Below, in pieces: positions 1 to 64,000 of a stretch of 64,000 nucleotides of DNA. This stretch comes from Montifringilla adamsi (Eukaryota > Chordata > Aves > Passeriformes > Passeridae): contig JAGGNK010008781.1 in NCBI GenBank assembly GCA_017590115.1, positions 4,815,371 to 4,879,370 of the forward strand, in the 5' to 3' direction. The notes below the pieces were generated by a model. The model saw nothing but the letters and a program-made list of their open reading frames with translations. It was not told where the DNA came from and searched no databases. Position numbers and translations under genes: made by a program. The stretch's first letter is position 1. Each line of letters starts with the position of its first letter.

Positions 1-968
1 AATAAGATCCTGGCCCATGAGGAGCTGCAGGTTCCTGTTGGGGCCGTGTGTCCAGCCAGCCCTGCCTGGCAGGGACATGAGGGACTCTGTGTCTGTCTGT
101 CCACTGGATGGATCCCGTTCTCTGCATCCAAAGCATCCTTTGAGTCTGGATTCATATTTAAAACTCTGCTCTCTGGCACTGTCACCATCCAGGGCCACCA
201 CCCCGTGGCACCAAGGTGCCCATCCGTGCCACTCACCCCTGGCAGAGCTGCTGTGCCACAGTGTTGGGAGCATTGGCACCGTGGTTGAGCACAGCCAAGG
301 CAGAGTTAAATTCCCTCCTCACACTTCTCCAGGTCAGAGTATATTTGCTTGGATTTTACATTGGAATTTGAAATCCACAGCCACAAGGAAACATTTATTT
401 TCTTGCCCTTCAATGATCAAACAAGTGGCGCCGAGGCACAAGGAAGCGGAGTTTCCATTAGGAGAACTGTTTTCTTTTTGCTGTAAAATATCAAATATTT
501 TGACATTTCCATCAGACTTTCCTTTGTATCAAAGCTGCAATTGCAGAACAATCTTAAGGCATTCAGACTTCAGAGGTTTGTGCGTTTCTGAGCACTCCTT
601 CCTTTACAAGGGGACACTTCTGAAGGGATGTGTGATTTCTCTCTCAGAGACCAAAGGAAAGGGAATAAAAACAAGAGCCCTGGGAGGGCTCCGGGGGAGC
701 GGCTGTGGGAGGGTGGATCTCCAAGCTGATCCTCTCCCAGGAGCTGCAGTGTCCCGGAGGGTGGGTGAGCTCCTGAACATTGGGGCATCATCGTCATCAT
801 CATCATCATCACACCCACCCCGTGCCCGCAGGATGGTGTCCCTGAGAGACAGGATCCAATTCACCTCCCCAAAGTGGCTGGAAAGGGAAAGCAGCTGCTT
901 CTCTCCGAGGCAAAGCTCCTGCCCAGGTCCTGTCCCAGCCTGACAGGGGACAGATCCATTTTTAGAGA
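1..968. other. Gene-free single-copy sequence
   Basis: Mixed GC-rich sequence with no recognisable gene. A plus-strand frame stays open for 308 codons (17-943), but its product has no domain, is serine-rich only where it crosses a TCA microsatellite, and has no plausible splice or promoter context. A more AT-rich stretch at 320-560 could be regulatory, but nothing specific supports that. Confidence 0.6.
786..812. repeat. (ATC)n microsatellite
   Basis: About nine trinucleotide units of CAT/TCA with one interruption (a CGT near 792). This tract explains the Ser run and the Asp/Met runs in the open frames that cross it. Confidence 0.9.
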
Positions 969-1215
969 GTCACAGAACCATTAAGGCTGACAAAGACCTC
1001 CAATAGTGCCGTGCCAGGACCATGAAGGGCCAACTTCACTCGTTGTTTGAGCATCTCCAGGGATGGTGCCTCCATCACTTCCCCAGGGAGCCTGTTTGTG
1101 GGGTGTCTGAGCAAAGTCACCCCCAAAGCTGCCGGGGGCACCCTGGGAGGACGCTGTGTGTCCCTGCCGCCCCAGGTGGGTCCCCTCGCAGGGCTGTGTG
1201 ACTGACACCATTCCT
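969..1215 (-). mobile_element. CR1 LINE 3'-end fragment
   Basis: Read on the minus strand this matches the avian CR1 3' end. The plus strand opens with the reverse complement of the terminal signature (CACAGAACCATTAAGG..., then AAAGACCTC), followed by the usual block around CTCCAGGGATGGTG and CCCAGGGAGCCTGTT. The copy is 5'-truncated, as most CR1s are, and diverged. The boundary near 1215 is approximate. No coding capacity remains. Confidence 0.8.
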
Positions 1216-1364
1216 TCTCTCTGCTTTAATCAAAGAGTGCCTGCAATCCCTGGCATTCCAGGAGTGACCTGAGCCCTTCAGTGAGGGAGTAGATGGCAGC
1301 AAAATCTTTGCAGCCACTTTGCAGCACTTTGCCAGTCCCTGGCCGTGCTGCCCACACCCGCCAC

Positions 1365-1370
1365 AGGGCA
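1365..1370. repeat. Left target-site duplication (AGGGCA)
   Basis: AGGGCA directly abuts the 5' end of the tRNA-like sequence. Its partner CGGGCA lies at 1862-1867, directly beyond the TG terminus of the LTR. Five of six bases match. A 6-bp duplication is the usual size for beta-like (ERVK-type) retroviral integrations. Confidence 0.6.
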
Positions 1371-1449
1371 GCCTGGTTAGCTCAGTCAGTAGAGCATGAG
1401 ACTCTTATTAATCTCAGGGTTGTGGGTTTGAGCCCTATGTTGGGTGCCA
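1371..1449 (+). pseudogene. tRNA-Lys(CTT)-like sequence with 3' CCA, not functional
   Basis: Read on the plus strand, 1371-1446 aligns along its whole length with vertebrate tRNA-Lys-CTT. The A-box region TAGCTCAGTCAGTAGAGC, the anticodon arm TGAGA-CTCTT...TCTCA, and T-arm GGGTTTGAGCCC are all visible, and CCA follows at 1447-1449. CCA is added after transcription, so its presence in DNA points to copying from a mature tRNA. Three extra bases (TTA/ATT) enlarge the anticodon loop to 10 nt. Most base differences from the functional gene are C-to-T or G-to-A at former CpG sites (for example TTCG to TTTG in the B box). It is very unlikely to make a working tRNA; the T-loop C56 is lost. Confidence 0.85.
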
Positions 1450-1451
1450 GC

Positions 1452-1861
1452 TGTAAAGGCTGATGTCTCTGGACCCTTCAGGTCTGACCCAGCTAGCTCT
1501 GGACCCTGGCCCCTCACAGCCTTTACAAGGAAAAAAGTAAAAGACCTAGAGGTGCTCTTCTCCTCGGGACCAAAAATCCCACAGCTTTATTGTGGAATTA
1601 CTCCAGGGCGTCCGAGATGGGAAAAGAGCAAAGGAGAAGAAGAGGGCGAGGGTCTTGTCCCAGGAGATTTTAATCCCGGGGGAATGGAGGGTGGAGGACA
1701 GGGATGCAAGTGAGGAGGGAGCGAGGGGAGGAGTAAACCTGGAAAACACCACCACCATGGGGCTTTGGGGGGAGAATGGGACAAACGGTGGGATCAGTGC
1801 AAATTGCCAAACACCCAGTGCAAAAACAACAGCTAAATAAACTGTTTAGTGCAATACAACA
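1452..1861 (-). mobile_element. Endogenous retrovirus LTR, beta/ERVK-like, 410 bp
   Basis: Termini read TGTTGT...TTTACA on the minus strand. A TATA-like ATTAAAAT lies at about 1674-1666 and a poly(A) signal AATAAA at 1591-1586, about 80 bp further on. The remaining 130 bp up to the CA end fits R-U5. Within U5 an 11-bp inverted repeat (1452-1462 with 1517-1527) could fold as a stem. The GC dinucleotide and TGGCACCC that follow resemble the primer-binding-site junction of tRNA-Lys-primed viruses. I recognise the type but cannot name the exact family. Confidence 0.65.
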
Positions 1862-1867
1862 CGGGCA
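1862..1867. repeat. Right target-site duplication (CGGGCA)
   Basis: Partner of AGGGCA at 1365-1370, directly outside the U3 end of the LTR. One mismatch at the first base; GGGCA is exact. Confidence 0.6.
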
Positions 1868-2144
1868 GTCTGCCCTGCTCACAGGTGCCCTGCTGTCCCC
1901 ACGGCCACGTGGGACCTGGAGGGACCCGCAGCACCTGTGAGCAGCCACAGCTGGCAGGGCACATCCCAAAGGGAATTGGGCCAGGGATGATCAGCAGGCG
2001 CAGGTCTGAGGGGTCAGCAGGAGCCAATTCCCACGGGGGATCACGCTGCCACCAGCCCAGCTCGGTCCCACACGGAGTGGGAGCAAAACTGGAGCGAATC
2101 CTGGAGCCCCTGCAGGCAAGGTTCCATGTGCTCCCCGCATGTAA
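1868..2144. other. Gene-free GC-rich sequence
   Basis: Single-copy GC-rich sequence between the composite LTR insertion and an AT-rich block. No gene, repeat or motif stands out. Confidence 0.5.
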
Positions 2145-3240
2145 ATGACTTCCAGAGTAAAACTGCTTTGAAGTTGCTGTTTATCTCGCTCTGATAACAA
2201 TCTGCTTCATTTCTTGTGTCAAAGTAATTAGAGTGTAATTACTTTTATTTATTTTTTTTAGTAACAGGTACTAGAATTGCTGCAGGGCTCCAGAGGAGCC
2301 GGGGGAATCCTGCTCCTCCACTTCCAGCCCTTCCTCTCTGCTTGCTGCCTTCATCTTCCTCTCCCTCCCCATCCCCTGCTTGTTCTCTGAGTGTTTGGAC
2401 TTCTTTTCTCTCGCCTGTTTGTGCCTGTCTTCAGTTTCTCCTTTTCTGTTTGTTTTCTCTAGACATCAATTTTTCATGCTGGAGAGCCGAGGATAATTAA
2501 TTAATGATTCATAGGAATGCTGTGGCTATAATATAATGAGGGGATGGTTCATAACCTGTTGCAGAGGCAGTTACCAGTAATTTCAGAATAATTAAGCGAT
2601 GGTTTTAGCACATTTCAAAAGCCCTTCTAGAATCAAGGAGACGGGCAAATTTATTTCTCTCAAAACACTCAGGGACACCCCTTGGTGGCACAGGCAGCAT
2701 TTCCAAGCTCCTGCTGTGGACCATGGGCTGGGGAGGATCCTGTCCTGTGGACCCTCTGGCTTCAAGTCCCCTCTTTGAAACTCCATCACTCCCACATCTT
2801 CCCCACCCAAGCCAAGCAGATTTTTTCCCTTTTTCCCCCCTTTTATTTTTATTTTTAGTACCACAGGGTGTTACAACCAGCCTTCCTATTAGAGGCTAGA
2901 CATATTCAGAGCCTTAATGATAGATTAAATACCAAATACCTTAACATTTGAAAAATGACATTTATTATACAGAGTTGTAAATAGAGGGAAAAATGACAAT
3001 AGAACACAGTGTAGATCTTACACAAACTGCACTGGCTCTGTGTAATGACTATGATAATGTCAGTGCTAACAAGCAGATAATTGGCATCACTGAGATAATT
3101 TTTGGCACCTTATGCAGAGGGGAAACTGCTCTGCATAATTATTTTACCTAGGAATATTCTTCATTTAACAGGTCCATTTGCATAACGGTTGGAACTTTTT
3201 AAGCTGTACAGGGCGTTTAACATGTTGATTTGTTTTATCC
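2145..3240. other. AT-rich block, candidate conserved noncoding element(s)
   Basis: An AT-rich stretch interrupted by GC-rich sequence at 2280-2440 and 2640-2810. It carries TAATTAATTAAT (2494-2505), several TAATTA/ATAATT cores, an octamer ATTTGCAT (3176-3183) and a 10-bp inverted repeat (3110-3138). This motif mix is typical of vertebrate developmental enhancers, but the assignment is from composition only. No reading frame of note. Confidence 0.4.
3110..3138. repeat. 10-bp inverted repeat, 9-nt loop
   Basis: TTATGCAGAG (3110-3119) and CTCTGCATAA (3129-3138) are exact reverse complements around a 9-base centre. Each arm holds a TATGCA octamer-like half, so it could be a paired homeodomain/POU site as well as a stem. 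Confidence 0.7.
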
Positions 3241-4826
3241 ACAAAACAACTGTTTATTCATGAGAACTGGCACCTGAGGACTTTTGTAATGAGGCCACAG
3301 TGACCCAGTTGGAAGCACCAGCCTTTTATTGGATTTACAGGTCCAGGTGGAAGCAGGATTAGCCAACCTCTCACAAACACCTCCCAGGCTTTTATAGACA
3401 TTGTAATACTGACTCATTCTCTGTAGTAAAACTTTATTTCTTTAGCGACAAAAGTTGATCACTCCAGTGTTTCCCTGCTGCTGCAGGCACTGCTCTGGGG
3501 CTGCAGCTCCCTGTGTCCCCAGGATGGTGACACAAAACCAGGAGAATTCTCCTCAAGCTTCCAAAGCCCATCAAACCATGCACATCCCTGCCTGCAGTCA
3601 GGCAGGGGGTGTGACAAATCACAGAGCGGGGGTGAAGTATCCAAAATTGATGCAGGAATTGTGCTGGGAGGGGGTGAGGGTTGGCAGAGCAGAGCTCAGT
3701 GCTGCTCTCAGCCCCGGATCTCAGCACAAGCAGCACTGACAGGTCAGGCTGAGGAGCTCTTGGGGTCAGCCAATGACCCTGCAAGACCGTGCCAAGCTGT
3801 CTGGAAAAGGAAAAGAAGAAGTCTGGAAAAGGAAAAGCTGCTGGACACCAGCCTTGGACTTCCATGGCAGGCAGATCCCTGGCCAAGGTCCAGGTGTGTT
3901 CCAAGGCTCAGAGCATCCCACATCCATCTGCCTGAGCTGCCCTGGCTGGAGGGAGCCTCCTGTACTTGCCAGATCTGAGCTGACCAGAGCACTGTTTGTC
4001 CCATCCCAAGAACATTTCCAAAGCAGGGAATGATCTCTGGGTGTTCTGTACTCAAACCTCCGTGTGTTCATCCCTCTGCAGGAGCCACAGCAGCTCTGCC
4101 ATGGAAAAGCTGAAATTCCCCCCAGCTTTCACTGATGCTTCCTTGGTTTCTCCTGCTCTGTTTCTGTACGTGCTGGCAATCCATTCCCATAGTCAGGGAA
4201 GCTCCAGCCTCTCTCTGACAAACACTTTACATCCCTCAGAGCCCTCACGACCTCCTGAGAGAACACCAAGTGCTGCTGGGCCTTGGGGTGGTGATTTCCA
4301 TGAGAGGGATCAGCATCAGCAGGGCCAGGTCTGCCAGGGACAGGCCTGTCCCCACTCTGGGGTCTGGCACAGGGGGGTGACCTGGGCACTGGAGCAGCAG
4401 GAGGAGCTGGCAGGAAGGGTGGGGGATGTGGGATTTGTGCCAGAGGCAGGGCTGTGTTGTCATGGGAACCTCACTCTCCCACCTGTGCACATCTCCCCTG
4501 ACCTTGGTCAAGTCATTTCATGCCTCTGCTGCTCAGAGCAGGGCCCTGGCTCTGCCTCACACAGCCACGCTCTGACCTGGGCTCTGAGGAGCCTCCCAAA
4601 GCCCAGTGGAGCCTCTGCCTTTGCAGAGTCCCAACCTGGAATTCCCCACCCATGCAGCTTGCAGAAGACCAGCTGCTGCCCCCACACCTCCTCTCCCACA
4701 GCCTTTCATCTGCTCCACCTCAAGGAAAACTTAAATTTGCTGTAAGTTATCCTCTGAACCTGCACATATCAATTTCCCTCTGAAAAAGCCAGTGGTGTGA
4801 CTCATTTGACCACGTATTAACCTCGT
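3241..4826. other. Gene-free sequence
   Basis: Single-copy sequence, AT-rich to about 3440 and then GC-rich. A small direct repeat (GTCTGGAAAAGGAAAAG at 3799-3815 and 3821-3837) is visible. Open frames on both strands (up to 249 codons) overlap each other and show no domain. Confidence 0.5.
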
Positions 4827-5257
4827 CCAGATGTGAGCAGGTGTATGCCCAGCTGTGTGCAGGTGTACATGCCAGATGTGTGCAGGTGAACATGCCAGAT
4901 GTGTGCAGGTGAACATGCCAGATGTGTGCAGGTGAACATGCCAGATGTGTGCAGGTGAACATGCCAGATGTGTGCAGGTGAACATGCCAGATGTGTGCAG
5001 GTGAACATGCCAGATGTGTGCAGGTGAACATGCCAGATGTGTGCAGGTGTACTTGTCAGATGGGTGCTGGTGTGTATCCAGATGTGTGTCAGTGTATATC
5101 CAGCTGTGTGCAGGTGTATATCCAGATGTGTGCAGGGGCATGCCCAGATGTGTGCAGGTGTATACCCAGCTGTGTGCAGGTGTATATCCAAATGTGTGCC
5201 AGTGTATATCCAGATGTGTGCAGGTGTATATCCAGATGTGTGCAGGTCTATGCCCAC
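4827..5257. repeat. 23/22-bp minisatellite, about 19 units
   Basis: Tandem units with the core CCAGATGTGTGCAGGTG. Up to about 5067 the unit is 23 bp (AGGTGAACATGCCAGATGTGTGC type); from there on most units are 22 bp, with TATATCCAG replacing AACATGCCAG. Frames are open across the array on both strands (for example 184 codons on the minus strand) and encode only repeats such as HTSG/PAHIW. There are no variable spacers, so this is not a CRISPR array. Confidence 0.95.
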
Positions 5258-6302
5258 AGGCACAGCTGCCTCTGCCCCTCTGCAAACTCAGGGGCCAGCA
5301 ATTTTCAGCTCAGCCAACTGTTTTTAGGTTAAATCCCATTTTTTTCCCAAACAAGGCTGTTGCTTTCAGCGAAGGCAGGTCTGTAACGTTTCCAGTGAGA
5401 TGTTAAACTCCTGCCTGTGTTTTGATGAGGTGTCCCTGAGCTTCACTCTGGCACATTTGCTGGGAGGAAGAGCCTGTACCACGGCGAGGGACACGGAGCC
5501 AATCCATCACACTCTGGGGCTTTCAAGGCCATCTCACTGGCCTCTAATGCTCTGCAAAATGGTTCATTCTCTGCTGGTTTATAAACTTGATGTGCAGCCT
5601 GCCAGCTCCCAGCTCCCACCCAGAGCCCTGAGTGATCCTTGCCAGCCAGGCCCAGTTCGTGCCAGCAAAACCCGTGGGCATTTCTAATGGTTTCAGCTCA
5701 TCTGCTGCATTAAAACATCCTACACACCCAAGTTAAATCTACAGCCTCACCTGCCCAGAGAGAGGTGTCCAGCCTTGCAGGGATCAGCTGGAAGGCGCTG
5801 TGCTGTCCCTCACTGAAGGACTGCAATTACAGCCTCCCAGTCCGCCCACGAGCTCAACACCCCTTTCTTTATGACTCTGCCAGCCCATCTGTCTCAGAGC
5901 CCGAGACCACACTCACTCCTGTTGGGATTTTCTCCTCTCCAATTCCCAAGTCAGCTCTCGTTCAGTGGGGAGATTTATTACTCCTCCTCCGTGCTCCCTG
6001 GCTCCGTGCCATGGCAGGGGAACAGCAGCTCAGGCAATATTCCAAGGGCCAGGAACTGCAATCCTGGGCTGGCACATGGCACTGTGTCAGGAGGTTTGGT
6101 GTTACAGGGGTTGATCAGCACCAAATCTCTGCTCCTTGCCCTGGGGAGTGTCTCGGGGGGTGTCACAGCTGTGTCAAAGTACAGGAGGAGGGCTTCAGAT
6201 TCCCCTGCCTTGTCTGAGGATGGGCTGGAAGTGTTGGGTGGGAGAGGGGTGAAAGTAAAACTCATCCCAGAGCTGTGGGGCGGAGGCAGGGCCCTGGCCA
6301 GG
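5258..6302. other. Gene-free sequence
   Basis: GC-rich single-copy sequence. Nothing recognisable apart from short chance open frames on both strands. Confidence 0.5.
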
Positions 6303-6767
6303 GGCTGTGTGGTCCGTGACAATGCCCTGTGTCAGTGCCATGAGAGACACAGTACCCTGGTACGGCATCACAGATGCTCTGTGGAATCCCCAGCTCCAGA
6401 GGGGCAGCTGGAAGGTCGTGGCACCAGTAAGGGGTGGAGTTATGGAGAGAAAACAGCCTGGGTGAGGCTTTCTTCAGCTGGGTGAGGAGAGGGGGAGAGG
6501 GGCAAACTTTGCAAAATCCTGTGGGTGCCATGCGGCTGTGTGGTCCGTGACAATGCCCTGAGTGTGTCAGTGCCATGAGAGACACAGTACCCTGGTACGG
6601 CATCACAGATGCTCTGTGGAATCCCCAGCTCCAGAGGGGCAGCTGGAAGGTCGTGGCACCAGTAATGGGTGGAGTTATGGAGAGAAAACAGCCTGGGTGA
6701 GGCTTTCTTCAGCTGGGTGAGGAGAGGGGGAGAGGGGCAAACTTTGCAAAATCCTGTGGGTGCCATG
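6303..6767. repeat. Tandem duplication of a ~231-bp segment
   Basis: Two head-to-tail copies, 6303-6533 and 6534-6767. They are nearly identical: the second has a 4-bp insertion (AGTG within CCCTGAGTGTGTCAG) and a change from AAGGGGTGG to AATGGGTGG about 130 bp into the unit. The high identity implies a recent event, or a local assembly duplication. The unit carries no gene; overlapping minus-strand frames of 114-122 codons merely repeat each other. Confidence 0.95.
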
Positions 6768-8231
6768 GCACAGGAATCCAGCCTGGGCAGGGGAGCAGTC
6801 CTGGCCATGGAGCCACAGGGGAGAACTGTAGGCTCTAGCTGTTTTCCTTGTCCAGCTGATGGAGCCCATCTCCATTCAAGATGCTGAGGACATTATTGAT
6901 CTAAACAAGTTGTCAGTGAAGGAAAAGTTGTAATTGCTGCTGTAGTTGCATTGTAACACACCAGCCCCGAAGGGAAATTAAAGTTTGGAGCTAATAGGGT
7001 TGTATGATCCTTCAACCTTTGATGTATTGAATCTGGAGCAGCCCCTGGAATACTGATTTGATGCACAAAGGATCATTTTTAACAGCAGCTGCACCTCCAG
7101 GTCCTCTGATCCAATTCTCCCTCAATCCCACTGCCAGGCAAGAGAATGGCTCACAGTGCATCTTCCCCCTCTGCCCCTGGGCCTCTTCCTTCAGCTCCCA
7201 CGGTTCTGTGCACCCCTGGCTCTTGCTGCAGGAATAAAACTTGCAGGAATGATGGCTGGGATAAGGCAGCACTGCCTGTGGGAGGGGACAGGAAAAAGCT
7301 TATGGAGGGATTCCTGGGATTCCAGCTTGTGCCTGCTGCTGCACCTCCATCCAGGGAATGTGTTCTGCAGCAGGAGCACCAGTCCTGCACTCCGTGCTGG
7401 CTGAGGGTGCCAGTGTCCTGCCCAGCCAGGATTTCCTTAAAGAGGGAATTACAGATATTTCTGAGCAGAACTGCAGCTCCCCATCAATCACCTGCAATTA
7501 GAAAGCAGGGATCTGCCAAACAGCCACTCCCCGAAGGCTGCTAATCAGGGAAGTTAATAGTCCTCAGGTCCTGGTTTGGGAAGTGCCTGGGGCTGTGAGC
7601 CCAGGGCTGGGCTCTGCGTTCTCAGCATGTCCGGAGCAGAGAACAGGGCTGAGCCCCCAAAACTGCCCGTGACCCCCCAGCCCCACACTGAGCCCTGCTT
7701 TCCCAGCACCTCCCAGTCCCACTGCCCTCCAGCGCTGGATCTCACCACGCCTTCACACAGACACTTTAATTCCAGGTTATGAACACGCCCTCTCTAATTG
7801 CTTCAGTTAATTAGCACTCCGATGACGCCACAGGTTCATCGAGGGAGCAGCCCACGAGGATGTGCTGCTGTCCCTGCCCACCACTGCCGTGGCAGAGGGG
7901 ACCCCACTTCATCACTGCCCAGCAGGTCAGGGATGTGCCCTGGCTCCTAAATCCCTGCTGAGGCCAGCAGGCAATTTAGACCTGAGTGCAGCAACTAATT
8001 AAATCAATATAAGCTAATGAACAGCAATTAGAGGTCCAGCTAGGCACATCTTCTCTGGTAAATACTGCTTCTCTCCCAACGGGAAGCTCTTTTTTAATAA
8101 TCTGTTTGTGTTTCATTTCCAGGAGCTGTAATTCCCCACAGAAGCAATTTGGGAAAGTGATTTGTTTGTCTGTATAATTGCTAAAGCACTTCGTTAGGCT
8201 TGTTTGTTTTTCCTTGCTCCTGCTGCTAGAC
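6768..8231. other. Gene-free sequence
   Basis: Mostly GC-rich single-copy sequence, with AT-rich segments at 6890-7030 and 7970-8200 that contain CAATTAG and TTAATTAG-like cores. No gene seen. Confidence 0.5.
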
Positions 8232-8301
8232 GGAAGGAAGGAAGGAAGGAAGGAAGGAAGGAAGGAAGGAAGGAAGGAAGGAAGGAAGGAAGGAAGGAAG
8301 G
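8232..8301. repeat. (GGAA)n microsatellite
   Basis: About 17 uninterrupted GGAA units, 70 bp of pure purine on the plus strand. Such tracts can adopt triplex DNA and can serve as clustered ETS-factor sites. It explains the KEGR repeat codons in the overlapping frame. Confidence 0.97.
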
Positions 8302-10024
8302 ACACAGTAAAAGAAGCCAGGGTTTTTTCCTAAATTTCTGGGTGTCTTTTGCAGCTCCCATATTCCTTCCAACCCAGCCAGGACTCATCTCACCTGCCCC
8401 AGGCTGCCACATGCATGGGAAGGGCTCCTGCACCTCCCCCTGTGAATGCTCCTCAGCACTCACTCATATGAAATTGCAATAACCTTTCAAATTAAACCCT
8501 GCACCTTGTTTATTACCAGTTAAATGCTTCTCTGAGCCTCTGAGCTACGGCAGGCTATGGGACAATGGGAACACGCTCCCATAATTGGATATCTATTGCT
8601 TGTTTAGTGGGCAGCAATTAGACCACAAACGGGTTATGGGCTGGCACAGATTAAATATGACTTTCCACACTTCCTGCAGGGATTAGTTGGTGTTTAATTC
8701 AGCTGTGCTCAAGCTCCCTCTACACCAGGCTCTGGAGGCCATGGCAGCCCCATGCTCTGTTTGTTGGGAGCACTGGAGCCAGGGAAGGAGGAGGATGTTG
8801 GGCACTGCCAAATCCAGAGCTTTGCTTTCCCTCTCTGTCCCTCCTTGGCTGAGCTGCTCCTGTCTCTGTTCCCCATCCCAGCCTCTGGAGTTCCTGGTGT
8901 TTTCCTCATGGCTTTGAGTGCAGACAGACGTGTTTTGACAAGTGGAGATTATCTGAAATAATCCCTCTCGGAGCGAGCGGTTGCTGTACGGAACTTAATT
9001 ATAAATTAATTAATAGCAGCAAATTTACAACAAAAGGTAGAGGGAGAAAGTGGTAGGAGAGATGATTTTTAAGTGAAGGCAGAACCTGGAACAGGCAAAG
9101 CCAAGTAGGAGTCACTCTCCCAGCAAAGCTCTCTCAGCTCTGCAGTGCTGGGCTCACCCCTGGGCTCAGCCTCAGCTCCACACTTCCATCCCTCAGCCTG
9201 GGGCACATAGCTCCCAAATGACCCAATTTCACTTTCTGAAATATCAAATTACAGCCTCTTTTTGTCTGTCCAGTTTCAGTTCTTCTGGAGCAAGGTGGCA
9301 CTGAGGGCTTAAGCAAAACCAAAGGAGCAAGTTAGAATAATTTTATTTAATATAGCAATATAATAATATATCACAGATATAATATAAATTTATGGTTATG
9401 ATTATTGTTATTCAGCCCAGAGAGATGGGCATTTTCTCTGGCCATGGCTCTGGGGCTGGTTTCTCCGTGGCCACTGCACATCCCATCCCACAGGTGACCT
9501 GGTGGCATCAGCAGCCCCAGTTCCCATGGTGAGAGGAGAGAGCTGAATGCCAGATGCTGTTATTCCAGCAGGGAATGCTGCCAGAGCCTGTCCTCAGCAA
9601 ACAGGGAACGATCCCTGATCGATGCCCCCACCCAGGTGTTTGAAAAGCAGTCGCTTTCTTGTCAAAACTTCCACGGCAGCTGTGTGCCAAAGACTCTTAC
9701 TTTTGCTTACAAAACAGTGCTGGGATTTCTCCAGGGAGGCAATGGATTCGGAATTTGTAAAGCTGCTTTCACCAGCACTCAAGCCTGAAAGAGAAGTCGA
9801 GATAAACATTTGCATTTTTATTTTGCCGCTGCAGCTCCCAAGTGGAGATTCACCAAGCCCCTGCTTGTACCTGCTGGCTTTGCTGGTGGAATTGCTCATC
9901 ATTTATAAATGCAGGATTTCCACCACCTCCAGAGAAGTTGCTGGCATCAGTGGGGCTGAGCTGATGGATTTTGGTGGGAATTTCTAATTGAAATGCCATT
10001 AGGATAAACAAATTAGGATTTACA
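8302..10024. other. Gene-free sequence with AT-rich islands
   Basis: AT-rich islands at 8470-8690 and 8930-9060 (TTAATTATAAATTAATTAATAG near 8995) and an extremely AT-rich patch at 9335-9410. An octamer ATTTGCAT lies at 9808-9815. The rest is GC-rich single-copy sequence. These islands are weak enhancer candidates; no gene is visible. Confidence 0.4.
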
Positions 10025-10090
10025 GTTGGACTTAATGATATTAAAGGTCTTTTCCAACCTCAAATTTTCTGTAATTCTGTGTAATTCCAT
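10025..10090 (+). mobile_element. CR1 LINE 3' terminus
   Basis: A short plus-strand copy of the CR1 tail: GTTGGACTTAATGATATTAA, then GGTCTTTTCCAACCT and repeated TAATTCTGT-like ends. Only the last 60-65 bp remain. Confidence 0.75.
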
Positions 10091-10859
10091 CAGCACCAGG
10101 GCTGGTGTTGGTGCCCCATTGGTCAAAAGGAGCTGAGGGGGTTCTTGAGAGAAACCATTGAATCCCTCCAACACCAGATGTTTCCTGCAAAAACACTTTT
10201 ACATCCACATCAAAAGACCCCTGGGACTGCCTCAGCTTGATGAGCTTTTCAATTAAACAATCCGAGATCAAAACTGATCCATTTTGACTTTCTTCACTCT
10301 CTTAAACATTTCAAAGATAGCAATGAATCGCAGGATATTTTCTTTATTTCCTCTGGTTTATTATAATGCTTTAACAGCTGTCAGATCGTGTCATTCTAAT
10401 AAGGTTGTTTCAGTGTTTATGAATTGGAACGTTTCTCCAGGATTTCCATTCTGGGAAATACAGATTTCCATCTCTGAGAGCTCACTCCAGGGGAAAGATG
10501 AAAGATTTCCAGTACTCAACTCCCTCCTGTTAAAGCACCTTCTTTTCCAAACGGGTCAAAGTCGACATGAAGAGCTCCCAGTTTCACCCCAAAAGTCACC
10601 CCCAGAGTATTGAATGCTCATTTTGTGCCTCAGGTCTCACAGCTGAAGGTCTTGTCTGACCACAGAGGGAAAACCTGCCCTCAAGGTAAAACCCCTCCCC
10701 AAATTAAGTCCTCCATGACCATGTCTTTCAATTTGTGGTGTCTCTTCCTAAATGCAAAGGGCAAAGAAATCTCTTTTCCAGAAAGATTTTCCCATTCTAA
10801 ACTCTTCACCTTTGCTGGAGAAAACACCTGAGTTTTGATATCTTTAAAAAAAATTCCTG
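10091..10859. other. Gene-free sequence
   Basis: Fairly AT-rich single-copy sequence. Plus-strand frames (10284-10613, 109 codons; 10610-10831, 73 codons) have no recognisable motif. Confidence 0.5.
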
Positions 10860-10945
10860 TTGGAATTTGTTTTTTGTTTTGGGCTTTGTTTTTTGGGTTT
10901 TTTTTAAGTTTGTTTTTTTTTTGTTTTTTTGTTGTTGTTGTTCTG
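10860..10945. repeat. T-rich (GTTTT)n-like low-complexity tract
   Basis: Irregular runs of T separated by single or multiple G, ending in a GTT triplet repeat. Low-complexity sequence. Confidence 0.85.
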
Positions 10946-12819
10946 GAACATCACAAATTAGCTGTCACTCTTTTTTAAAGGCTACTGAATGTGTAAAATA
11001 ATGTTTGCCTGATTTGGGAGTGCAGTAGTTTATGCAATTATGAAATAGCACATCAAGACCAGGCAGCCCTTCCCTCACGCCTGCATAATTCATCGCTCAC
11101 GGGTAAGACCTCTCCTGGCTGCAGACAACACAAAGTTAGGCTTACATTCTATTCTTTAATTAAAAATTTAGGAGTTTAAAGGGAGTTTGTAAACCGAACA
11201 ACCATTAAAAATTTGGAGACAAGGCGTTAAAAAATGCAAACCAAGGACAGGAATAAAACAAACCACTGATTGCTGATGAGGATGGGGAGAAAGCACCGAG
11301 ACAAACCCACAGAACCAGCGCAGGTGGAAACCAACAGCCCTGACGTGCTTTCTGTGCAAACACACCTGTAAATCAGGCTGAAATATTGGAATCCTGGAGC
11401 TGAGGCAGCTGAACCGCTCCGCTGGGGAGAAATCATCCTTTTCCCCCACCCCGAGGGTCTCCCCTCAGCTCCTGGGGTGGCTCCCAAAAATGCCAAGCAG
11501 GCACTGAGGGAAGGAGCAAGGCCGTGGCAGGGGAGGCCGAGAGGGAAACGTGGGCCCCGCTGCCTAATGGGACTTATCAATTATTATCTCAGCCCATATT
11601 TCTTTGAGGGGTGATTGTTTCACAGAGCCTGACATCTCATACAGCTTTAAATTACTCACAACCGGGACGCCTTACAAGATAGCAGTAAAATCAGGAGAGG
11701 ATTGGGCAATGTAATTATAGTATGGAAATGATGTTGATCGCTCAAGCAGGAACAGACCTTGAGTTGGTACTGCCTCCCTGCTCCAGCAGAGCCTCCACAG
11801 GGGGCTGCAAATGAGGCCACGAGGTTGGTGACACCAGGGACAGAGCGGGGTCAGGAGGCTGAAGGAGAGCAGAGCTGTGATACTCCAGAGCTGGGCTCTC
11901 CCTGTGTGGGTGCAACTCCCCTTAGGCTGAGGATTAGGGAGGCACAGCCTTGGTGAGACCCTCAGAGATGCTGCTCACAGCCTTTTCCAAGGGGCAGTTT
12001 TCCCCTGTAAGTCAGTAAAGGAAGTTTATGTTGGGTTTTTTTAATTATTTTTAAAAAGAGGGGTTTGTAAGAAAAAAAAAAAAACAAAAACGTAACAAGC
12101 AGCGGATATTTTCCTGTTCCAAATCTGGGAAGAATTGAGAAAAGAAAGGATTTTTTGCCCCTGCTTCCCATGCAGAGCTGACCCCCTTCCCTTGCACTGC
12201 TGGCAGCGTTGGAGGCACTGTGGAAATGGGCAGGATCAGAATGAGCTGGGCACGGGGCAGCCCTGGGCAGCTGGGCTCACACACAAGGGAAGAGGCAGCT
12301 CTTTTTTAATCACTGCTCCCACAGCTCCTTTCTGCTGCAAACCAGTGGTTTGTGGCTGCTCCTTCACCTGAGACAGCACTGCCCAGCCCAATTCGCCTGC
12401 TCTGGGGGCAGAAGGAGCCCCATGAGAAGGGAACTCCACCTCCCTGTCAGAAATCACATGAAAAACCCCCTCGGCACCCTGCACACCCTGCTCTGGTGTC
12501 GCTGTGACGCCCAGGTGTGCTGCAGGGAGCTCCCTGCCAGCCTCGGTACCTGGTACCTGCACCAGGATGCTGCTGGGCACAGCGGGACCGCGGGAGCCCC
12601 GCTGGACATTTGCTGGTGACAACCAGCGAGACTGTAGGAGAGAAAATGAATGTCCCTGAGGACAGTCACACTGCGGTGCCTTCGCCTTCAAAGGCAGAGC
12701 CTGGTGGGAGGGCTGGGCAGGGAGCAGTAGCCCATGGGCACAGCTGACAGGACTATCAATTTGATGTTTTTAAATGCTGTTTCCAGAGGAGCTGAACAGG
12801 AAAGGCAGAAATCATGACT

Positions 12820-12823
<4 letters not shown>
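10946..12823. other. Gene-free sequence with an AT-rich element near 11.6-11.75 kb
   Basis: The segment 11575-11755 (ATCAATTATTATCTC, then AATGTAATTATAGTATGG) resembles a conserved noncoding element. The stretch 11140-11240 is similar but weaker. Another T/A-rich tract lies at 12026-12095. The rest is GC-rich single-copy sequence without a supportable gene. Confidence 0.4.

Positions 12824-12863
<40 letters not shown>
12824..12863. repeat. Poly(T) tract, 40 bp
   Basis: Forty uninterrupted T. This could be the tail of a minus-strand retroposed sequence, but I see no recognisable body downstream. Confidence 0.95.
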
Positions 12864-12870
<7 letters not shown>

Positions 12871-14698
12871 AAGCCCTGCTTTCTCCCACTCCTTAAAGGT
12901 GATGCTCTGTCAGGTTTAACAAGCCGCTGTCAATCCGTCCCCAGCTGGTGCCGGGCGCTCCCCGCAGGCACCGCCGGCTCCTCTGGCCCCATCCCGGGGG
13001 AAAAGCACTTTGGCTGGTTCCTGGGGCTGCCTCTCCATCAGATCCCTCCTCCAGGAGCACCCAGAGCTGGCTGGGTCGCTGGAGGGGCTGGGATGAGCCC
13101 CCACCCCTGGGCATCTCCAGCCCCTCCAGCCCTGGCATAGCCCACCTTGTAGAAACAAATATTCAGCCCCTCCGGCTGCAGCTGCCCCTGGGAGCCAGAA
13201 CCCTCCTCGGAGTAGTAAAACCCTGTCTGTGTGAGTGCTGAAATGATCCCGGCTAATGAGGTTAATTAATATGTTCCTGTAAGCCCAGAGGCGCCGGGGA
13301 TCAGCCTGTCCCCACCGGCTGTGAGATGCGCGCCGGGAGCAGGGATTGTCCAAAGGTTTCGAGGTGCAGGTGTGCTCCAGGCCATGCCAGGAGAGTGTAA
13401 ATCAGTGTTTAGAAAAAGCCTTTTAAGGATGCCTGAGGAATAAAAAGGGATGTGTGGCTCTCTCCCAACTTCCCACTCCACCGATTCCAGCCCAGCGGTG
13501 CTGACAAATTTCCGTCCTCAGCTCGCGGTCCCAGAAGCACCTTAAAAAGCAGAGGAATTCTGGACACCGGGGCCGGGCTGGAGGGGAGCCAGCAGCCAAG
13601 GAGGCAGCTGAGAAGGATGGTCAGCAGAGCACAGGCAATAAGGTTGATGGGCCTCAGCCGCCAGCCCTGGAGAAGCCCCGCTCCTGAAACGCATCCAAAA
13701 CAAGCATCGCACTTGGGCTGAAGTGATGTCACTGCCGACCATTAGCGTGGTAATTACACTGAAAGCTTTTGGCAATTGTATTCTCCGAAGGGTCATTGAT
13801 GCAACCCAACCGCACCAGTAAAGGTCTCATTAGTCTTCTTTCAGACTTTTGTATTTTTTGGAGCTGCAGAATCCTGACAATCTTTTCCCTCCAATAACAT
13901 TATGTTTTTCTCCCTGCCCTGGCCACGCTCACAATGGGCCCTTCTCCTCCACTTCCCAGCATTCCACTTGGGAAGGCGCATTTCCAGCAGAGGAAGGGCC
14001 CTGGGAGCCCACTTTGTGGGCTGAGTGTGAATATCCCAGCCCCTGCTCACCACAGCAGCTCAGGGGGCAGCTCCCACTCCTGGCTCCCAGCAAACCTCCT
14101 CAGGGTCCTGGGATCCAGGGAGGTGAAAAGCAGCTGGACACACGGATGTGAGTTCAGTCACAGGAGCTCCTTTGGTCCAATGTCAGCAGAGCCTTCTCCT
14201 TCTTCTTGTCCCCTGTGCAGGGGCTGCAGGGGAAGATGGCTCAGGTGCTGCTCCATGTCCCACTGACCTCATTTTGGGAGAAAGGGAGAACCTGCTGCAT
14301 TTGCAGAATAATTATGTCTGTCCAGAGCATAAGACCACCGGGAGGAGATCAGAAATCAGAACCCTGTTGACAAATGGCAGGCCTGGCCCAAAAGAAAGCA
14401 GAGCAAAACTCAGCAGAAGCAACTGCAGGTGGTGCAGCTCAGCAGGAGAAAACAGCAGGGTGGGCAGCCAAGCCTGGTGCTCCCACAACAGCAGTGGTGA
14501 CACCTGCAGGGCAGGTGAAGGGACTTGCCCACCCCCAGCACCAGCTGGATCTCTCTTGGATGAACCACGTGGGTTTTGCACAAAAAAAAATCCCTTTCCA
14601 GGGGATAAGGAGCGTTTTGGGTCAGGGTTAGGCTGGCCCAAAACAGGTTTGAATGTCTAGAGAGACTCTGGAGAGTGGACAGGGACAGAGAGGGGAGA
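12864..14698. other. Gene-free sequence
   Basis: GC-rich sequence with scattered CpG at 12930-13000 and 13270-13345, then a more AT-rich block at 13720-13915 (TAATTACAC, CAATTGTATT). No gene, promoter or RNA recognised. Confidence 0.45.
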
Positions 14699-14741
14699 GG
14701 AAGGGAAGGGAAGGGAAGGGAAGGGAAGGGAAGGGAAGGGA
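14699..14741 (+). repeat. (GGGAA)n tract, predicted G-quadruplex former
   Basis: Eight GGG runs each separated by AA on the plus strand. This fits the intramolecular G-quadruplex pattern (four G3 runs, loops of 1-7 nt) several times over, with uniform 2-nt loops. Confidence 0.9.
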
Positions 14742-15434
14742 GTTTCTCCCCATGAAACCAAAACCAAAGAGTGATGCCACTCGTGGTGCCACAGGCCTGG
14801 GATGCTCCAAGCCCACTGCCAGCATCCCAGCAGGGACAGCCAGGGGCAGGAGCCCAGGAAAGCACTGTCTGGCCAGCTGCCCTCTGCCTCTGGCACAAGG
14901 AGCACACCAGGGTGAGAACTCCACAAAGAAAACCCAGAAAATCCATCCTACAAGCAGGAGCTGCTCCCCAGGACCTGCCTCAGCCCCACACCCCCTCCCG
15001 GCACATCATGTGTAGCTGTTCCTCATGCAGGCAACTGCTTTAATCAGAGAAGAAAAACCCTCAGAACACAGGATTCAAATCCACCAGGAAAGGTGACAGA
15101 TTCTCCCACTCTTCAAAGGGGCTCTTTAAATATTAAAAATAGCATTGTTGTTTTAGTAACGTTAATTTAAATGATGCACACATGACACCTCCGATCACCC
15201 CGGCGTGCTCAGACACGGCAGGAGCGAGGCACAGCCAGGCAGGAGCTCTTCTGTTCTGGTTTGTCCTGTGACAGAAAAAAGGAACACATCCTGTGCACAG
15301 GGGAGGAGGAGGAGGAGGAGGTTTATTCCCACCCGGCACAGGCCCAAGTGTGCTGAGTCTCCAGCTGAAGAGCCCCAGGACTCTTTCCTTCCTAAAGCCA
15401 GGCTTCCAGACCAGCCTGGCTAAACTCTCGTTCC
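14742..15434. other. Gene-free sequence
   Basis: Single-copy sequence. AT-rich at 15120-15180, with a short (GGA)n run at 15301-15321. Nothing else recognised. Confidence 0.5.
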
Positions 15435-15904
15435 TGTAAGGCAGAGCTGAAGTAGGTGAAACACAACGATGTAGGAGTGTGTTGACAGAGTGACAAAACT
15501 ATCCTTTGTCCGCCTAAAAAAGAAAGAAACCCAGAAGTTTCTCTCATTGATTAGGGTAAAAAGCCACTCACAGGACCCAAGAGGCTTCACCTCAAACTTA
15601 AGGGCAGCTAATTGGATAGAAGCCAAAAAGTCCCACCTGAACAACTGGGTAGAAAAAGAAGAGAACAAAGGAACTGGGGGCTTTTGTGAGGTGTTTTTAC
15701 CAGGAGCAGACCTCTGCACCTGGCTCGGGTTTTTCTGTTTGTTATTTTGCCTTTTATTAAAACATTTTGTTTCCTGCTTATTTTATGCCCCCAACAGCAG
15801 CTGAGCTATCTTGGGTGTATTATATTTTCCTTCGAGAGCTTAATAAGACCTGGCTTAAGGAAGAAAATATAATACAAAGAGTCACCTAAACACACAGTCT
15901 GACA
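15435..15904 (+). mobile_element. Probable retroviral LTR, ERVL-like, 470 bp
   Basis: The segment starts TGTAAGGC and ends GTCTGACA, giving TG...CA termini. It is flanked by GTTCC (15430-15434) and TTTCC (15905-15909), a possible 5-bp target duplication with one mismatch. A poly(A) signal ATTAAA lies at 15756-15761, followed by the T/C-rich stretch common in LTR R-U5 regions. The text around GTGTTTTTACCAGGAGCAGACC resembles LTRs I know from birds. No internal genes. The exact ends are less certain than for the other LTRs. Confidence 0.5.
15816..15876. repeat. 13-bp inverted repeat inside the probable LTR
   Basis: TGTATTATATTTT (15816-15828) and its exact complement (15864-15876) enclose a 35-nt centre that is itself partly complementary (TTCC/GGAA, CTTAA/TTAAG). 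It could be an RNA stem in the LTR transcript or a short nested element. Confidence 0.75.
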
Positions 15905-15909
15905 TTTCC

Positions 15910-18900
15910 TGGTCCTCCCTGCCACAGCTCAGCCCACGCTGAGTTTGTGCCTGGCTGTCTCCTTCCTTCACTCCATGGTTCTCCCAGCTTTAGCACCTTC
16001 ATGAGCCAGTTGGGGCCCTATTTTCAAGCCTTGCTGGTGGCTAAAAGGAAACAACATGTTCAGAGGCATCTCTGAGTTAGAGATAGCCTTGAAATTTATC
16101 TTGAAATAGCTTGGTCTCCAGCCTCCTGGGCCAGGGGAACCTGTGTTACTCAGGTACTCCAAGCTGAGGCTGAACTGGGGGGTGGATTGGTCACCAAAGC
16201 CATTGAGCAGGAGCTACCCATGGGAGAGCTGGCAAGCAGACCTGGAATCTTCATCCACCACAGGCTTTTGTGAACTGAAAGAGTTTTTCCTTGCTCTCTG
16301 CTTCAAGGGGTCTTTGCAAGGAGTTCAGGTTCCACCTGCAGAGCCGGCACATTCCTTCGGGATTTATTTTCATCAGCCTCTGAAGGGATGGAGAGCCACC
16401 CATGACACCTTGTGCTCCACCACCACTCGTTCCAGTGAGAGCACCGAGCTCCAGGCAGCTGGAAACACCCCCCAAGAGCTTCACCTTCTGCTGGGGACCC
16501 AACCAAGGGCGACGGGGGGGAAGTACATGATTGTAAAATAATGGAATTCATCTGCAACTCGACCTTCACTAATGATGGATGGCCTGTTTGCACGGATCAT
16601 CAGTGGAGAGCCTTCACTCTGATGCATCACCTGCAGCTGCAGTGAATTGAGGGGCAAACCTGACGTCCTTGCCCAGGTCCTGGGGGCTGTGCAGCGCCTG
16701 CAGGGACGGCCCAGGCTCTGGTGAGCAGGACAATTCACCTGCAAGAACTGAGCCCCAGCTGCATTGGAAATTTGGGCTGTCAAGGGCAGCGGTCCATCAG
16801 GATGAGGTTCAGGTTCTGGTGTTCACGAGAACGAAGTCGTGCATCTCATTAGGGTTTGCTTCAAACCAGACCTTGCCAGAGAGCGGAGCTGCAAATAATT
16901 TGAGTCTCAGTGCTGGCTGTGTGCCTGGCTCTGAGTCATACATTGCTGAAGGAATTGTTGTAATCTGCAGATTATTTTCCTGTATTAATTCATTCTGGTG
17001 AAATAAACCCATTGCAAATTGCTATCAGCCTAAAACTGCCCATGCTGGGGTCGAGTGTGTGGGCAGTGCTTTCTGCCCTTGGTGACAGTGTGTGACAGCT
17101 TCTGCTGCTCAGCTGTGGGGGATCTGCTCTCTGTGCTCAGGATCTCACCGTGGCCAAAGGGATTCCTTTTCTCGACATTTTTAGTTTTTAAACTGTGATC
17201 ATTTTGTTGCTCAGAGGAAAGGAGGACCTGCAGTAGCTGTTTCTCTGTTCTGAGAGGCTCGGAGGCAGCAGAACAGGCAAAGCACTCACCTGGGCTCACC
17301 TGTCCTGGCAGACAAGAGCAGAAATGCTCTCCTGTCACAGACTCCTGATTGTTCCCTCCACCGCTCTCGTGTGGCCTTGGAGCAGCTCTGAGGTCTTCAA
17401 AAAGCTGGAGCTGCCTTTCAGCAGGGATCACAAGCCATGGAACACCAGGGGAAGATGTTCTCTGATGCTCCTGGCTGCAGAGCTGGCTTGTTCCCAGCAG
17501 GGAATGCAGCTCCTCCAGGCCTGTGTGGGTCTGAGGGACTCAGTGGGGCAAGCCAGGGCAGGAGGAGAATGAGGGCACAGAGAAAACCCCTTTTTTCTTC
17601 CTCACAGCTTGAACTGGTAAGTAAAGGATCGAAGGTGCACGCTGCTTTGTCCCAACTCCTGCCTTTCCTAGGCAGGGAGGTTTGGATTATGCATTCCAAG
17701 GCGTTACAAGGTCCACTGGTTTGGAACAAGAAGTCTGCCAAAACATTCAGCCTGGGAAGGGGGAGCTGAGGAGGAGAGGGCTGGAGCTGCTGCTGCTGCA
17801 GGCACAGAGAATATTAACTCTGCTCTGGGGGAAATGCCAGTGTCTCCAGCTGAGGTGATGGAGGATGCAAACCCTGTTTCCCAAAAATTCCCTTGGGTCT
17901 GATCTCCCTTTGCTGGGTGTTCTTTCTCAAGGAAGAAAAACCTGGGAATGGCAGTTTGGTTTCTTGAATCACACAACCCCAGGGGTGGGGGCACAGGGTG
18001 AACACCTCCCTGGGTGTCTGTGATGTCACCAAACACCTCCAGGCACCGTCGTGTGGCAGAGGGAGTCCAAGCAGAGCCAACTCCTGTGCAAAATCCCCCC
18101 CGCAAATCCCTGTGCGAGGTCCCTGTGCAAAGCCCCAGTGTCCCCAGCCGTGGGAGGGACAGGCAGGGACGGGCAGTGCCATCCCTCCCGTGGGCTCTGG
18201 GTGCAGGATCTGCAGCAGCAGCTCCTCTGTGTGTGTTTGGGATGGAGAAAATAACCATGCCCAACAGAGGGGAGTGGTTTTTCTTGCTTGTTTGTTTCTT
18301 AATCGTGGCATTTCCCCTGTGATTTCAGAAATATTGTTTTCTGCTGGGTGTTAAAACATCCAGGTAAAAGGACTGTGGCCTTTGTGTGTGTTAAGACTGT
18401 GTGACCTCTTTGCTGCTCTGTGCTGGAGGAGTGCTGGTGCGGAGCTGAGTGAGCAGATGAAAAGATTTCTGTGTGTGTAATTATTCCAACACAGCTTTCA
18501 GTGGGATTGTGTTTGCAACCTTTCGTCATTCTCTTTGCAAACATGTTTGAGTGCTGCAGCTTGGCTGATGGAGAAGGCAGAGACTGTGCTCAGAGATGTC
18601 CAACAAGTCCCAGAGCCTCCCCTTGGCTGCTGAATTCCGAAATCAGGACAGTCTGGGGCTGGTTCCTCTGCGTGGGGCTGCAATGACAGCCATGTGCAGG
18701 AGCCTTTGGCGTGGGCAGGTCTCACACACTCATTCAGAAATGGGAACATAAGCCCCTGTTAATGGGGGATTTGTTGTTACACTTTGTTCCCTCAGCTCCT
18801 CGTGTCCCTGCTTGGAGGAACAAGCCAGGAGCAAACGCTGTGCTGACTCCAGTGATGCTTTCCTGCATGTGCAACCTCCTCGGAGCTGCTGGAAGGATTG

Positions 18901-19969
18901 TGGTGACACCATATGAGGCACATCAGGCTCTCTCCAGCACTGAGAGACAGTGATTTTTGCCTTCAGATCATGCTCTCAAGCTGCCAGAGCCTAAAATAAC
19001 TCTTACTCATAGAGGAGAAATGGATGCAACTCGCATTCATTATCAGCGTGTCGGTCACAGTCCGTGCCCACGTGGAAGTTTGTCCCTTCCCCTCACACCT
19101 CCCCTGCTTCCTCCTGGCTGGCAGAGCATGGCACAGTGCCTGGCGACAGGGATTGCTCCCACCTGACCCCCAGGCACAGCGGTGCCACCAGCGTGGGCTG
19201 AGCCACTGGGACCAGTCACGCTGAGCACTGGGAGGTTGGAACTGGGGGGGTTTTGAGGGGCTGTGGCCTGAAACTGGGCTGAGCCAGGCAGATCTGGGTC
19301 TGCCCAGTATGAACCAGCACAGGCACAAGCCCTAAGGGCTGGACCAGCATGGCAAAGGTGCATCAGGGGTAGGGTAGGTTGAGGGGGGCGAGATGAGCAG
19401 TTCACAAACAGCCCTGAGCTTACAGCCACAGCTCTCTCTGCTCCGCAAGGCCACGTCTGCCCTTATTCAGATTGTTTGTACACCTCTGTCTTGAGAAAGC
19501 TGAGGGGAACTGCAGCAGCTCAGCCTGATCTGGCCATAAAAACTCCTCCTGAAGCTGCAGGATCTGTTCCCACCTGGTGCCTGCTGCCACCTCCCTTTGC
19601 AGTGGCAGCAGCAGGAGCAGCAGCGATGTGGGAGCTCATTGCTGATCCCCAGGGCACCCAGCCCCTCTCCCAACCCCAGCAGGCTCAAGGTGTGAGGACA
19701 GGGTGCGTGGGAGTGACCTCTGCCTGAAAGTCCATCCTGCCCAGCTCCTTGGAGCACAGGCAGTGCCCCAGGCAGAGCCCACCCCTCTCCCCAGCTCCAT
19801 CACCAGCTCCCCTTTGCTCATCCCTGCACAACGCATCCCTTTTGCCCCCCAGGCCACATGTGCAGCTTTACAGAGGTGACAAAACCCTGCAAACAGTGAC
19901 CCCCCAGCACCCAGCCACCCCTGCACCCCCTCAGCACCCCTGGTCCTCTCCCCTGAATGCTCCTCACGG
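15910..19969. other. Gene-free sequence, 4 kb
   Basis: Alternating GC-rich and moderate sequence with many short overlapping frames on both strands (longest about 186 codons, minus strand 17704-18264), none with a domain. AT-richer patches at 16820-17030 and 18280-18560. No repeat family recognised. Confidence 0.45.
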
Positions 19970-20580
19970 GCTCTCACATAAGCGATGGAGAAAAGTGTCA
20001 GGCTGGGGGAAAGACAGATCACGAGTATTCCTGGCCCTGACATTTTCCTCCAGATATCTGGATTTCCATATATTTGAAAACCTAATATAAACAACAGAGA
20101 GAAAATTTGCATTTCGGGCAGTGAGGAATGAAAAATGGAGGCGGGGTAATGTATTGCTGCTCGAGGAAGAGGAATGACAGTGGTAGAGTCGAGCACACAC
20201 GACAGCGCCCAATCGGCTCGTGGCAAACTCATTTCCTGGCAGAATATAGGGTTTCATCTGCTGGAACATTTAATAGGCATCAAAGAAAGATCACTTCCCT
20301 CCTCTCAGCGCAGATTGAGAGCCTTCGCTCTTGCTTTATTTTTGCCATTTTATTAAACCCTTTATATAGTTTTAATACAATATGTATGATCCTCCAGCAA
20401 ACAAATAAATTCTTAGGCGCTTCCCAGATTCTAAGGATTTCTAATGGTTACGAATGTTTTATTTATATTTTCAGAGAGGCATTAAATATGCGATGTGTAA
20501 AAATATGCAAAAAAAAAAAAATCAACCCTAATTTATTGTTCCGTTTGGAGCAGCGTTACATATGGAGTTAATTTGGGAAG
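19970..20580. other. AT-rich conserved-element candidate with retained CpGs
   Basis: About 600 bp with TTTATATAGTTTTAATACAA-type sequence, an octamer ATTTGCAT (20105-20112), and CpG sites kept inside an AT-rich context (GTCGAGC, ACGACAGCGCCC, CGGCTCG). CpG retention in otherwise AT-rich unmasked sequence suggests constraint. A plus-strand 147-codon frame (20128-20571) shows no protein motif, so I favour a noncoding regulatory role. Confidence 0.4.
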
Positions 20581-20716
20581 CCCGCGGAAGAGGCTGAGCC
20601 CCCACACATCTGGGTTTGCTGCTGTGGCTGAAACACCCCAAAATGCAACCTCAGGGACCTTCTGTCCTCGCTCAGCTGGGCACAGGGGTGTGACATGGGC
20701 TGGGAGCAGTGGGAGA

Positions 20717-20750
20717 GACAGACAGACAGACAGACAGACACACACACACA
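20717..20750. repeat. (GACA)n(CA)n compound microsatellite
   Basis: Six GACA units run directly into five CA units. Confidence 0.95.
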
Positions 20751-22310
20751 GGGGACTGACAAACCCTTTCCCGAGTGACAAATGCCCAAACGCCCTCCTG
20801 CTCCAGAGCAGCCTCCTGTGGTCAGTCCAAGTCAATAGCCCCAGCCCCAGAAGAAATGCCTGGAATTCTGTTGTGGCAGAAAAGGCCCATTCCCAGCTGG
20901 CTAAATGGGTTTGGGGACTGTGGATCCTGAGCTCCCATTGGATTAATCCCAGTACACCCCGTGATGGTCACTGCCACACTCCCCAGGGCGGCAGGTGGGT
21001 GAAAATTTTTGGGGAAAAAATCTTTTCAGTGCTGTCAGGTGCAAAGGAGGACAGCTGGTTGATGGAGCACCCTGGGCTGACCCTAACCATGCTTCCCTGG
21101 ATGTTTGGAATTCCATTTCCCATGGCTTCCCCAAGCCTGGGTGAGGGCTGGGCAAGGAGGAGCACCCAGGATGATTTTTGATGACAGCACTCAGTAGAGC
21201 TGGAATCAGAGTGTCTGGAGAACCTTAGTTATGGCTTGGAGCAGCACTTTGCTCTGAGGTTTCCTTATTTAGGAAGCAGGGAAATGCATCAGGAGGCTTC
21301 CAGAGGCTCATCAATTCCGATCAGGTCCGGTCTGGACACACGATCTCTCCAGCTCAGGCATATCCTTGGCAGGCAGCTCCTTCCCCCTAAATATTCCAGC
21401 ACACACAAACGCACTGCTGCTGGCTGTGCCTGTGGGAAGGATTCCTGTGTCCCTGCAGAGGGGACAAAAACTGCAAAACTGCTGCAAAACTTCTCCTCTT
21501 GTGTGGGGACCTGCCTGGTGTGGCACAGGGCAGTGTGGGGTGCCCTGTGCTGACAAAGACCTGGAGTGTGTCCCTGCTGGCTGTTTCTCAGTCCTTCCCA
21601 ACCCAGAGCCCAGATCCTGCCTGGGAGGTGCCCCTGTCCTGGGTGATGTCCAGCTGTGGCAGCACACAACTGGACATCACACAGCCTCCAAACCAGAGGA
21701 GATTTGGAGCATCCCCAGCAGCTGAGACTTCATCACAGAAATAAACCCCCACTTAAGAGGTACACAGACAAGGCAGACCAAGCATGGGGTTCACCAGGAG
21801 GCTCTTGATGCCACCCGAAAATGGCTGAACTTGCACAAATATATTAAGAAACCCTTGAGAAAGCCTTAATTGCACATTACAGATCTGTAACTGCTGTGCC
21901 TCCTGTCAGGGACACGAGGGAGATTTTCACAGCTTTTCTATCCAGGGCACTTCCCAGCTATTCTTAATACCCTCAGAGTAATAAGAAATCTGTAAATCCC
22001 CCCAGCTCACTCCCAAGGAGCCGGGCACCCACGGAAGGCAGACACTGATGCGTGGCTGGAGCTGAATTCATTGTTTGTGGTCCTGTGAGCACAGCGATGT
22101 GAGGTGACCTCCTGGTTCAGGGGAACCCGCCTTAACAGAGCTGTACTCGTGTTGGTTCAGAATCTCTTTCATGTGTGTCCTCAGAAAAATGTATTTGCAG
22201 CCAGCGTGGCTGGGGGGGAGCGGGGGGTGACAGGCGCTTGTCCCTCCTGTGAGTCATTAGTGCAGACACTGAGGACAGGGGGGACAGTGCCCTGTCACCC
22301 TCCTGGGCAC
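20751..22310. other. Gene-free sequence
   Basis: GC-rich single-copy sequence, with an AT-richer stretch at 21800-22000. A G-rich patch at 22209-22231 (seven G then six G) may form secondary structure. No gene recognised. Confidence 0.5.
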
Positions 22311-22345
22311 TCTCGGGGTCTCCTCTGGTCGAGATGACCCCGAGA
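22311..22345. repeat. 10-bp hairpin abutting an LTR end
   Basis: TCTCGGGGTC (22311-22320) and GACCCCGAGA (22336-22345) are exact reverse complements separated by 15 nt. The right arm ends at the base before the probable LTR 3' terminus. Confidence 0.8.
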
Positions 22346-22947
22346 TGTATTAAAAGTCTCTTTTCCCCAACCCAGCTGTTGAAGAAGGAGTCAGACGTCT
22401 TCGGCTCACGTTCTCAAGGTTGCTTATTATTTCTTATCTAAAACATTTTCTGTCCGGCCTGCCGAGGTCTGTTCGGCAGGTCAGTCTGAGGCACACTGCC
22501 CTCCCATGGGGCTGGGGTTGTCTTTTATACTATAAACTACATATTCAATATTTACAGTTACATTCCAATACCTACCACCTATGTTAGACAGTGACTTTCT
22601 ACTCTACACCAATTCCAAAGTGCTACCATCACCAAGAAGATGGAGGCTAGGAAGAAGAAGGAAGAACAGGACAACGCTCAAATTCCTCCATCTTGCCTCC
22701 TAGACTGCTATAGTAAAACCCCAAAATTTCTCTTTCCACCCTATAACTACTATTATTAGGCAATCTAAACTTTTGTGACCTTTAATTCTTCATGCAAAGG
22801 TGTTAATTTGTTCCATGGGTCGAACTCAAAGCCGCAGGGGTCTTTGGCTGCATGCCAGGGTCTCCAAACCCCTGCCAGGGCTTCAAAGCCCCCTGGCTGG
22901 GGCTGGGATCATCCAGGACCGTCAGAGGGACGTCCTGGGCTCTGACA
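22346..22947 (-). mobile_element. Endogenous retrovirus LTR, ~600 bp, songbird type
   Basis: On the minus strand it starts TGTCAGAGCCC and ends AAGAGACTTTTAATACA. Near the 3' end it carries the block CTTCTTCAACAGCTGGG followed by GGGAAAAGAG, which I recognise from songbird LTRs. A TATA-like AGTATAAAAGAC lies near 22533, and CCGAACAGACCTCGGCAGG forms a potential stem near 22470. No matching target duplication is evident (flanks CCGAGA and GGGCAC), so an end may be misplaced or an end deleted. No internal region is attached. Confidence 0.65.
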
Positions 22948-23235
22948 GGGCACCAGCTGGCACCTGGTGGGGCAGAGGGGACGATGACACCCTGTACAAG
23001 GTCACCCAGGCTCCCACCCAATCTCTTTCCCTGCCCCAAATCCCACAGGGAACTCCAGAAGGCACCCAAAGAACGGATCCTGTGTGCAGAGCCCAGAGCC
23101 AGGTGTTGGTTCTGGACTGGTCACAGAGCTCCCAGCCTGCTGGCCAAAGCAAAACCAGTCACCACTCTGGTTATCCCAGAGGGAAAGGGATGTGAACGGG
23201 AAAAGACAACAGAAATAATTCTGTTGTCACTAACA
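22948..23235. other. Gene-free sequence between LTR and CR1 tail
   Basis: Single-copy GC-rich sequence with no recognised element. Confidence 0.5.
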
Positions 23236-23290
23236 GCTGGACTCCATGACCTTAGAGGTGTTTTCAAAACCAAATGATTCCACGATTCTC
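23236..23290 (+). mobile_element. CR1 LINE 3' terminus
   Basis: GCTGGACTCCATGACCTTAGAGG followed by CAAATGATTCCACGATTCTC matches the CR1 3' signature. Only about 55 bp remain; it runs straight into a 42-bp tandem repeat. Confidence 0.75.
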
Positions 23291-23396
23291 ACCAAATCCT
23301 TCTATTTGTGTATTGTGAGTATTTGTGTACTCACCAAATCCTTCTATTTGTGTATTGTGAGTATTTGTGTACTCACCAAATCCTTCTATTTGTGTG
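23289..23396. repeat. 42-bp tandem repeat, 2.6 copies
   Basis: Units start at 23289, 23331 and 23373 with TCACCAAATCCTTCTATTTG. The first two are identical; the third diverges after 24 bases. The 42-bp period is a multiple of three, so the minus-strand frame reads a repeated 14-residue motif and appears as a long ORF (23264-24238) that is not a gene. Confidence 0.95.
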
Positions 23397-24799
23397 CTCT
23401 TTACAAATACATCTGCATTGTTAAAAGGAAAATAATTTTCAAAACCCTGCAAAACCCAAAATATCTTTTTAAGAACCATAAAATAAAACATCCAAATTTT
23501 AAAAACATAATTCCCAATTAGCTTTGGGATGAAATAATTCACCAAGTTAGTATATTTTGCTGCTGCTGAGCTTGTTTGGTGAGCGAGATATTTCCCCTCC
23601 ACTTCAACTGAGGCTGCTGAGACATTCTGGTTTTCCTCTTGCTTTGACCTGGCCAGTTGGGTCATTCCCAAAATCCAGCCTTGTGCTCCCAGCTGGTGCT
23701 TGGAGAGCCTCCCCATCCCTTGGGGCTTGCAGTACTCCCACAGACCCCCCAGCCCAAGATGAAAGAGAAAACAAAGACAAAGTCCAGACATTTTTCCAAG
23801 ATTTTCCTTAAATGGCCTAAATTCCAGAAGGGGAGGCAGGGCAGCTGCCCTCACTGGTGACTCAGGGCTGGAAGCAATTTTCCATGACTGAAGAACACAA
23901 GAGGTGATTCCTGGCGTGGGCTGGGTGGCAGATGGGAGGTGGCCAAGACACCTGGGCAGGCTGGCTGCTGGCCTCTGGCCAGGCAGGGAGGCAGGAGAGA
24001 GGGATGCAGGGATGCAGGGAGGGATGCAGGGATGCAGGGAGGGAGGGAGGGATGGATGGAAGGGGCTACACTGTCCTGGCCCAGCTGCGCTCTCCTCCTG
24101 CTGCCAGCAGCTGGACACAAATTGTTTTTCCCCACCAACCTCAGGCACCCAAGAAGTCCCACAGAGCCTGGAATGGGAGTGTGAGGATGGGACACGGCAC
24201 CACAAGAGCAGGGATAAGGGAAGATGCAACTTGAGCAAGCCAAGACCCCTGGAGAGATGTCACTGTCCTTCCCACTGCTGAAGGGCTTCTTCCCACAAGG
24301 GGTCTCAGCCCTTCCAGCAGGGAATTGTCAATCATCTCTCTGAGAGCTTCAACCCTTCATGCTGCTCCTCTCCTGAGGCTCAGCAGCTTCCCCCAAAAGT
24401 CTCCAGTTTGGGAAGGGTTTTCCTGCCTGCTGACCATGGATTCTTAGCATCCACCAGCTCCATCCCTGCCTGCAACCCCATAGGGAGCAGAGCAGGGTCT
24501 GGCACCACTGCTAATCCCTGTCTGACACCAGGATGGAGCAAGGCTTGACAGCACTGCCCATTCCTGCCTGGCACTGGGATGGATCTAGGCTTGATCCCAC
24601 CATTTGCATCCTACTGGTGCTGGGCAGGGCATTTGCTGTGGCTCAGAGAGGCTGCAGGGCTCCCGAGTGGTGTTTAGCTTTCCAGGTTTGTCGCTGGAAT
24701 GATGATTCTCATCACCACTTGAATTTAATTTAAATGGTTTGCTTCTGCTTTCATTTTATTGGCACCCATTAGATCCCCCTTGTACCTCTGGCATTTCCT
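23397..24799. other. Gene-free sequence
   Basis: AT-rich to 23560, then GC-rich. A short GGGATGCA/GGGA-rich tandem tract lies at 23995-24060. An octamer ATTTGCAT occurs at 24602-24609. No supportable gene. Confidence 0.45.
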
Positions 24800-25690
24800 T
24801 AATAGTCTTTTGACTCATCTGCTCTCAGGAGGAGAAACATTTTTTACAAGAACAATATGAAGTAACAGTTATAAAATCTGTAGCCCGGTGATAAATGTTA
24901 AGGACTCATATTCTTTTATTGGAAATTGCTGTCTTTCAAATGTTTAACAGATTTGTAAAAATAATTTCTCCAAAAGGTTACGGTTCTATTGAACTCTATT
25001 AGAGAGAGGCTGGGCTCTAAATCACAGCCACGTCCCGGAGACCTCACGCTGGGGACACGCCAAAGTCATCACTTTCCCCCGCGGTACACACAACTCCTGG
25101 CTCCTCTCCAGCAGCATTCCATCGCCAGGACACTTTCCTTGACCCCCGGGTCCCCCCCGCCGCAGCCGAGGGGCCGAGTGCCGGAATCCAGGCGTGAAAT
25201 GATGAAGGGCCGGGGCCGCGGCAGCTCCGGCTGCGCCACGACCTCAGATGGGAAATCGCCACCTTTTTTTTTTAGCCCCCCCCGCCTTCTCCTCATCCCG
25301 GCCTGTCGCATGCCGGGTGGAAAAGATTGTATTTATCACCTGTCAGGGCTTGGCAGAGCTGAGTTACGTGGAGCAGGACAGCATAAAATTATCATACACA
25401 AGCATGAAATTACAAAATCGCTCGGAACTGAACAACAAAATTATTTCATTTCTGAGGGAGGCCATTCCATTTTTTAGTCGTGACACCTCAACTGCCAAAC
25501 TTTGAATTGAAATTGAGTGTGAGGTGCATGGAATATAGACAGCAATAACAAGCAAAGGCATGTAAACTAGCCATGCAAATACACTACATTAATGGCCCCG
25601 GAAACCTCCCACAGGAGATATGTAACTAAATAAATGTCACATGTCCCAATAACTCAACTTTTCTTATACATTGTGAAATGAATTATGCTG
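24800..25690. other. AT-rich conserved-element candidates flanking a CpG-rich centre
   Basis: Two AT-rich blocks (24800-25010 and 25320-25690) enclose a CpG-rich segment (25030-25320). The right block carries AAATTATCATACACAAGCAT, an octamer ATGCAAAT (25573-25580) and a Tbx/E-box-like TCACCTG. It has the look of a developmental regulatory region. The plus-strand frame 24989-25477 (162 codons) spans both compositions and has no domain. Confidence 0.4.
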
Positions 25691-25930
25691 CAATCGGAGC
25701 ACAGGCTGCTCCTGGCAACGGGGCTCCCGTTCCCCTGGCGTTCCCCTGGCCAGCTGGGGCTGGGCTGTCCCTCTCCCAGGGTTTGATGCCAGAGGTGGGT
25801 GTTGACAGCAAAGCCACTCGCTGGCTGGGTCTGCAGCAAGGCAGGACGTGGCTCCCCCAGGCACAGTTTGGTGACAGCGTTCCCATCCTTTGTGAGAGCT
25901 CCCCGTGGAGCTGGGATGCGCAGGCAGCAG
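25691..25930. other. Gene-free GC-rich sequence
   Basis: Single-copy; nothing recognised. Confidence 0.5.
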
Positions 25931-25981
25931 GAATCACGGAATGATTAAGGCTGGAAAAGACCTTTAAGATCAAGTCCAACA
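25931..25981 (-). mobile_element. CR1 LINE 3' terminus (short)
   Basis: GAATCACGGAATGATTAAGG, then CTGGAAAAGACCTTTAAGATCAAGTCCAAC, is the reverse complement of the CR1 3' end. About 50 bp remain. Confidence 0.8.
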
Positions 25982-27654
25982 ATGATGTTATTGCATCTCA
26001 TCCCGACTCCAGAATCCCCAGGATCCCAGAGCAGAGCTCACATTTCCATCCCACCACCGCAGCCGAGGCTCAGGGCTGCTCTGTATGCGCTGAAGGGTCT
26101 GGCAGAGCCACGCAGCGTTTCTTGGGCTGCCTGTGCCAGCCAGGAACGGCGGGGAACAGAGCTCCCTTTCCCTCAGCCTCCTCAAAAGGAGCCCAGCTCT
26201 GCCAGGAACAGGCCCAGCACTGCGTGAGGAGCATCAGAGCAGCTCCATTTTACTGCAACCAGTAGCGTCCCAATGACTGTCGGCAAGAGGGTCCCAGAGG
26301 AGCAATATTTTATAAACACCATTTGTGTCACAGCTTATTGTGTGTTTGTCTGGCTGTCCCCAGGGATGGCAGCCCAGGGTGGGAATAACACAGCCCCTTC
26401 CAGTGCTGGCACAGCTGTGGGTGCTGCCAGGGGCTAGTTCCTGCCTGGGTGGGCAGGGGGCACAGGCAGGAGCTGCTGGGGTGGCTTGGCTGGGGAGGAG
26501 GATGCACGATCCATCACGGGCGATGGATTTGTCAGCTCCCTCTGCAGTGCTGATGGGCTCTGCAGGCTCTGAGCAAAGCAAATGAGGTGGGAAATAAAAT
26601 TAAAAACAGAGGGAGATCACAGCCTGGGATTGGGGGAGACACCCAGTTGCCTCCTGCCGGGCTGGATCACCCACCCCAAGGCACCACAAACTCCTGCTGC
26701 TGCTTTTGCTGGTTGCTGCCTGCATTCCTGCCTGCATCCCTGCCTGGCTGGTGTGGAGAACACCCTGTGCAGCGCAGAGCCAGAGTGGGACGTCACCACC
26801 ATCCAGAGCTTTCTCTGGAATCCCCTCAGCTCACTCAGAGAAACTTTTCATCCCAGCAGACCCATGTCTATTAAATATTGTCCTTCTGTTCCCCTTGCTT
26901 TAAAAGAGGGAGAGGGATTTTGTAAGGCTGGAGCCCAGCAGCACTGGAAGCACCTCATACAATGAGGAGTTTCCAGAGAACAGAAATTCTTGGTGATTTA
27001 TGGTGGAGCAAACCTGGCCCTTACGCCTCCCAGGCAAGCCTTTGATGCTGCCCCTTTAATCCTTGGCCACCCAGTACTAATTATAACTGTAAGATAGTCT
27101 TTAGATTTAATTAAAAACAAGGAAAGGCTTCTCCATTTAACAAGAAGCCTCCCACAGCAGACCCTGGGCTCTCCCCAGCTCAGGTACCCATCCTTTCCTG
27201 CTCAGTTTGAAGCCAGCTGTGAGCTGCGGAGGATCCCAAGGAGAATTCCCAAAGGCAGTGCTGATCCACACCCCTGTGCCAATCACCCGCCCCACAAGGG
27301 CAGGCAGGACCAAGGGGTGCCTGTCCCAGGGTTCCTGTCCCCAAACCAGGCACAGGACAGAGAGTCTCCCTGCTCTGTGCTAAACACCACGGGAAGGAGC
27401 TGATGCTGATGAGGAGGAGGAAGGGAAGGAGATGGAAGGGTGGTGCAGGGAAGGTGGGGGCTGCAAACCTGCTTTTCCATACCTAAAAAAAGGCAAGCCC
27501 TGATCAGGCAGCTGGAACAGCGAATGCCAGGGCATGGAAAAGTGGAGGAGGGAATCCCAGCGTGGCTCCTGGTGGTCCCTGGTGGGCACGGGAGGCACCG
27601 AGCGCTGCTCTGCTCTGCCTGCTCTGCAGAGGGGAAGGAGAGGCTGGGAAATTA
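25982..27654. other. Gene-free sequence
   Basis: GC-rich sequence with an AT-rich patch at 27060-27135 (TTTAATTAAAAAC). Short degenerate CCTGCNT repeats lie near 26700-26745. No gene recognised. Confidence 0.5.
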
Positions 27655-28500
27655 TCATCAGTTTAAGTCAGTTCAACTTCAGTTCCCAGAAAAATATTGG
27701 AACAAATGATCAAACAAACTATTTATAAGCACCAAGAAGATAACAGGGTGAGTAGCAGCCAACATGGGTTTGTCAAGAACAAATCGTGGCAAACCGATCT
27801 AATTTTCATCTGCGACAGGGTAATAGGCCTTCTGGATAGAAAAGAAGCAGTAAATGTCATATCTTGACTTTAATAAGATTTTTGACACCGTCTTATATGA
27901 CATTCTCACAAGCAAGCTGAGGAATCAGAGTCGAGATGAAAATACTATTTGGTGAGGGTAAAACCAGTTGAAAAAGTGCAGTCAGAGACTAGTCAGGGAT
28001 GGTTGGATGAAATGAGAGCTGCTGGGTGGCTCTGTTCTGTATCCAGTGCCATTCACTCTCTGGCCTGTGTGATGGGGAAAATGTAATTATTAAATTTGCA
28101 ATCTTTGAATGCATTAGAGAGCAGAATCTGAATGGCAAAGGTCTTGGAAAATGCTGGAGTTAGTTGAGAGAAATGAGAATTTATCTGCTGGATCCAGGTG
28201 CAGAGTATGGCCCCTGGAGCTCAGCATAATTGGGGAATTACTGGTGTGACAGGAGGAAAGGATCTCAGACGTATTCCAGATCAGAAGTTGAAATTAGGCC
28301 AGCAATATCATGATGCTAAAGGAAAAGCAAATGGTTTGCAGGGAGAAGGGAAAAAGCATCATGTGTGATGGGCAGGATGCAATTTCTGTCACCACCTCAG
28401 CAATGCCAAGGAGCAGCTGAGGCTGTTCCAGGACTGGGGACAGGGGCCACCAGGATGGAGTCCAGAAGGGAGCGAGGAGAAGGATCAGAGACTCACAGTG
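27655..28500 (+). pseudogene. Ancient CR1/L3-like LINE, RT C-terminal region, decayed
   Basis: Plus-strand sequence matching the reverse-transcriptase and downstream ORF2 portion of old amniote CR1/L3 elements. One frame still reads SSQHGFVKNKSWQTDLIF...NVI for about 35 codons from near 27750. The next block, equivalent to the conserved LDFSKAFDTV motif, is present but frameshifted and carries stops. A later block around GGAAAGGATCTCAGACG corresponds to the known EKDLGV region. The insertion is much more degraded than the short CR1 tails elsewhere, so it is far older. The ends are approximate and it has no coding capacity. Confidence 0.75.
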
Positions 28501-29506
28501 CTCTGCCTGGGCGAGGAGGGAGGATGAAGGTCTGGGGAATTCTCATCTTCCCATCTGAATCCCTGTGACGCAAGGTGCACAGCTCTGACCCAGGGCAGGG
28601 AAATGCTGGGAATGGCTCCACGCTGGGACTGCCCAGGGTGCACAGAGCTCTGCCATGACATCCCTTACCCTGAGCTGACATTGCAGGGACATCCACAGCA
28701 GACCCCTGGGAACGGGGTTCTTTTCCCAGTGCTGCCAACCACAGCTCTGCCAGCACCCCAGGAGCCATCCCAGGAGCACCAAAACAAGGAAGGGACAGCT
28801 GGCTGTGACATGGAGCAGCTAGGGCCTCGGGCTGGCACCCCCTGCAGACACCAGCAGCACCAACCTGACATCCCATTGGCTTTGGCCAGGTTGGGAATTC
28901 TATCCAGGGCAAGGAGAAAGGGGAACACACCAGGGGAGAGACTGGCAGGGTGCTGTCCTGAGTGGGAAGAGGGGGATGGACAGAGATGGGGGGATGGAAC
29001 AGCACTGGGAGAGCAAAGGGTGGGCTGGGGGCTTCCTCTGCACCCCTGGCCGGGTCACAGCTGAGGGGCAGGGCAGAGGACAGAATTCCTGAGTGGAGAA
29101 CCCCCTCCCCACCCCAGCCCCACTGCGCTGGGTGCAGATGTGCCAGCAGAGCCCGGCCACAAAGAGTTAAAGCCGCTTCGCCAGACTGTGAATTCTCAGC
29201 GAGTCTCCCACATGCAGCCAAACAACAGCTTGACATTTTCCATCCTTCACGAGAAAGACAAAGGCGTGAAGATATTCCCATGATTCCTTTCTGCATGCCT
29301 AACTACGAGCTCAGGTGCAGCAGCATTTGCCCTGGACCGGCCTCATCAACATGAAGGGCGAACTCATCGTTTCTGCATCTTTCCTCGCCACTGCTTGATT
29401 AATTGGCTCACGACGACGCTGGCTGAATACCTAATGCCTCCCCTGTCCCTGTTCTTTCTTCACAGCCTTTTGCTGCATTTACATATACTTTATATTCCAT
29501 AATTTT
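28501..29506. other. Gene-free sequence with a candidate regulatory block at 29.15-29.45 kb
   Basis: GC-rich to 29150. From 29160 to 29450 the sequence has more CpG and homeodomain-like cores (CTTGATTAATTGG) and resembles a conserved noncoding element. A long minus-strand frame (28493-29296, 267 codons) shows no domain. Confidence 0.4.
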
Positions 29507-29523
29507 CACACACACACACACAC

Positions 29524-29577
<54 letters not shown>
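29507..29577. repeat. (CA)n followed by 53-bp poly(A)
   Basis: Eight CA units, then CC and 53 uninterrupted A. This is the longest homopolymer in the window. No retroposed gene body is recognised upstream. Confidence 0.95.
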
Positions 29578-29580
<3 letters not shown>

Positions 29581-30672
29581 AGCACATCTCGGTAATTTGA
29601 TGTAATGACGGCATGTCACCAAAAAGAGGAATTAGAAAAATCTGTAGGTATTTAATTTATTCTTGTTTTTTTTTCAAGTAGATCTCTCAGAGAAAGGCAT
29701 TAATATTCATGTGCATGGAAAAAAAAAAAAAGTGCCCTCGAAAGGAAATTTCCAGCATTTTAGTTTAAATTAAATACATTTTTAAAGAAACAATATTTAA
29801 CTGATAATGCTTGGAGGCAAAATTAACAAAAGTAGCAGCTTTTACCTACCAAAGCAAGGTTTTGTCTCAGGGGTTTCCAGGAAAACTGCCCTGACATGAA
29901 ACAACACTCTGCTTTTCTGAGGAGGGAATCAACCACTCCAAGAGGGAGGGCACAGGGAGGGAGAAGCCTTTTGCATGGGCCTGTCTGGGATTTTTGCCGG
30001 ACAATATTCCAGGGCACATCCCCTGGAAAGGTTCAGGGGTCTGGGCTGTTCAGGCTCCCTCAGACCCACAGCCAGGACTTCGGGAAAGCTCTGGGGCTGC
30101 AGGGGGCTTGGGGGGGTTCTTTTATTCCAAATTAAACCCCCCAAAAAAAGGCAAGACAGAAACCAAAGAGCTGATTTTGAGGGAAGCAAGCACAAAGTGT
30201 TCAGCAAATGCAACAGAGTGACCGATACAGGTGGCAACTCCCCCAATTAACTCCAACTCAGCTCATCAGAGAGAAAAATGGCAAAAACATTTGCAACTTT
30301 TCCAGGAATTCTTCCAGGAATTGACAGCAAGAGGCAGCCCTGACCAGCAGAGTTTGTGGAGGGGTTTGGAGGTTTTGAGGTGGTTTGGGAGGAACTGGAG
30401 GGGGGTGAGCAGCAGGGTGGGGGACACTGGGCTGGGTTTTGTGGCAGGACCAGGGGAGGGGGTGGCACCAGCAGGATGGGCTGGAGGGGTGTGGTGGGAA
30501 TGAGGGTGTGGAGCCAAGAGGGATGGATGGAGTTCTCTGCCACCCCCACTGTGACTGGGAACAAGCACCAAGCACAGGAACCCTCGTGGGCACATTGATC
30601 CCAAAGCTGCACCCTTGGGCTGCTGCCAGCCGGTCCCACAGGGCACACAGTCCTGCATCCAGCACCTTCAGG
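29578..30672. other. Gene-free sequence
   Basis: AT-rich at 29578-29830, then GC-rich. No gene. This region continues into the long minus-strand frame described at the minisatellite. Confidence 0.5.
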
Positions 30673-31093
30673 AATGTAAATATCCAGCCCCACAGAGCAG
30701 CATCCAACACCACTCTGGGCTGGGAACACCCTTGGGATGCAACTATCCAACCCCACGGAGCAGCATCCACCACCACTCTAGGGCTGGAAACTTTGGGATG
30801 CAGACATCTAGCCCCATGGAGCAGCATCCAGCACCATTCTGGGCTGGAAACTTCTTTGGGATGCAGACATCCAGCCCCACAGAGCAGCATCCAGCACCAT
30901 TCTGGGCTGGGAACACCTTTGGGATGCAAATATCCAACCCCATGGAGCAGCATCCAGCACCATTGTGGGCTGGGAACTTTGGGATGCAGACATCCAGCCC
31001 CATGGAGCAGCACCCAGCACCTTTCTGAGGCTGGGAACACCTTTGGGGTGCAAATATCCAGCCCCATGGAGCAGCATCCAGCACCACTCTGGC
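30673..31093. repeat. 60-64-bp minisatellite, about 7 units
   Basis: Units start at about 30681, 30744, 30805, 30869, 30931, 30991 and 31055, each with CAGCCCCATGGAGCAGCATC, then CAGCACCA and GGGCTGGGAAC. Unit lengths vary between 60 and 64 bp. A minus-strand frame of 534 codons (30258-31862) crosses it, changing repeat register from unit to unit (CSMGLDI, WMLLHGAG, DAAPWGW). All three minus frames of the unit are therefore open and the long ORF is a repeat artefact. Confidence 0.95.
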
Positions 31094-31960
31094 TGTGGCT
31101 GATATGATCCACGGTGAGAGGAGGCTTCAAGGATGCACGTCCTTGACAAGGAAAAAATAAATCACGGGCTCTGGGATTGCCTGTAAATTCCTCCTCGTTA
31201 GCGGGGTTGGGAAGCAGGGAGGGCCTGGCTCGGCCCCGCTCCCCCGGCTGCTCCAGCCCGGGCTGAAGGATCTGCTGGGTTTTGCACTTTGCCTCTCCTG
31301 CCAGCACAAATCTGGTCTGCTGGAAATGAAACTTCCCGTCTTTGTCCTGGCACATTACAAAAGAGATTACCCCCTGGATTAAATAAAAATTTTGGGGTGT
31401 GTTTTCGAGTGTGAAGGGCTGAGCCTGCCTGAGGGGCTGGATAAGCTTTGGGAAGGGTCCCTGCTCATGGGAGAAGCTGGTGGAGAACTCAGGAAGGGCT
31501 GCAAGGGAGGGCAGCAGCTCTGGTGAGGTTCTAAATTGGTCTCCTGATATTTTATGAAATAACTTTTTTTTTTCTTTTCCTAAAGTACTTCTTGATATTT
31601 TTATGTTTATATATTTTAACTTCGGATCGGACTCATAAAAAATACATGAGGAGTAAGTGGTTTCTGCAAATGTTTTATACATGATTTGGGAACAGATAGT
31701 ATTCCAAGAGAAGAGAATATTCCTTTTTACGCCAGCCAGGGAGGAGCAGGGCTGGGTTGGAGGGAGGGAAGGGGGTCCCATGGGCACAGAGCTGCTGTGG
31801 GCACTCGGTAGGACCAGGCGGGTGGTGCCACCGTCCCTAAAACACCTGGTCCAAGGTGACACCTATGAGCAGCAGGAGTAACCCCCCACTGAACACAGAG
31901 CTCTGTGGTGCCACGCTTCATCCCCCCAGGGTTTTCCAGCCAAAACAGGAGGCAAGGAAT
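31094..31960. other. Gene-free sequence
   Basis: Mixed sequence with an AT-rich patch at 31530-31720. No gene, RNA or repeat recognised. Confidence 0.5.
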
Positions 31961-32007
31961 GGATGGATGGATGGATGGATGGATGGATGGATGGATGGAT
32001 GGATGGA
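31961..32007. repeat. (GGAT)n microsatellite
   Basis: Eleven to twelve GGAT units; the last is GGAC. Confidence 0.97.
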
Positions 32008-32118
32008 CGGGCAGTTTGCCTCGTCCTGCAAGGGGAAACTGGAAGCAAAGGGCTGTACAACAGAGGCAGGAATATATCCTATGTGAGAATGGCCACAGGC
32101 CATCAACAGGGACACAAC

Positions 32119-32146
32119 AGGAGGAGGAGGAGGAGGAGGAGGAGGG
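32119..32146. repeat. (AGG)n microsatellite
   Basis: About nine AGG units. Confidence 0.95.
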
Positions 32147-32224
32147 TGATAAGCCAGGAAGGATTGCTGAGCAGGAAAGATGCTGAGCCAGGAAAAGGAT
32201 GCTGAGCTGATACTTGCTGCAGCA

Positions 32225-32640
32225 AGGGCAACTAAAGAGTTAACCCAATTTTTCATCGGCTTCCTCCCTCGTAGCATACATTATCTTTTTTGACTGTGTA
32301 ATATGATGCAAAGTTTTTTAAATGATACAATTGTATTCTATTATATTCCCCTCTTCAGGGAGATTTTAGGCTCATTTTTTGCATGAATGATACCGGCTTG
32401 TTGCATTTCAATGCTGACACAGAGAGCTCTGTAGGCACACACCTCAGAGAGGGTTATAGCAAGTGCACGGATAAATGCAAAAACATATGGCAACATGAGG
32501 AAACTCTACATTTTTTATTATATAAAAGCAGAACTCGTGTTCCCAGATACAGTGAGCGGGATCTGAAAGATGGAGTCACCGTCTCCTTCAGATGGATTTT
32601 TATAGGATTTGCTTAAAATAAAATCTAAGCAGGGATTCTG
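32225..32640. other. AT-rich conserved-element candidate
   Basis: About 400 bp of AT-rich sequence with ATACAATTGTATTC (palindromic core), TTTTTTGCATGAATG and retained CpGs (ACCGGC, GCACGG, AGCGGG). Composition suggests a constrained noncoding element; no frame is convincing. Confidence 0.4.
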
Positions 32641-33145
32641 TGCAAATTTTCCCCTTTGGAGAATTGAACTGTGAATCAAATTTTGCCTGATCCACAGATG
32701 AAAATCAGTGCGGGGGTTTCTTCTCTGGGTCCCCAGTGAGCATTTGTCCAGCTTAACTGAATTTAGCATAATCTCAGCTGCAATGAGGCCCCAGGTGCAG
32801 AGCTGGGCAGGGAGCAGGGACAGAGCCTTGCACAGCCCAGGATGGGGCAGCCAGGCTGCCCAGCCCAGAAACCTCCAGAGAGATGCCAAAACCTCCTCCT
32901 CCTCCTCAGCACGGGGATGGATCCACCCCTGACAGCCCCACGGGATGGACAGGGTGCCTCCAGCAGTGTTTCCCAGCCCACAGCCCCCATCAGCAGCAAG
33001 GCTGAGGGGGCTCCATGGGAATGGGGCTTCTGTGGTGGCACATTCCCAAGCTGGGGTGAAAGCCAGCATGGGGAAGCTTTCCCAGGAGAAAAGGGGCTGC
33101 TGCTGGCACCCTGGAGTGAGGCAGAGAAGAAAAGCCATGTGTCCC
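32641..33145. other. Gene-free GC-rich sequence
   Basis: Single-copy sequence with a CTCCTC run near 32893. The last six bases (TGTCCC, 33140-33145) are the likely left target duplication of the following LTR. Confidence 0.5.
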
Positions 33146-33649
33146 TGTCACATTCATATTTTCTTAAAAAATCCCTTTGCCCAGGATTTTTCTCCTGGGA
33201 AGCTGAGAAGCCTCAGAGAAAAAGGAAAACAATTTTATCTCATTTGCTTCTCCTGTGTCTTGCTCCTTTGGAAAGTGTTTGGAGATTGTTTCCCCATAGG
33301 TGTTTGTTTCATTGGATTCTGCTGTGAGTTGTTTTGTCTCTTTGGCCAATCAGGGCCAAGCTGTGCTGGGACTCTGGAGAGACTCACGAGTTTCATTATT
33401 ATCTTTTTAGCATTGTGTAAGTATCCTTTCTGTATTCTTTAGTATAGTATAGTGCAGTATTCTTTAATATACTAATATTATAATTTTATATAATATTATA
33501 TATACAATTATATAATGTTACTATATAATATTATATATAATTTTATATACTAATATTAATATCTTAGTATAATAATAAATTAGCCTTCTGAGAACATGGA
33601 GTCAGATTCCTCATTCCTTCCTGCCACGAGGCTCCCTGCAAATACAACA
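33146..33649 (+). mobile_element. Endogenous retrovirus solo LTR, 504 bp
   Basis: It begins TGTCACATTC and ends AAATACAACA. It is flanked by TGTCCC (33140-33145) and TGTCTC (33650-33655), a 6-bp target duplication with one transition. Internal blocks such as TTTCTCCTGGGAAGCTGAGA, TTGGCCAATCAGGGCC (a CCAAT-type site) and TAGCCTTCTGAGAACATGG are ones I recognise from an abundant songbird LTR. A poly(A) signal AATAAA lies at 33574-33579. Positions 33440-33570 are expanded into TA/TATAAT-rich sequence. No viral genes. Confidence 0.8.
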
Positions 33650-33655
33650 TGTCTC

Positions 33656-35479
33656 CTCTCAGGCATTGCTGCTTCTCCCTCCTCTCCTGCCTGTTCCCAG
33701 CCCTGGCCCCACTCCAGACCACTCACATCCCAGTGCCCACCCTCACCTGGCTGGAGGAGGCCATGGGAAGACCCTGGAGGGTTGCCCACTCAGGAGGGGG
33801 CTCTGGTCACAGCTCCTCACCTGCCCCGAGCCTCTCCCTGCACTCAGCATCGCCCAGACCCCGAGTGCTGTCCCAGCCCACCTGCCCAGGCTGGGGGTCC
33901 CTCCACGGGGTGCTCCGGGGGAAGGACGCTCTGAAGGCTGCCTGGCTGCTGGCGAAGGTCTTGAAAGAAATTATAGCCTGCATAAAAATATTCACTCCAG
34001 CCAAGGGCCTTAAACCATTCCCCTGAGCATTGAACAGTGACTGAAAGTGTATTACTGTGCACTTAAGGTTACTGCAGTAACCCAAGGTCAGGCAGCAGCA
34101 CGGTATATCCAGGAGGCTCGCGATGGATTTGCTTCAGTGCTGGACTGGGAAGGCAGAGCCTTCACCAGGCTCCGGAATTTAACTCAATATTCAATTTACC
34201 CTGGAATCAATTTTGATGGAGTACAATTCCCATTTATAATCCCGGGTTATTGCCAGCACTGGCGTTTGATTAGACACCAGCAGACCCAGGCCAAACGTGT
34301 CCCTTGTCCCCCCATTCCCCGGGAGCTGCTGGAGCCCACCCACCCTGGGCTGCACCCTGGCACCTGCAGCCCCTGGCAGGACCAGACCCCCAGCACAGGG
34401 GGCTCTAGGAGACTCTCCAGCCCTCCCAGGCCTTCCCTCCCTGCTGGAATCTCCTCTCCCACTGCACCACTCGATGTTTAGAGATGAGAGGGAAGGGCAG
34501 AGGAGCTGTAATATTTCCCTCTTAACTTTAAGCTCCCATGAATTTAGAGTTCTTTTCTCTGAGGGGCTAATTATATAATTTCAATGTTTACTCAGTGCAG
34601 ACGGATTTTGTGAGATTGTGCTCAAGGGACACAGGAGCTGGATTTAAACCCTGGGAAGGGAGCACTGGATGGCTTTATGGCACAGCTCACATCCCAACCT
34701 GCTGCTCTTCGTTTGCTGGGCAGGGGAATCTGCCGCTGCTTTTCCCTTGGCTGCCTTTGATTATTGGTCATTGATGCCTCATTTCTCCACTGCTGCTTCA
34801 AAGACAAACACAAGGCTGGGTGCTGGCGGGGCAGCTCTGCCCTGGAGCCTCCACACTGCCCAAACTGCTCCATTTCTGCACTTCCAAGCCCACAGGTGGC
34901 ACCAACCCATGGCTGGAGACCTCCCAGCTGGGGCTGCAGCTGCCCCAGTGAGTGTTTGGGGGTGCTGATGGGTGCCCAGGAGCCCCCCAGTCCTGTCGGG
35001 ATCTTGCGGTGTCCCAGAGCAGGGGACCCCTCGTTACTGGGCAGCTCTACACCCCCTTCCCTTTTTCTGCCCACAACCAACCCCCCCTGTCCCTGAGCGA
35101 GGCTCTGCTGTGCCCCAAGGACAGCCAGGGGGAGGAGGGACCAGCCTGGGCAGCCCTGGCACAGAGGAGGGTGTTTCTGGTGAGCCCAGCTCCAAGGCCA
35201 GGAGCATCCCCTGGCAGCCCCTGCGGAGTGCCCGTGGCGAGGGGGCTCAGCCAGCTGTGGGACACGTCCCCCCAGCCCCGATGCCAGCACACAGAACCAC
35301 CCTGCTGCCCCCAGACCTGCCCAGGGACCACCCCAACAGCCCAGAGCTCCTCCCTGTGCAGCAGAAAAGGAGCAGCTCGCCCTCCTGCCTCCGAAAGAGG
35401 AGAGGAGACGTCCCCAGACTCCAACCTTCTCCCCTCTCCCCTTGGGAGTGTGTTCTTCATAATTACAGGACCTGAGAAG
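33656..35479. other. Gene-free sequence
   Basis: GC-rich, with one AT-leaning candidate element at 34110-34270 (TTAACTCAATATTCAATTTACC, then TCAATTTTGATGG). The plus-strand frame through that element (34047-34481) has no recognisable domain. Other frames of about 220 codons at 34.6-35.6 kb overlap on both strands and are not supported. Confidence 0.45.
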
Positions 35480-36200
35480 CCATTTTTGCCTCTCACCATT
35501 AACAGCAATTTATATTTAACATATTTCGGCTTCCTGGGTCAGAAATGGAAATTATTCTGTGCCCAGCTCAACCTTAAAGTTACGATTGTGCTTAGGAGCC
35601 AGATGCTGAATACAAAAGGGAAAGATTTTGAACTGCAGCTAATTTAACACAACAAAAAATTACAGTATGAGGAAAACTTCCCCGCTGCCGTGGAAGCAGG
35701 AAGCGGATTATCCATTTACAGAGTTCACCATTCCCCAGCCATGAGCTGTCCCTTTAACCACTGCTAAATTGTTTTCTGACAGCCCTCGCTGCAATTTTAT
35801 CCCCTGACATTTGATTTACATATGATCTTTAAGCACCAGCACTGCTGTAATAGCTATTTGGTTAATATTCAAATCAGTCCGTGATGTCACATACCTTGAT
35901 AGGTCATTTCACTGCGGCTCGGCAAAATGCATGTAAAAATAAATGTAGAACTAATGAAATAAACTGATTAAGGGGAGAAATCAATCGCTTTACTGCTGTA
36001 GTGAAGATCCAGCAGTTAATTTAGCATGGATCTGCAAGGGTGCACGTTAATAGAACAGGCTCTCATCTAATTGGTGCCACAGTAAATGAAATACAGTAAT
36101 ATTCCATGATGCATTGGAAGAGTTCACTTCATTTTCTCTGCTCTTTCCCAAGAACTGTTTACAGCACAATGGATTTCGTGGATTTATTTATTTATTTCCC
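35480..36200. other. 700-bp AT-rich conserved-element candidate
   Basis: One of the longest AT-rich islands. It has TAATTTAAC, TTGGTTAATATTC, ACTAATGAAATAAACTGATTAAGG, TGATGTCAC (CRE-like) and several CpGs kept within AT-rich context (GTCCGTGATG, GCGGCTCGGC, AATCGC). The style is that of a deeply conserved vertebrate enhancer; this is inference from composition. Confidence 0.45.
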
Positions 36201-36499
36201 TGGCCCAGGAGGCAGAACCTGGCTGATCCCCGTTAACCCCCCCAATTAGCAAGTCCAACCAGCTCCTTACAGTAACTTCTTTAATCAGGACCCGCAGGGC
36301 AGGGGAGCAGCTGGGTTTGTTTGTTTAGAGCTTTGCGGAGTGTTTCCCCTCGCTGCTGGAGCTGCTGCCCTGCAGGCAGAGGCACTGGGCTGTACTGGGA
36401 GCCCCCAGGGGCTCGCTGCCCCTTTGCCCCCCTTTATGGCATCTACACCTCCCAGCCCAGCCAGGGACACTGGGGGGACCCAAAAGTGCCAAGGTCAAC
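36201..36499. other. Gene-free GC-rich sequence
   Basis: Single-copy, nothing recognised. Confidence 0.5.
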
Positions 36500-36906
36500 A
36501 GCTGGGGAAGGGTCTGGAGAGTGATTCCTGTGAAGAGAAGCTGGGGGGGCTCAGCCTGGGGAAAAGGAGGCTCAGGGGGGACCTTGTGGCTCTGCACAAC
36601 TCCTGACAGGAGGGGACAGCCTGGGGAGGGTCAGGCTCTGCTCCCAGGAACAGGGACAGGAGGAGAGGAAACTGCATCAAACTGTGCCGGGGGGGTCAGG
36701 TTGGACAGCAGGAGGAATTTCCTCATGGAAAATTCCTCCTCAGGGCTTGCCCAGGGAGGTTTGGATTCCCCATCCCTGGAGGTGTCCAAAGAATTCCTGG
36801 ATGTGGCACTCAGTGCTCTGGGCTGGTGACAAGGGCATGATCACTCACAGGTTGGGCTCAGTCTTGGAGGTCTTTTCCAACCTAAATGATTCCGGGATTC
36901 TGTGAT
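36500..36906 (+). mobile_element. CR1 LINE 3' fragment, ~400 bp
   Basis: Plus-strand CR1 with the usual order of blocks: GGGTCTGGAGAGTGATT, CTCAGCCTGGGGAAAAGGAGG, AGGTTGGACAGCAGGAGG, CATCCCTGGAGGTGTCC and the 3' end TCTTTTCCAACCTAAATGATTC. It is 5'-truncated and holds only the extreme ORF2 end and 3' UTR. Confidence 0.9.
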
Positions 36907-39900
36907 CCAACAGTCCCAAAGCAGAGGCCAGGGCCAGCTGGTGACATTCCCTGGGGAAGGGTGTCCTGCATCCCACAGCTTTCCCAGCACCCCAACCAAG
37001 GGTGCTGCACCCTGGGGCTGTCCTGTCCCCAGCTCACCTCCTGCCCACCAGGATGAGACAGAATAAACTTGAGGAGTCTTGGAGCAGTTTTAGTACCTCA
37101 GGAAGCTCCAGAGGCTGTGGGAATTTCCCAGCCAGTTGATCCATGCACGCTGTCCTGTTCATTACAGCTGTCAAAAATATGCAAAAAGTCCCATCTGGTC
37201 CCACTAGGTTTGAGCCTGAGCTCTGATCTGGAGAAATCACTTGACTGACTAATTACCACACCTCTTTCCTCCTAATTGAAGGTCAACACATTAAGGATGA
37301 GTTACCACCTCAAATATAACAGAAAATGATAAATATTTGAGAAATGCCACCTTGGAGCAGCCTGAACTCCCTAGTCCATGCTGAGCAGGGGGGGAAACAG
37401 CAGCAACTTCTTCCAAGACTTGGGGTCTCTGCCAGTGGCCACTCTGCCACCAGAGACCCCTGCCCTCCCTAAAATTATTTAGCTGTATTAAAAAAAAAAA
37501 AAAAAAAAAGGGAAAAAATGATCTATACAAAAACTTTGCATAAAAAAGTGATCAATGCAAATTCCTCCGAGAAAATTGCACCAACAGATGGAATCAACCC
37601 ATTCCCAGCAAATGCCTCTGGCTGTGCAGATGGTAATTATAGGATGTATGTAAATATGGGAGCGCCAGGAAGCACAGCAACACGCACTGCTGAGCCTGGG
37701 CGTTCTGGGGATGCCTGTCCCGGCCCTTCCTGGGCCTTGGGCAAGGGGAAAACAGGATTTGGGAAGGTTTTGGGCTGTGCTCCCTCTGCCCTGCAGCTGC
37801 AGCTGCTGAAACCAGCCCCAGAGCTGGCATTGTGCCTCTGCCCTGGGATGTGCCACTGGCCCGAGGGCCGCAGGGGATGGATCCTGGCCGCTCCTGGGAA
37901 GTGAGTGGGCTCAGCCCCAGCTCACCCCAGGCCCCAGCACAGCTCAGCTGGGGAGTGCTGGTGGGATGCAAGCGGCTCTGCCCATCCCAGAGCCCAGGAC
38001 AAGCACTGAGGGCGTCTGGGCTCCTCCCTGCCACATCCCCTCCCTCATCCCCCTGTGCCAGCCTTCCCCTCACCAGGCTTCTGCCTGAGAAAACTGGTTT
38101 TCCCCCCTATTTTTCCAGTGTGATGTCAAGGACTATTTCCAAGGCTACTGTATTTTTATTTTATGTTGCTGTTGACTCTGTTGGTTGAGTTTCTTTCTTT
38201 TTTTTTTTTCCTCTTCTGAGAAAAGTGCTTGCAGAGAGTCTGTGGTAAAATGTTAATTGGAGCCAAGTAATTAGACAAAGATAGTTAGTGATCTCTCCCA
38301 AGCAATCAGCTTTTGATGCTTTGTTTTAGTGCTGTAATAATTACCATCATTCCACAAAGTGCTTCAGCATTTGACAGGAGGGATCCACGTGCAGCCCAAC
38401 ACCTCCCCTGGGACTGCTGGAGTGGGGGACACAGCTCCAGGGGACCCTCCCCTTGTCCCCCCCCAGCTCCTGCTGCTCAGGGCTCAGGTCCAGGCACCTT
38501 TTCCTCCATCCTGCAGCCTCAGCGGCTGTGCCAGGCTCAGCAGCACGCTCCAGATCAGCTCCCTGGCACCAGATCCTGTTCACACTTGCAAAACGAGATC
38601 CAGATTTATTGCTGCCTTCAAAACAAACAAACAAAGAAGCCACACCATAAAGCTCCAAGCAGCCCAGGACTCTTTCTGTTGCCTTCACCTGAAAATGAAG
38701 GGTTTGAGGGGTGAGACAGATCCATCAGGGCACCTGGTTGTGCCTGTATGGGATGGGCTGTGCCCACCCTGTGGCCCCACCAGAGCCCCCAGCCCTGCTC
38801 TGAGGGTGACTGAAGCCTCAGCAACAGCCTTCTGTCTGGCTTCAGATTTTCCAGTGCTTAAAAACTTTCTAGAATTTAAACACAGCCCAAGTGATGTGTT
38901 GGTTGAGAATATCTCAGCCTGGGAGGAGGGAAAGGTTCTGTCCCTGCTCCTCTCCAGACTCAACAGGCACTGACTGGAGCAGTAACACACAGACCCAGCA
39001 GGCAGCTCCTCCCAGAAGGAAATTTCCCAACAGAAAATCATCAGGAGGTGTCTTCCTGCATGCAGAAACGTGCCTGGAATTGCCTTCACTCTTGCTGCAC
39101 GGGGGCTCTGGGTGAGGGGAGTCCCTGCAGCCTCCTTGTGCAAACAGCCCAGCCCATAGAGCCACAGGCACCAGATTCCAGCTGGACACGAGTCTGGAGA
39201 AGTCTCTGGGATGGGACCCTCCCCTGGGATGAGACCCTCCCCTGGAAGATGGGGTCCATCCCTCCACAGCACTCTGGGATCATTCCTGCTGCCAGAGCCA
39301 CTCCAGTCCCAGAGGTGTGCTATGTCTGCAGCCAGCCCAGGCTCCCCCAGCCCTGCCAGCCTGTCTGAGCTGCTCCAAACAGGGTCCAGGTTAATGGAGG
39401 TAACCCAGCAACACTGGGAAAATAAATGCTTTCCTTATGATGCAGTGCTGGGAGAAGCAGGGAACAGGAGAGAGCTCCTGACACAGTGCCCTGGGGAGCA
39501 GAGTGAGCCCTCTGCCAGCCCTGGCACCCACCCAGCCCCTCCAGGATCCTTCCCCAAGGAGATGAGCTCCTGCTGGTGACCTCCCCCACCAGGCACTCAC
39601 CCCCTCCAAACCCCTTTCCCCCACTTTTATTTCACCCCAGCTCATCAAACCCCATCCCGCAGCCATCCCCAAAGGGACACTGAGGGATTTGTGCTGGGAA
39701 CCTGGGAATTTCACCCCACAGGAGTGTCGTACACCAGGAGCACAAAGGCAGCCGTGCTTGTACATCCCTCCCCTGTGTTTCACACATCAGCTTTCTATCT
39801 TTTCATCAGAAACTGCAGACAGATTTTCTCAGCGTGAGAACTGCCATGGAAATTGAAAGACTGTACGGCAAACATTTTTTTCCTTGATGCCCTGTCTAAT

Positions 39901-40092
39901 TGAGCTGCCTTTGATTTTATTAATCTGTTTTTATTAATATCCTGAAGGCAACAGGAAAAAAAAAAAAAGCCTTCATTTTCTGAGCTGGGTGGTGCTGCTG
40001 GTGCTCTGTCTCATGAAACAGGATGGTTCTGTGGTATCTAGGACAGAGCACCCACCTTTCTGAAAGGATTGAATGAGCCTGAGTGCCCTCTG
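36907..40092. other. Gene-free sequence, 3.2 kb
   Basis: Contains a 19-bp poly(A) (37491-37509), an octamer ATGCAAAT (37555-37562) in an AT-rich island at 37480-37660, a second island at 38110-38360 (GTAATTAGACAAAG, AATAATTACC) and a third at 39780-39970. GC-rich sequence lies between. Open frames up to about 200 codons overlap on both strands and have no domains. Confidence 0.45.
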
Positions 40093-40465
40093 AAGCTGGG
40101 ACAATTGGGATTGCTCAGCCTGGAGAAGTCTTTGGAGTGACCTAGTTGCAGCCTTCCAGTGGCTGCAGGAAGCCTAAAAGGGAGGTGGAGAGAAACTATT
40201 TACAAGGGTCTGGAGTGACAGAAAAAGGGAGAATGGCTTCACACTGACAGGGAGTAGGTTTAGACTGGATATTCAGATGAAATTCTTCCCTGTGAGGCAC
40301 AGGGTGCCCAGAGAAGCTTTGGCTCCCCCACCAATGGAAGTGTCCAAGGCCAGGTTGGATGGGGTTTGGAGCAACGTGGGACAGTGGAAGGTGTCCCTGC
40401 CCATGGCAGGGGTGGAATGGGATGAACTTTAGGATCCTTTCCAACCCAAACCATTCCATTATTCT
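40093..40465 (+). mobile_element. CR1 LINE 3' fragment, ~370 bp
   Basis: Plus-strand CR1 with TTGCTCAGCCTGGAGAAG, GGAAGTGTCCAAGGCCAGG, GGAAGGTGTCCCTGCCCATGG and the terminal CCAACCCAAACCATTCCATT. This is a common songbird subfamily and is 5'-truncated. Confidence 0.92.
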
Positions 40466-41710
40466 CTCCTTAAGTGTGGGGCCAAAAGCCAATCTGCTGC
40501 CAGGCAGCAGCAGGAGGTGCTGGGAAAGGTGCTGTGGATTCCCCCATGGCAGGAGGAACACGAGCAGGACTCGCTGCTGCTGAGCTGGGTTTTCCTGGTG
40601 AGCTGTGCAGTAAGAGCCTGTGTGGGGTTATTGATGTTCACTCCCTGTAAAATGCACTGACATGGGATATTGCGTGGTCAATAGGTCTTCAGGGTTTTTC
40701 CAGTGGTATTAAATATCATTTTAAATGATGTGCCCGTGTACCTTATTAGTTGCTCCCATGGCAGAGCACGAGGAGGTGCATGGGAAGCTCCGGAGATGGG
40801 CACAGAGTGGCCATGGGGTTGGGGAAAGGCAGGAACAGGGAGGAAGAAAAGCAGGTGCAGGGTGTCAAGTGCCCAGCATGGGACACACAGGGACAGTGCC
40901 AGCTGCTGGAGCCAGCACCACACTGTGCTTGCAGGGAATGTCACCCAGGTCCCCTGCCCTGCAGCCCTCGAGTGATGAGAAATTGCAGAGCTAAAAAGTT
41001 CCCACCCTCCTCCTGCAGCTTTCCCTGCACTCTCCTCCTCCTCTCCAGTCCCTCCAGCAGAACAAACCCACCCTGGAGCCACTTCCCACCCAGCAGGACC
41101 CCCCAAAGCCCAGCACAGAGCCCTCCTCAGCAGGACAGGCAGCAGTGCCAGGGAAGGGGGGCACTGCTTCCCAAGAGCTCCCTGTCACAGGAAGGCAGGA
41201 ACTGAAACCAGCCATATCCCCTTTGTCCCCCAGGCAGGACACTCTTCCAGCACTTCCTTAGGAAGTTTGGGAGGCCAGGAAGAGTGTTTGATGATCTGAT
41301 TTGAAATACTGCCCTCCGAAGAGCCCTCCCTATTGAAGAACCCATAAAAAGCAGATCTTTGCTAATGTCACTCTCTCGGCGCTGCTCCCCGGCGCCGCTG
41401 AGCGCTGCCATTCATCACCCGCGCGACACTTCCATAATGCAGCCCCAGATAATGGCACACCTTCCCACTGCCCACAATTGGCTGTCAGGGAAATCGAAGG
41501 AGACAAGTGTGAGATACGGCAGCAGGACTCCTTGGTGGATACGAGGCGCAGGAATGCAGCTCCCAGCCCCAACCGGCCCAGCCTGGCGGGGAGGGGACAC
41601 AGCTGTGGGCTCTCGGGCCAGCCCCGAGCTCTTGGTGATGTCCTAGCACCTCCAGAAATCACAGAGCACTGGAGTCACCAGCACTGCTGAGGCACTGGAT
41701 GAGTTGGCCT
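40466..41710. other. Gene-free sequence with a candidate element at 41.28-41.53 kb
   Basis: GC-rich. The segment 41280-41530 combines AT-rich cores with CpGs (GGCGCTGCTCCCCGGCGCCGC) and may be a regulatory element. No gene. Confidence 0.4.
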
Positions 41711-41874
41711 GGAGAAGCTGGGGCTGCCCCATTCCTGGAAGTGTCCAAGGCCAGGTTAGGCAGGGCTTGGAGCAAGCTGGGACAGGGAAGATGTCCCTGC
41801 TCGTGGCAGAGGTGGGATGGGATGAGTTTTTAATTCCCTTCCAAACCAAACCACTCTGGAACCCTACAATTCTA
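41711..41874 (+). mobile_element. CR1 LINE 3' terminus
   Basis: Shares GGAAGTGTCCAAGGCCAGGT and TGTCCCTGCTCGTGGCAG with the copy at 40.1 kb, from the same subfamily. It ends in CAAACCACTCTGGAACCC. About 165 bp remain. Confidence 0.9.
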
Positions 41875-42091
41875 ACACCCCTGCAAGGCAACACCCCCAT
41901 GTTCACACCTGCCACTTCCCTCCCTTACTCCCAGCTCCCTTCCCAGCATTCCCAAGACAATTCAACTCTCCCTCATCAGTGCTACAGGTTTTCCTGCTTT
42001 TTTTTTAGCCACTGCCTCTCCAGGTGTGCATATGCATTTCCTGACTTGTCAGCTCATCTTGCCTTGGGGGTTTCTAACAGTTTATTTCACC

Positions 42092-42115
42092 TTTTTTTTT
42101 TTTTTTTTTTTTTTT
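42092..42115. repeat. Poly(T) tract, 24 bp
   Basis: Twenty-four uninterrupted T. Confidence 0.95.
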
Positions 42116-42991
42116 GCCTTTTCAAGTAGAACTGAGTGCATGAGAGCTGAGGGACTGCAGACAAATTGGCAACAGAAATCTGCATCTCCACATCTGTATT
42201 TTAACAAGCCCCTCAAAAGCTGCTGTGATGAGCCCTGTTCTGTGCCCAGGCACAGGAGGGGAGGGCAGGGGCACCTGGCCAGCACAAGGCCACTGGTCCC
42301 AGCCAGAGCTGGGCGAGTCCTTCAGAGGCCAAAACCCCAGCAGAGTTGCCCATTCACAGGAGGTACCAAAGCTGGAGCTCCCAGGTTTTGCTGTTTTGCT
42401 TTAAAATGATAAATTACGAACACCCTCCTCCTCACAGCCATGTGCTGACACCTCAGGTACACGCTGCTCCTGGGGCTCCCACGCCTCAGGTAGAAACCCT
42501 GCAGAGCACATTTTTCTCTTTAAAGGCTGAAACTGCAGCTTCAAGCTTCTTCATTCTTTCCTGCCCTTTGCTCCAAAAACTCACAGGTACATTTATGGCA
42601 GAGCCAACACCATTAAAAATGTGCCTCCAGTACTGCTCAGAAATACAGACTCCAAAAGCCAAGAGTTTCACACAAACACCTTTTGTCTTATCAAATTCTC
42701 AAAAGAAGCCTTAAAACCAGTTAAATACTCGGAGTATTGGTTAGAAAAGGCCCTGAGGCTCAGCACTCACCTGCAAACACATGTACCTTCTCCTAGTAAA
42801 AATCGTGTCTTTGCTGTGAAAACCATGGAGCTCCCAGCAGCAGTCCTTGGGCATCACCTCCAAATGAGCCAGGGCCCCCTTCCAGAGCTGCTTCACTGCT
42901 TCCCCCTCTGCTCCTGATGCCTGATTCCCTCCTGCTGCCGTTCCTCAGGCTGAAGGAACTGTCTTCAGCTGGTGCTTGAAGTCATCGAGGG
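42116..42991. other. Gene-free sequence
   Basis: Single-copy sequence of moderate composition. Plus-strand frames of 122-127 codons have no recognisable feature. Confidence 0.5.
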
Positions 42992-43021
42992 GATGATGGT
43001 GATGATGATGATGATGATGAT
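42992..43021. repeat. (ATG)n microsatellite
   Basis: About ten GAT/ATG units with one GGT interruption. Confidence 0.93.
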
Positions 43022-43239
43022 GGGGAGGAGAAGTGGCACAAGTGAGATGGTGCCACCCTTGGGGGCTGTCACAGTGTCATTGGCTCCTGGGCACGTGCCC
43101 TGCTTGGTGGTGCAAGGCTTGCACATTTTGGGCTGGTTTGCACCTCCCAGGGCTCAGCATGCTCAGAAGGGAAGAGAAAGTGAGCACTGCCAGCTGGGTG
43201 CCTTATCTTTGTCTTTAAATTAATATGATTTTGTCAGCT

Positions 43240-43274
43240 TTATGAAAAATAATATAGCATGTTATTTTTCATAA
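43240..43274. repeat. 13-bp perfect inverted repeat, 9-nt loop
   Basis: TTATGAAAAATAA (43240-43252) and TTATTTTTCATAA (43262-43274) are exact complements around TATAGCATG. With one bulged T, pairing extends to GCTT/AAGC for a 16-17-bp stem. It lies at the left edge of an AT-rich, CpG-retaining island and could be a structured RNA, a palindromic binding site or a transposon terminus. Confidence 0.8.
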
Positions 43275-43570
43275 GCCTGACTGATATCTCCATTTCCCAT
43301 GGTTCAGCTCAGGCCATAAACATGACCCTGCTTGAGTGATTTCACCTTCTCCATTGAGCAGGGAGCCTCGGCAGCACTCAGACCAAGGTCCTGACTGATT
43401 ATCGACAAATTAAAAATATAAGCTATTGACCAGACACTGAGATAGAGTCCCTGAGCCGGTGCCCGGAATCTCAATGAGGGTATTGAAGTGGAGCCGATCG
43501 ATGCCGCAGTCACAGCCCCGCTGGCCGCATGCATAATGCGGGCTGGGGGGGTGGGAGCTTGAGTAAATAG
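43275..43570. other. Candidate regulatory element
   Basis: AT-rich (ATTAAAAATATAAGC) grading into CpG-bearing sequence (GGAGCCGATCGATGCCG, GCATGCATAATGCGGG). A G-rich run, GGGCTGGGGGGGTGGG near 43540, may form a G-quadruplex. No gene is visible. Confidence 0.35.
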
Positions 43571-44199
43571 TTGTTCAAATTAACGAGGGTGCTGGGAGAC
43601 GCAGCCCGACGGCTTTCCGAGGGCAGGGAGGCGAGAAAGGCAGCGGGCACCCAGCGGCACCTTCACTCCGGAGGGAGAGGCTGCAGGAGGGATAGGGATG
43701 GGGGATGCGGCCATCCCAATCTAGGGGGGCTGTTTGTCCCCTCCATATGGCCCTGCCCGGCACCTGGGGACATTTCTCGCCATCCATCGTCGGCCAGCAG
43801 CGGGCAGGGCTGTGCTGCACCAGCAGAGGGGAGCTGGTGGTCTCAAATTCCAGGAGCACTTGTTCACTCAGCCGCGGCTCCTGTGTCCCCCCCTGCGCCG
43901 TCTGCTCGCGGCTCCCACCCAGTTCAGGCATCCTTTGTTTGCTGCTTAAGTGATATCTCGGCCGTCCTGCTAATGCTTGGTGACATTTGTATTCCTTTAA
44001 TCGATATTAATTATCTTTTGTCACAAGCCAACAAACCCCAATTTTTATTTTTTTTTTACTCCCTTCCCATTGGTTTGGTGACAGAGGGTGCCTTATTCTC
44101 ACGGTGGCACCCACACTGCCCGATGGTGGTGGCACCACCAGAAACCTCTCCATCCCCGAAGTTCCTTTTTCTTTCAGCCCCTCTTCCCACTGCTGGGAT
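43571..44199. other. CpG-bearing sequence, no supported gene
   Basis: The left part (43571-43920) is CpG-rich; 43930-44060 is AT-rich. A 379-codon plus-strand frame (43571-44710) crosses it, but its composition changes abruptly, it runs into a minisatellite and it shows no domain. Confidence 0.4.
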
Positions 44200-44574
44200 A
44201 TCGGGATCGGGGAGCCGGCAGAGCTGCACGGAGCTGCCGCCCGAGCCCGGCTGCGCTGCTCTGCAAGAGTTAAACTGCGCTCGGCATCAGCAGCAGCGGC
44301 AGCAGCGATTCCTGGCAGCACCGGCGGCAGCTCCGCGCAGCGAGGCCCCGAGCGCGGCCTCTGGGGACGGCGCCGATCACATCGCTGCCTGCATGTTTGA
44401 AAACACCGATGTCAGCGAGGCGGCTGCCGGCAGCTCGCTGGCTTTCCTGGCACTGCTGATGGACAGGGTCAGATCCCAGCAGCTGTTGAGGAGGAAGAGG
44501 CGCACTCAGCAGCTGTGCGGAGCGATGGAAACCGCCCGTGATGGTGCCAGCCGCGGTACCGGGCGGCTCCAGCC
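44200..44574. promoter_or_regulatory. CpG-island-like segment
   Basis: Dense CpG (GCACGGAGCTGCCGCCCGAG, CGGCGGCAGCTCCGCGCAGC, GGGGACGGCGCCGATC) over about 350 bp, in contrast with most of the window. In birds such islands usually mark promoters, but no first exon or gene is evident, so it might drive an unannotated noncoding transcript or simply be a GC-rich remnant. Confidence 0.4.
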
Positions 44575-44886
44575 CGGTCCTGCTTTTGGGAGAGATGCTC
44601 TGCCAGCCCAGCATCCCCCGGCCCCGTTTTTGGGAGGGATGCTCTGCCAGCTCAGCATCTCCCAGTCCCGTTTTTGGAAGAGAAGCTCTGCCAGCTCAGC
44701 ATCACCCTGATCCCGTTTTTGGGAGATGCTCTGCCGGCTCAGCATCCCCCGACTCAGTTTTTGGGAGATGCTCTCCCAGCTCAGCATCCCCTGGTCCCGT
44801 TTTTGGGAGATGCTCTCCCAGCTCAGCATCCCCTGGTCCCGTTTTTGGGAGGGATGCTCTGCCGGCTCAGCATCCCCCGGCCCCAG
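44575..44886. repeat. 42-45-bp minisatellite, 7 units, with internal dyads
   Basis: Units begin at the GTTTTTGGGA block at about 44626, 44670, 44715, 44757, 44799 and 44841, after a first diverged unit. Each holds GATGCT-CTGCCAGCTC-AGCATC, a 6-bp inverted repeat around a 10-nt centre, so every unit can form a hairpin. Unit lengths vary between 42 and 45 bp. Confidence 0.95.
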
Positions 44887-45892
44887 TGCCAGCTGCCGAG
44901 GCTGGGCACGGGCCCCGGGGTGACACCGCTGTGGTGCGGCTCGGAGCAGACCCTCCGAGGGGTTTTGTGGCTGATTTGGGCTGGATTTGGCACTGGGCAG
45001 TGCCCGTTCCAGTGCTGCCTCTCTTGATGCCTCCTGCTGTGTCCGAAGCCCCAGAGGTGCAGGAACCATCGAGTGCCCACGAGCCTGAGCTCAGCCTCCA
45101 GTCCCTCTCCGAGGGGTGACCTTTATCTTCCCAAAACTTCAGGTTCTGGAATCCTGTGAATCTCAGCCTGCACTGGTTTTATAGGAGTGGGTTTCCAGCC
45201 CTTTTACTGCACAGAAATGTGAGGAAATGTCCAAGGGAAAAAAAAATCCAAACAAACCTCTCTAAAAATAAAAGCCAAACTGCTGTTAATTTTTTATATC
45301 ATTGTCTTTGAGGCAGGATTGTGACAGCTGAGCTGCCTTCCAGTGATTTAACACTTGGAGCTGGCGCTGGGCTAACAGGGGAGGTGCAGATGCAAACCAG
45401 GAGTGTGCAGACACCTGCACGCCGTGTTTTGCACAGGGTTCCCATTTGAGGCACGGATTCCTCTCCAGCCCGGCGTGGCTCGCTCCGCTGATGGCTTCCT
45501 CGGAGTGCACGAGTGCACGCAGTAATGATGTGGAATTATGCAGCAGGCAGCTAATCACAGCAGCACTGCTCGGGGGCGGGGGCACGGCTGGAGCAGCCCC
45601 CCCGTTTTATGGAGCGCCGGGCTGCACTTCCAGCACTGAGGGAAGCTTTAAGCAGGGAGCAGCTACTAACAGATTCATTTAACTTGCTCCAGAGCAACTA
45701 TAAAAAATCAATTTAGTTCACCAGGCGGCTTGAACTGATGCCAGTGGCAGGGAGCACCTCCCAGCTGAGAGCTCTCCAGCTCTGAAGCACCGCCGGGATA
45801 TCGCCGGGGCTGATTCAGCAGCAGGTGATGATACAGAGCCTGGCTCCACGTCTCTGGGAAGGCAGAGGCTGTCGGTTGCCACAGGGTCCAGA
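44887..45892. other. Gene-free sequence
   Basis: GC-rich, then AT-rich at 45230-45310 (CTGTTAATTTTTTATATC). No gene recognised. Confidence 0.5.
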
Positions 45893-46042
45893 CACAGAAT
45901 CCCAGAGTCATTTAGGCTGGAAAAGACCTCCAAGACCATCGAGTCCAACCTGTGACCCGTCCCCTCCTTGTCACCCAGCCCAGAGCGCTGAGTGCCACAT
46001 CCAGGCATTCCTTGGGCACCTCCAGGGATGAGGACTCCTGGG
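45893..46042 (-). mobile_element. CR1 LINE 3'-end fragment
   Basis: The plus strand shows CACAGAATCCCAGAGTCATT, GGCTGGAAAAGACCTCCAAG, CATCGAGTCCAACC and CACCTCCAGGGATGAGGACTC, the complement of the CR1 3' end. About 150 bp remain. Confidence 0.92.
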
Positions 46043-47644
46043 GAGGTGGGGAACCTGGGCTTTCGAGCCAGAAACATTCCCAGAGAGAGGTGGGTGGGCT
46101 GGTGGTCCCTGTCCCTGCCAGCCCCTCACGCAGGAGCCAGAGGCAGCAAGAGTGCTCGCAGTGACCTTTCAGTGCTGCTGGCCGCTGCTCTGTGGGAAGG
46201 TCAGCCCAACCTTTCCTGCTCTCCCTTCATGATGAAGATCTTCCCTTTAGCCATGTATTTTCAGAGCCCTGAGGAAATTTCGGGAGTTATTATCAGCCTG
46301 GAAACTGAACGGCTGGCAGAGCAATCCCTGTCCTCCCATCCACATTGCTGCTGTCCCCGCCGTGTCCCCGCTGTGCCACACCGCCCGGGTGTGGCAGCTC
46401 GGTGGGTGCCCCGCGGCTGCTCCTCGCCTTCGGAGCTCACCCAGGCTCGGCTCTCCTGAAATTTCCGTGTGCGGGATCAAACACCAGGAGTGCTGAGCCC
46501 TTCGCTCTGGTGCTGATGCGGAGCTCTGGCGCCGCACCATGAAATATTCATCGTGCCCCGTCCTGCTCTCCTGCTGCTCCGGCTGCGGCTAGCGCTGGCC
46601 CCGCTGCCGCGGCAGCAGCCGGAGCGGAGCCCTGGGAGCCCTCCCGGCAAACGCAGAGAATCCCCCGCCTGTATTCCTTCCTCCGGCCGCAGGGTTCATT
46701 AGCAGAGCTTCCAGGGTGGATCTCGGTCAGCCTGGCCAGCACCTGCCTGAAGGAACCACTTAAAATCCTCATTAAATCCACTTCAGAGAGCAGCCAGAGG
46801 AAAGGGCAGCAATGCCAAGAGAGGGCACGGGGAGCATTTGCCTGGCACTTGTCAGCAGAGGAGAGGAAGGGGAGGTGTTCAAATCGAGGGTTAGCAGAAA
46901 CCCACCTGGCCAAGGGGGGTCATTCCAGCCCTGCATCCTCAAGGAAATTCTCCACAGCAGCAGCAGCTGGTCCCTGCTCTGCCCTCCTGAGGTTCAGGGG
47001 GAGCTGCCAGCGTTTCTCTGGGTCTTTCACTGCTGAGCAGAACCCTGTGGGCCCTGTTTCTCCTCACAGTCACCGTGTCCCCATGAAGGGAGTCAGGGCT
47101 GGGATGTTCAGCACCAGGGATCCCACTTCTGCATCACTGGTATCTGCCAGGGAAGGGCAACGTGGAGCTAAAACCTCCTGGGCTCCCACTAGCACTGCTC
47201 CATCACATGGAGGGGAAAACTGGATGTGGGGCAGGGAAGGCGCTGCAGGAGGGAAGGCAAATCCCTCCTGGAATTTCATCATGGCCCAGCAATGGGGTAA
47301 TGGAACTTCCTCACGCTGCAAATCCTGAGCCAGCCCCTGGGCCAGCACACCTGGGCACGGCGAGATGATCACACCCACTCATGCTACAGCTCAGAGGCAA
47401 AAATAGCGATGGCTGAGGAAAGGAGGATTTTCAGGAATGCTTTAAGCTGAGCGGGTGAGAAAAAGAGTGGGCGAGGGTCTCCTGTGAAACTCAAACGCTG
47501 CCTTTCGTGCACTTTCTAAATGTGGCTGCTCCTTCCCAATCCAAGTGACGCTTCTGTCTCTTACGTGGGTGGCAGCAACGGGGAGGCTCTGCGGGAGGGG
47601 AGGCAGAGCCAACCCCTGGCTCCATCCCCATCCCTGTCCCTGCC
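46043..47644. other. Gene-free sequence with a CpG-rich patch at 46.35-46.64 kb
   Basis: The patch at 46345-46640 has many CpGs (CACCGCCCGGGTGTGG, GGCGCCGCACC, CTGCCGCGGCAGCAGCCGG) with ATGAAATATTCATCG in the middle. It may be a small CpG island, but no exon is supported. The rest is single-copy. Confidence 0.4.
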
Positions 47645-47650
47645 CCTTCC
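47645..47650. repeat. Left target-site duplication (CCTTCC)
   Basis: Exact 6-bp match to 47949-47954, directly flanking an LTR. Confidence 0.8.
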
Positions 47651-47948
47651 TGTTGCAATAGGACACGAAATAAAACGACACAGACACTGGACTCCAAGGT
47701 AAGAAGAAGAAAAAGAAGGGAAGTTTATTTCCTGACTCCAATATTTATAGATTTACAAAAGTGACAGTGGATTGGAGGATGAAAGTGCCACCTCTCCAAT
47801 GACTGGATAGGACAACAGTCCATTAAATTTCTCTTCCTCCAGAGAAGAATGTAAAACAATAATTATTTACATAACAGTGCGTGAGAAACTCCATCACAAG
47901 AATGTAAACATCAGAAGGCTTAGATGAACTCAGAAGATCAGGGAGACA
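47651..47948 (-). mobile_element. Endogenous retrovirus solo LTR, 298 bp
   Basis: On the minus strand it starts TGTCTCCCTGATC and ends GTCCTATTGCAACA, with perfect CCTTCC duplications on both sides. A TATA box CTATAAATAT lies at 47750-47741 and a poly(A) signal AATAAA at 47729-47724. The region GTCACTTTTGTAAATCTATA is one I recognise from songbird LTRs. The exact 6-bp duplication fits an ERVK-type integrase and, with intact termini, indicates LTR-LTR recombination. Confidence 0.85.
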
Positions 47949-47954
47949 CCTTCC
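47949..47954. repeat. Right target-site duplication (CCTTCC)
   Basis: Exact match to 47645-47650. Confidence 0.8.
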
Positions 47955-49803
47955 CCAGGGGCAGTGTTCCAAGAGGACATCCCACACCCAATAGGGTGTC
48001 ACAGCAGCAAGTGGCACCTGGCAGGCTTTTTTTTTGCCCCAGGTGGGAACTGCCACATCCCACTGCAGAGATGCTGGTGCAGCACAGCTGTAGCCTTGTG
48101 TCCAAACAGCCTCAGAGCAACCATGGCACCCAAAGTGTCACCTCCAGCCAGGGCAGGGCTGTCTCTGCTGTGTCCTCCTTGCATGTCCTGTGCAGCTGAG
48201 AGCACAGAGAAACCTCTGAGCCTGCAGCTCCTGAGCCTGCAAGGGGAGATGTGAGAGCATGGGAGCTGTGGCACTCATCATCCCCACCTGGGGACACCCA
48301 CAGGAGCTGTGGAACTCCTTGTCCCTGGCTGGGAACACCTACCTGCCAGCAGCTCCTCCAGGGCAGGGCCAGCAGAGCCTCCTGGCAGAGGACAGCCAGT
48401 GGAAGGAATCAGGAGGAAACTTGAGCAGCATTTGTATTCCCAGCAGCCCTGTTCTACTCAACTTTACTTTTAAATGTGTTCCTTAAGTTTCTTTTCTCCT
48501 CCTGAAAATTTTCCTACAGTGAAAACTAATGCAAAAGCAGGCTGGAATGAGCGAGTGCCTTGCATCTCAATGACACCTTTAATGTGCCTGTGAATGGAAA
48601 GGCTCTTGCTCATTCTGCTCCCGGTTGCATTTGGCTGTTCTGGATGGAGCAAGGCAATCATTAAACTCAGCTGATCCAGGAACAGGAGCCAGGCATGGAC
48701 TTTGGTGACCAGGGGGGAGACCCAGCCCCCACAGTCCTGAGAGGTGGGTGGGCACAAACCCAGCACAGGATACCCCCAAAGACCCCCCACCCCAGCACCC
48801 CCTGTGTCTGTGCAGGTTGGGGTTGGCACTGGGGACACTGCTGTGCCCAAACAGAGGGACAGAGACTGAGCCAAGGTGACAACCTGCACTACCTGGCAAG
48901 GTTCTCCTTCTCCCACCGCAGCTTTGTGTCCCTTCTCCTGCCCCTTCTCTGCTCCCTGCCAAGGATGGAGGGAAGGTCCAGAAGCTTTGGCCACAGCCTT
49001 GTCCTGGCTTGGAGGGCTGCAAACTTCAGGAAAGGGCTGGGGTTTCCCTCCAGGTACCCCTTTTGTGGGGATCTGCTCTTTTCTCTCTTTCTTCTGGGAC
49101 TCTTGGCCAGGCAACCGAGGCAATTCCACGATTCCATGAATTCCTGGGCTCCCTGGTGGAGCTGCAGCAGTTCCTGCAGAGGAGCCCACAGCAAATCTGA
49201 GCCAACATCAGCTTGCAGCACCCTCGGGACAAAGATCCCAGCACGACACACAGGTGAGAAAAGCTGGTGTTGCCCACACCCAGCGTTGGGTTAATTAAGC
49301 CAGCACTGCTCTGAGCCTCGGCAGAGCTGTGTTATAAATAACTTGAGGACACAAGTGTCACTGCAGGTTACTCTCACGCAGCCAATGCGCTGGCCCAGGC
49401 TGCAACTGGCAGGGCCACTCTGCTGCTAATTAGTTTAGTTCTCAGCTGTTGTGCCTTTTTTTCTGTTTACATAATTAATTCTGTGAATTTTGTATTCTCA
49501 CTTAAACCTACTCTTTTTTTTATAGAGCAATCACTACTAAAAGATGAATTTTTTATAAGTTTGCCTTTGTTACTTTAAATTTTTTATAAACTTCTTACCC
49601 TTAAGGAATAATTCTTATAGCTGGCAATAAAGTATGTTAATTCCATTTGAAAAGGGAAATGTAAGTTTGTATTTTATTAAACACACACACACTGCCCAAC
49701 TCTCTCCTCATGTGAGGTGTCTGGGGCTGTCCCAGGATCACTGAGGGGAGGGCAGGGGGCTGTGGTGACCCCTGAGTGTGGCTGTAGGGGAGCACTGTTA
49801 GTG
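47955..49803. other. Gene-free sequence
   Basis: GC-rich to 49300. An AT-rich island follows at 49430-49690 (TAATTAGTTTAG, CATAATTAATTCTG, TTTTTTATAAG) and may be a regulatory element or a former 3' UTR; AATAAA occurs at 49626-49631. A short CA run lies at 49680-49692. Frames up to 239 codons overlap on both strands. Confidence 0.45.
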
Positions 49804-49841
49804 CATCCCATGTCCATCCCATGTCCATCCCATGTCCATCC
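49804..49841. repeat. 11-bp tandem repeat (ATGTCCATCCC)
   Basis: Three and a half copies. A further copy, ATGTCCATCCCATCC, sits at about 50330-50344, just past the other end of the adjoining inverted-repeat arm. Confidence 0.85.
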
Positions 49842-49846
49842 GGGCT

Positions 49847-50328
49847 AGGACTGGCTGCTCCTGCATCCCCTGGGATTTTGGTGGCACCTGAGAGGTGACC
49901 TGGAGCAGCCTGGGGAGCCAGGCAGGTCAGGGGGATGCTGCCCCAGCTAAGTCACATCCCTGGCACAGATTTTGCTCGTGCAGAGAAGTTCAGAGAAGAA
50001 CAAAGGGTTCTTCTCTTGTCCAGTCTAAGGGTTCTGGTGTGGGATGAATAACCACAATGACCTGGAGAAGGCAGCGTGGTCCTGCTGCAGCAGGGCAGGG
50101 CCTGGCCCCATTCCCTCAGAGAGCAGAGTGTGGGTGGGAGCAGGGGCTGCCTCTTCCCACAGCTCTGCAAACATTAATTACAACAATCCCTCTTTGAAAG
50201 CAAATGGTGGAAATGCAAGCAGGGAAAGCAGGATGCCATAAAGCTGGAAAACCATTTCACGTGCAGAGCATGAAGTGCCAAGGAGTGAGGACAGGCTGTG
50301 AGCTGATCCCAGCCAGCCCCTTTGCACC
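49847..50328 (+). repeat. Left arm of long inverted repeat (482 bp)
   Basis: Reverse complement of 51444-51915. Over 50160-50315 the arms appear identical, and 49870-50055 differs by one base indel. Differences concentrate near 50057-50115: ACCACAATGACC against ACCCCTCTACAGTGATC, and a 14-bp stretch (CAGGGCAGGGCCTG-like) present only here. The arm carries an AT-rich core (AACATTAATTACAACAATCC). Both ends of the arm touch copies of ATGTCCATCC. Confidence 0.97.
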
Positions 50329-51443
50329 TATGTCCATCCCATCCTGCTCCCACTGCCCTGCCCACCCCGGAGCCGTGGCTCTCTGAACTGCCAGCCCAGC
50401 TCTGCCCAGTCTCTCCTGTGGCACTGGGGAGGCTGTGCTGAGCTCACAGCCAGGGCAGGAAGAAGCTCATGAGCCCCGCTGGAGCCTCAGCCGGCTGCGA
50501 GCTGTGCCGAAGGCCCCGTGGAAATCCTGTGTTTCCATGGGATGAACAGCAACTCGCATTTGTCTCAGCTCAGTGCTTCGGCTGCCTGGGGCCAGCCGTG
50601 GGTGTCCCACACTCCCTGACAGGGTGATGCAGGGTGGCAGCACAGGGGTGTCCCCAGCAGCTGTGACAGTGATGGCCAGGGCGCCCTGCCACCCGCTGCG
50701 GGTCACCTGTGACCGGAGACACGTGGGCAAAGTGGAGCTGGCAGTGCCACCAACCCCTGTGTGCCCTTCCCCTTTGCCACACTAATCCGCTGCTGGGAGA
50801 TTAAACCCCTTTTTCACTCTGAAAGCACTGCAGATATTTATTCCTTGGGATGGCCACGTCAATACAGCACATCTGCAGAATTACTGAACTACACAAAACA
50901 CGGCTCTCGCGCCACCCCAGGGGCTGCGGCTCCGGCAGCGCGGGGTGTTGATGCCTCAGAAAGCACGAGCCACTGAAGGAGATAAAGAATGTTTTCCCCT
51001 TTGGACAAGTAACCAGCAGCGCCCTGACATGTCCTCAGGTGAAGGCTGCTTGTCTGAAACGATCAAATAAACGAGCAAGCGGAGGGCAATCAGCAGGGAC
51101 AAAGAGGAGGACGCTCCCCCTCGGAAAGCACAGGGATGTGAGCAGGACACGGACACCTCGGCTGGTCACTGCTCTGGCCATGGAGCACGGTGGCCCCAGC
51201 CCCAGCAGGGGATGTGTGCTCTGCTCTCCACACCCTGGGGTCACCCCAGTGATTTGGGGACGGGTGAGGGTCCTGCCCCGAGGGCTGTGCTGCTGCTTCC
51301 CCGTGCTCCAGGGAGATGATAATCCTGTGTGAGCGTCTGGCTGGGCTGGAGCCATGGACAGCAGGGCTCTCCTGACAGCCAAAGCGTGCCTGGTTCTGGG
51401 GCACCCCAGCTCCCACAGCAAACAGGGCTGCAGCGAGCTGGTG
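50329..51443. other. Spacer between inverted-repeat arms (1,115 bp)
   Basis: Single-copy sequence. GC-rich on both sides, with a moderately AT-rich centre (50790-51070) containing CTGCAGATATTTATTCC and CGATCAAATAAACGAGC. No gene. If transcribed across, the arms would pair and this would be the loop. Confidence 0.6.
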
Positions 51444-51915
51444 GGTGCAGAGGGGCCGGCTGGGATCAGCTCACAGCCTGTCCTCACTCCTTGGCACTTC
51501 ATGCTCTGCACGTGAAATGGTTTTCCAGCTTTATGGCATCCTGCTTTCCCTGCTTGCATTTCCACCATTTGCTTTCAAAGAGGGATTGTTGTAATTAATG
51601 TTTGCAGAGCTGTGGGAAGAGGCAGCCCCTGCTCCCACCCACACTCTGCTCTCTGAGGGAATGGGGTCTGCAGCAGGACCACGCTGCCTTCTCCAGATCA
51701 CTGTAGAGGGGTTATTCATCCCACACCAGAACCCTTAGACTGGACAAGAGAAGAACCCTTTGTTCTTCTCTGAACTTCTCTGCACGAGCAAAATCTGTGC
51801 CAGGGATGTGACTTAGCTGGGGCAGCATCCCCTGACCTGCCTGGCTCCCCAGGCTGCTCCAGGTCACCTCTCAGGTGCCACCAAAATCCCAGGGGATGCA
51901 GGAGCAGCCAGTCCT
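51444..51915 (-). repeat. Right arm of long inverted repeat (472 bp)
   Basis: Reverse complement of 49847-50328. The net length difference of 10 bp comes mainly from one local rearrangement near 51665-51712. Its outer flanks (GAGCTGGTG and CAGCTCCC) are unlike those of the left arm and carry no duplicated sequence. Confidence 0.97.
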
Positions 51916-52870
51916 CAGCTCCCACATGGACCAGGCTTTCTGCCATCACCTGTTTCCCTTGAAAGCCTTCTCAAACCAAACTGTGCCACAGCTCACACAC
52001 TCCTAGTGAATGGTTTAGGACAGAAAATGCCCGTGTCAGCCTCTGTCGAAGATGATCTATGGCTGCTCAGCCTCACTCAGGCTCCTCAGGAGCAGATCAA
52101 TGGGCTACTGGGCTCCAGACTAATAAATAATAACAATGATAAAAATAAAATATAACTGGTAGTAATACAGTGTGTTTGTTCACAGGACACATCCCTCACA
52201 CTTAATAGAGGCTTTGCTATCCAGCTTAATTAAAAGTGACACAAAAAGCCTCTTCTTTCACATTTGACTCAAAGCTGGCTGCTTTCTCTTTTGGACAGAG
52301 GCCACGGTGTGGTGGTGGCGTGGCTGGTGCTGGGCCATCAGTGACATGCACTGGAGACACTGCTGCCCTCAAAGGCCACCATGAACCCACCCAGATAGGG
52401 GTGAATTGGGAGAATATCCAGAACTGGACACACAAAGCACCAGGCAGTGCAGCCCTGTAGCTGTAACTCACCCTGATAATTCCTCTGTGGGTGTAAGCAT
52501 TAATGACCCAGGGATCAACAGCAAGAACCATGGTTTGCTCATATCTCTCCCAGACTGCTCATTAACACCCTGAAAACTGCAATGAGCTCCTTCCTGGCTG
52601 TTTAGGATCCCTGTGTACCTAAAAGGGCTCAAGGAAGAAGCCCCCAAATGTGTCTGCAGCCTGACACTTTCCTGGAAGAAGAGGGATAAAAGGCTGGGAA
52701 CTGCTCAGTTGAACACCATGGAGTCAGGAATATCCCTGCTCGAGGGTGTCTGAGAGCCCCAGACCTACCAGCTCCTGTTGTTCCCTTTCCTGGAAGCAGA
52801 TGGGTCCAGCCAGGCATCCTCAGCCAGAGCATTGTCAAAGTCAATGCCTGTCCCGGGTAAAATGTGCCTG
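51916..52870. other. Gene-free sequence
   Basis: Contains an AT-rich stretch at 52115-52240 (ACTAATAAATAATAACAATG, CTTAATTAAAAGTG). The rest is GC-rich single-copy sequence. Confidence 0.5.
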
Positions 52871-53150
52871 AATCACAGAATCATGGGATCCTTTTGCCTG
52901 GAAAAGCCCTCTAAGATCATTGAGTCCATCTCACAGCATTGCCAGGACCACTAAACCGTGTCCCCAGGTGCCACATCCACACACATGGCTTTTAAATCAC
53001 TCCAGGGACAGTGACTCTGCCACTGCCTGGGCAGCTTGTGCCAGGACTGGAAAATATTTCCAGTGGAAAATTTTTTTCCTGATATCCAGTCTAAAAGCCT
53101 AAATCTCAACCCCACTGCTCTCTCCTGCTGCAAGTCACCTCCAGCAAAAA
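52871..53150 (-). mobile_element. CR1 LINE 3' fragment, ~280 bp
   Basis: The plus strand shows AATCACAGAATCATGGGATC, GGAAAAGCCCTCTAAGATC, CCCCAGGTGCCACATCCACAC, GGGCAGCTTGTGCCAGGAC and TCCTGATATCCAGTCTAAA, the complement of the CR1 3' region in the right order. Confidence 0.93.
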
Positions 53151-54467
53151 CTGGGGGCTACGTGACCTGTCCAAAATTGTAGCAGAGCCAGGGAAGGGAA
53201 GCTGTGCACACCTGACCTGTGTCTGGCCACTGCCACTGCTGGAATCCCTGGGAGCAGCACAATCCAAGCAGCACCTTCAAACACCACTGGAAATCAGGAA
53301 CCAGCTCATTTTAATCTTTCCCACTTTGATGGCTTCAGATGTGTATTAGCACAGCATGTTTTTAGTGTCTCATCTGCAGCATTTTGTTTTGCCTTTAATC
53401 AAACAAGGTGGGATAACCAGGAGGGTATCACACAGCTCCCTCCCACTGTGCCTCTGCAGCTCGATACCCAAGGTTCAATTATTTGTTATACACTCTCTAA
53501 TATTTTCTATAGCAAACAGAGTTTTATTATCAGCTAATGCATTGATAAAAGAGCGTGAGTTAGTTGATTGAATATGTAATAAATACAGAAATATACTTGA
53601 ACTATCGATTGCTGCAGTTGCTTACGTGCACTATTGATATCCCGGGTGCAGATTCGCCCTCAGACTGTTGAGTCATGAAACGCCCATCATCATCTTTAAT
53701 AATAAAGGGTGACTATTTTTGAACACTTCACAAGGAAAAAAATCCATTTGCTAAATGGGTTTGTGCGTATTGCTGGGACTGCTCATGTGGAAAGTGTGAG
53801 AGAGGAGCAGAGGGAAAGGTGCCAGCTCTCCACGTGCCTGAGGAAATGCACGCTCCACTGGGAAACCCACATAATCCACGGGATCAGAGCCACAGCAAAG
53901 CCTTAATGAAAGCCCTTTGCATGCCAAAGTGGCAAAATCCATGTCTCCAAAGTTTGGATGTGTGGGTATGAGGGTTGTCTGAACAGACTGCTGCCCCTCA
54001 TCACTGGGCCAGAGTGGCTCCCAGCAGTGCTGAAGCGTGGGTTGGCCACAAGTGGGAATTTCGTAATTTTCTGTGTGGTCCTGAAATTCAGGGAGGAAGA
54101 ATAAGTGGGGATATTAGCCATACCTGGCTGCAGGAAGGGCAGCACCATCCCAGCTCTGGGCAATGCCTGCAGGGGCTGCCCAGATCTCTGGTTGTTTCTC
54201 CACCCGCTAGCAATTGGCAGAGGATCACCACTTCCAACAGGAGGTTTGCTTCCAGGTTTTCCCAGGGTGTCCTGTCTGCCAAACACTCAGGAATGCTTGG
54301 GATCATGGAGTTTGTGTTTGTGGGGAATTCAGCAGCTCTGGAAGTGGGTGGAGATGCACACATGGGTCCATCGAGCTCATTCCACCCTGAGCCATCTCGG
54401 GCCAGCGCAGAGCTGGGGAGAAGCCACAGCTTTGGAAAAGCCTTGTGTGAGTCTTGTGTAAGTCAGC
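53151..54467. other. Gene-free sequence with a candidate element at 53.48-53.75 kb
   Basis: Positions 53480-53750 are AT-rich with retained CpGs (AACTATCGATTGC, GTTGCTTACGTGC, TGATATCCCGGG, GATTCGCCC) and TGAGTCAT (AP-1-like). This resembles a conserved noncoding element. The rest is unremarkable. Confidence 0.42.
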
Positions 54468-54533
54468 GGGTTGGAATGAGATGATCCTCAAGGTCCCTTC
54501 CAACCCAAAGTGTTCTAGGATTCTGTGCTTCTC
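54468..54533 (+). mobile_element. CR1 LINE 3' terminus
   Basis: GGGTTGGAATGAGATGATCC, then AAGGTCCCTTCCAACCCAAA and TTCTAGGATTCTGTGC, is the CR1 tail on the plus strand. About 65 bp remain. Confidence 0.88.
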
Positions 54534-55117
54534 AGTCTCTCCACAGCAAACTGTGGTCACCCTCTTCTACCTGTGCCAAAGGAGACTAAAGGGTCCGAGG
54601 AGGATAATTTCCAAATCTTGATATCTTCCTCTGTGAATTCCTGGGCATCCCAACACACGTGGGGATGGCAGCCCCAGCCCAGCCCGTTTGGCAGCGCTGG
54701 GTGTCAGCTGGCTGCAGTCCCCGTCTGCGTGTGCCGCCCTCGTTTGCGGCAAATGTAAATTCCTATTTAAATCACTCCTTTGACATTTCAGATCGGTAGC
54801 GGCACTTTGCAATTACCAGGGGATAAGAGTGCACACACCACAGGGAGCTTAGGTGACCTGCAGCAACCTGTTAAGTGCATTTACTTATTTGCAGAAAAGA
54901 GAGAGGCAGAGTAATGAACTGAAAAGCTCTGACGAGGAAAACTCATTGTCTCGCCGTGACTTCCAGATTAAACCCAGCCCCAGCCGTGCTGGGCACGGCT
55001 CCCCGTGACCCTCCCCATTCTCGAAGCACTCTGCTCATCACCACCCTTTCCATCCGTTAATCCCAAGGTCCTGGGTGGGTGGCAAGCAAGGGATGCTATT
55101 CCCTTCCCAGTCGTGCA
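54534..55117. other. Gene-free sequence
   Basis: Single-copy. A CpG-bearing AT-rich segment at 54730-54960 (TTTGCGGCAAATGTAAATTCC, GATCGGTAGCGGC) may be regulatory. Confidence 0.4.
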
Positions 55118-55262
55118 GATCCCGGGGCAGCGCTGGCAGAGACCCCCTCACTGGGCAGCGCTGGCCCTGCCCTTGTCCCCGTCCCCAGGGCAGCGCTGCC
55201 AGAGACCCCCAGGCCAGGCAGGGCTGTCCCTGTCCCCGTCCCCAGGGCGGTGCTGGCCCCGG
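55118..55262. repeat. GC-rich imperfect tandem repeat, ~66 bp
   Basis: CCCCAGGGCAGCGCTG-type blocks recur, alternating with AGAGACCCCC and CCTTGTCCCCGTCCCC. About two diverged units; it explains parallel open frames in all three plus-strand registers. Confidence 0.7.
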
Positions 55263-56910
55263 GGCTGATTCCTAAGGTTACATCCCATGAAAGGTAGCTC
55301 TCAGTGGAAAGACGAGCCCGGCTCTTGAAATCCTATATCCCCCCACGTTCGGTGCACAGCTGCCCTTGTGTCTTTATTAACAGCCTCTCTGTGCTCCCAT
55401 TCTAAGGCTCCCTTTGCCTCCCCAGCCCCGCGCTCCCTCTCCCCCCCTCGGAGCCCGTGTTCAATTAATGCCTAATCTCCATGACTCTCAGCCGGGAGGC
55501 GGATCAGTTACTGCCACCAAGAATGACTCCATTTACGGGGCTCTTTCAGCGGGTGCAATGTGATCCCGAGCCCATGACTTTCCCAGTCCATTCACAAAGT
55601 CCTTCAGACACCCCCCTCATTAAAAGGTCCCTCCTGTCTCCTTCGGCCCCACCTTACTGAGAGGAGATGCTTGCACTGGGTGGAATTTCTCCCGCACAAA
55701 GGCTGTCAAGCAGCTCCAGGGAGCACATCCCTCCTCTGCCAGCTGTGGGGCTCTGTTCAGAAGATGGCAGAGGTCTGGAAGGTGATGGCAAACCCCAAAA
55801 CTCAGGGAACTGCTGGCCCAGCTGGGGCTGGCCCACCGAATCCTAAATGTGCTGCAAGGAACAGCTCAGGAGAGTGGCATCATCTCAAATGTGATTGGCA
55901 AAAATGAGGGGAAACGAAAGATTCCCAGATGCAGTCACACTGGGGGAAAGCTGCAGTGGGAACGTGGTGGTCCCACAGAGTAATAAAGGAAAAGCCAAGG
56001 AGAGGGAAGGCAGGTGGGATTTCTCCATCCCTGCTGTCAGAGGAGGCTGGGTTGAGCTGGTCTGGAAGAGGAAAGGAGGATGGCCCTGAACCCACCAGCT
56101 CCCTCCCAGCTGGAAAGGATCCAAGGGTAGTGACAGGGAAGGTAGGATGGAGGAAAGAACACTGGGATCCCTGTGCCAGTTGAGCCTGGCATGGCCAAAG
56201 GAATCATGGGAAGCAGTGCCCCAAACTGATCTCCCCTGCATTTTAGACCAGTCTGTGGTGCAGTAGCCAAAACTCATTGCAAAGGTGTTACTCAAATCAT
56301 TGATTGATTGGTCATAAACAGTTGGGGGTTTATTGGTGATAAACACCTGAGAGCAGGTGGGGCTGAAGGATTTGTGTTGGCTGTGCTGTGCCAGCCTGGA
56401 GAGATGTGACGGGCACAACCCTTGCTCGTGCATCCTCACCACTTCTGGTTTTCATTTAGCTTAAATGTTAATTGTCCAAGTCACTGAATTTACATGTTTT
56501 TGGCTGTCTATATTTGGCAGCTTGTTTTCATGACTGGAAAACCTTCTGACCTTTTACATCAAATAGATTTTGGATCCTGGGAAATCAGAGAATGAATTAT
56601 GTTCATCCCAAATGCTTTCATCCCGTAGAAGCAACGAGGGCATCTCACCAGCCTTCCCCCCAGGAAGGCTCAGGGTTGGGAAAGGAGCAGAATTAATTCC
56701 AGGTAAATATTAGTGCTGGGTAAATGGTAAAAAGTGCAGAGAGTACTTTTTCACGTTCAAAATATACCTTTGATTTGGCTGGATTGTTTAGCAAACCTCA
56801 CGTATTGATCTGCAGGTTTAGAGGCTATTAAGAAAAATTCTCTGCCCAAGAACTTGAAACCAGTCAGAGTCTCTGGAAGAGCACTTTAAAGAGCAGAGTC
56901 AAAGAATCTG
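55263..56910. other. Gene-free sequence
   Basis: Candidate element at 55480-55600 (TTAATGCCTAATCTCC, TCCATTTACGGGGC, CAGCGGGTGCAATG). AT-rich at 56430-56560 and 56690-56850. No supportable gene. Confidence 0.42.
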
Positions 56911-57000
56911 AGAACCACAGAATCATGCAATGGTTTGGATTGGAAGGGAGCTTAAAACTCATCTTGTTCCACCCCCAGACATGGGCTGCCCACCTTCCTC
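56911..57000 (-). mobile_element. CR1 LINE 3' terminus
   Basis: The plus strand shows CCACAGAATCATGCAATGG, TTGGATTGGAAGGGAGC and TTGTTCCACCCCCAGACATGG, the complement of the CR1 tail. About 90 bp remain. Confidence 0.88.
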
Positions 57001-58319
57001 AGTATGAAATTATTTAATTTCTTGGGGGCAAAAAATAAGTATTTAATTGTGGTAATGGCCATCATTTGCATTGAAATATTTTTCCAAGCAAAAATTCCTC
57101 ACTAAATGACACCAAAGCCTTTTGAGAATGATGAACTTATCTGAGAGCATTGCTTTCTGTGCTGCTGAATGTCCTCACCAGAAAAATGGCTAAATTTAGC
57201 AAATACTAAAAAAAAAAACAAAAAAAACCAAAAACCTAAACAAAAACACCCCCACAAAACCCAATAGAAAATAAAAAATACAGTGGGCAATAAAGAGGAG
57301 AGTGAGGCTGTGAGGGTTATTGTGGGTTGATATGTGGCAGAAAAGGCAGAAAGCAAATGAGGCATTTTCATACATAAAAATCCCCTAATCCTGCTGCGTT
57401 TCACCTAATCCCGGTGCTTGTTCCTGGGCTATCCATGGGCAGAGATTCATTGCCACACAGAGCACACACGCACACAGAGGTGCAGAATGGAGCCACCATC
57501 CAGGGAATCTTTGGGTGTCCCCTTTTCCTGGGGAGCCTTCTGGTGTCGTTTATCCCACACATGGATACAATTCCTTCCTGAGCTGGGGCTGCTCCCTGTT
57601 ACCTTCCCTGTGCCAATGGAAGATGCTCCTTTAATCCCTTAAGATTTTATCTCCCGTTTTCCTTCCCGAAGCAGTGCTTTATCCATCTGGGTGCTGCTCA
57701 CAGCCTTGGGAAGCCCCAGCCTTTTCCCTTTGCCAGATTTCTGAGCTGTTTTTTTTATTTCTCACTATTTCCTTTCAGCCCTGAACACCGGTTTTATCCC
57801 TGCCCAATCTGCTCCTCTGTGGAGATAATCCCATGACTTGATTTTCAAGTACATTTAGTGTCTAGACAGGGCACTGGATCCTTTGTTCTTCCCTCCATGT
57901 TCCCTTGTTGGTTCAATGTCCCTTCAGGCACGAGGCACTTTCTAAATTCCAAAATTCTAAATCCCATGCCCCATCCACCCCACTGGTGTCCCAGAGCCCC
58001 TGGGCCATTCTTCTGCCAGACTTTCTTCTCACTCTACTCATAAATAGCCAGGAAAAAAACCCAAAAATCTGTGGTGGGATATGGCAGTTGTAAAGGAGGA
58101 GGAAAAAAGGAACCCCAGGAGCAGCTCCCAGGTGGGAGCACCTTCCCTCTCACCCTGTGCAGCATCTCCAGAGGCGCAAAGCTCTGCCCCTGTCTCAGGC
58201 ATTCCCAGAGCAGGCATCCAGCACACATCCCTGGGAGATCCAGCACACATTCCCACTCTCCATCCATACATCAGGACAACCCAATTAAGTCATTTACCGG
58301 GAGGACCTGGAGATGGCAG
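57001..58319. other. Gene-free sequence
   Basis: AT-rich to 57400, including an octamer ATTTGCAT (57064-57071) and an A-rich low-complexity tract (57206-57275), then mixed. No gene recognised. Confidence 0.45.
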
Positions 58320-58700
58320 CAACATATAATCACAAACATAAGCAGTTTGTACATGGTAATTATATATTCTATTTTTTTATCAGTGCAATACAGACAGAAG
58401 ATTATTTTATGCTTGATATCATTCTAATTTTTGATCCATTTTTCCCCCAACTTAAAAAGGATTAAGATTTGGCTTCTGGTAATAACTTTGGGAATGCCAA
58501 CTCCGTAAGTATTGTACAGCATTGTATTAAACTGATTATTAGGTACTTTTGCTTATTGTTAACACCACTCCTCTTCTCTAGGCCAACATCTGAGACATTG
58601 GAAAGCAGATGGTTTGAATGGTCAAGCTGAAAGGCCAGAATATTTTTTAAATCTGTTTTAAAATAAAACATGCTCTTGCTTTAAACTCCATCTGATAAAA
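58320..58700. other. AT-rich conserved-element candidate
   Basis: Continuous AT-rich sequence with GGTAATTATATATTC, TTGATATCATTCTAAT, TTAAACTGATTATTAGG and GCTTATTGTTAACACC. A regulatory element is inferred from composition only. Confidence 0.4.
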
Positions 58701-59819
58701 CAGAGCGGAGTAGATGGGCAAGGAGAGAGGAAACGCCGTGCCTGGCTTTGATCATTTTCAAAAGGAATTGTCACGTGTGATTTTCCAGAAGATGAAGGCA
58801 CCAGGTGAAACTATTTCATATCCTGAGACCTCTCCTCTGCTGAAGCAACATCTGCTTCTCATTTTCTGCAGGTCTGGAGGGCGGCCTGACCCCCCCGGTG
58901 CCATCAGTCCTGCCAGGGTGTCAGTGGCCAGCCGAGGGTGAAAGGAGGGTGGAGGGGAGATGAAGAGGAGTTCACCCCATCTGGTGAGGGCTGGGCAGGC
59001 AGGGGGGTCCCTGCCAGCTCCTGGTCCCTGCCAGCTCCTGGTGACACAAGGACCAGCTTCTGGTGACACAGGGACCAGCTCCTGGAAGGTTTGCAGAAGG
59101 AGACCCTGATGGGAAAGGTCCCAGGAGGGCAAGGCAGGGTAGGGGAATTGTAGCCCTTGGGAATGGGTGAAACCAAACTGCTTCCAGCTCCTGTTCCTCC
59201 CCAGAGACCCCAGGGAAGGCACTGGGGAGTGCCCTGGGGTGCAGAGGGATGCTGGCACTGGAGGCAAACAGCTCAGGCAGGAGGCTGCAAAGGGTGTTTC
59301 ACTTTCCTGCTCCTCAAAAGCCTTCTCCTCCCTCCTGATTTTTTTTTTTCCTTTCTTCCCAGCCTCCATCCCTGCACACATCCAATGATTCACTGGCTTC
59401 CCCTCACACAGCAGTGCCCATAGAAATGGGCAGAAGAGCTGGAAATGGAAAACAACTCCTTAGGGGGAAGGTGGCAGAGCCCCCCATGCCATCTCCCACG
59501 GGGCAGCCCCTGGTGACATGCCCTCCCTGTCCCATGGGACACGTAGAACCAGGGTGACACATTCCCCCCTCTCTGGCAGTGAGGGAGAGGGTGGGATGCT
59601 GCCCACAGACCTGGGGACTGTGGTCACCCTGCACATCCTGGGGTGGCAGGTCCCTTCTTCCCTGTGTCCATGACCCAAGGGTTGGTCCCACTTGTCCCAG
59701 CCCTGCTGTGACACTGCCACAAGGATGTGCAGGACGCTCCCAAACCCCAGAAACGTGGCTGTGGCACAGCCCCCACCCATTTCAGCACCCCAAGGCATCT
59801 ACCTAAAGCCGGGCTATGG
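58701..59819. other. Gene-free sequence
   Basis: GC-rich. A small tandem repeat at 59018-59086 (CCAGCTCCTGGT/GACACAGGGA blocks, three to four imperfect copies). No gene. Confidence 0.5.
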
Positions 59820-60200
59820 TCAAAACCAACATTAATTATAACTAGTTTCTTAATAGCTGAAAATAACTAATGCAACACTCTCCGTTTGGTGCCAGTAGGG
59901 AACAAGCCTGGAGTAAATGAGCTCGTGGTTGGGAATCAAAGATTAACAGACTATCGAGGAGTAATTTCTTCTCTACATGAATTAGCAAACTGTGGGTAAT
60001 TATTGTGGACAGAGCTAGGCAGGTTCATTTGACTAGGTCAGTTAAGAAAAGCCTGGGATAATTAAATTGTCTCTAGAGCCAGCAACAATGCTGGAGTTGG
60101 AAAAGGCTGTTCTTCCCTTGCTGTTCCTGCTCTGGATAAATCATACCTGCCCTTAGTGCCACCCCTGGGGGCAGATCTGTACTGGTAGAGGTATTTTTTA
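59820..60200. other. AT-rich conserved-element candidate
   Basis: TTAATTATAACTAGTTTC, TTAATAGCTGAAAATAACTA, CGAGGAGTAATTTC and GGGTAATTATTGTGG in 380 bp, with a few retained CpGs. It looks like a developmental enhancer by motif content. Confidence 0.42.
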
Positions 60201-60739
60201 TGGTTATTGGTTTGTCTGGTGACAGACTAAACTGATTTGGGGGTGGTTGGACCCAGGAGTGCAGCCAGCCTGGTCCCAAAGCGGGTCCTGGTCACCCACC
60301 CCTGCCACAGGAGCTGCTCTCAGGGCCATCCTTGCCTCTTGCAGGGAGGTGACAGCCATCCTCTGCAGTGTGACAGGTGCTGAGGTCGGTGACACACTCA
60401 CCTGGCTTTGGCAACCTGGCCCGTGGCAGACACAGCCCCCCTTGCCTGTGCCCCCCTGCCCAGCCACGCACAGGGCAGGACCCGGCCTGGTGGTGCCTTG
60501 CTTTGCCTTTCCCTGCAGACAGGGAGTGGGAAAAGCTGTTTGCAGAAAGCCTGGAGGAGAGGCTGGGCTCAGTGGTCACTCACACGCCTGTGGCTGCCTG
60601 AAAGGAATAACCTCAGCATCCCTTGGGAGCTGCTCCTGGAACAGGGAGAGCTCGGGAGGCTCCCGGCTCTGCTGTTTTCTCTGGATATTACCTGGATGTG
60701 GGATGCACCAAGCACCCCTCCTGGTGCTCGATGCCGACT
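60201..60739. other. Gene-free GC-rich sequence
   Basis: Single-copy. The plus-strand frame 60247-60837 (196 codons) has no recognisable domain and extends into the next AT-rich block. Confidence 0.5.
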
Positions 60740-61210
60740 GGAAAAAGGATGCAGCGTCATTAAAAATAGAAACACGAAAGATTATTTACATTTCAAGAAT
60801 AGCTGAGGTCCTTAAAGAAACTTCCATCATCCTTTAAAGGCTCTTAGTCAAATGCTGTTCATTATTAATGCCTGTTGGCTTTATTTAGCCTATGACTACA
60901 ATTATATATTTATGAGGTAATCAGCAATTGGAAATTTCCCTGTAATGGTAACTGGAGCTTGGCATCCAAATAAAATGAACACCATTAAGAAAGTATTGCG
61001 GTCATTGGGGTGGATCAAGTGTGCTAATAGCCCAACTAACAGCAATTAAGTCAATTAACCATTCAGACATATGCTGCTCAATTTCCCTGCTTAAACAGCC
61101 CGGTGCATCTGCGAAATTTGTGGAACTTATTTATGGTGTAAGCGGCTGCGAGTCATTATTAACCAGGGGAAACAGGGAAAATAAGGGAGGCTTGTAAAAA
61201 ATTAACTACT
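60740..61210. other. Dense AT-rich conserved-element candidate
   Basis: About 470 bp with many homeodomain-type cores: TCATTAAAAATAG, ACAATTATATATTTATGAGG, GGTAATCAGCAATTGG, GCAATTAAGTCAATTAACC and CATTATTAACC, plus GTATTGCGGTC and GCATCTGCG retaining CpG. Together with 59.8 kb and 61.8 kb this makes a cluster of three. Confidence 0.45.
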
Positions 61211-61789
61211 GCAGCAAAAAGGAGATCCGCTAATTGCCCGTTCCCCTCGCCACGGGGGAAGGTTTCGTTTCCCAGGGTGTTTATTTATTACGTTTTGAGT
61301 GGCTCTGGGCAGGCTGTGGCGCAGTGAGTACAGGTGGATGGGCACAGGGTGATGGAGGCAGAGGATGTGCAGGGATAGAGCCACAGGATGGGCCTGAGAA
61401 GGAGAGCAGGAGGAGAGCAGGAGAGCAGGAAAGCAGGAGAGCAGGAGCAGCGTCAGGCACTGTGTCCCTCTGTCCCCTGAGGCTATAACTCAGATATGGA
61501 GCAAAGGTGCAACAGGGAAAAGGAGGGAGACCCTGAGCAGCCCCTCAGCCCATGGGCTCACAGCTCCCCACGCACAGGGGACACCCTGGAGCTGAGCACC
61601 CAGCACCCACTGAAGGCTCCATTCTCCTCCTCCTCCCAGCCCTCCCCAAGCCCCTTTTTTCTCCACATCCCAGACAGCTCCAGGTGGTGACACAGCCCTG
61701 ATGCCACCAGCATTTCCACCAGCCACCCTTCAGCTCCCGAGCACTGGGGACTTGGTGACACAAAGCGCTTTTACTCCTCCTTCCCCGTT
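61211..61789. other. Gene-free sequence with a short tandem tract
   Basis: GC-rich. An (AGAGCAGG)n-like tandem of 8-10-bp units lies at about 61401-61449. No gene. Confidence 0.5.
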
Positions 61790-62170
61790 TCAGTTTCCTG
61801 CCGTCTGTCCAAACGAGGATGTTCCAAAGTTTTGTTAAGTGCCTGTTTTAATGAAGCCCATTAAAGTTAACCTGGCCATATAATATACAGGAGAAACCCA
61901 CCATAAATATAGGTAAATAGAGATTGTAAAGATAAATAACCGTGCAGGTGTGTGAGGAGTGATAATGTGCTCTATTTACTGTGCTCCCATAACGGGCCAG
62001 TAAAAGATACTGCGCCTTTAATGACTCACTTTCTGCTGGCAGCCGGCACTCACCGTTAGCAAGCTAAGGATGCAGTGACACAAAAAGCTTACAGATAATT
62101 AAATATTGATTTTTGTTTTCTAATCCTATATAAAAATTGTCCTGGGTCTCCCAATGGTAGTTTCATCTCA
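61790..62170. other. AT-rich conserved-element candidate
   Basis: Contains CCATATAATATACAGG, CCATAAATATAGGTAAATAG, GCGCCTTTAATGACTCAC, ACCGTTAGCAAGC and ACAGATAATTAAATATTG. Retained CpGs and homeodomain-type cores again suggest constraint. Confidence 0.43.
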
Positions 62171-64000
62171 CTAGGACACAGGGAGGGCTATTAACCCTAT
62201 TTGGTTTCAAGCTGTTGTAGAACAAATAAACAGGGAGGCTTGGAGAAGCCAGGCACTGCTCTGTGGGCAGAGAGAGCTGCCAGCCCTGCCTGCCCCTGTG
62301 GTCTTGCCAGCAGCCCCACACCTGGGCAGGTGACCAGCACTGAGGCATTGCAGCTGCAGCCTTTTGGGGAGGTTCACAGTGGTTTTGTCTGTGTTGGTTG
62401 GGGTGGGTTCCTGTGGCATGGGCAGTGCCCATGGATGATGGAGAGCCCCAGGGTTTGGTGTGCAGGGGACAGAGGGGGGAAATCCAGGGCAGAAGGAAAA
62501 TGGATGCTGAGCCCCATGAAGGAGGGGCAGCTGGTACAGACCCTACATCACAAGGTCCCACTTATTTCACTGCATCTCATCTCTACTGTTCTCTGACGCT
62601 CCTAAATCCACCCTGTGCCCAACAGGTTTAGACCATCCCGAGAGATTTCTCCTGGAAGATGCTGTTTTGAATCTCATGCGGAATGCACACAAAACTGCAA
62701 TGCTCTATCAGAAATTTGGATTTCCACTTCTGCAGAGCATGGAAAGAAGCTGCTTCCTGCGAAGAGGTGACTGGAGGAGTTCAGAAGCAAGGATGGAGGG
62801 ACCCAGCAGGCCCTGGAGCAGAGGCTGAGGGTTCATCTCACAGGGCTGGGTCAGGAGCCAACAGGGACTTTAAAATGGCCTCATCAGATGAGACAAGGGC
62901 TTGGCTCAGCCTGGCTCTGCAGCACAGTCACAGTGTGGGGATTGAGGGGGATTCTGCACCCACTGTGACAGCCCAGCCTGACGGTGACTGGAGCGTGGGG
63001 AGCAGGGGGTGACCTGCCATGCCTGCCCCAGCACAAGGCCACCTTGCTCTGCAGTGAGAAGAAAGGTATTAAAATAATATCCTCCAAGCCTGCCACGCAT
63101 GAGGTTTTCTCTCACTGCTGGGAAAGCAATTGCCTCCAGCAAAGATCTATTTCCTTGGCTGCTCGTTCCTGAGCTCATGGCGAGGGCTGCATGCACACTG
63201 TGGAGCGGAATAAACCCCACAGCCACCACTGAGCAGCTCATTCACAAAATGAACCGAGGGGCCTCCCCTCCCAGTTATCTTTTCAGGAGCTCCATGCAGC
63301 ATAACCCACTCTGTTTACAGACTTTGGGCTGGGAGTAAATCCTGTTGCTTTACATAATTCCTGTCCTTTGGTAAATTGTGCCGTTTCTGAAGGGAGAGAA
63401 CATCACCTCCCCACACTCCTTCCTGTGTATAAATGAGGCCATCGTTGGAACATGCTGGATGAGTCTGATCATGGGGAAAAGAGCAAAACATCCTCCTGAA
63501 AAGCTGCATGCACCATTTGCTGAGAAATCTTAAATATTTTCCTTGCAGAAGCCTGTAGACTCAATGCTTCCCTTGCCAACGTGCTGTGCACGCTAAACCC
63601 CGCTCAGCCATGAGGGGCAGTTCAAGAAATAATGAATTCAAGCGTGCCTGAACTTTGTGCTGATCCCAAACGCCCTGGGACAGTGACCCTGGGACAGTGA
63701 GCTGGGGCTGCCACATCCACTGGAGGCTCAAGGCTTGGTGCTGGCCCCTCGAGCAGCCCCCCTGTCTCTGCTCTGCCCCATCCCCACCTGGCCTTGGCTC
63801 ACCCAGATCAGAGCACCCGAGGAGGGGGGGGCTGGATGAAGCAGCTGATCCAGGAAATGCTCCTGAACCTGAGCAAACAACCACACGGTCTCTTGTGGTT
63901 GTGTGACTCCTTCTCTCAGCTCCTCTGGGGTCTCTCGGCCCCGTTCTCATGCTTTCCCACCAGCCGCTGATCCCAGCTCACTCCTTGTCTTGTCTCTTCA
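62171..64000. other. Gene-free sequence to window end
   Basis: GC-rich single-copy sequence with moderate stretches at 63060-63130 and 63300-63580. Open frames up to 132 codons overlap on both strands and have no domains. Confidence 0.5.

Follow-up and report, generated by a model that had tools for sequence, protein, structure and literature searches.

Whole-primer tRNA-Lys copies joined to LTRs: a possible recurrent class of germ-line insertion in a passerine genome

In HIV-1, plus-strand strong-stop DNA normally halts before m1A58 of its primer, tRNA-Lys3, and unmodified tRNA-Lys3 is copied through to its 5′ end, with minor products ending at 55, 54, and 37 (PMC13191261). The same source describes extension beyond A58 in cells mutant for the m1A58 methyltransferase and reports that only the shorter plus-strand products are transferable, a full tRNA copy being unusable for second strand transfer (PMC13191261). 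The read-through product of that system, termed P1, is a close counterpart of an element located in the 64,000-nt stretch of genomic DNA analyzed here (the window): in both, LTR sequence runs into the complement of the entire primer tRNA. P1 is known in vitro and in modification-mutant cells and involves tRNA-Lys3 (PMC13191261), whereas the similar molecule described here, with a tRNA-Lys(CTT)-like primer, appears in the form of inherited insertions.

Three other kinds of element invite comparison. Solo LTRs of a putative class II (ERVK/beta-like) endogenous retrovirus share with the window element the LTR family, 6-bp duplications, and a Lys-type primer-binding site (PBS), but the outer end of the window element is the 5′ end of the tRNA instead of the CA of the LTR, and the spacer and PBS are retained. 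Tailless tRNA retropseudogenes likewise consist of reverse-transcribed tRNA between duplications; they are attributed to LINE1, are truncated on the 3′ side, and have no LTR (Noll et al. 2015, PMC5322556), whereas here the 3′ end of the tRNA joins U5. Helenus TRIMs are also small LTR elements with a tRNA-like sequence; theirs is a family trait, lies inside the LTRs, and lacks complementarity with the PBS (Kojima 2024, PMC10886601), whereas here the tRNA is the primer itself and lies outside the LTR. tRNA-Lys SINEs are tabulated for turtles and salmonids (PMC3747384). A literature search, with most subscription journals outside its coverage, returned no report of integrated LTR-whole-tRNA units, and an exact pattern search of viral contigs for extended tRNA-Lys gave 0 matches. 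In the 1990s, Ohshima and colleagues reportedly put forward a model in which tRNA-derived SINEs originate from strong-stop DNA. The tRNA plus U5-R intermediate postulated in that model corresponds to what the joins described below show; amplification into a family was not seen here.

The window element lies on the minus strand, where an LTR (1861-1452) is followed by the dinucleotide GC (1451-1450) and the complement of a full-length tRNA-Lys-like sequence including CCA (1449-1371). The LTR, here named family A, measures 410 bp, has the ends TG...CA, and contains an AATAAA polyadenylation-like signal at 1586-1591 (minus strand). Read on the plus strand, the tRNA-Lys-like sequence (1371-1446) is complete, carries a 3-nt insertion near the anticodon, and is matched end to end by the Rfam tRNA model (RF00005) at 36.2 bits (gathering score, 29), which makes it the sole gathering-level Rfam match within the 64 kb; its alignment with the copy at locus L025 is identical in 64 of 79 columns. 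CCA, the mark of a mature tRNA, follows at 1447-1449 (plus strand) by sequence reading and alignment. Counted from the CCA, the 18 nt kept by a normal PBS occupy 1432-1449 on the minus strand. The GC between the LTR end and the PBS, placed by the same reading and alignment, is an unprocessed spacer. Two hexamers matching at 5/6 enclose the unit, AGGGCA at 1365-1370 adjoining tRNA nt 1 and CGGGCA at 1862-1867 adjoining the U3 end of the LTR. The original prediction had read this layout from the letters, and its coordinates for the LTR, the tRNA complement with its CCA, and the flanking repeat are all correct.

In a 130-nt scan spanning the 90 nt before and the 40 nt after the start of the tRNA, the AGGGCA/CGGGCA pair is the sole match at ≥5/6, and it is placed exactly at tRNA nt 1; the background rate, taken over the first 4 kb, is 0.0045 per position. 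The insertion ends comprise a 5/6 duplication of family length and a tRNA end from which CA is missing; integrase normally works on a CA end. The unit does not fit an ordinary solo LTR, because GC, PBS, and tRNA separate the LTR end from the duplication. A tRNA gene or gene copy was likewise rejected, as CCA is present and is followed by U5 in PBS register; CCA is absent from eukaryotic tRNA genes as encoded. ARAGORN called no tRNA in the window, consistent with the 3-nt insertion, and the anticodon label CTT comes from its calls at three sister loci (C323, C737:2678, and C299). The 64-kb window holds no second copy of the LTR-tRNA element.

Seven nucleotides to the right of the element's duplication, a strong hairpin with the arms TGCTCACAGGTGC and GCACCTGTGAGCA occupies window 1874-1945, and the fold of 1866-1950 has a z-score of -3.36. 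The hairpin weakly resembles Rfam mir-1278 (27.8 bits; threshold, 61) and is possibly an inverted-repeat remnant. Elsewhere in the window, 6303-6767 contains a 235-bp unit in two tandem copies with 97% matches, possibly a recent duplication, and minisatellite-like arrays with units of ~63 and ~44 bp lie at 30674-31092 and 44573-44884, respectively.

A search of the source genome of the window (1.03 Gb, 846 contigs) with window 1371-1861 as query yielded 143 candidates, the best 40 of which were scored, with 51 matches listed. Among the matches listed, 21 begin at query position 90 or earlier; 9 of these begin at 82 (window 1452) and 14 end at 491 (window 1861). The shared starts and ends identify TG...CA at 1861/1452 as a boundary proper to family A and put the family's LTR ends where the original prediction had them. 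The tRNA is reached beyond the 18-nt PBS in three of the 21 listed matches (window, C666, and C74). A provirus-like copy, C222, begins at query 62 (window 1432), 18 nt short of the tRNA 3′ end, and two more (C291 and C535) begin at 71. Family A thus includes proviral copies with a Lys-type PBS and without a longer tRNA match, the tRNA alignment of C222 being not above its shuffles. By duplication length and primer, the family would belong to the class II (ERVK/beta-like) endogenous retroviruses.

Scoring of the tRNA alignment beside the LTR gives 83 for the window and 71 for C666, against 10-15 for the remaining 15 loci, all under their own shuffle maxima. These values cover 17 of 22 loci, placed by an LTR match starting ≤12 nt from the U5 end with enough DNA remaining; C291, C535, C55, and the joins C74 and C117 were left out. 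In ordinary LTR copies, the U5 end runs into the PBS and internal DNA or into host DNA. Inspection by eye of ten ordinary family A copies shows five that are parts of proviruses (three 5′ LTRs with PBS and two LTRs adjoining a polypurine tract) and five solo-like copies, of which three have perfect 6-bp duplications (CTTTCA, ACTATA, and GTAAAT), one a 5/6 and one a 4/6 match.

Two genome searches with tRNA-Lys, using the window copy (12 matches) and the L025 copy (14 matches) as queries, reveal 15 distinct tRNA-Lys-like places. At 12 of them, as judged by eye, the tRNA-Lys continues into the U5 end of an LTR, usually across a 2-nt spacer, so that the genome-wide check for other LTR-tRNA copies suggested with the original prediction adds 11 joins to that of the window. 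Family A accounts for C313 (the window), C666/L009, C74/L010, and C117/L051; family B for C214/L045, C323/L049, and C724/L050; and family C for C737:2431/L046. Family D is joined at C299/L048, with a relative at C737:2678/L047, family E at C368/L052, and family F at C651/L053. At least five LTR families are therefore represented, A to E each backed by its own genome search; A and B are distantly related, and comparison of the families otherwise gives only a 29-bp match between D and F. CCA is retained at 10 of 12 joins and is variant at C214 and C666. At C323 and C724, the tRNA is followed by a U5 or U5-R piece only, with no whole LTR. The Rfam tRNA threshold is reached by the window and 5 of the 11 other joins, and by 0 of 8 control LTR loci.

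Other tRNA-Lys-like places merit mention in their own right. C556 and C652 have CCA-like terminal letters and may be additional joins. C194 (L028 1501-1552), below the Rfam threshold, is a tRNA-Lys copy that ends in the T loop and has a 9-bp direct repeat, AGAAAGTGG, with no LTR seen by eye and a further partial tRNA match ~1 kb away. No functional tRNA-Lys gene was recognized among the 15 places, in a DNA search that skips very common words; either the search missed such genes or tRNA-Lys annotation here would be swamped by viral by-products.

Searches with a join as query for families B, C, D, and E returned 314, 86, 109, and 448 candidates, respectively, and among the best 40 scored in each, the query alone passes the PBS into the tRNA. 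Joins thus appear to be uncommon within their LTR families. The scored lists nevertheless missed known joins, C323 and C724 falling beyond the best 40 of B and C117 beyond the best 40 of A, and the count of joins in this genome is accordingly at least 12. The 5′ reach of the tRNA alignments varies: the window, both C737 joins, C299, and C117 reach nt 1, C323 and C724 reach nt 2, and the shorter copies begin near nt 14, 20, or 34. These features bear on the idea of a SINE-like composite family, built on tRNA-Lys and amplified as one unit, with which the order of tRNA followed by a tRNA-unrelated body agrees, as does the tRNA-Lys common to the copies. The bodies, however, are different LTR families, the start points spread from nt 1 to nt 34, and each of the four family searches found the extension past the PBS in its query only, among the 40 candidates scored. 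No set of copies with one body and one junction-specific mutation was seen among the matches listed. A SINE-like family is thus very unlikely, and a tRNA-derived SINE was rejected on the lack, among the matches listed, of a many-copy shared body behind the tRNA.

Evidence that the tRNA preceded insertion comes from C214. In tRNA sense, this locus reads GTTGGG, a copy of the U5 end starting from the LTR's own TG, tRNA from ~nt 5, a whole LTR, and GTTGGG again. The direct repeat of U5 covers 52 nt (81% identical, E 2e-10), begins at the TG of the LTR, and extends ~11 nt into the tRNA-aligned part. GTTGGG matches at 6/6 outside the unit of U5 piece, tRNA, and LTR versus 0/6 outside the LTR alone, an additional 6/6 match within the U5 piece being treated as chance. 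With a family-length duplication and TG/CA at both ends, C214 has the hallmarks of integrase-type insertion. Ordinary family B copies provide the reference: of 30 loci, 16 passed the end filter, and with the query copy excluded, 11 of 15 show a 6-bp duplication directly outside the LTR at ≥5/6, compared with 2 of 240 cross-locus pairs. Because the C214 duplication lies only outside the whole unit, the tRNA copy was present before integration.

The same locus bears on whether LTRs simply inserted beside existing tRNA-Lys pseudogenes or genes. One truncated tRNA-Lys copy with no LTR seen does occur, C194 with its direct repeat noted by eye. Against such chance neighborhood stand 12 junctions, spread over at least five families, that keep the PBS register (as a rule CCA plus 2 nt), and the C214 duplication, which encloses the tRNA-LTR pair and not the LTR alone. 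On that recurrence and that duplication the explanation was rejected, and we consider it barely credible.

The remaining loci provide duplications of graded clarity. C117 reads GGCACC, a 20-nt U5 repeat (90%, E 7e-4), a full tRNA, an LTR with a nested insert, and GGGACC, the flanks matching at 5/6, with another 5/6 match 83 nt upstream. C666 reads GTGATT, TG with tRNA from ~nt 14, LTR, and CTGATT, a 5/6 match that is the sole one in its scan. At the scanned loci, background rates of 0.003-0.008 per position amount to ~0.4 to 1 chance match per 130-nt scan, so the position of a repeat outweighs its mere presence, and at three loci (the window, C214, and C117) the repeat sits on an independently defined boundary. 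C74 has a 6/6 repeat (GCTGGC) overlapping the 5′ letters of the tRNA. At C368, where family E defines the LTR ends, no duplication was found outside the tRNA; the right flank, CGTGGG, matches at 6/6 inside the tRNA. At C651, where family copies do not fix the LTR ends, the only repeat matches at 5/6 and lies 18 nt away from the beginning of the tRNA; the only such match at C299 lies 24 nt away. The 130-nt scan took in the seven joins with a located U3 end (the window, C214, C117, C666, C74, C368, and C651) and left out C737:2678, where family copies likewise do not fix the LTR ends.

C117 also bears on a different history, in which full-length viral DNA with a tRNA-extended 3′ LTR integrated and LTR-LTR recombination, a common origin of solo LTRs, later left a solo LTR with its tRNA. 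A second, partial family A LTR piece lies ~180 bp to the right at C117 in the same orientation, as a collapsing provirus might leave it, but its outer flank matches the left repeat at only 2/6 by eye, versus 5/6 for the flank of the first LTR. C323/L049, a proviral 3′ LTR preceded by a polypurine tract-like stretch and ending in tRNA and inverted U5 DNA, shows that proviral DNA can meet tRNA copies, and the proviral half of the inspected family A copies is in keeping with this route. A polypurine tract stands, by eye, beside U3 in 0 of 7 joins with a located U3 end, a suggestive point against this route. Moreover, since a whole-tRNA copy is reported as unusable for second strand transfer in the HIV-1 system (PMC13191261), the full-length intermediate should be rare. 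Recombination between the LTRs of a tRNA-extended provirus is, overall, an unlikely origin, although one that retains some weight.

Other loci resemble end-joining products. At C737:2431 (L046, minus-strand orientation, 1142-1313 and 2019 onward), an unusually long host duplication of ~172 bp surrounds the tRNA-LTR unit, meeting tRNA nt 1 on one side and the family C LTR end within 1-2 nt on the other. C724 (L050, L064) has tRNA-Lys and U5 followed by an inverted LTR piece, resembling snap-back strong-stop DNA. Along with the rearranged C323, these loci suggest that LTR-tRNA molecules of the same type underwent end joining. Extended to all joins, this reading has LTR-tRNA duplexes ligated into chromosome breaks, with the short repeats arising as microhomology or fill-in. 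It fits this reading that the tRNA ends of C368, C651, and C299 are not bordered by a clean short duplication and that the tRNA end in the window has no CA. The TG/CA ends of C214 and C117 and their duplications, as long as those at ordinary solo LTRs, speak against it, and the repeats at the window and C666 are likewise of ordinary length. As a general account, end-joining capture is improbable.

We favor, with somewhat better than even confidence, an origin of the window element in failed reverse transcription: the tRNA was read through, and the resulting end product, an LTR-sized duplex, was inserted. In this scheme, tRNA-Lys would prime minus-strand synthesis, and plus-strand strong-stop synthesis would copy U3-R-U5, miss the stop at nt 58 (normally m1A58), and continue along the tRNA as far as its 5′ end or, in other joins, only to ~nt 14, 20, or 34. 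Plus strands that include the entire tRNA would fail in second strand transfer, so synthesis would stop at a duplex of LTR size; the size of the elements would follow from that failure. With end points at nt 1, 2, ~14, 20, and 34, the joins resemble the molecules expected when the m1A58 stop fails. The duplex would then enter the chromosome through integrase at some loci, several acquiring the family's 6-bp type of duplication, and apparently through end joining at others. The original prediction that an LTR plus read-through tRNA intermediate was integrated is accordingly supported: the 11 further joins and the C214 duplication, found outside the unit only, speak for it, with the qualifications that several of the 12 joins have no clean 6-bp duplication or resemble end joining and that a collapsed, tRNA-extended provirus retains some probability.

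The two types of outer end would reflect an additional step. At C214 and C117, the strand may first have jumped from the tRNA 5′ arm to U5, restoring a normal integrase end, whereas in the window the bare tRNA end would have been joined directly to the chromosome. The switch between U5 and tRNA at C214 falls in a GCTAGC-like region, which suggests homology-guided template switching. The window LTR contains a U5 stretch, CCCAGCTAGCTCTG at 1488-1501 (plus strand), that agrees with tRNA-Lys nt 2-15 at 12 of 14 positions, a value reached in 0 of 60 shuffles, and that may represent jump homology; at ten other loci, the agreement is 9-11 of 14, a level that 7 to 59 of 60 shuffles attain and that is therefore within chance.

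These observations, all from one genome, suggest that a dead-end by-product of retroviral copying has entered the germ line more than once. The chances are about even that the joins represent a recurrent kind of germ-line insertion not previously described, namely tRNA-terminated LTRs derived from whole-primer copying, some of which regained an integrase end by a jump from the tRNA 5′ arm to U5, and which would be at once fossils of failed m1A58 stops and the postulated intermediate of tRNA-Lys SINEs. With 12 of the 15 tRNA-Lys-like places found adjoining LTRs, they also carry a warning for the annotation of tRNA-Lys. The modified base m1A58 is relied on to end plus-strand strong-stop DNA, and the fate of DNA extended past this stop has been followed mostly in vitro and in mutant cells. 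Loci of this kind would show that read-through products reach chromosomes and the germ line, would allow the frequency and the tRNA end points of such copying to be counted, and would provide real tRNA-U5 joins, as required by one model of SINE origin.
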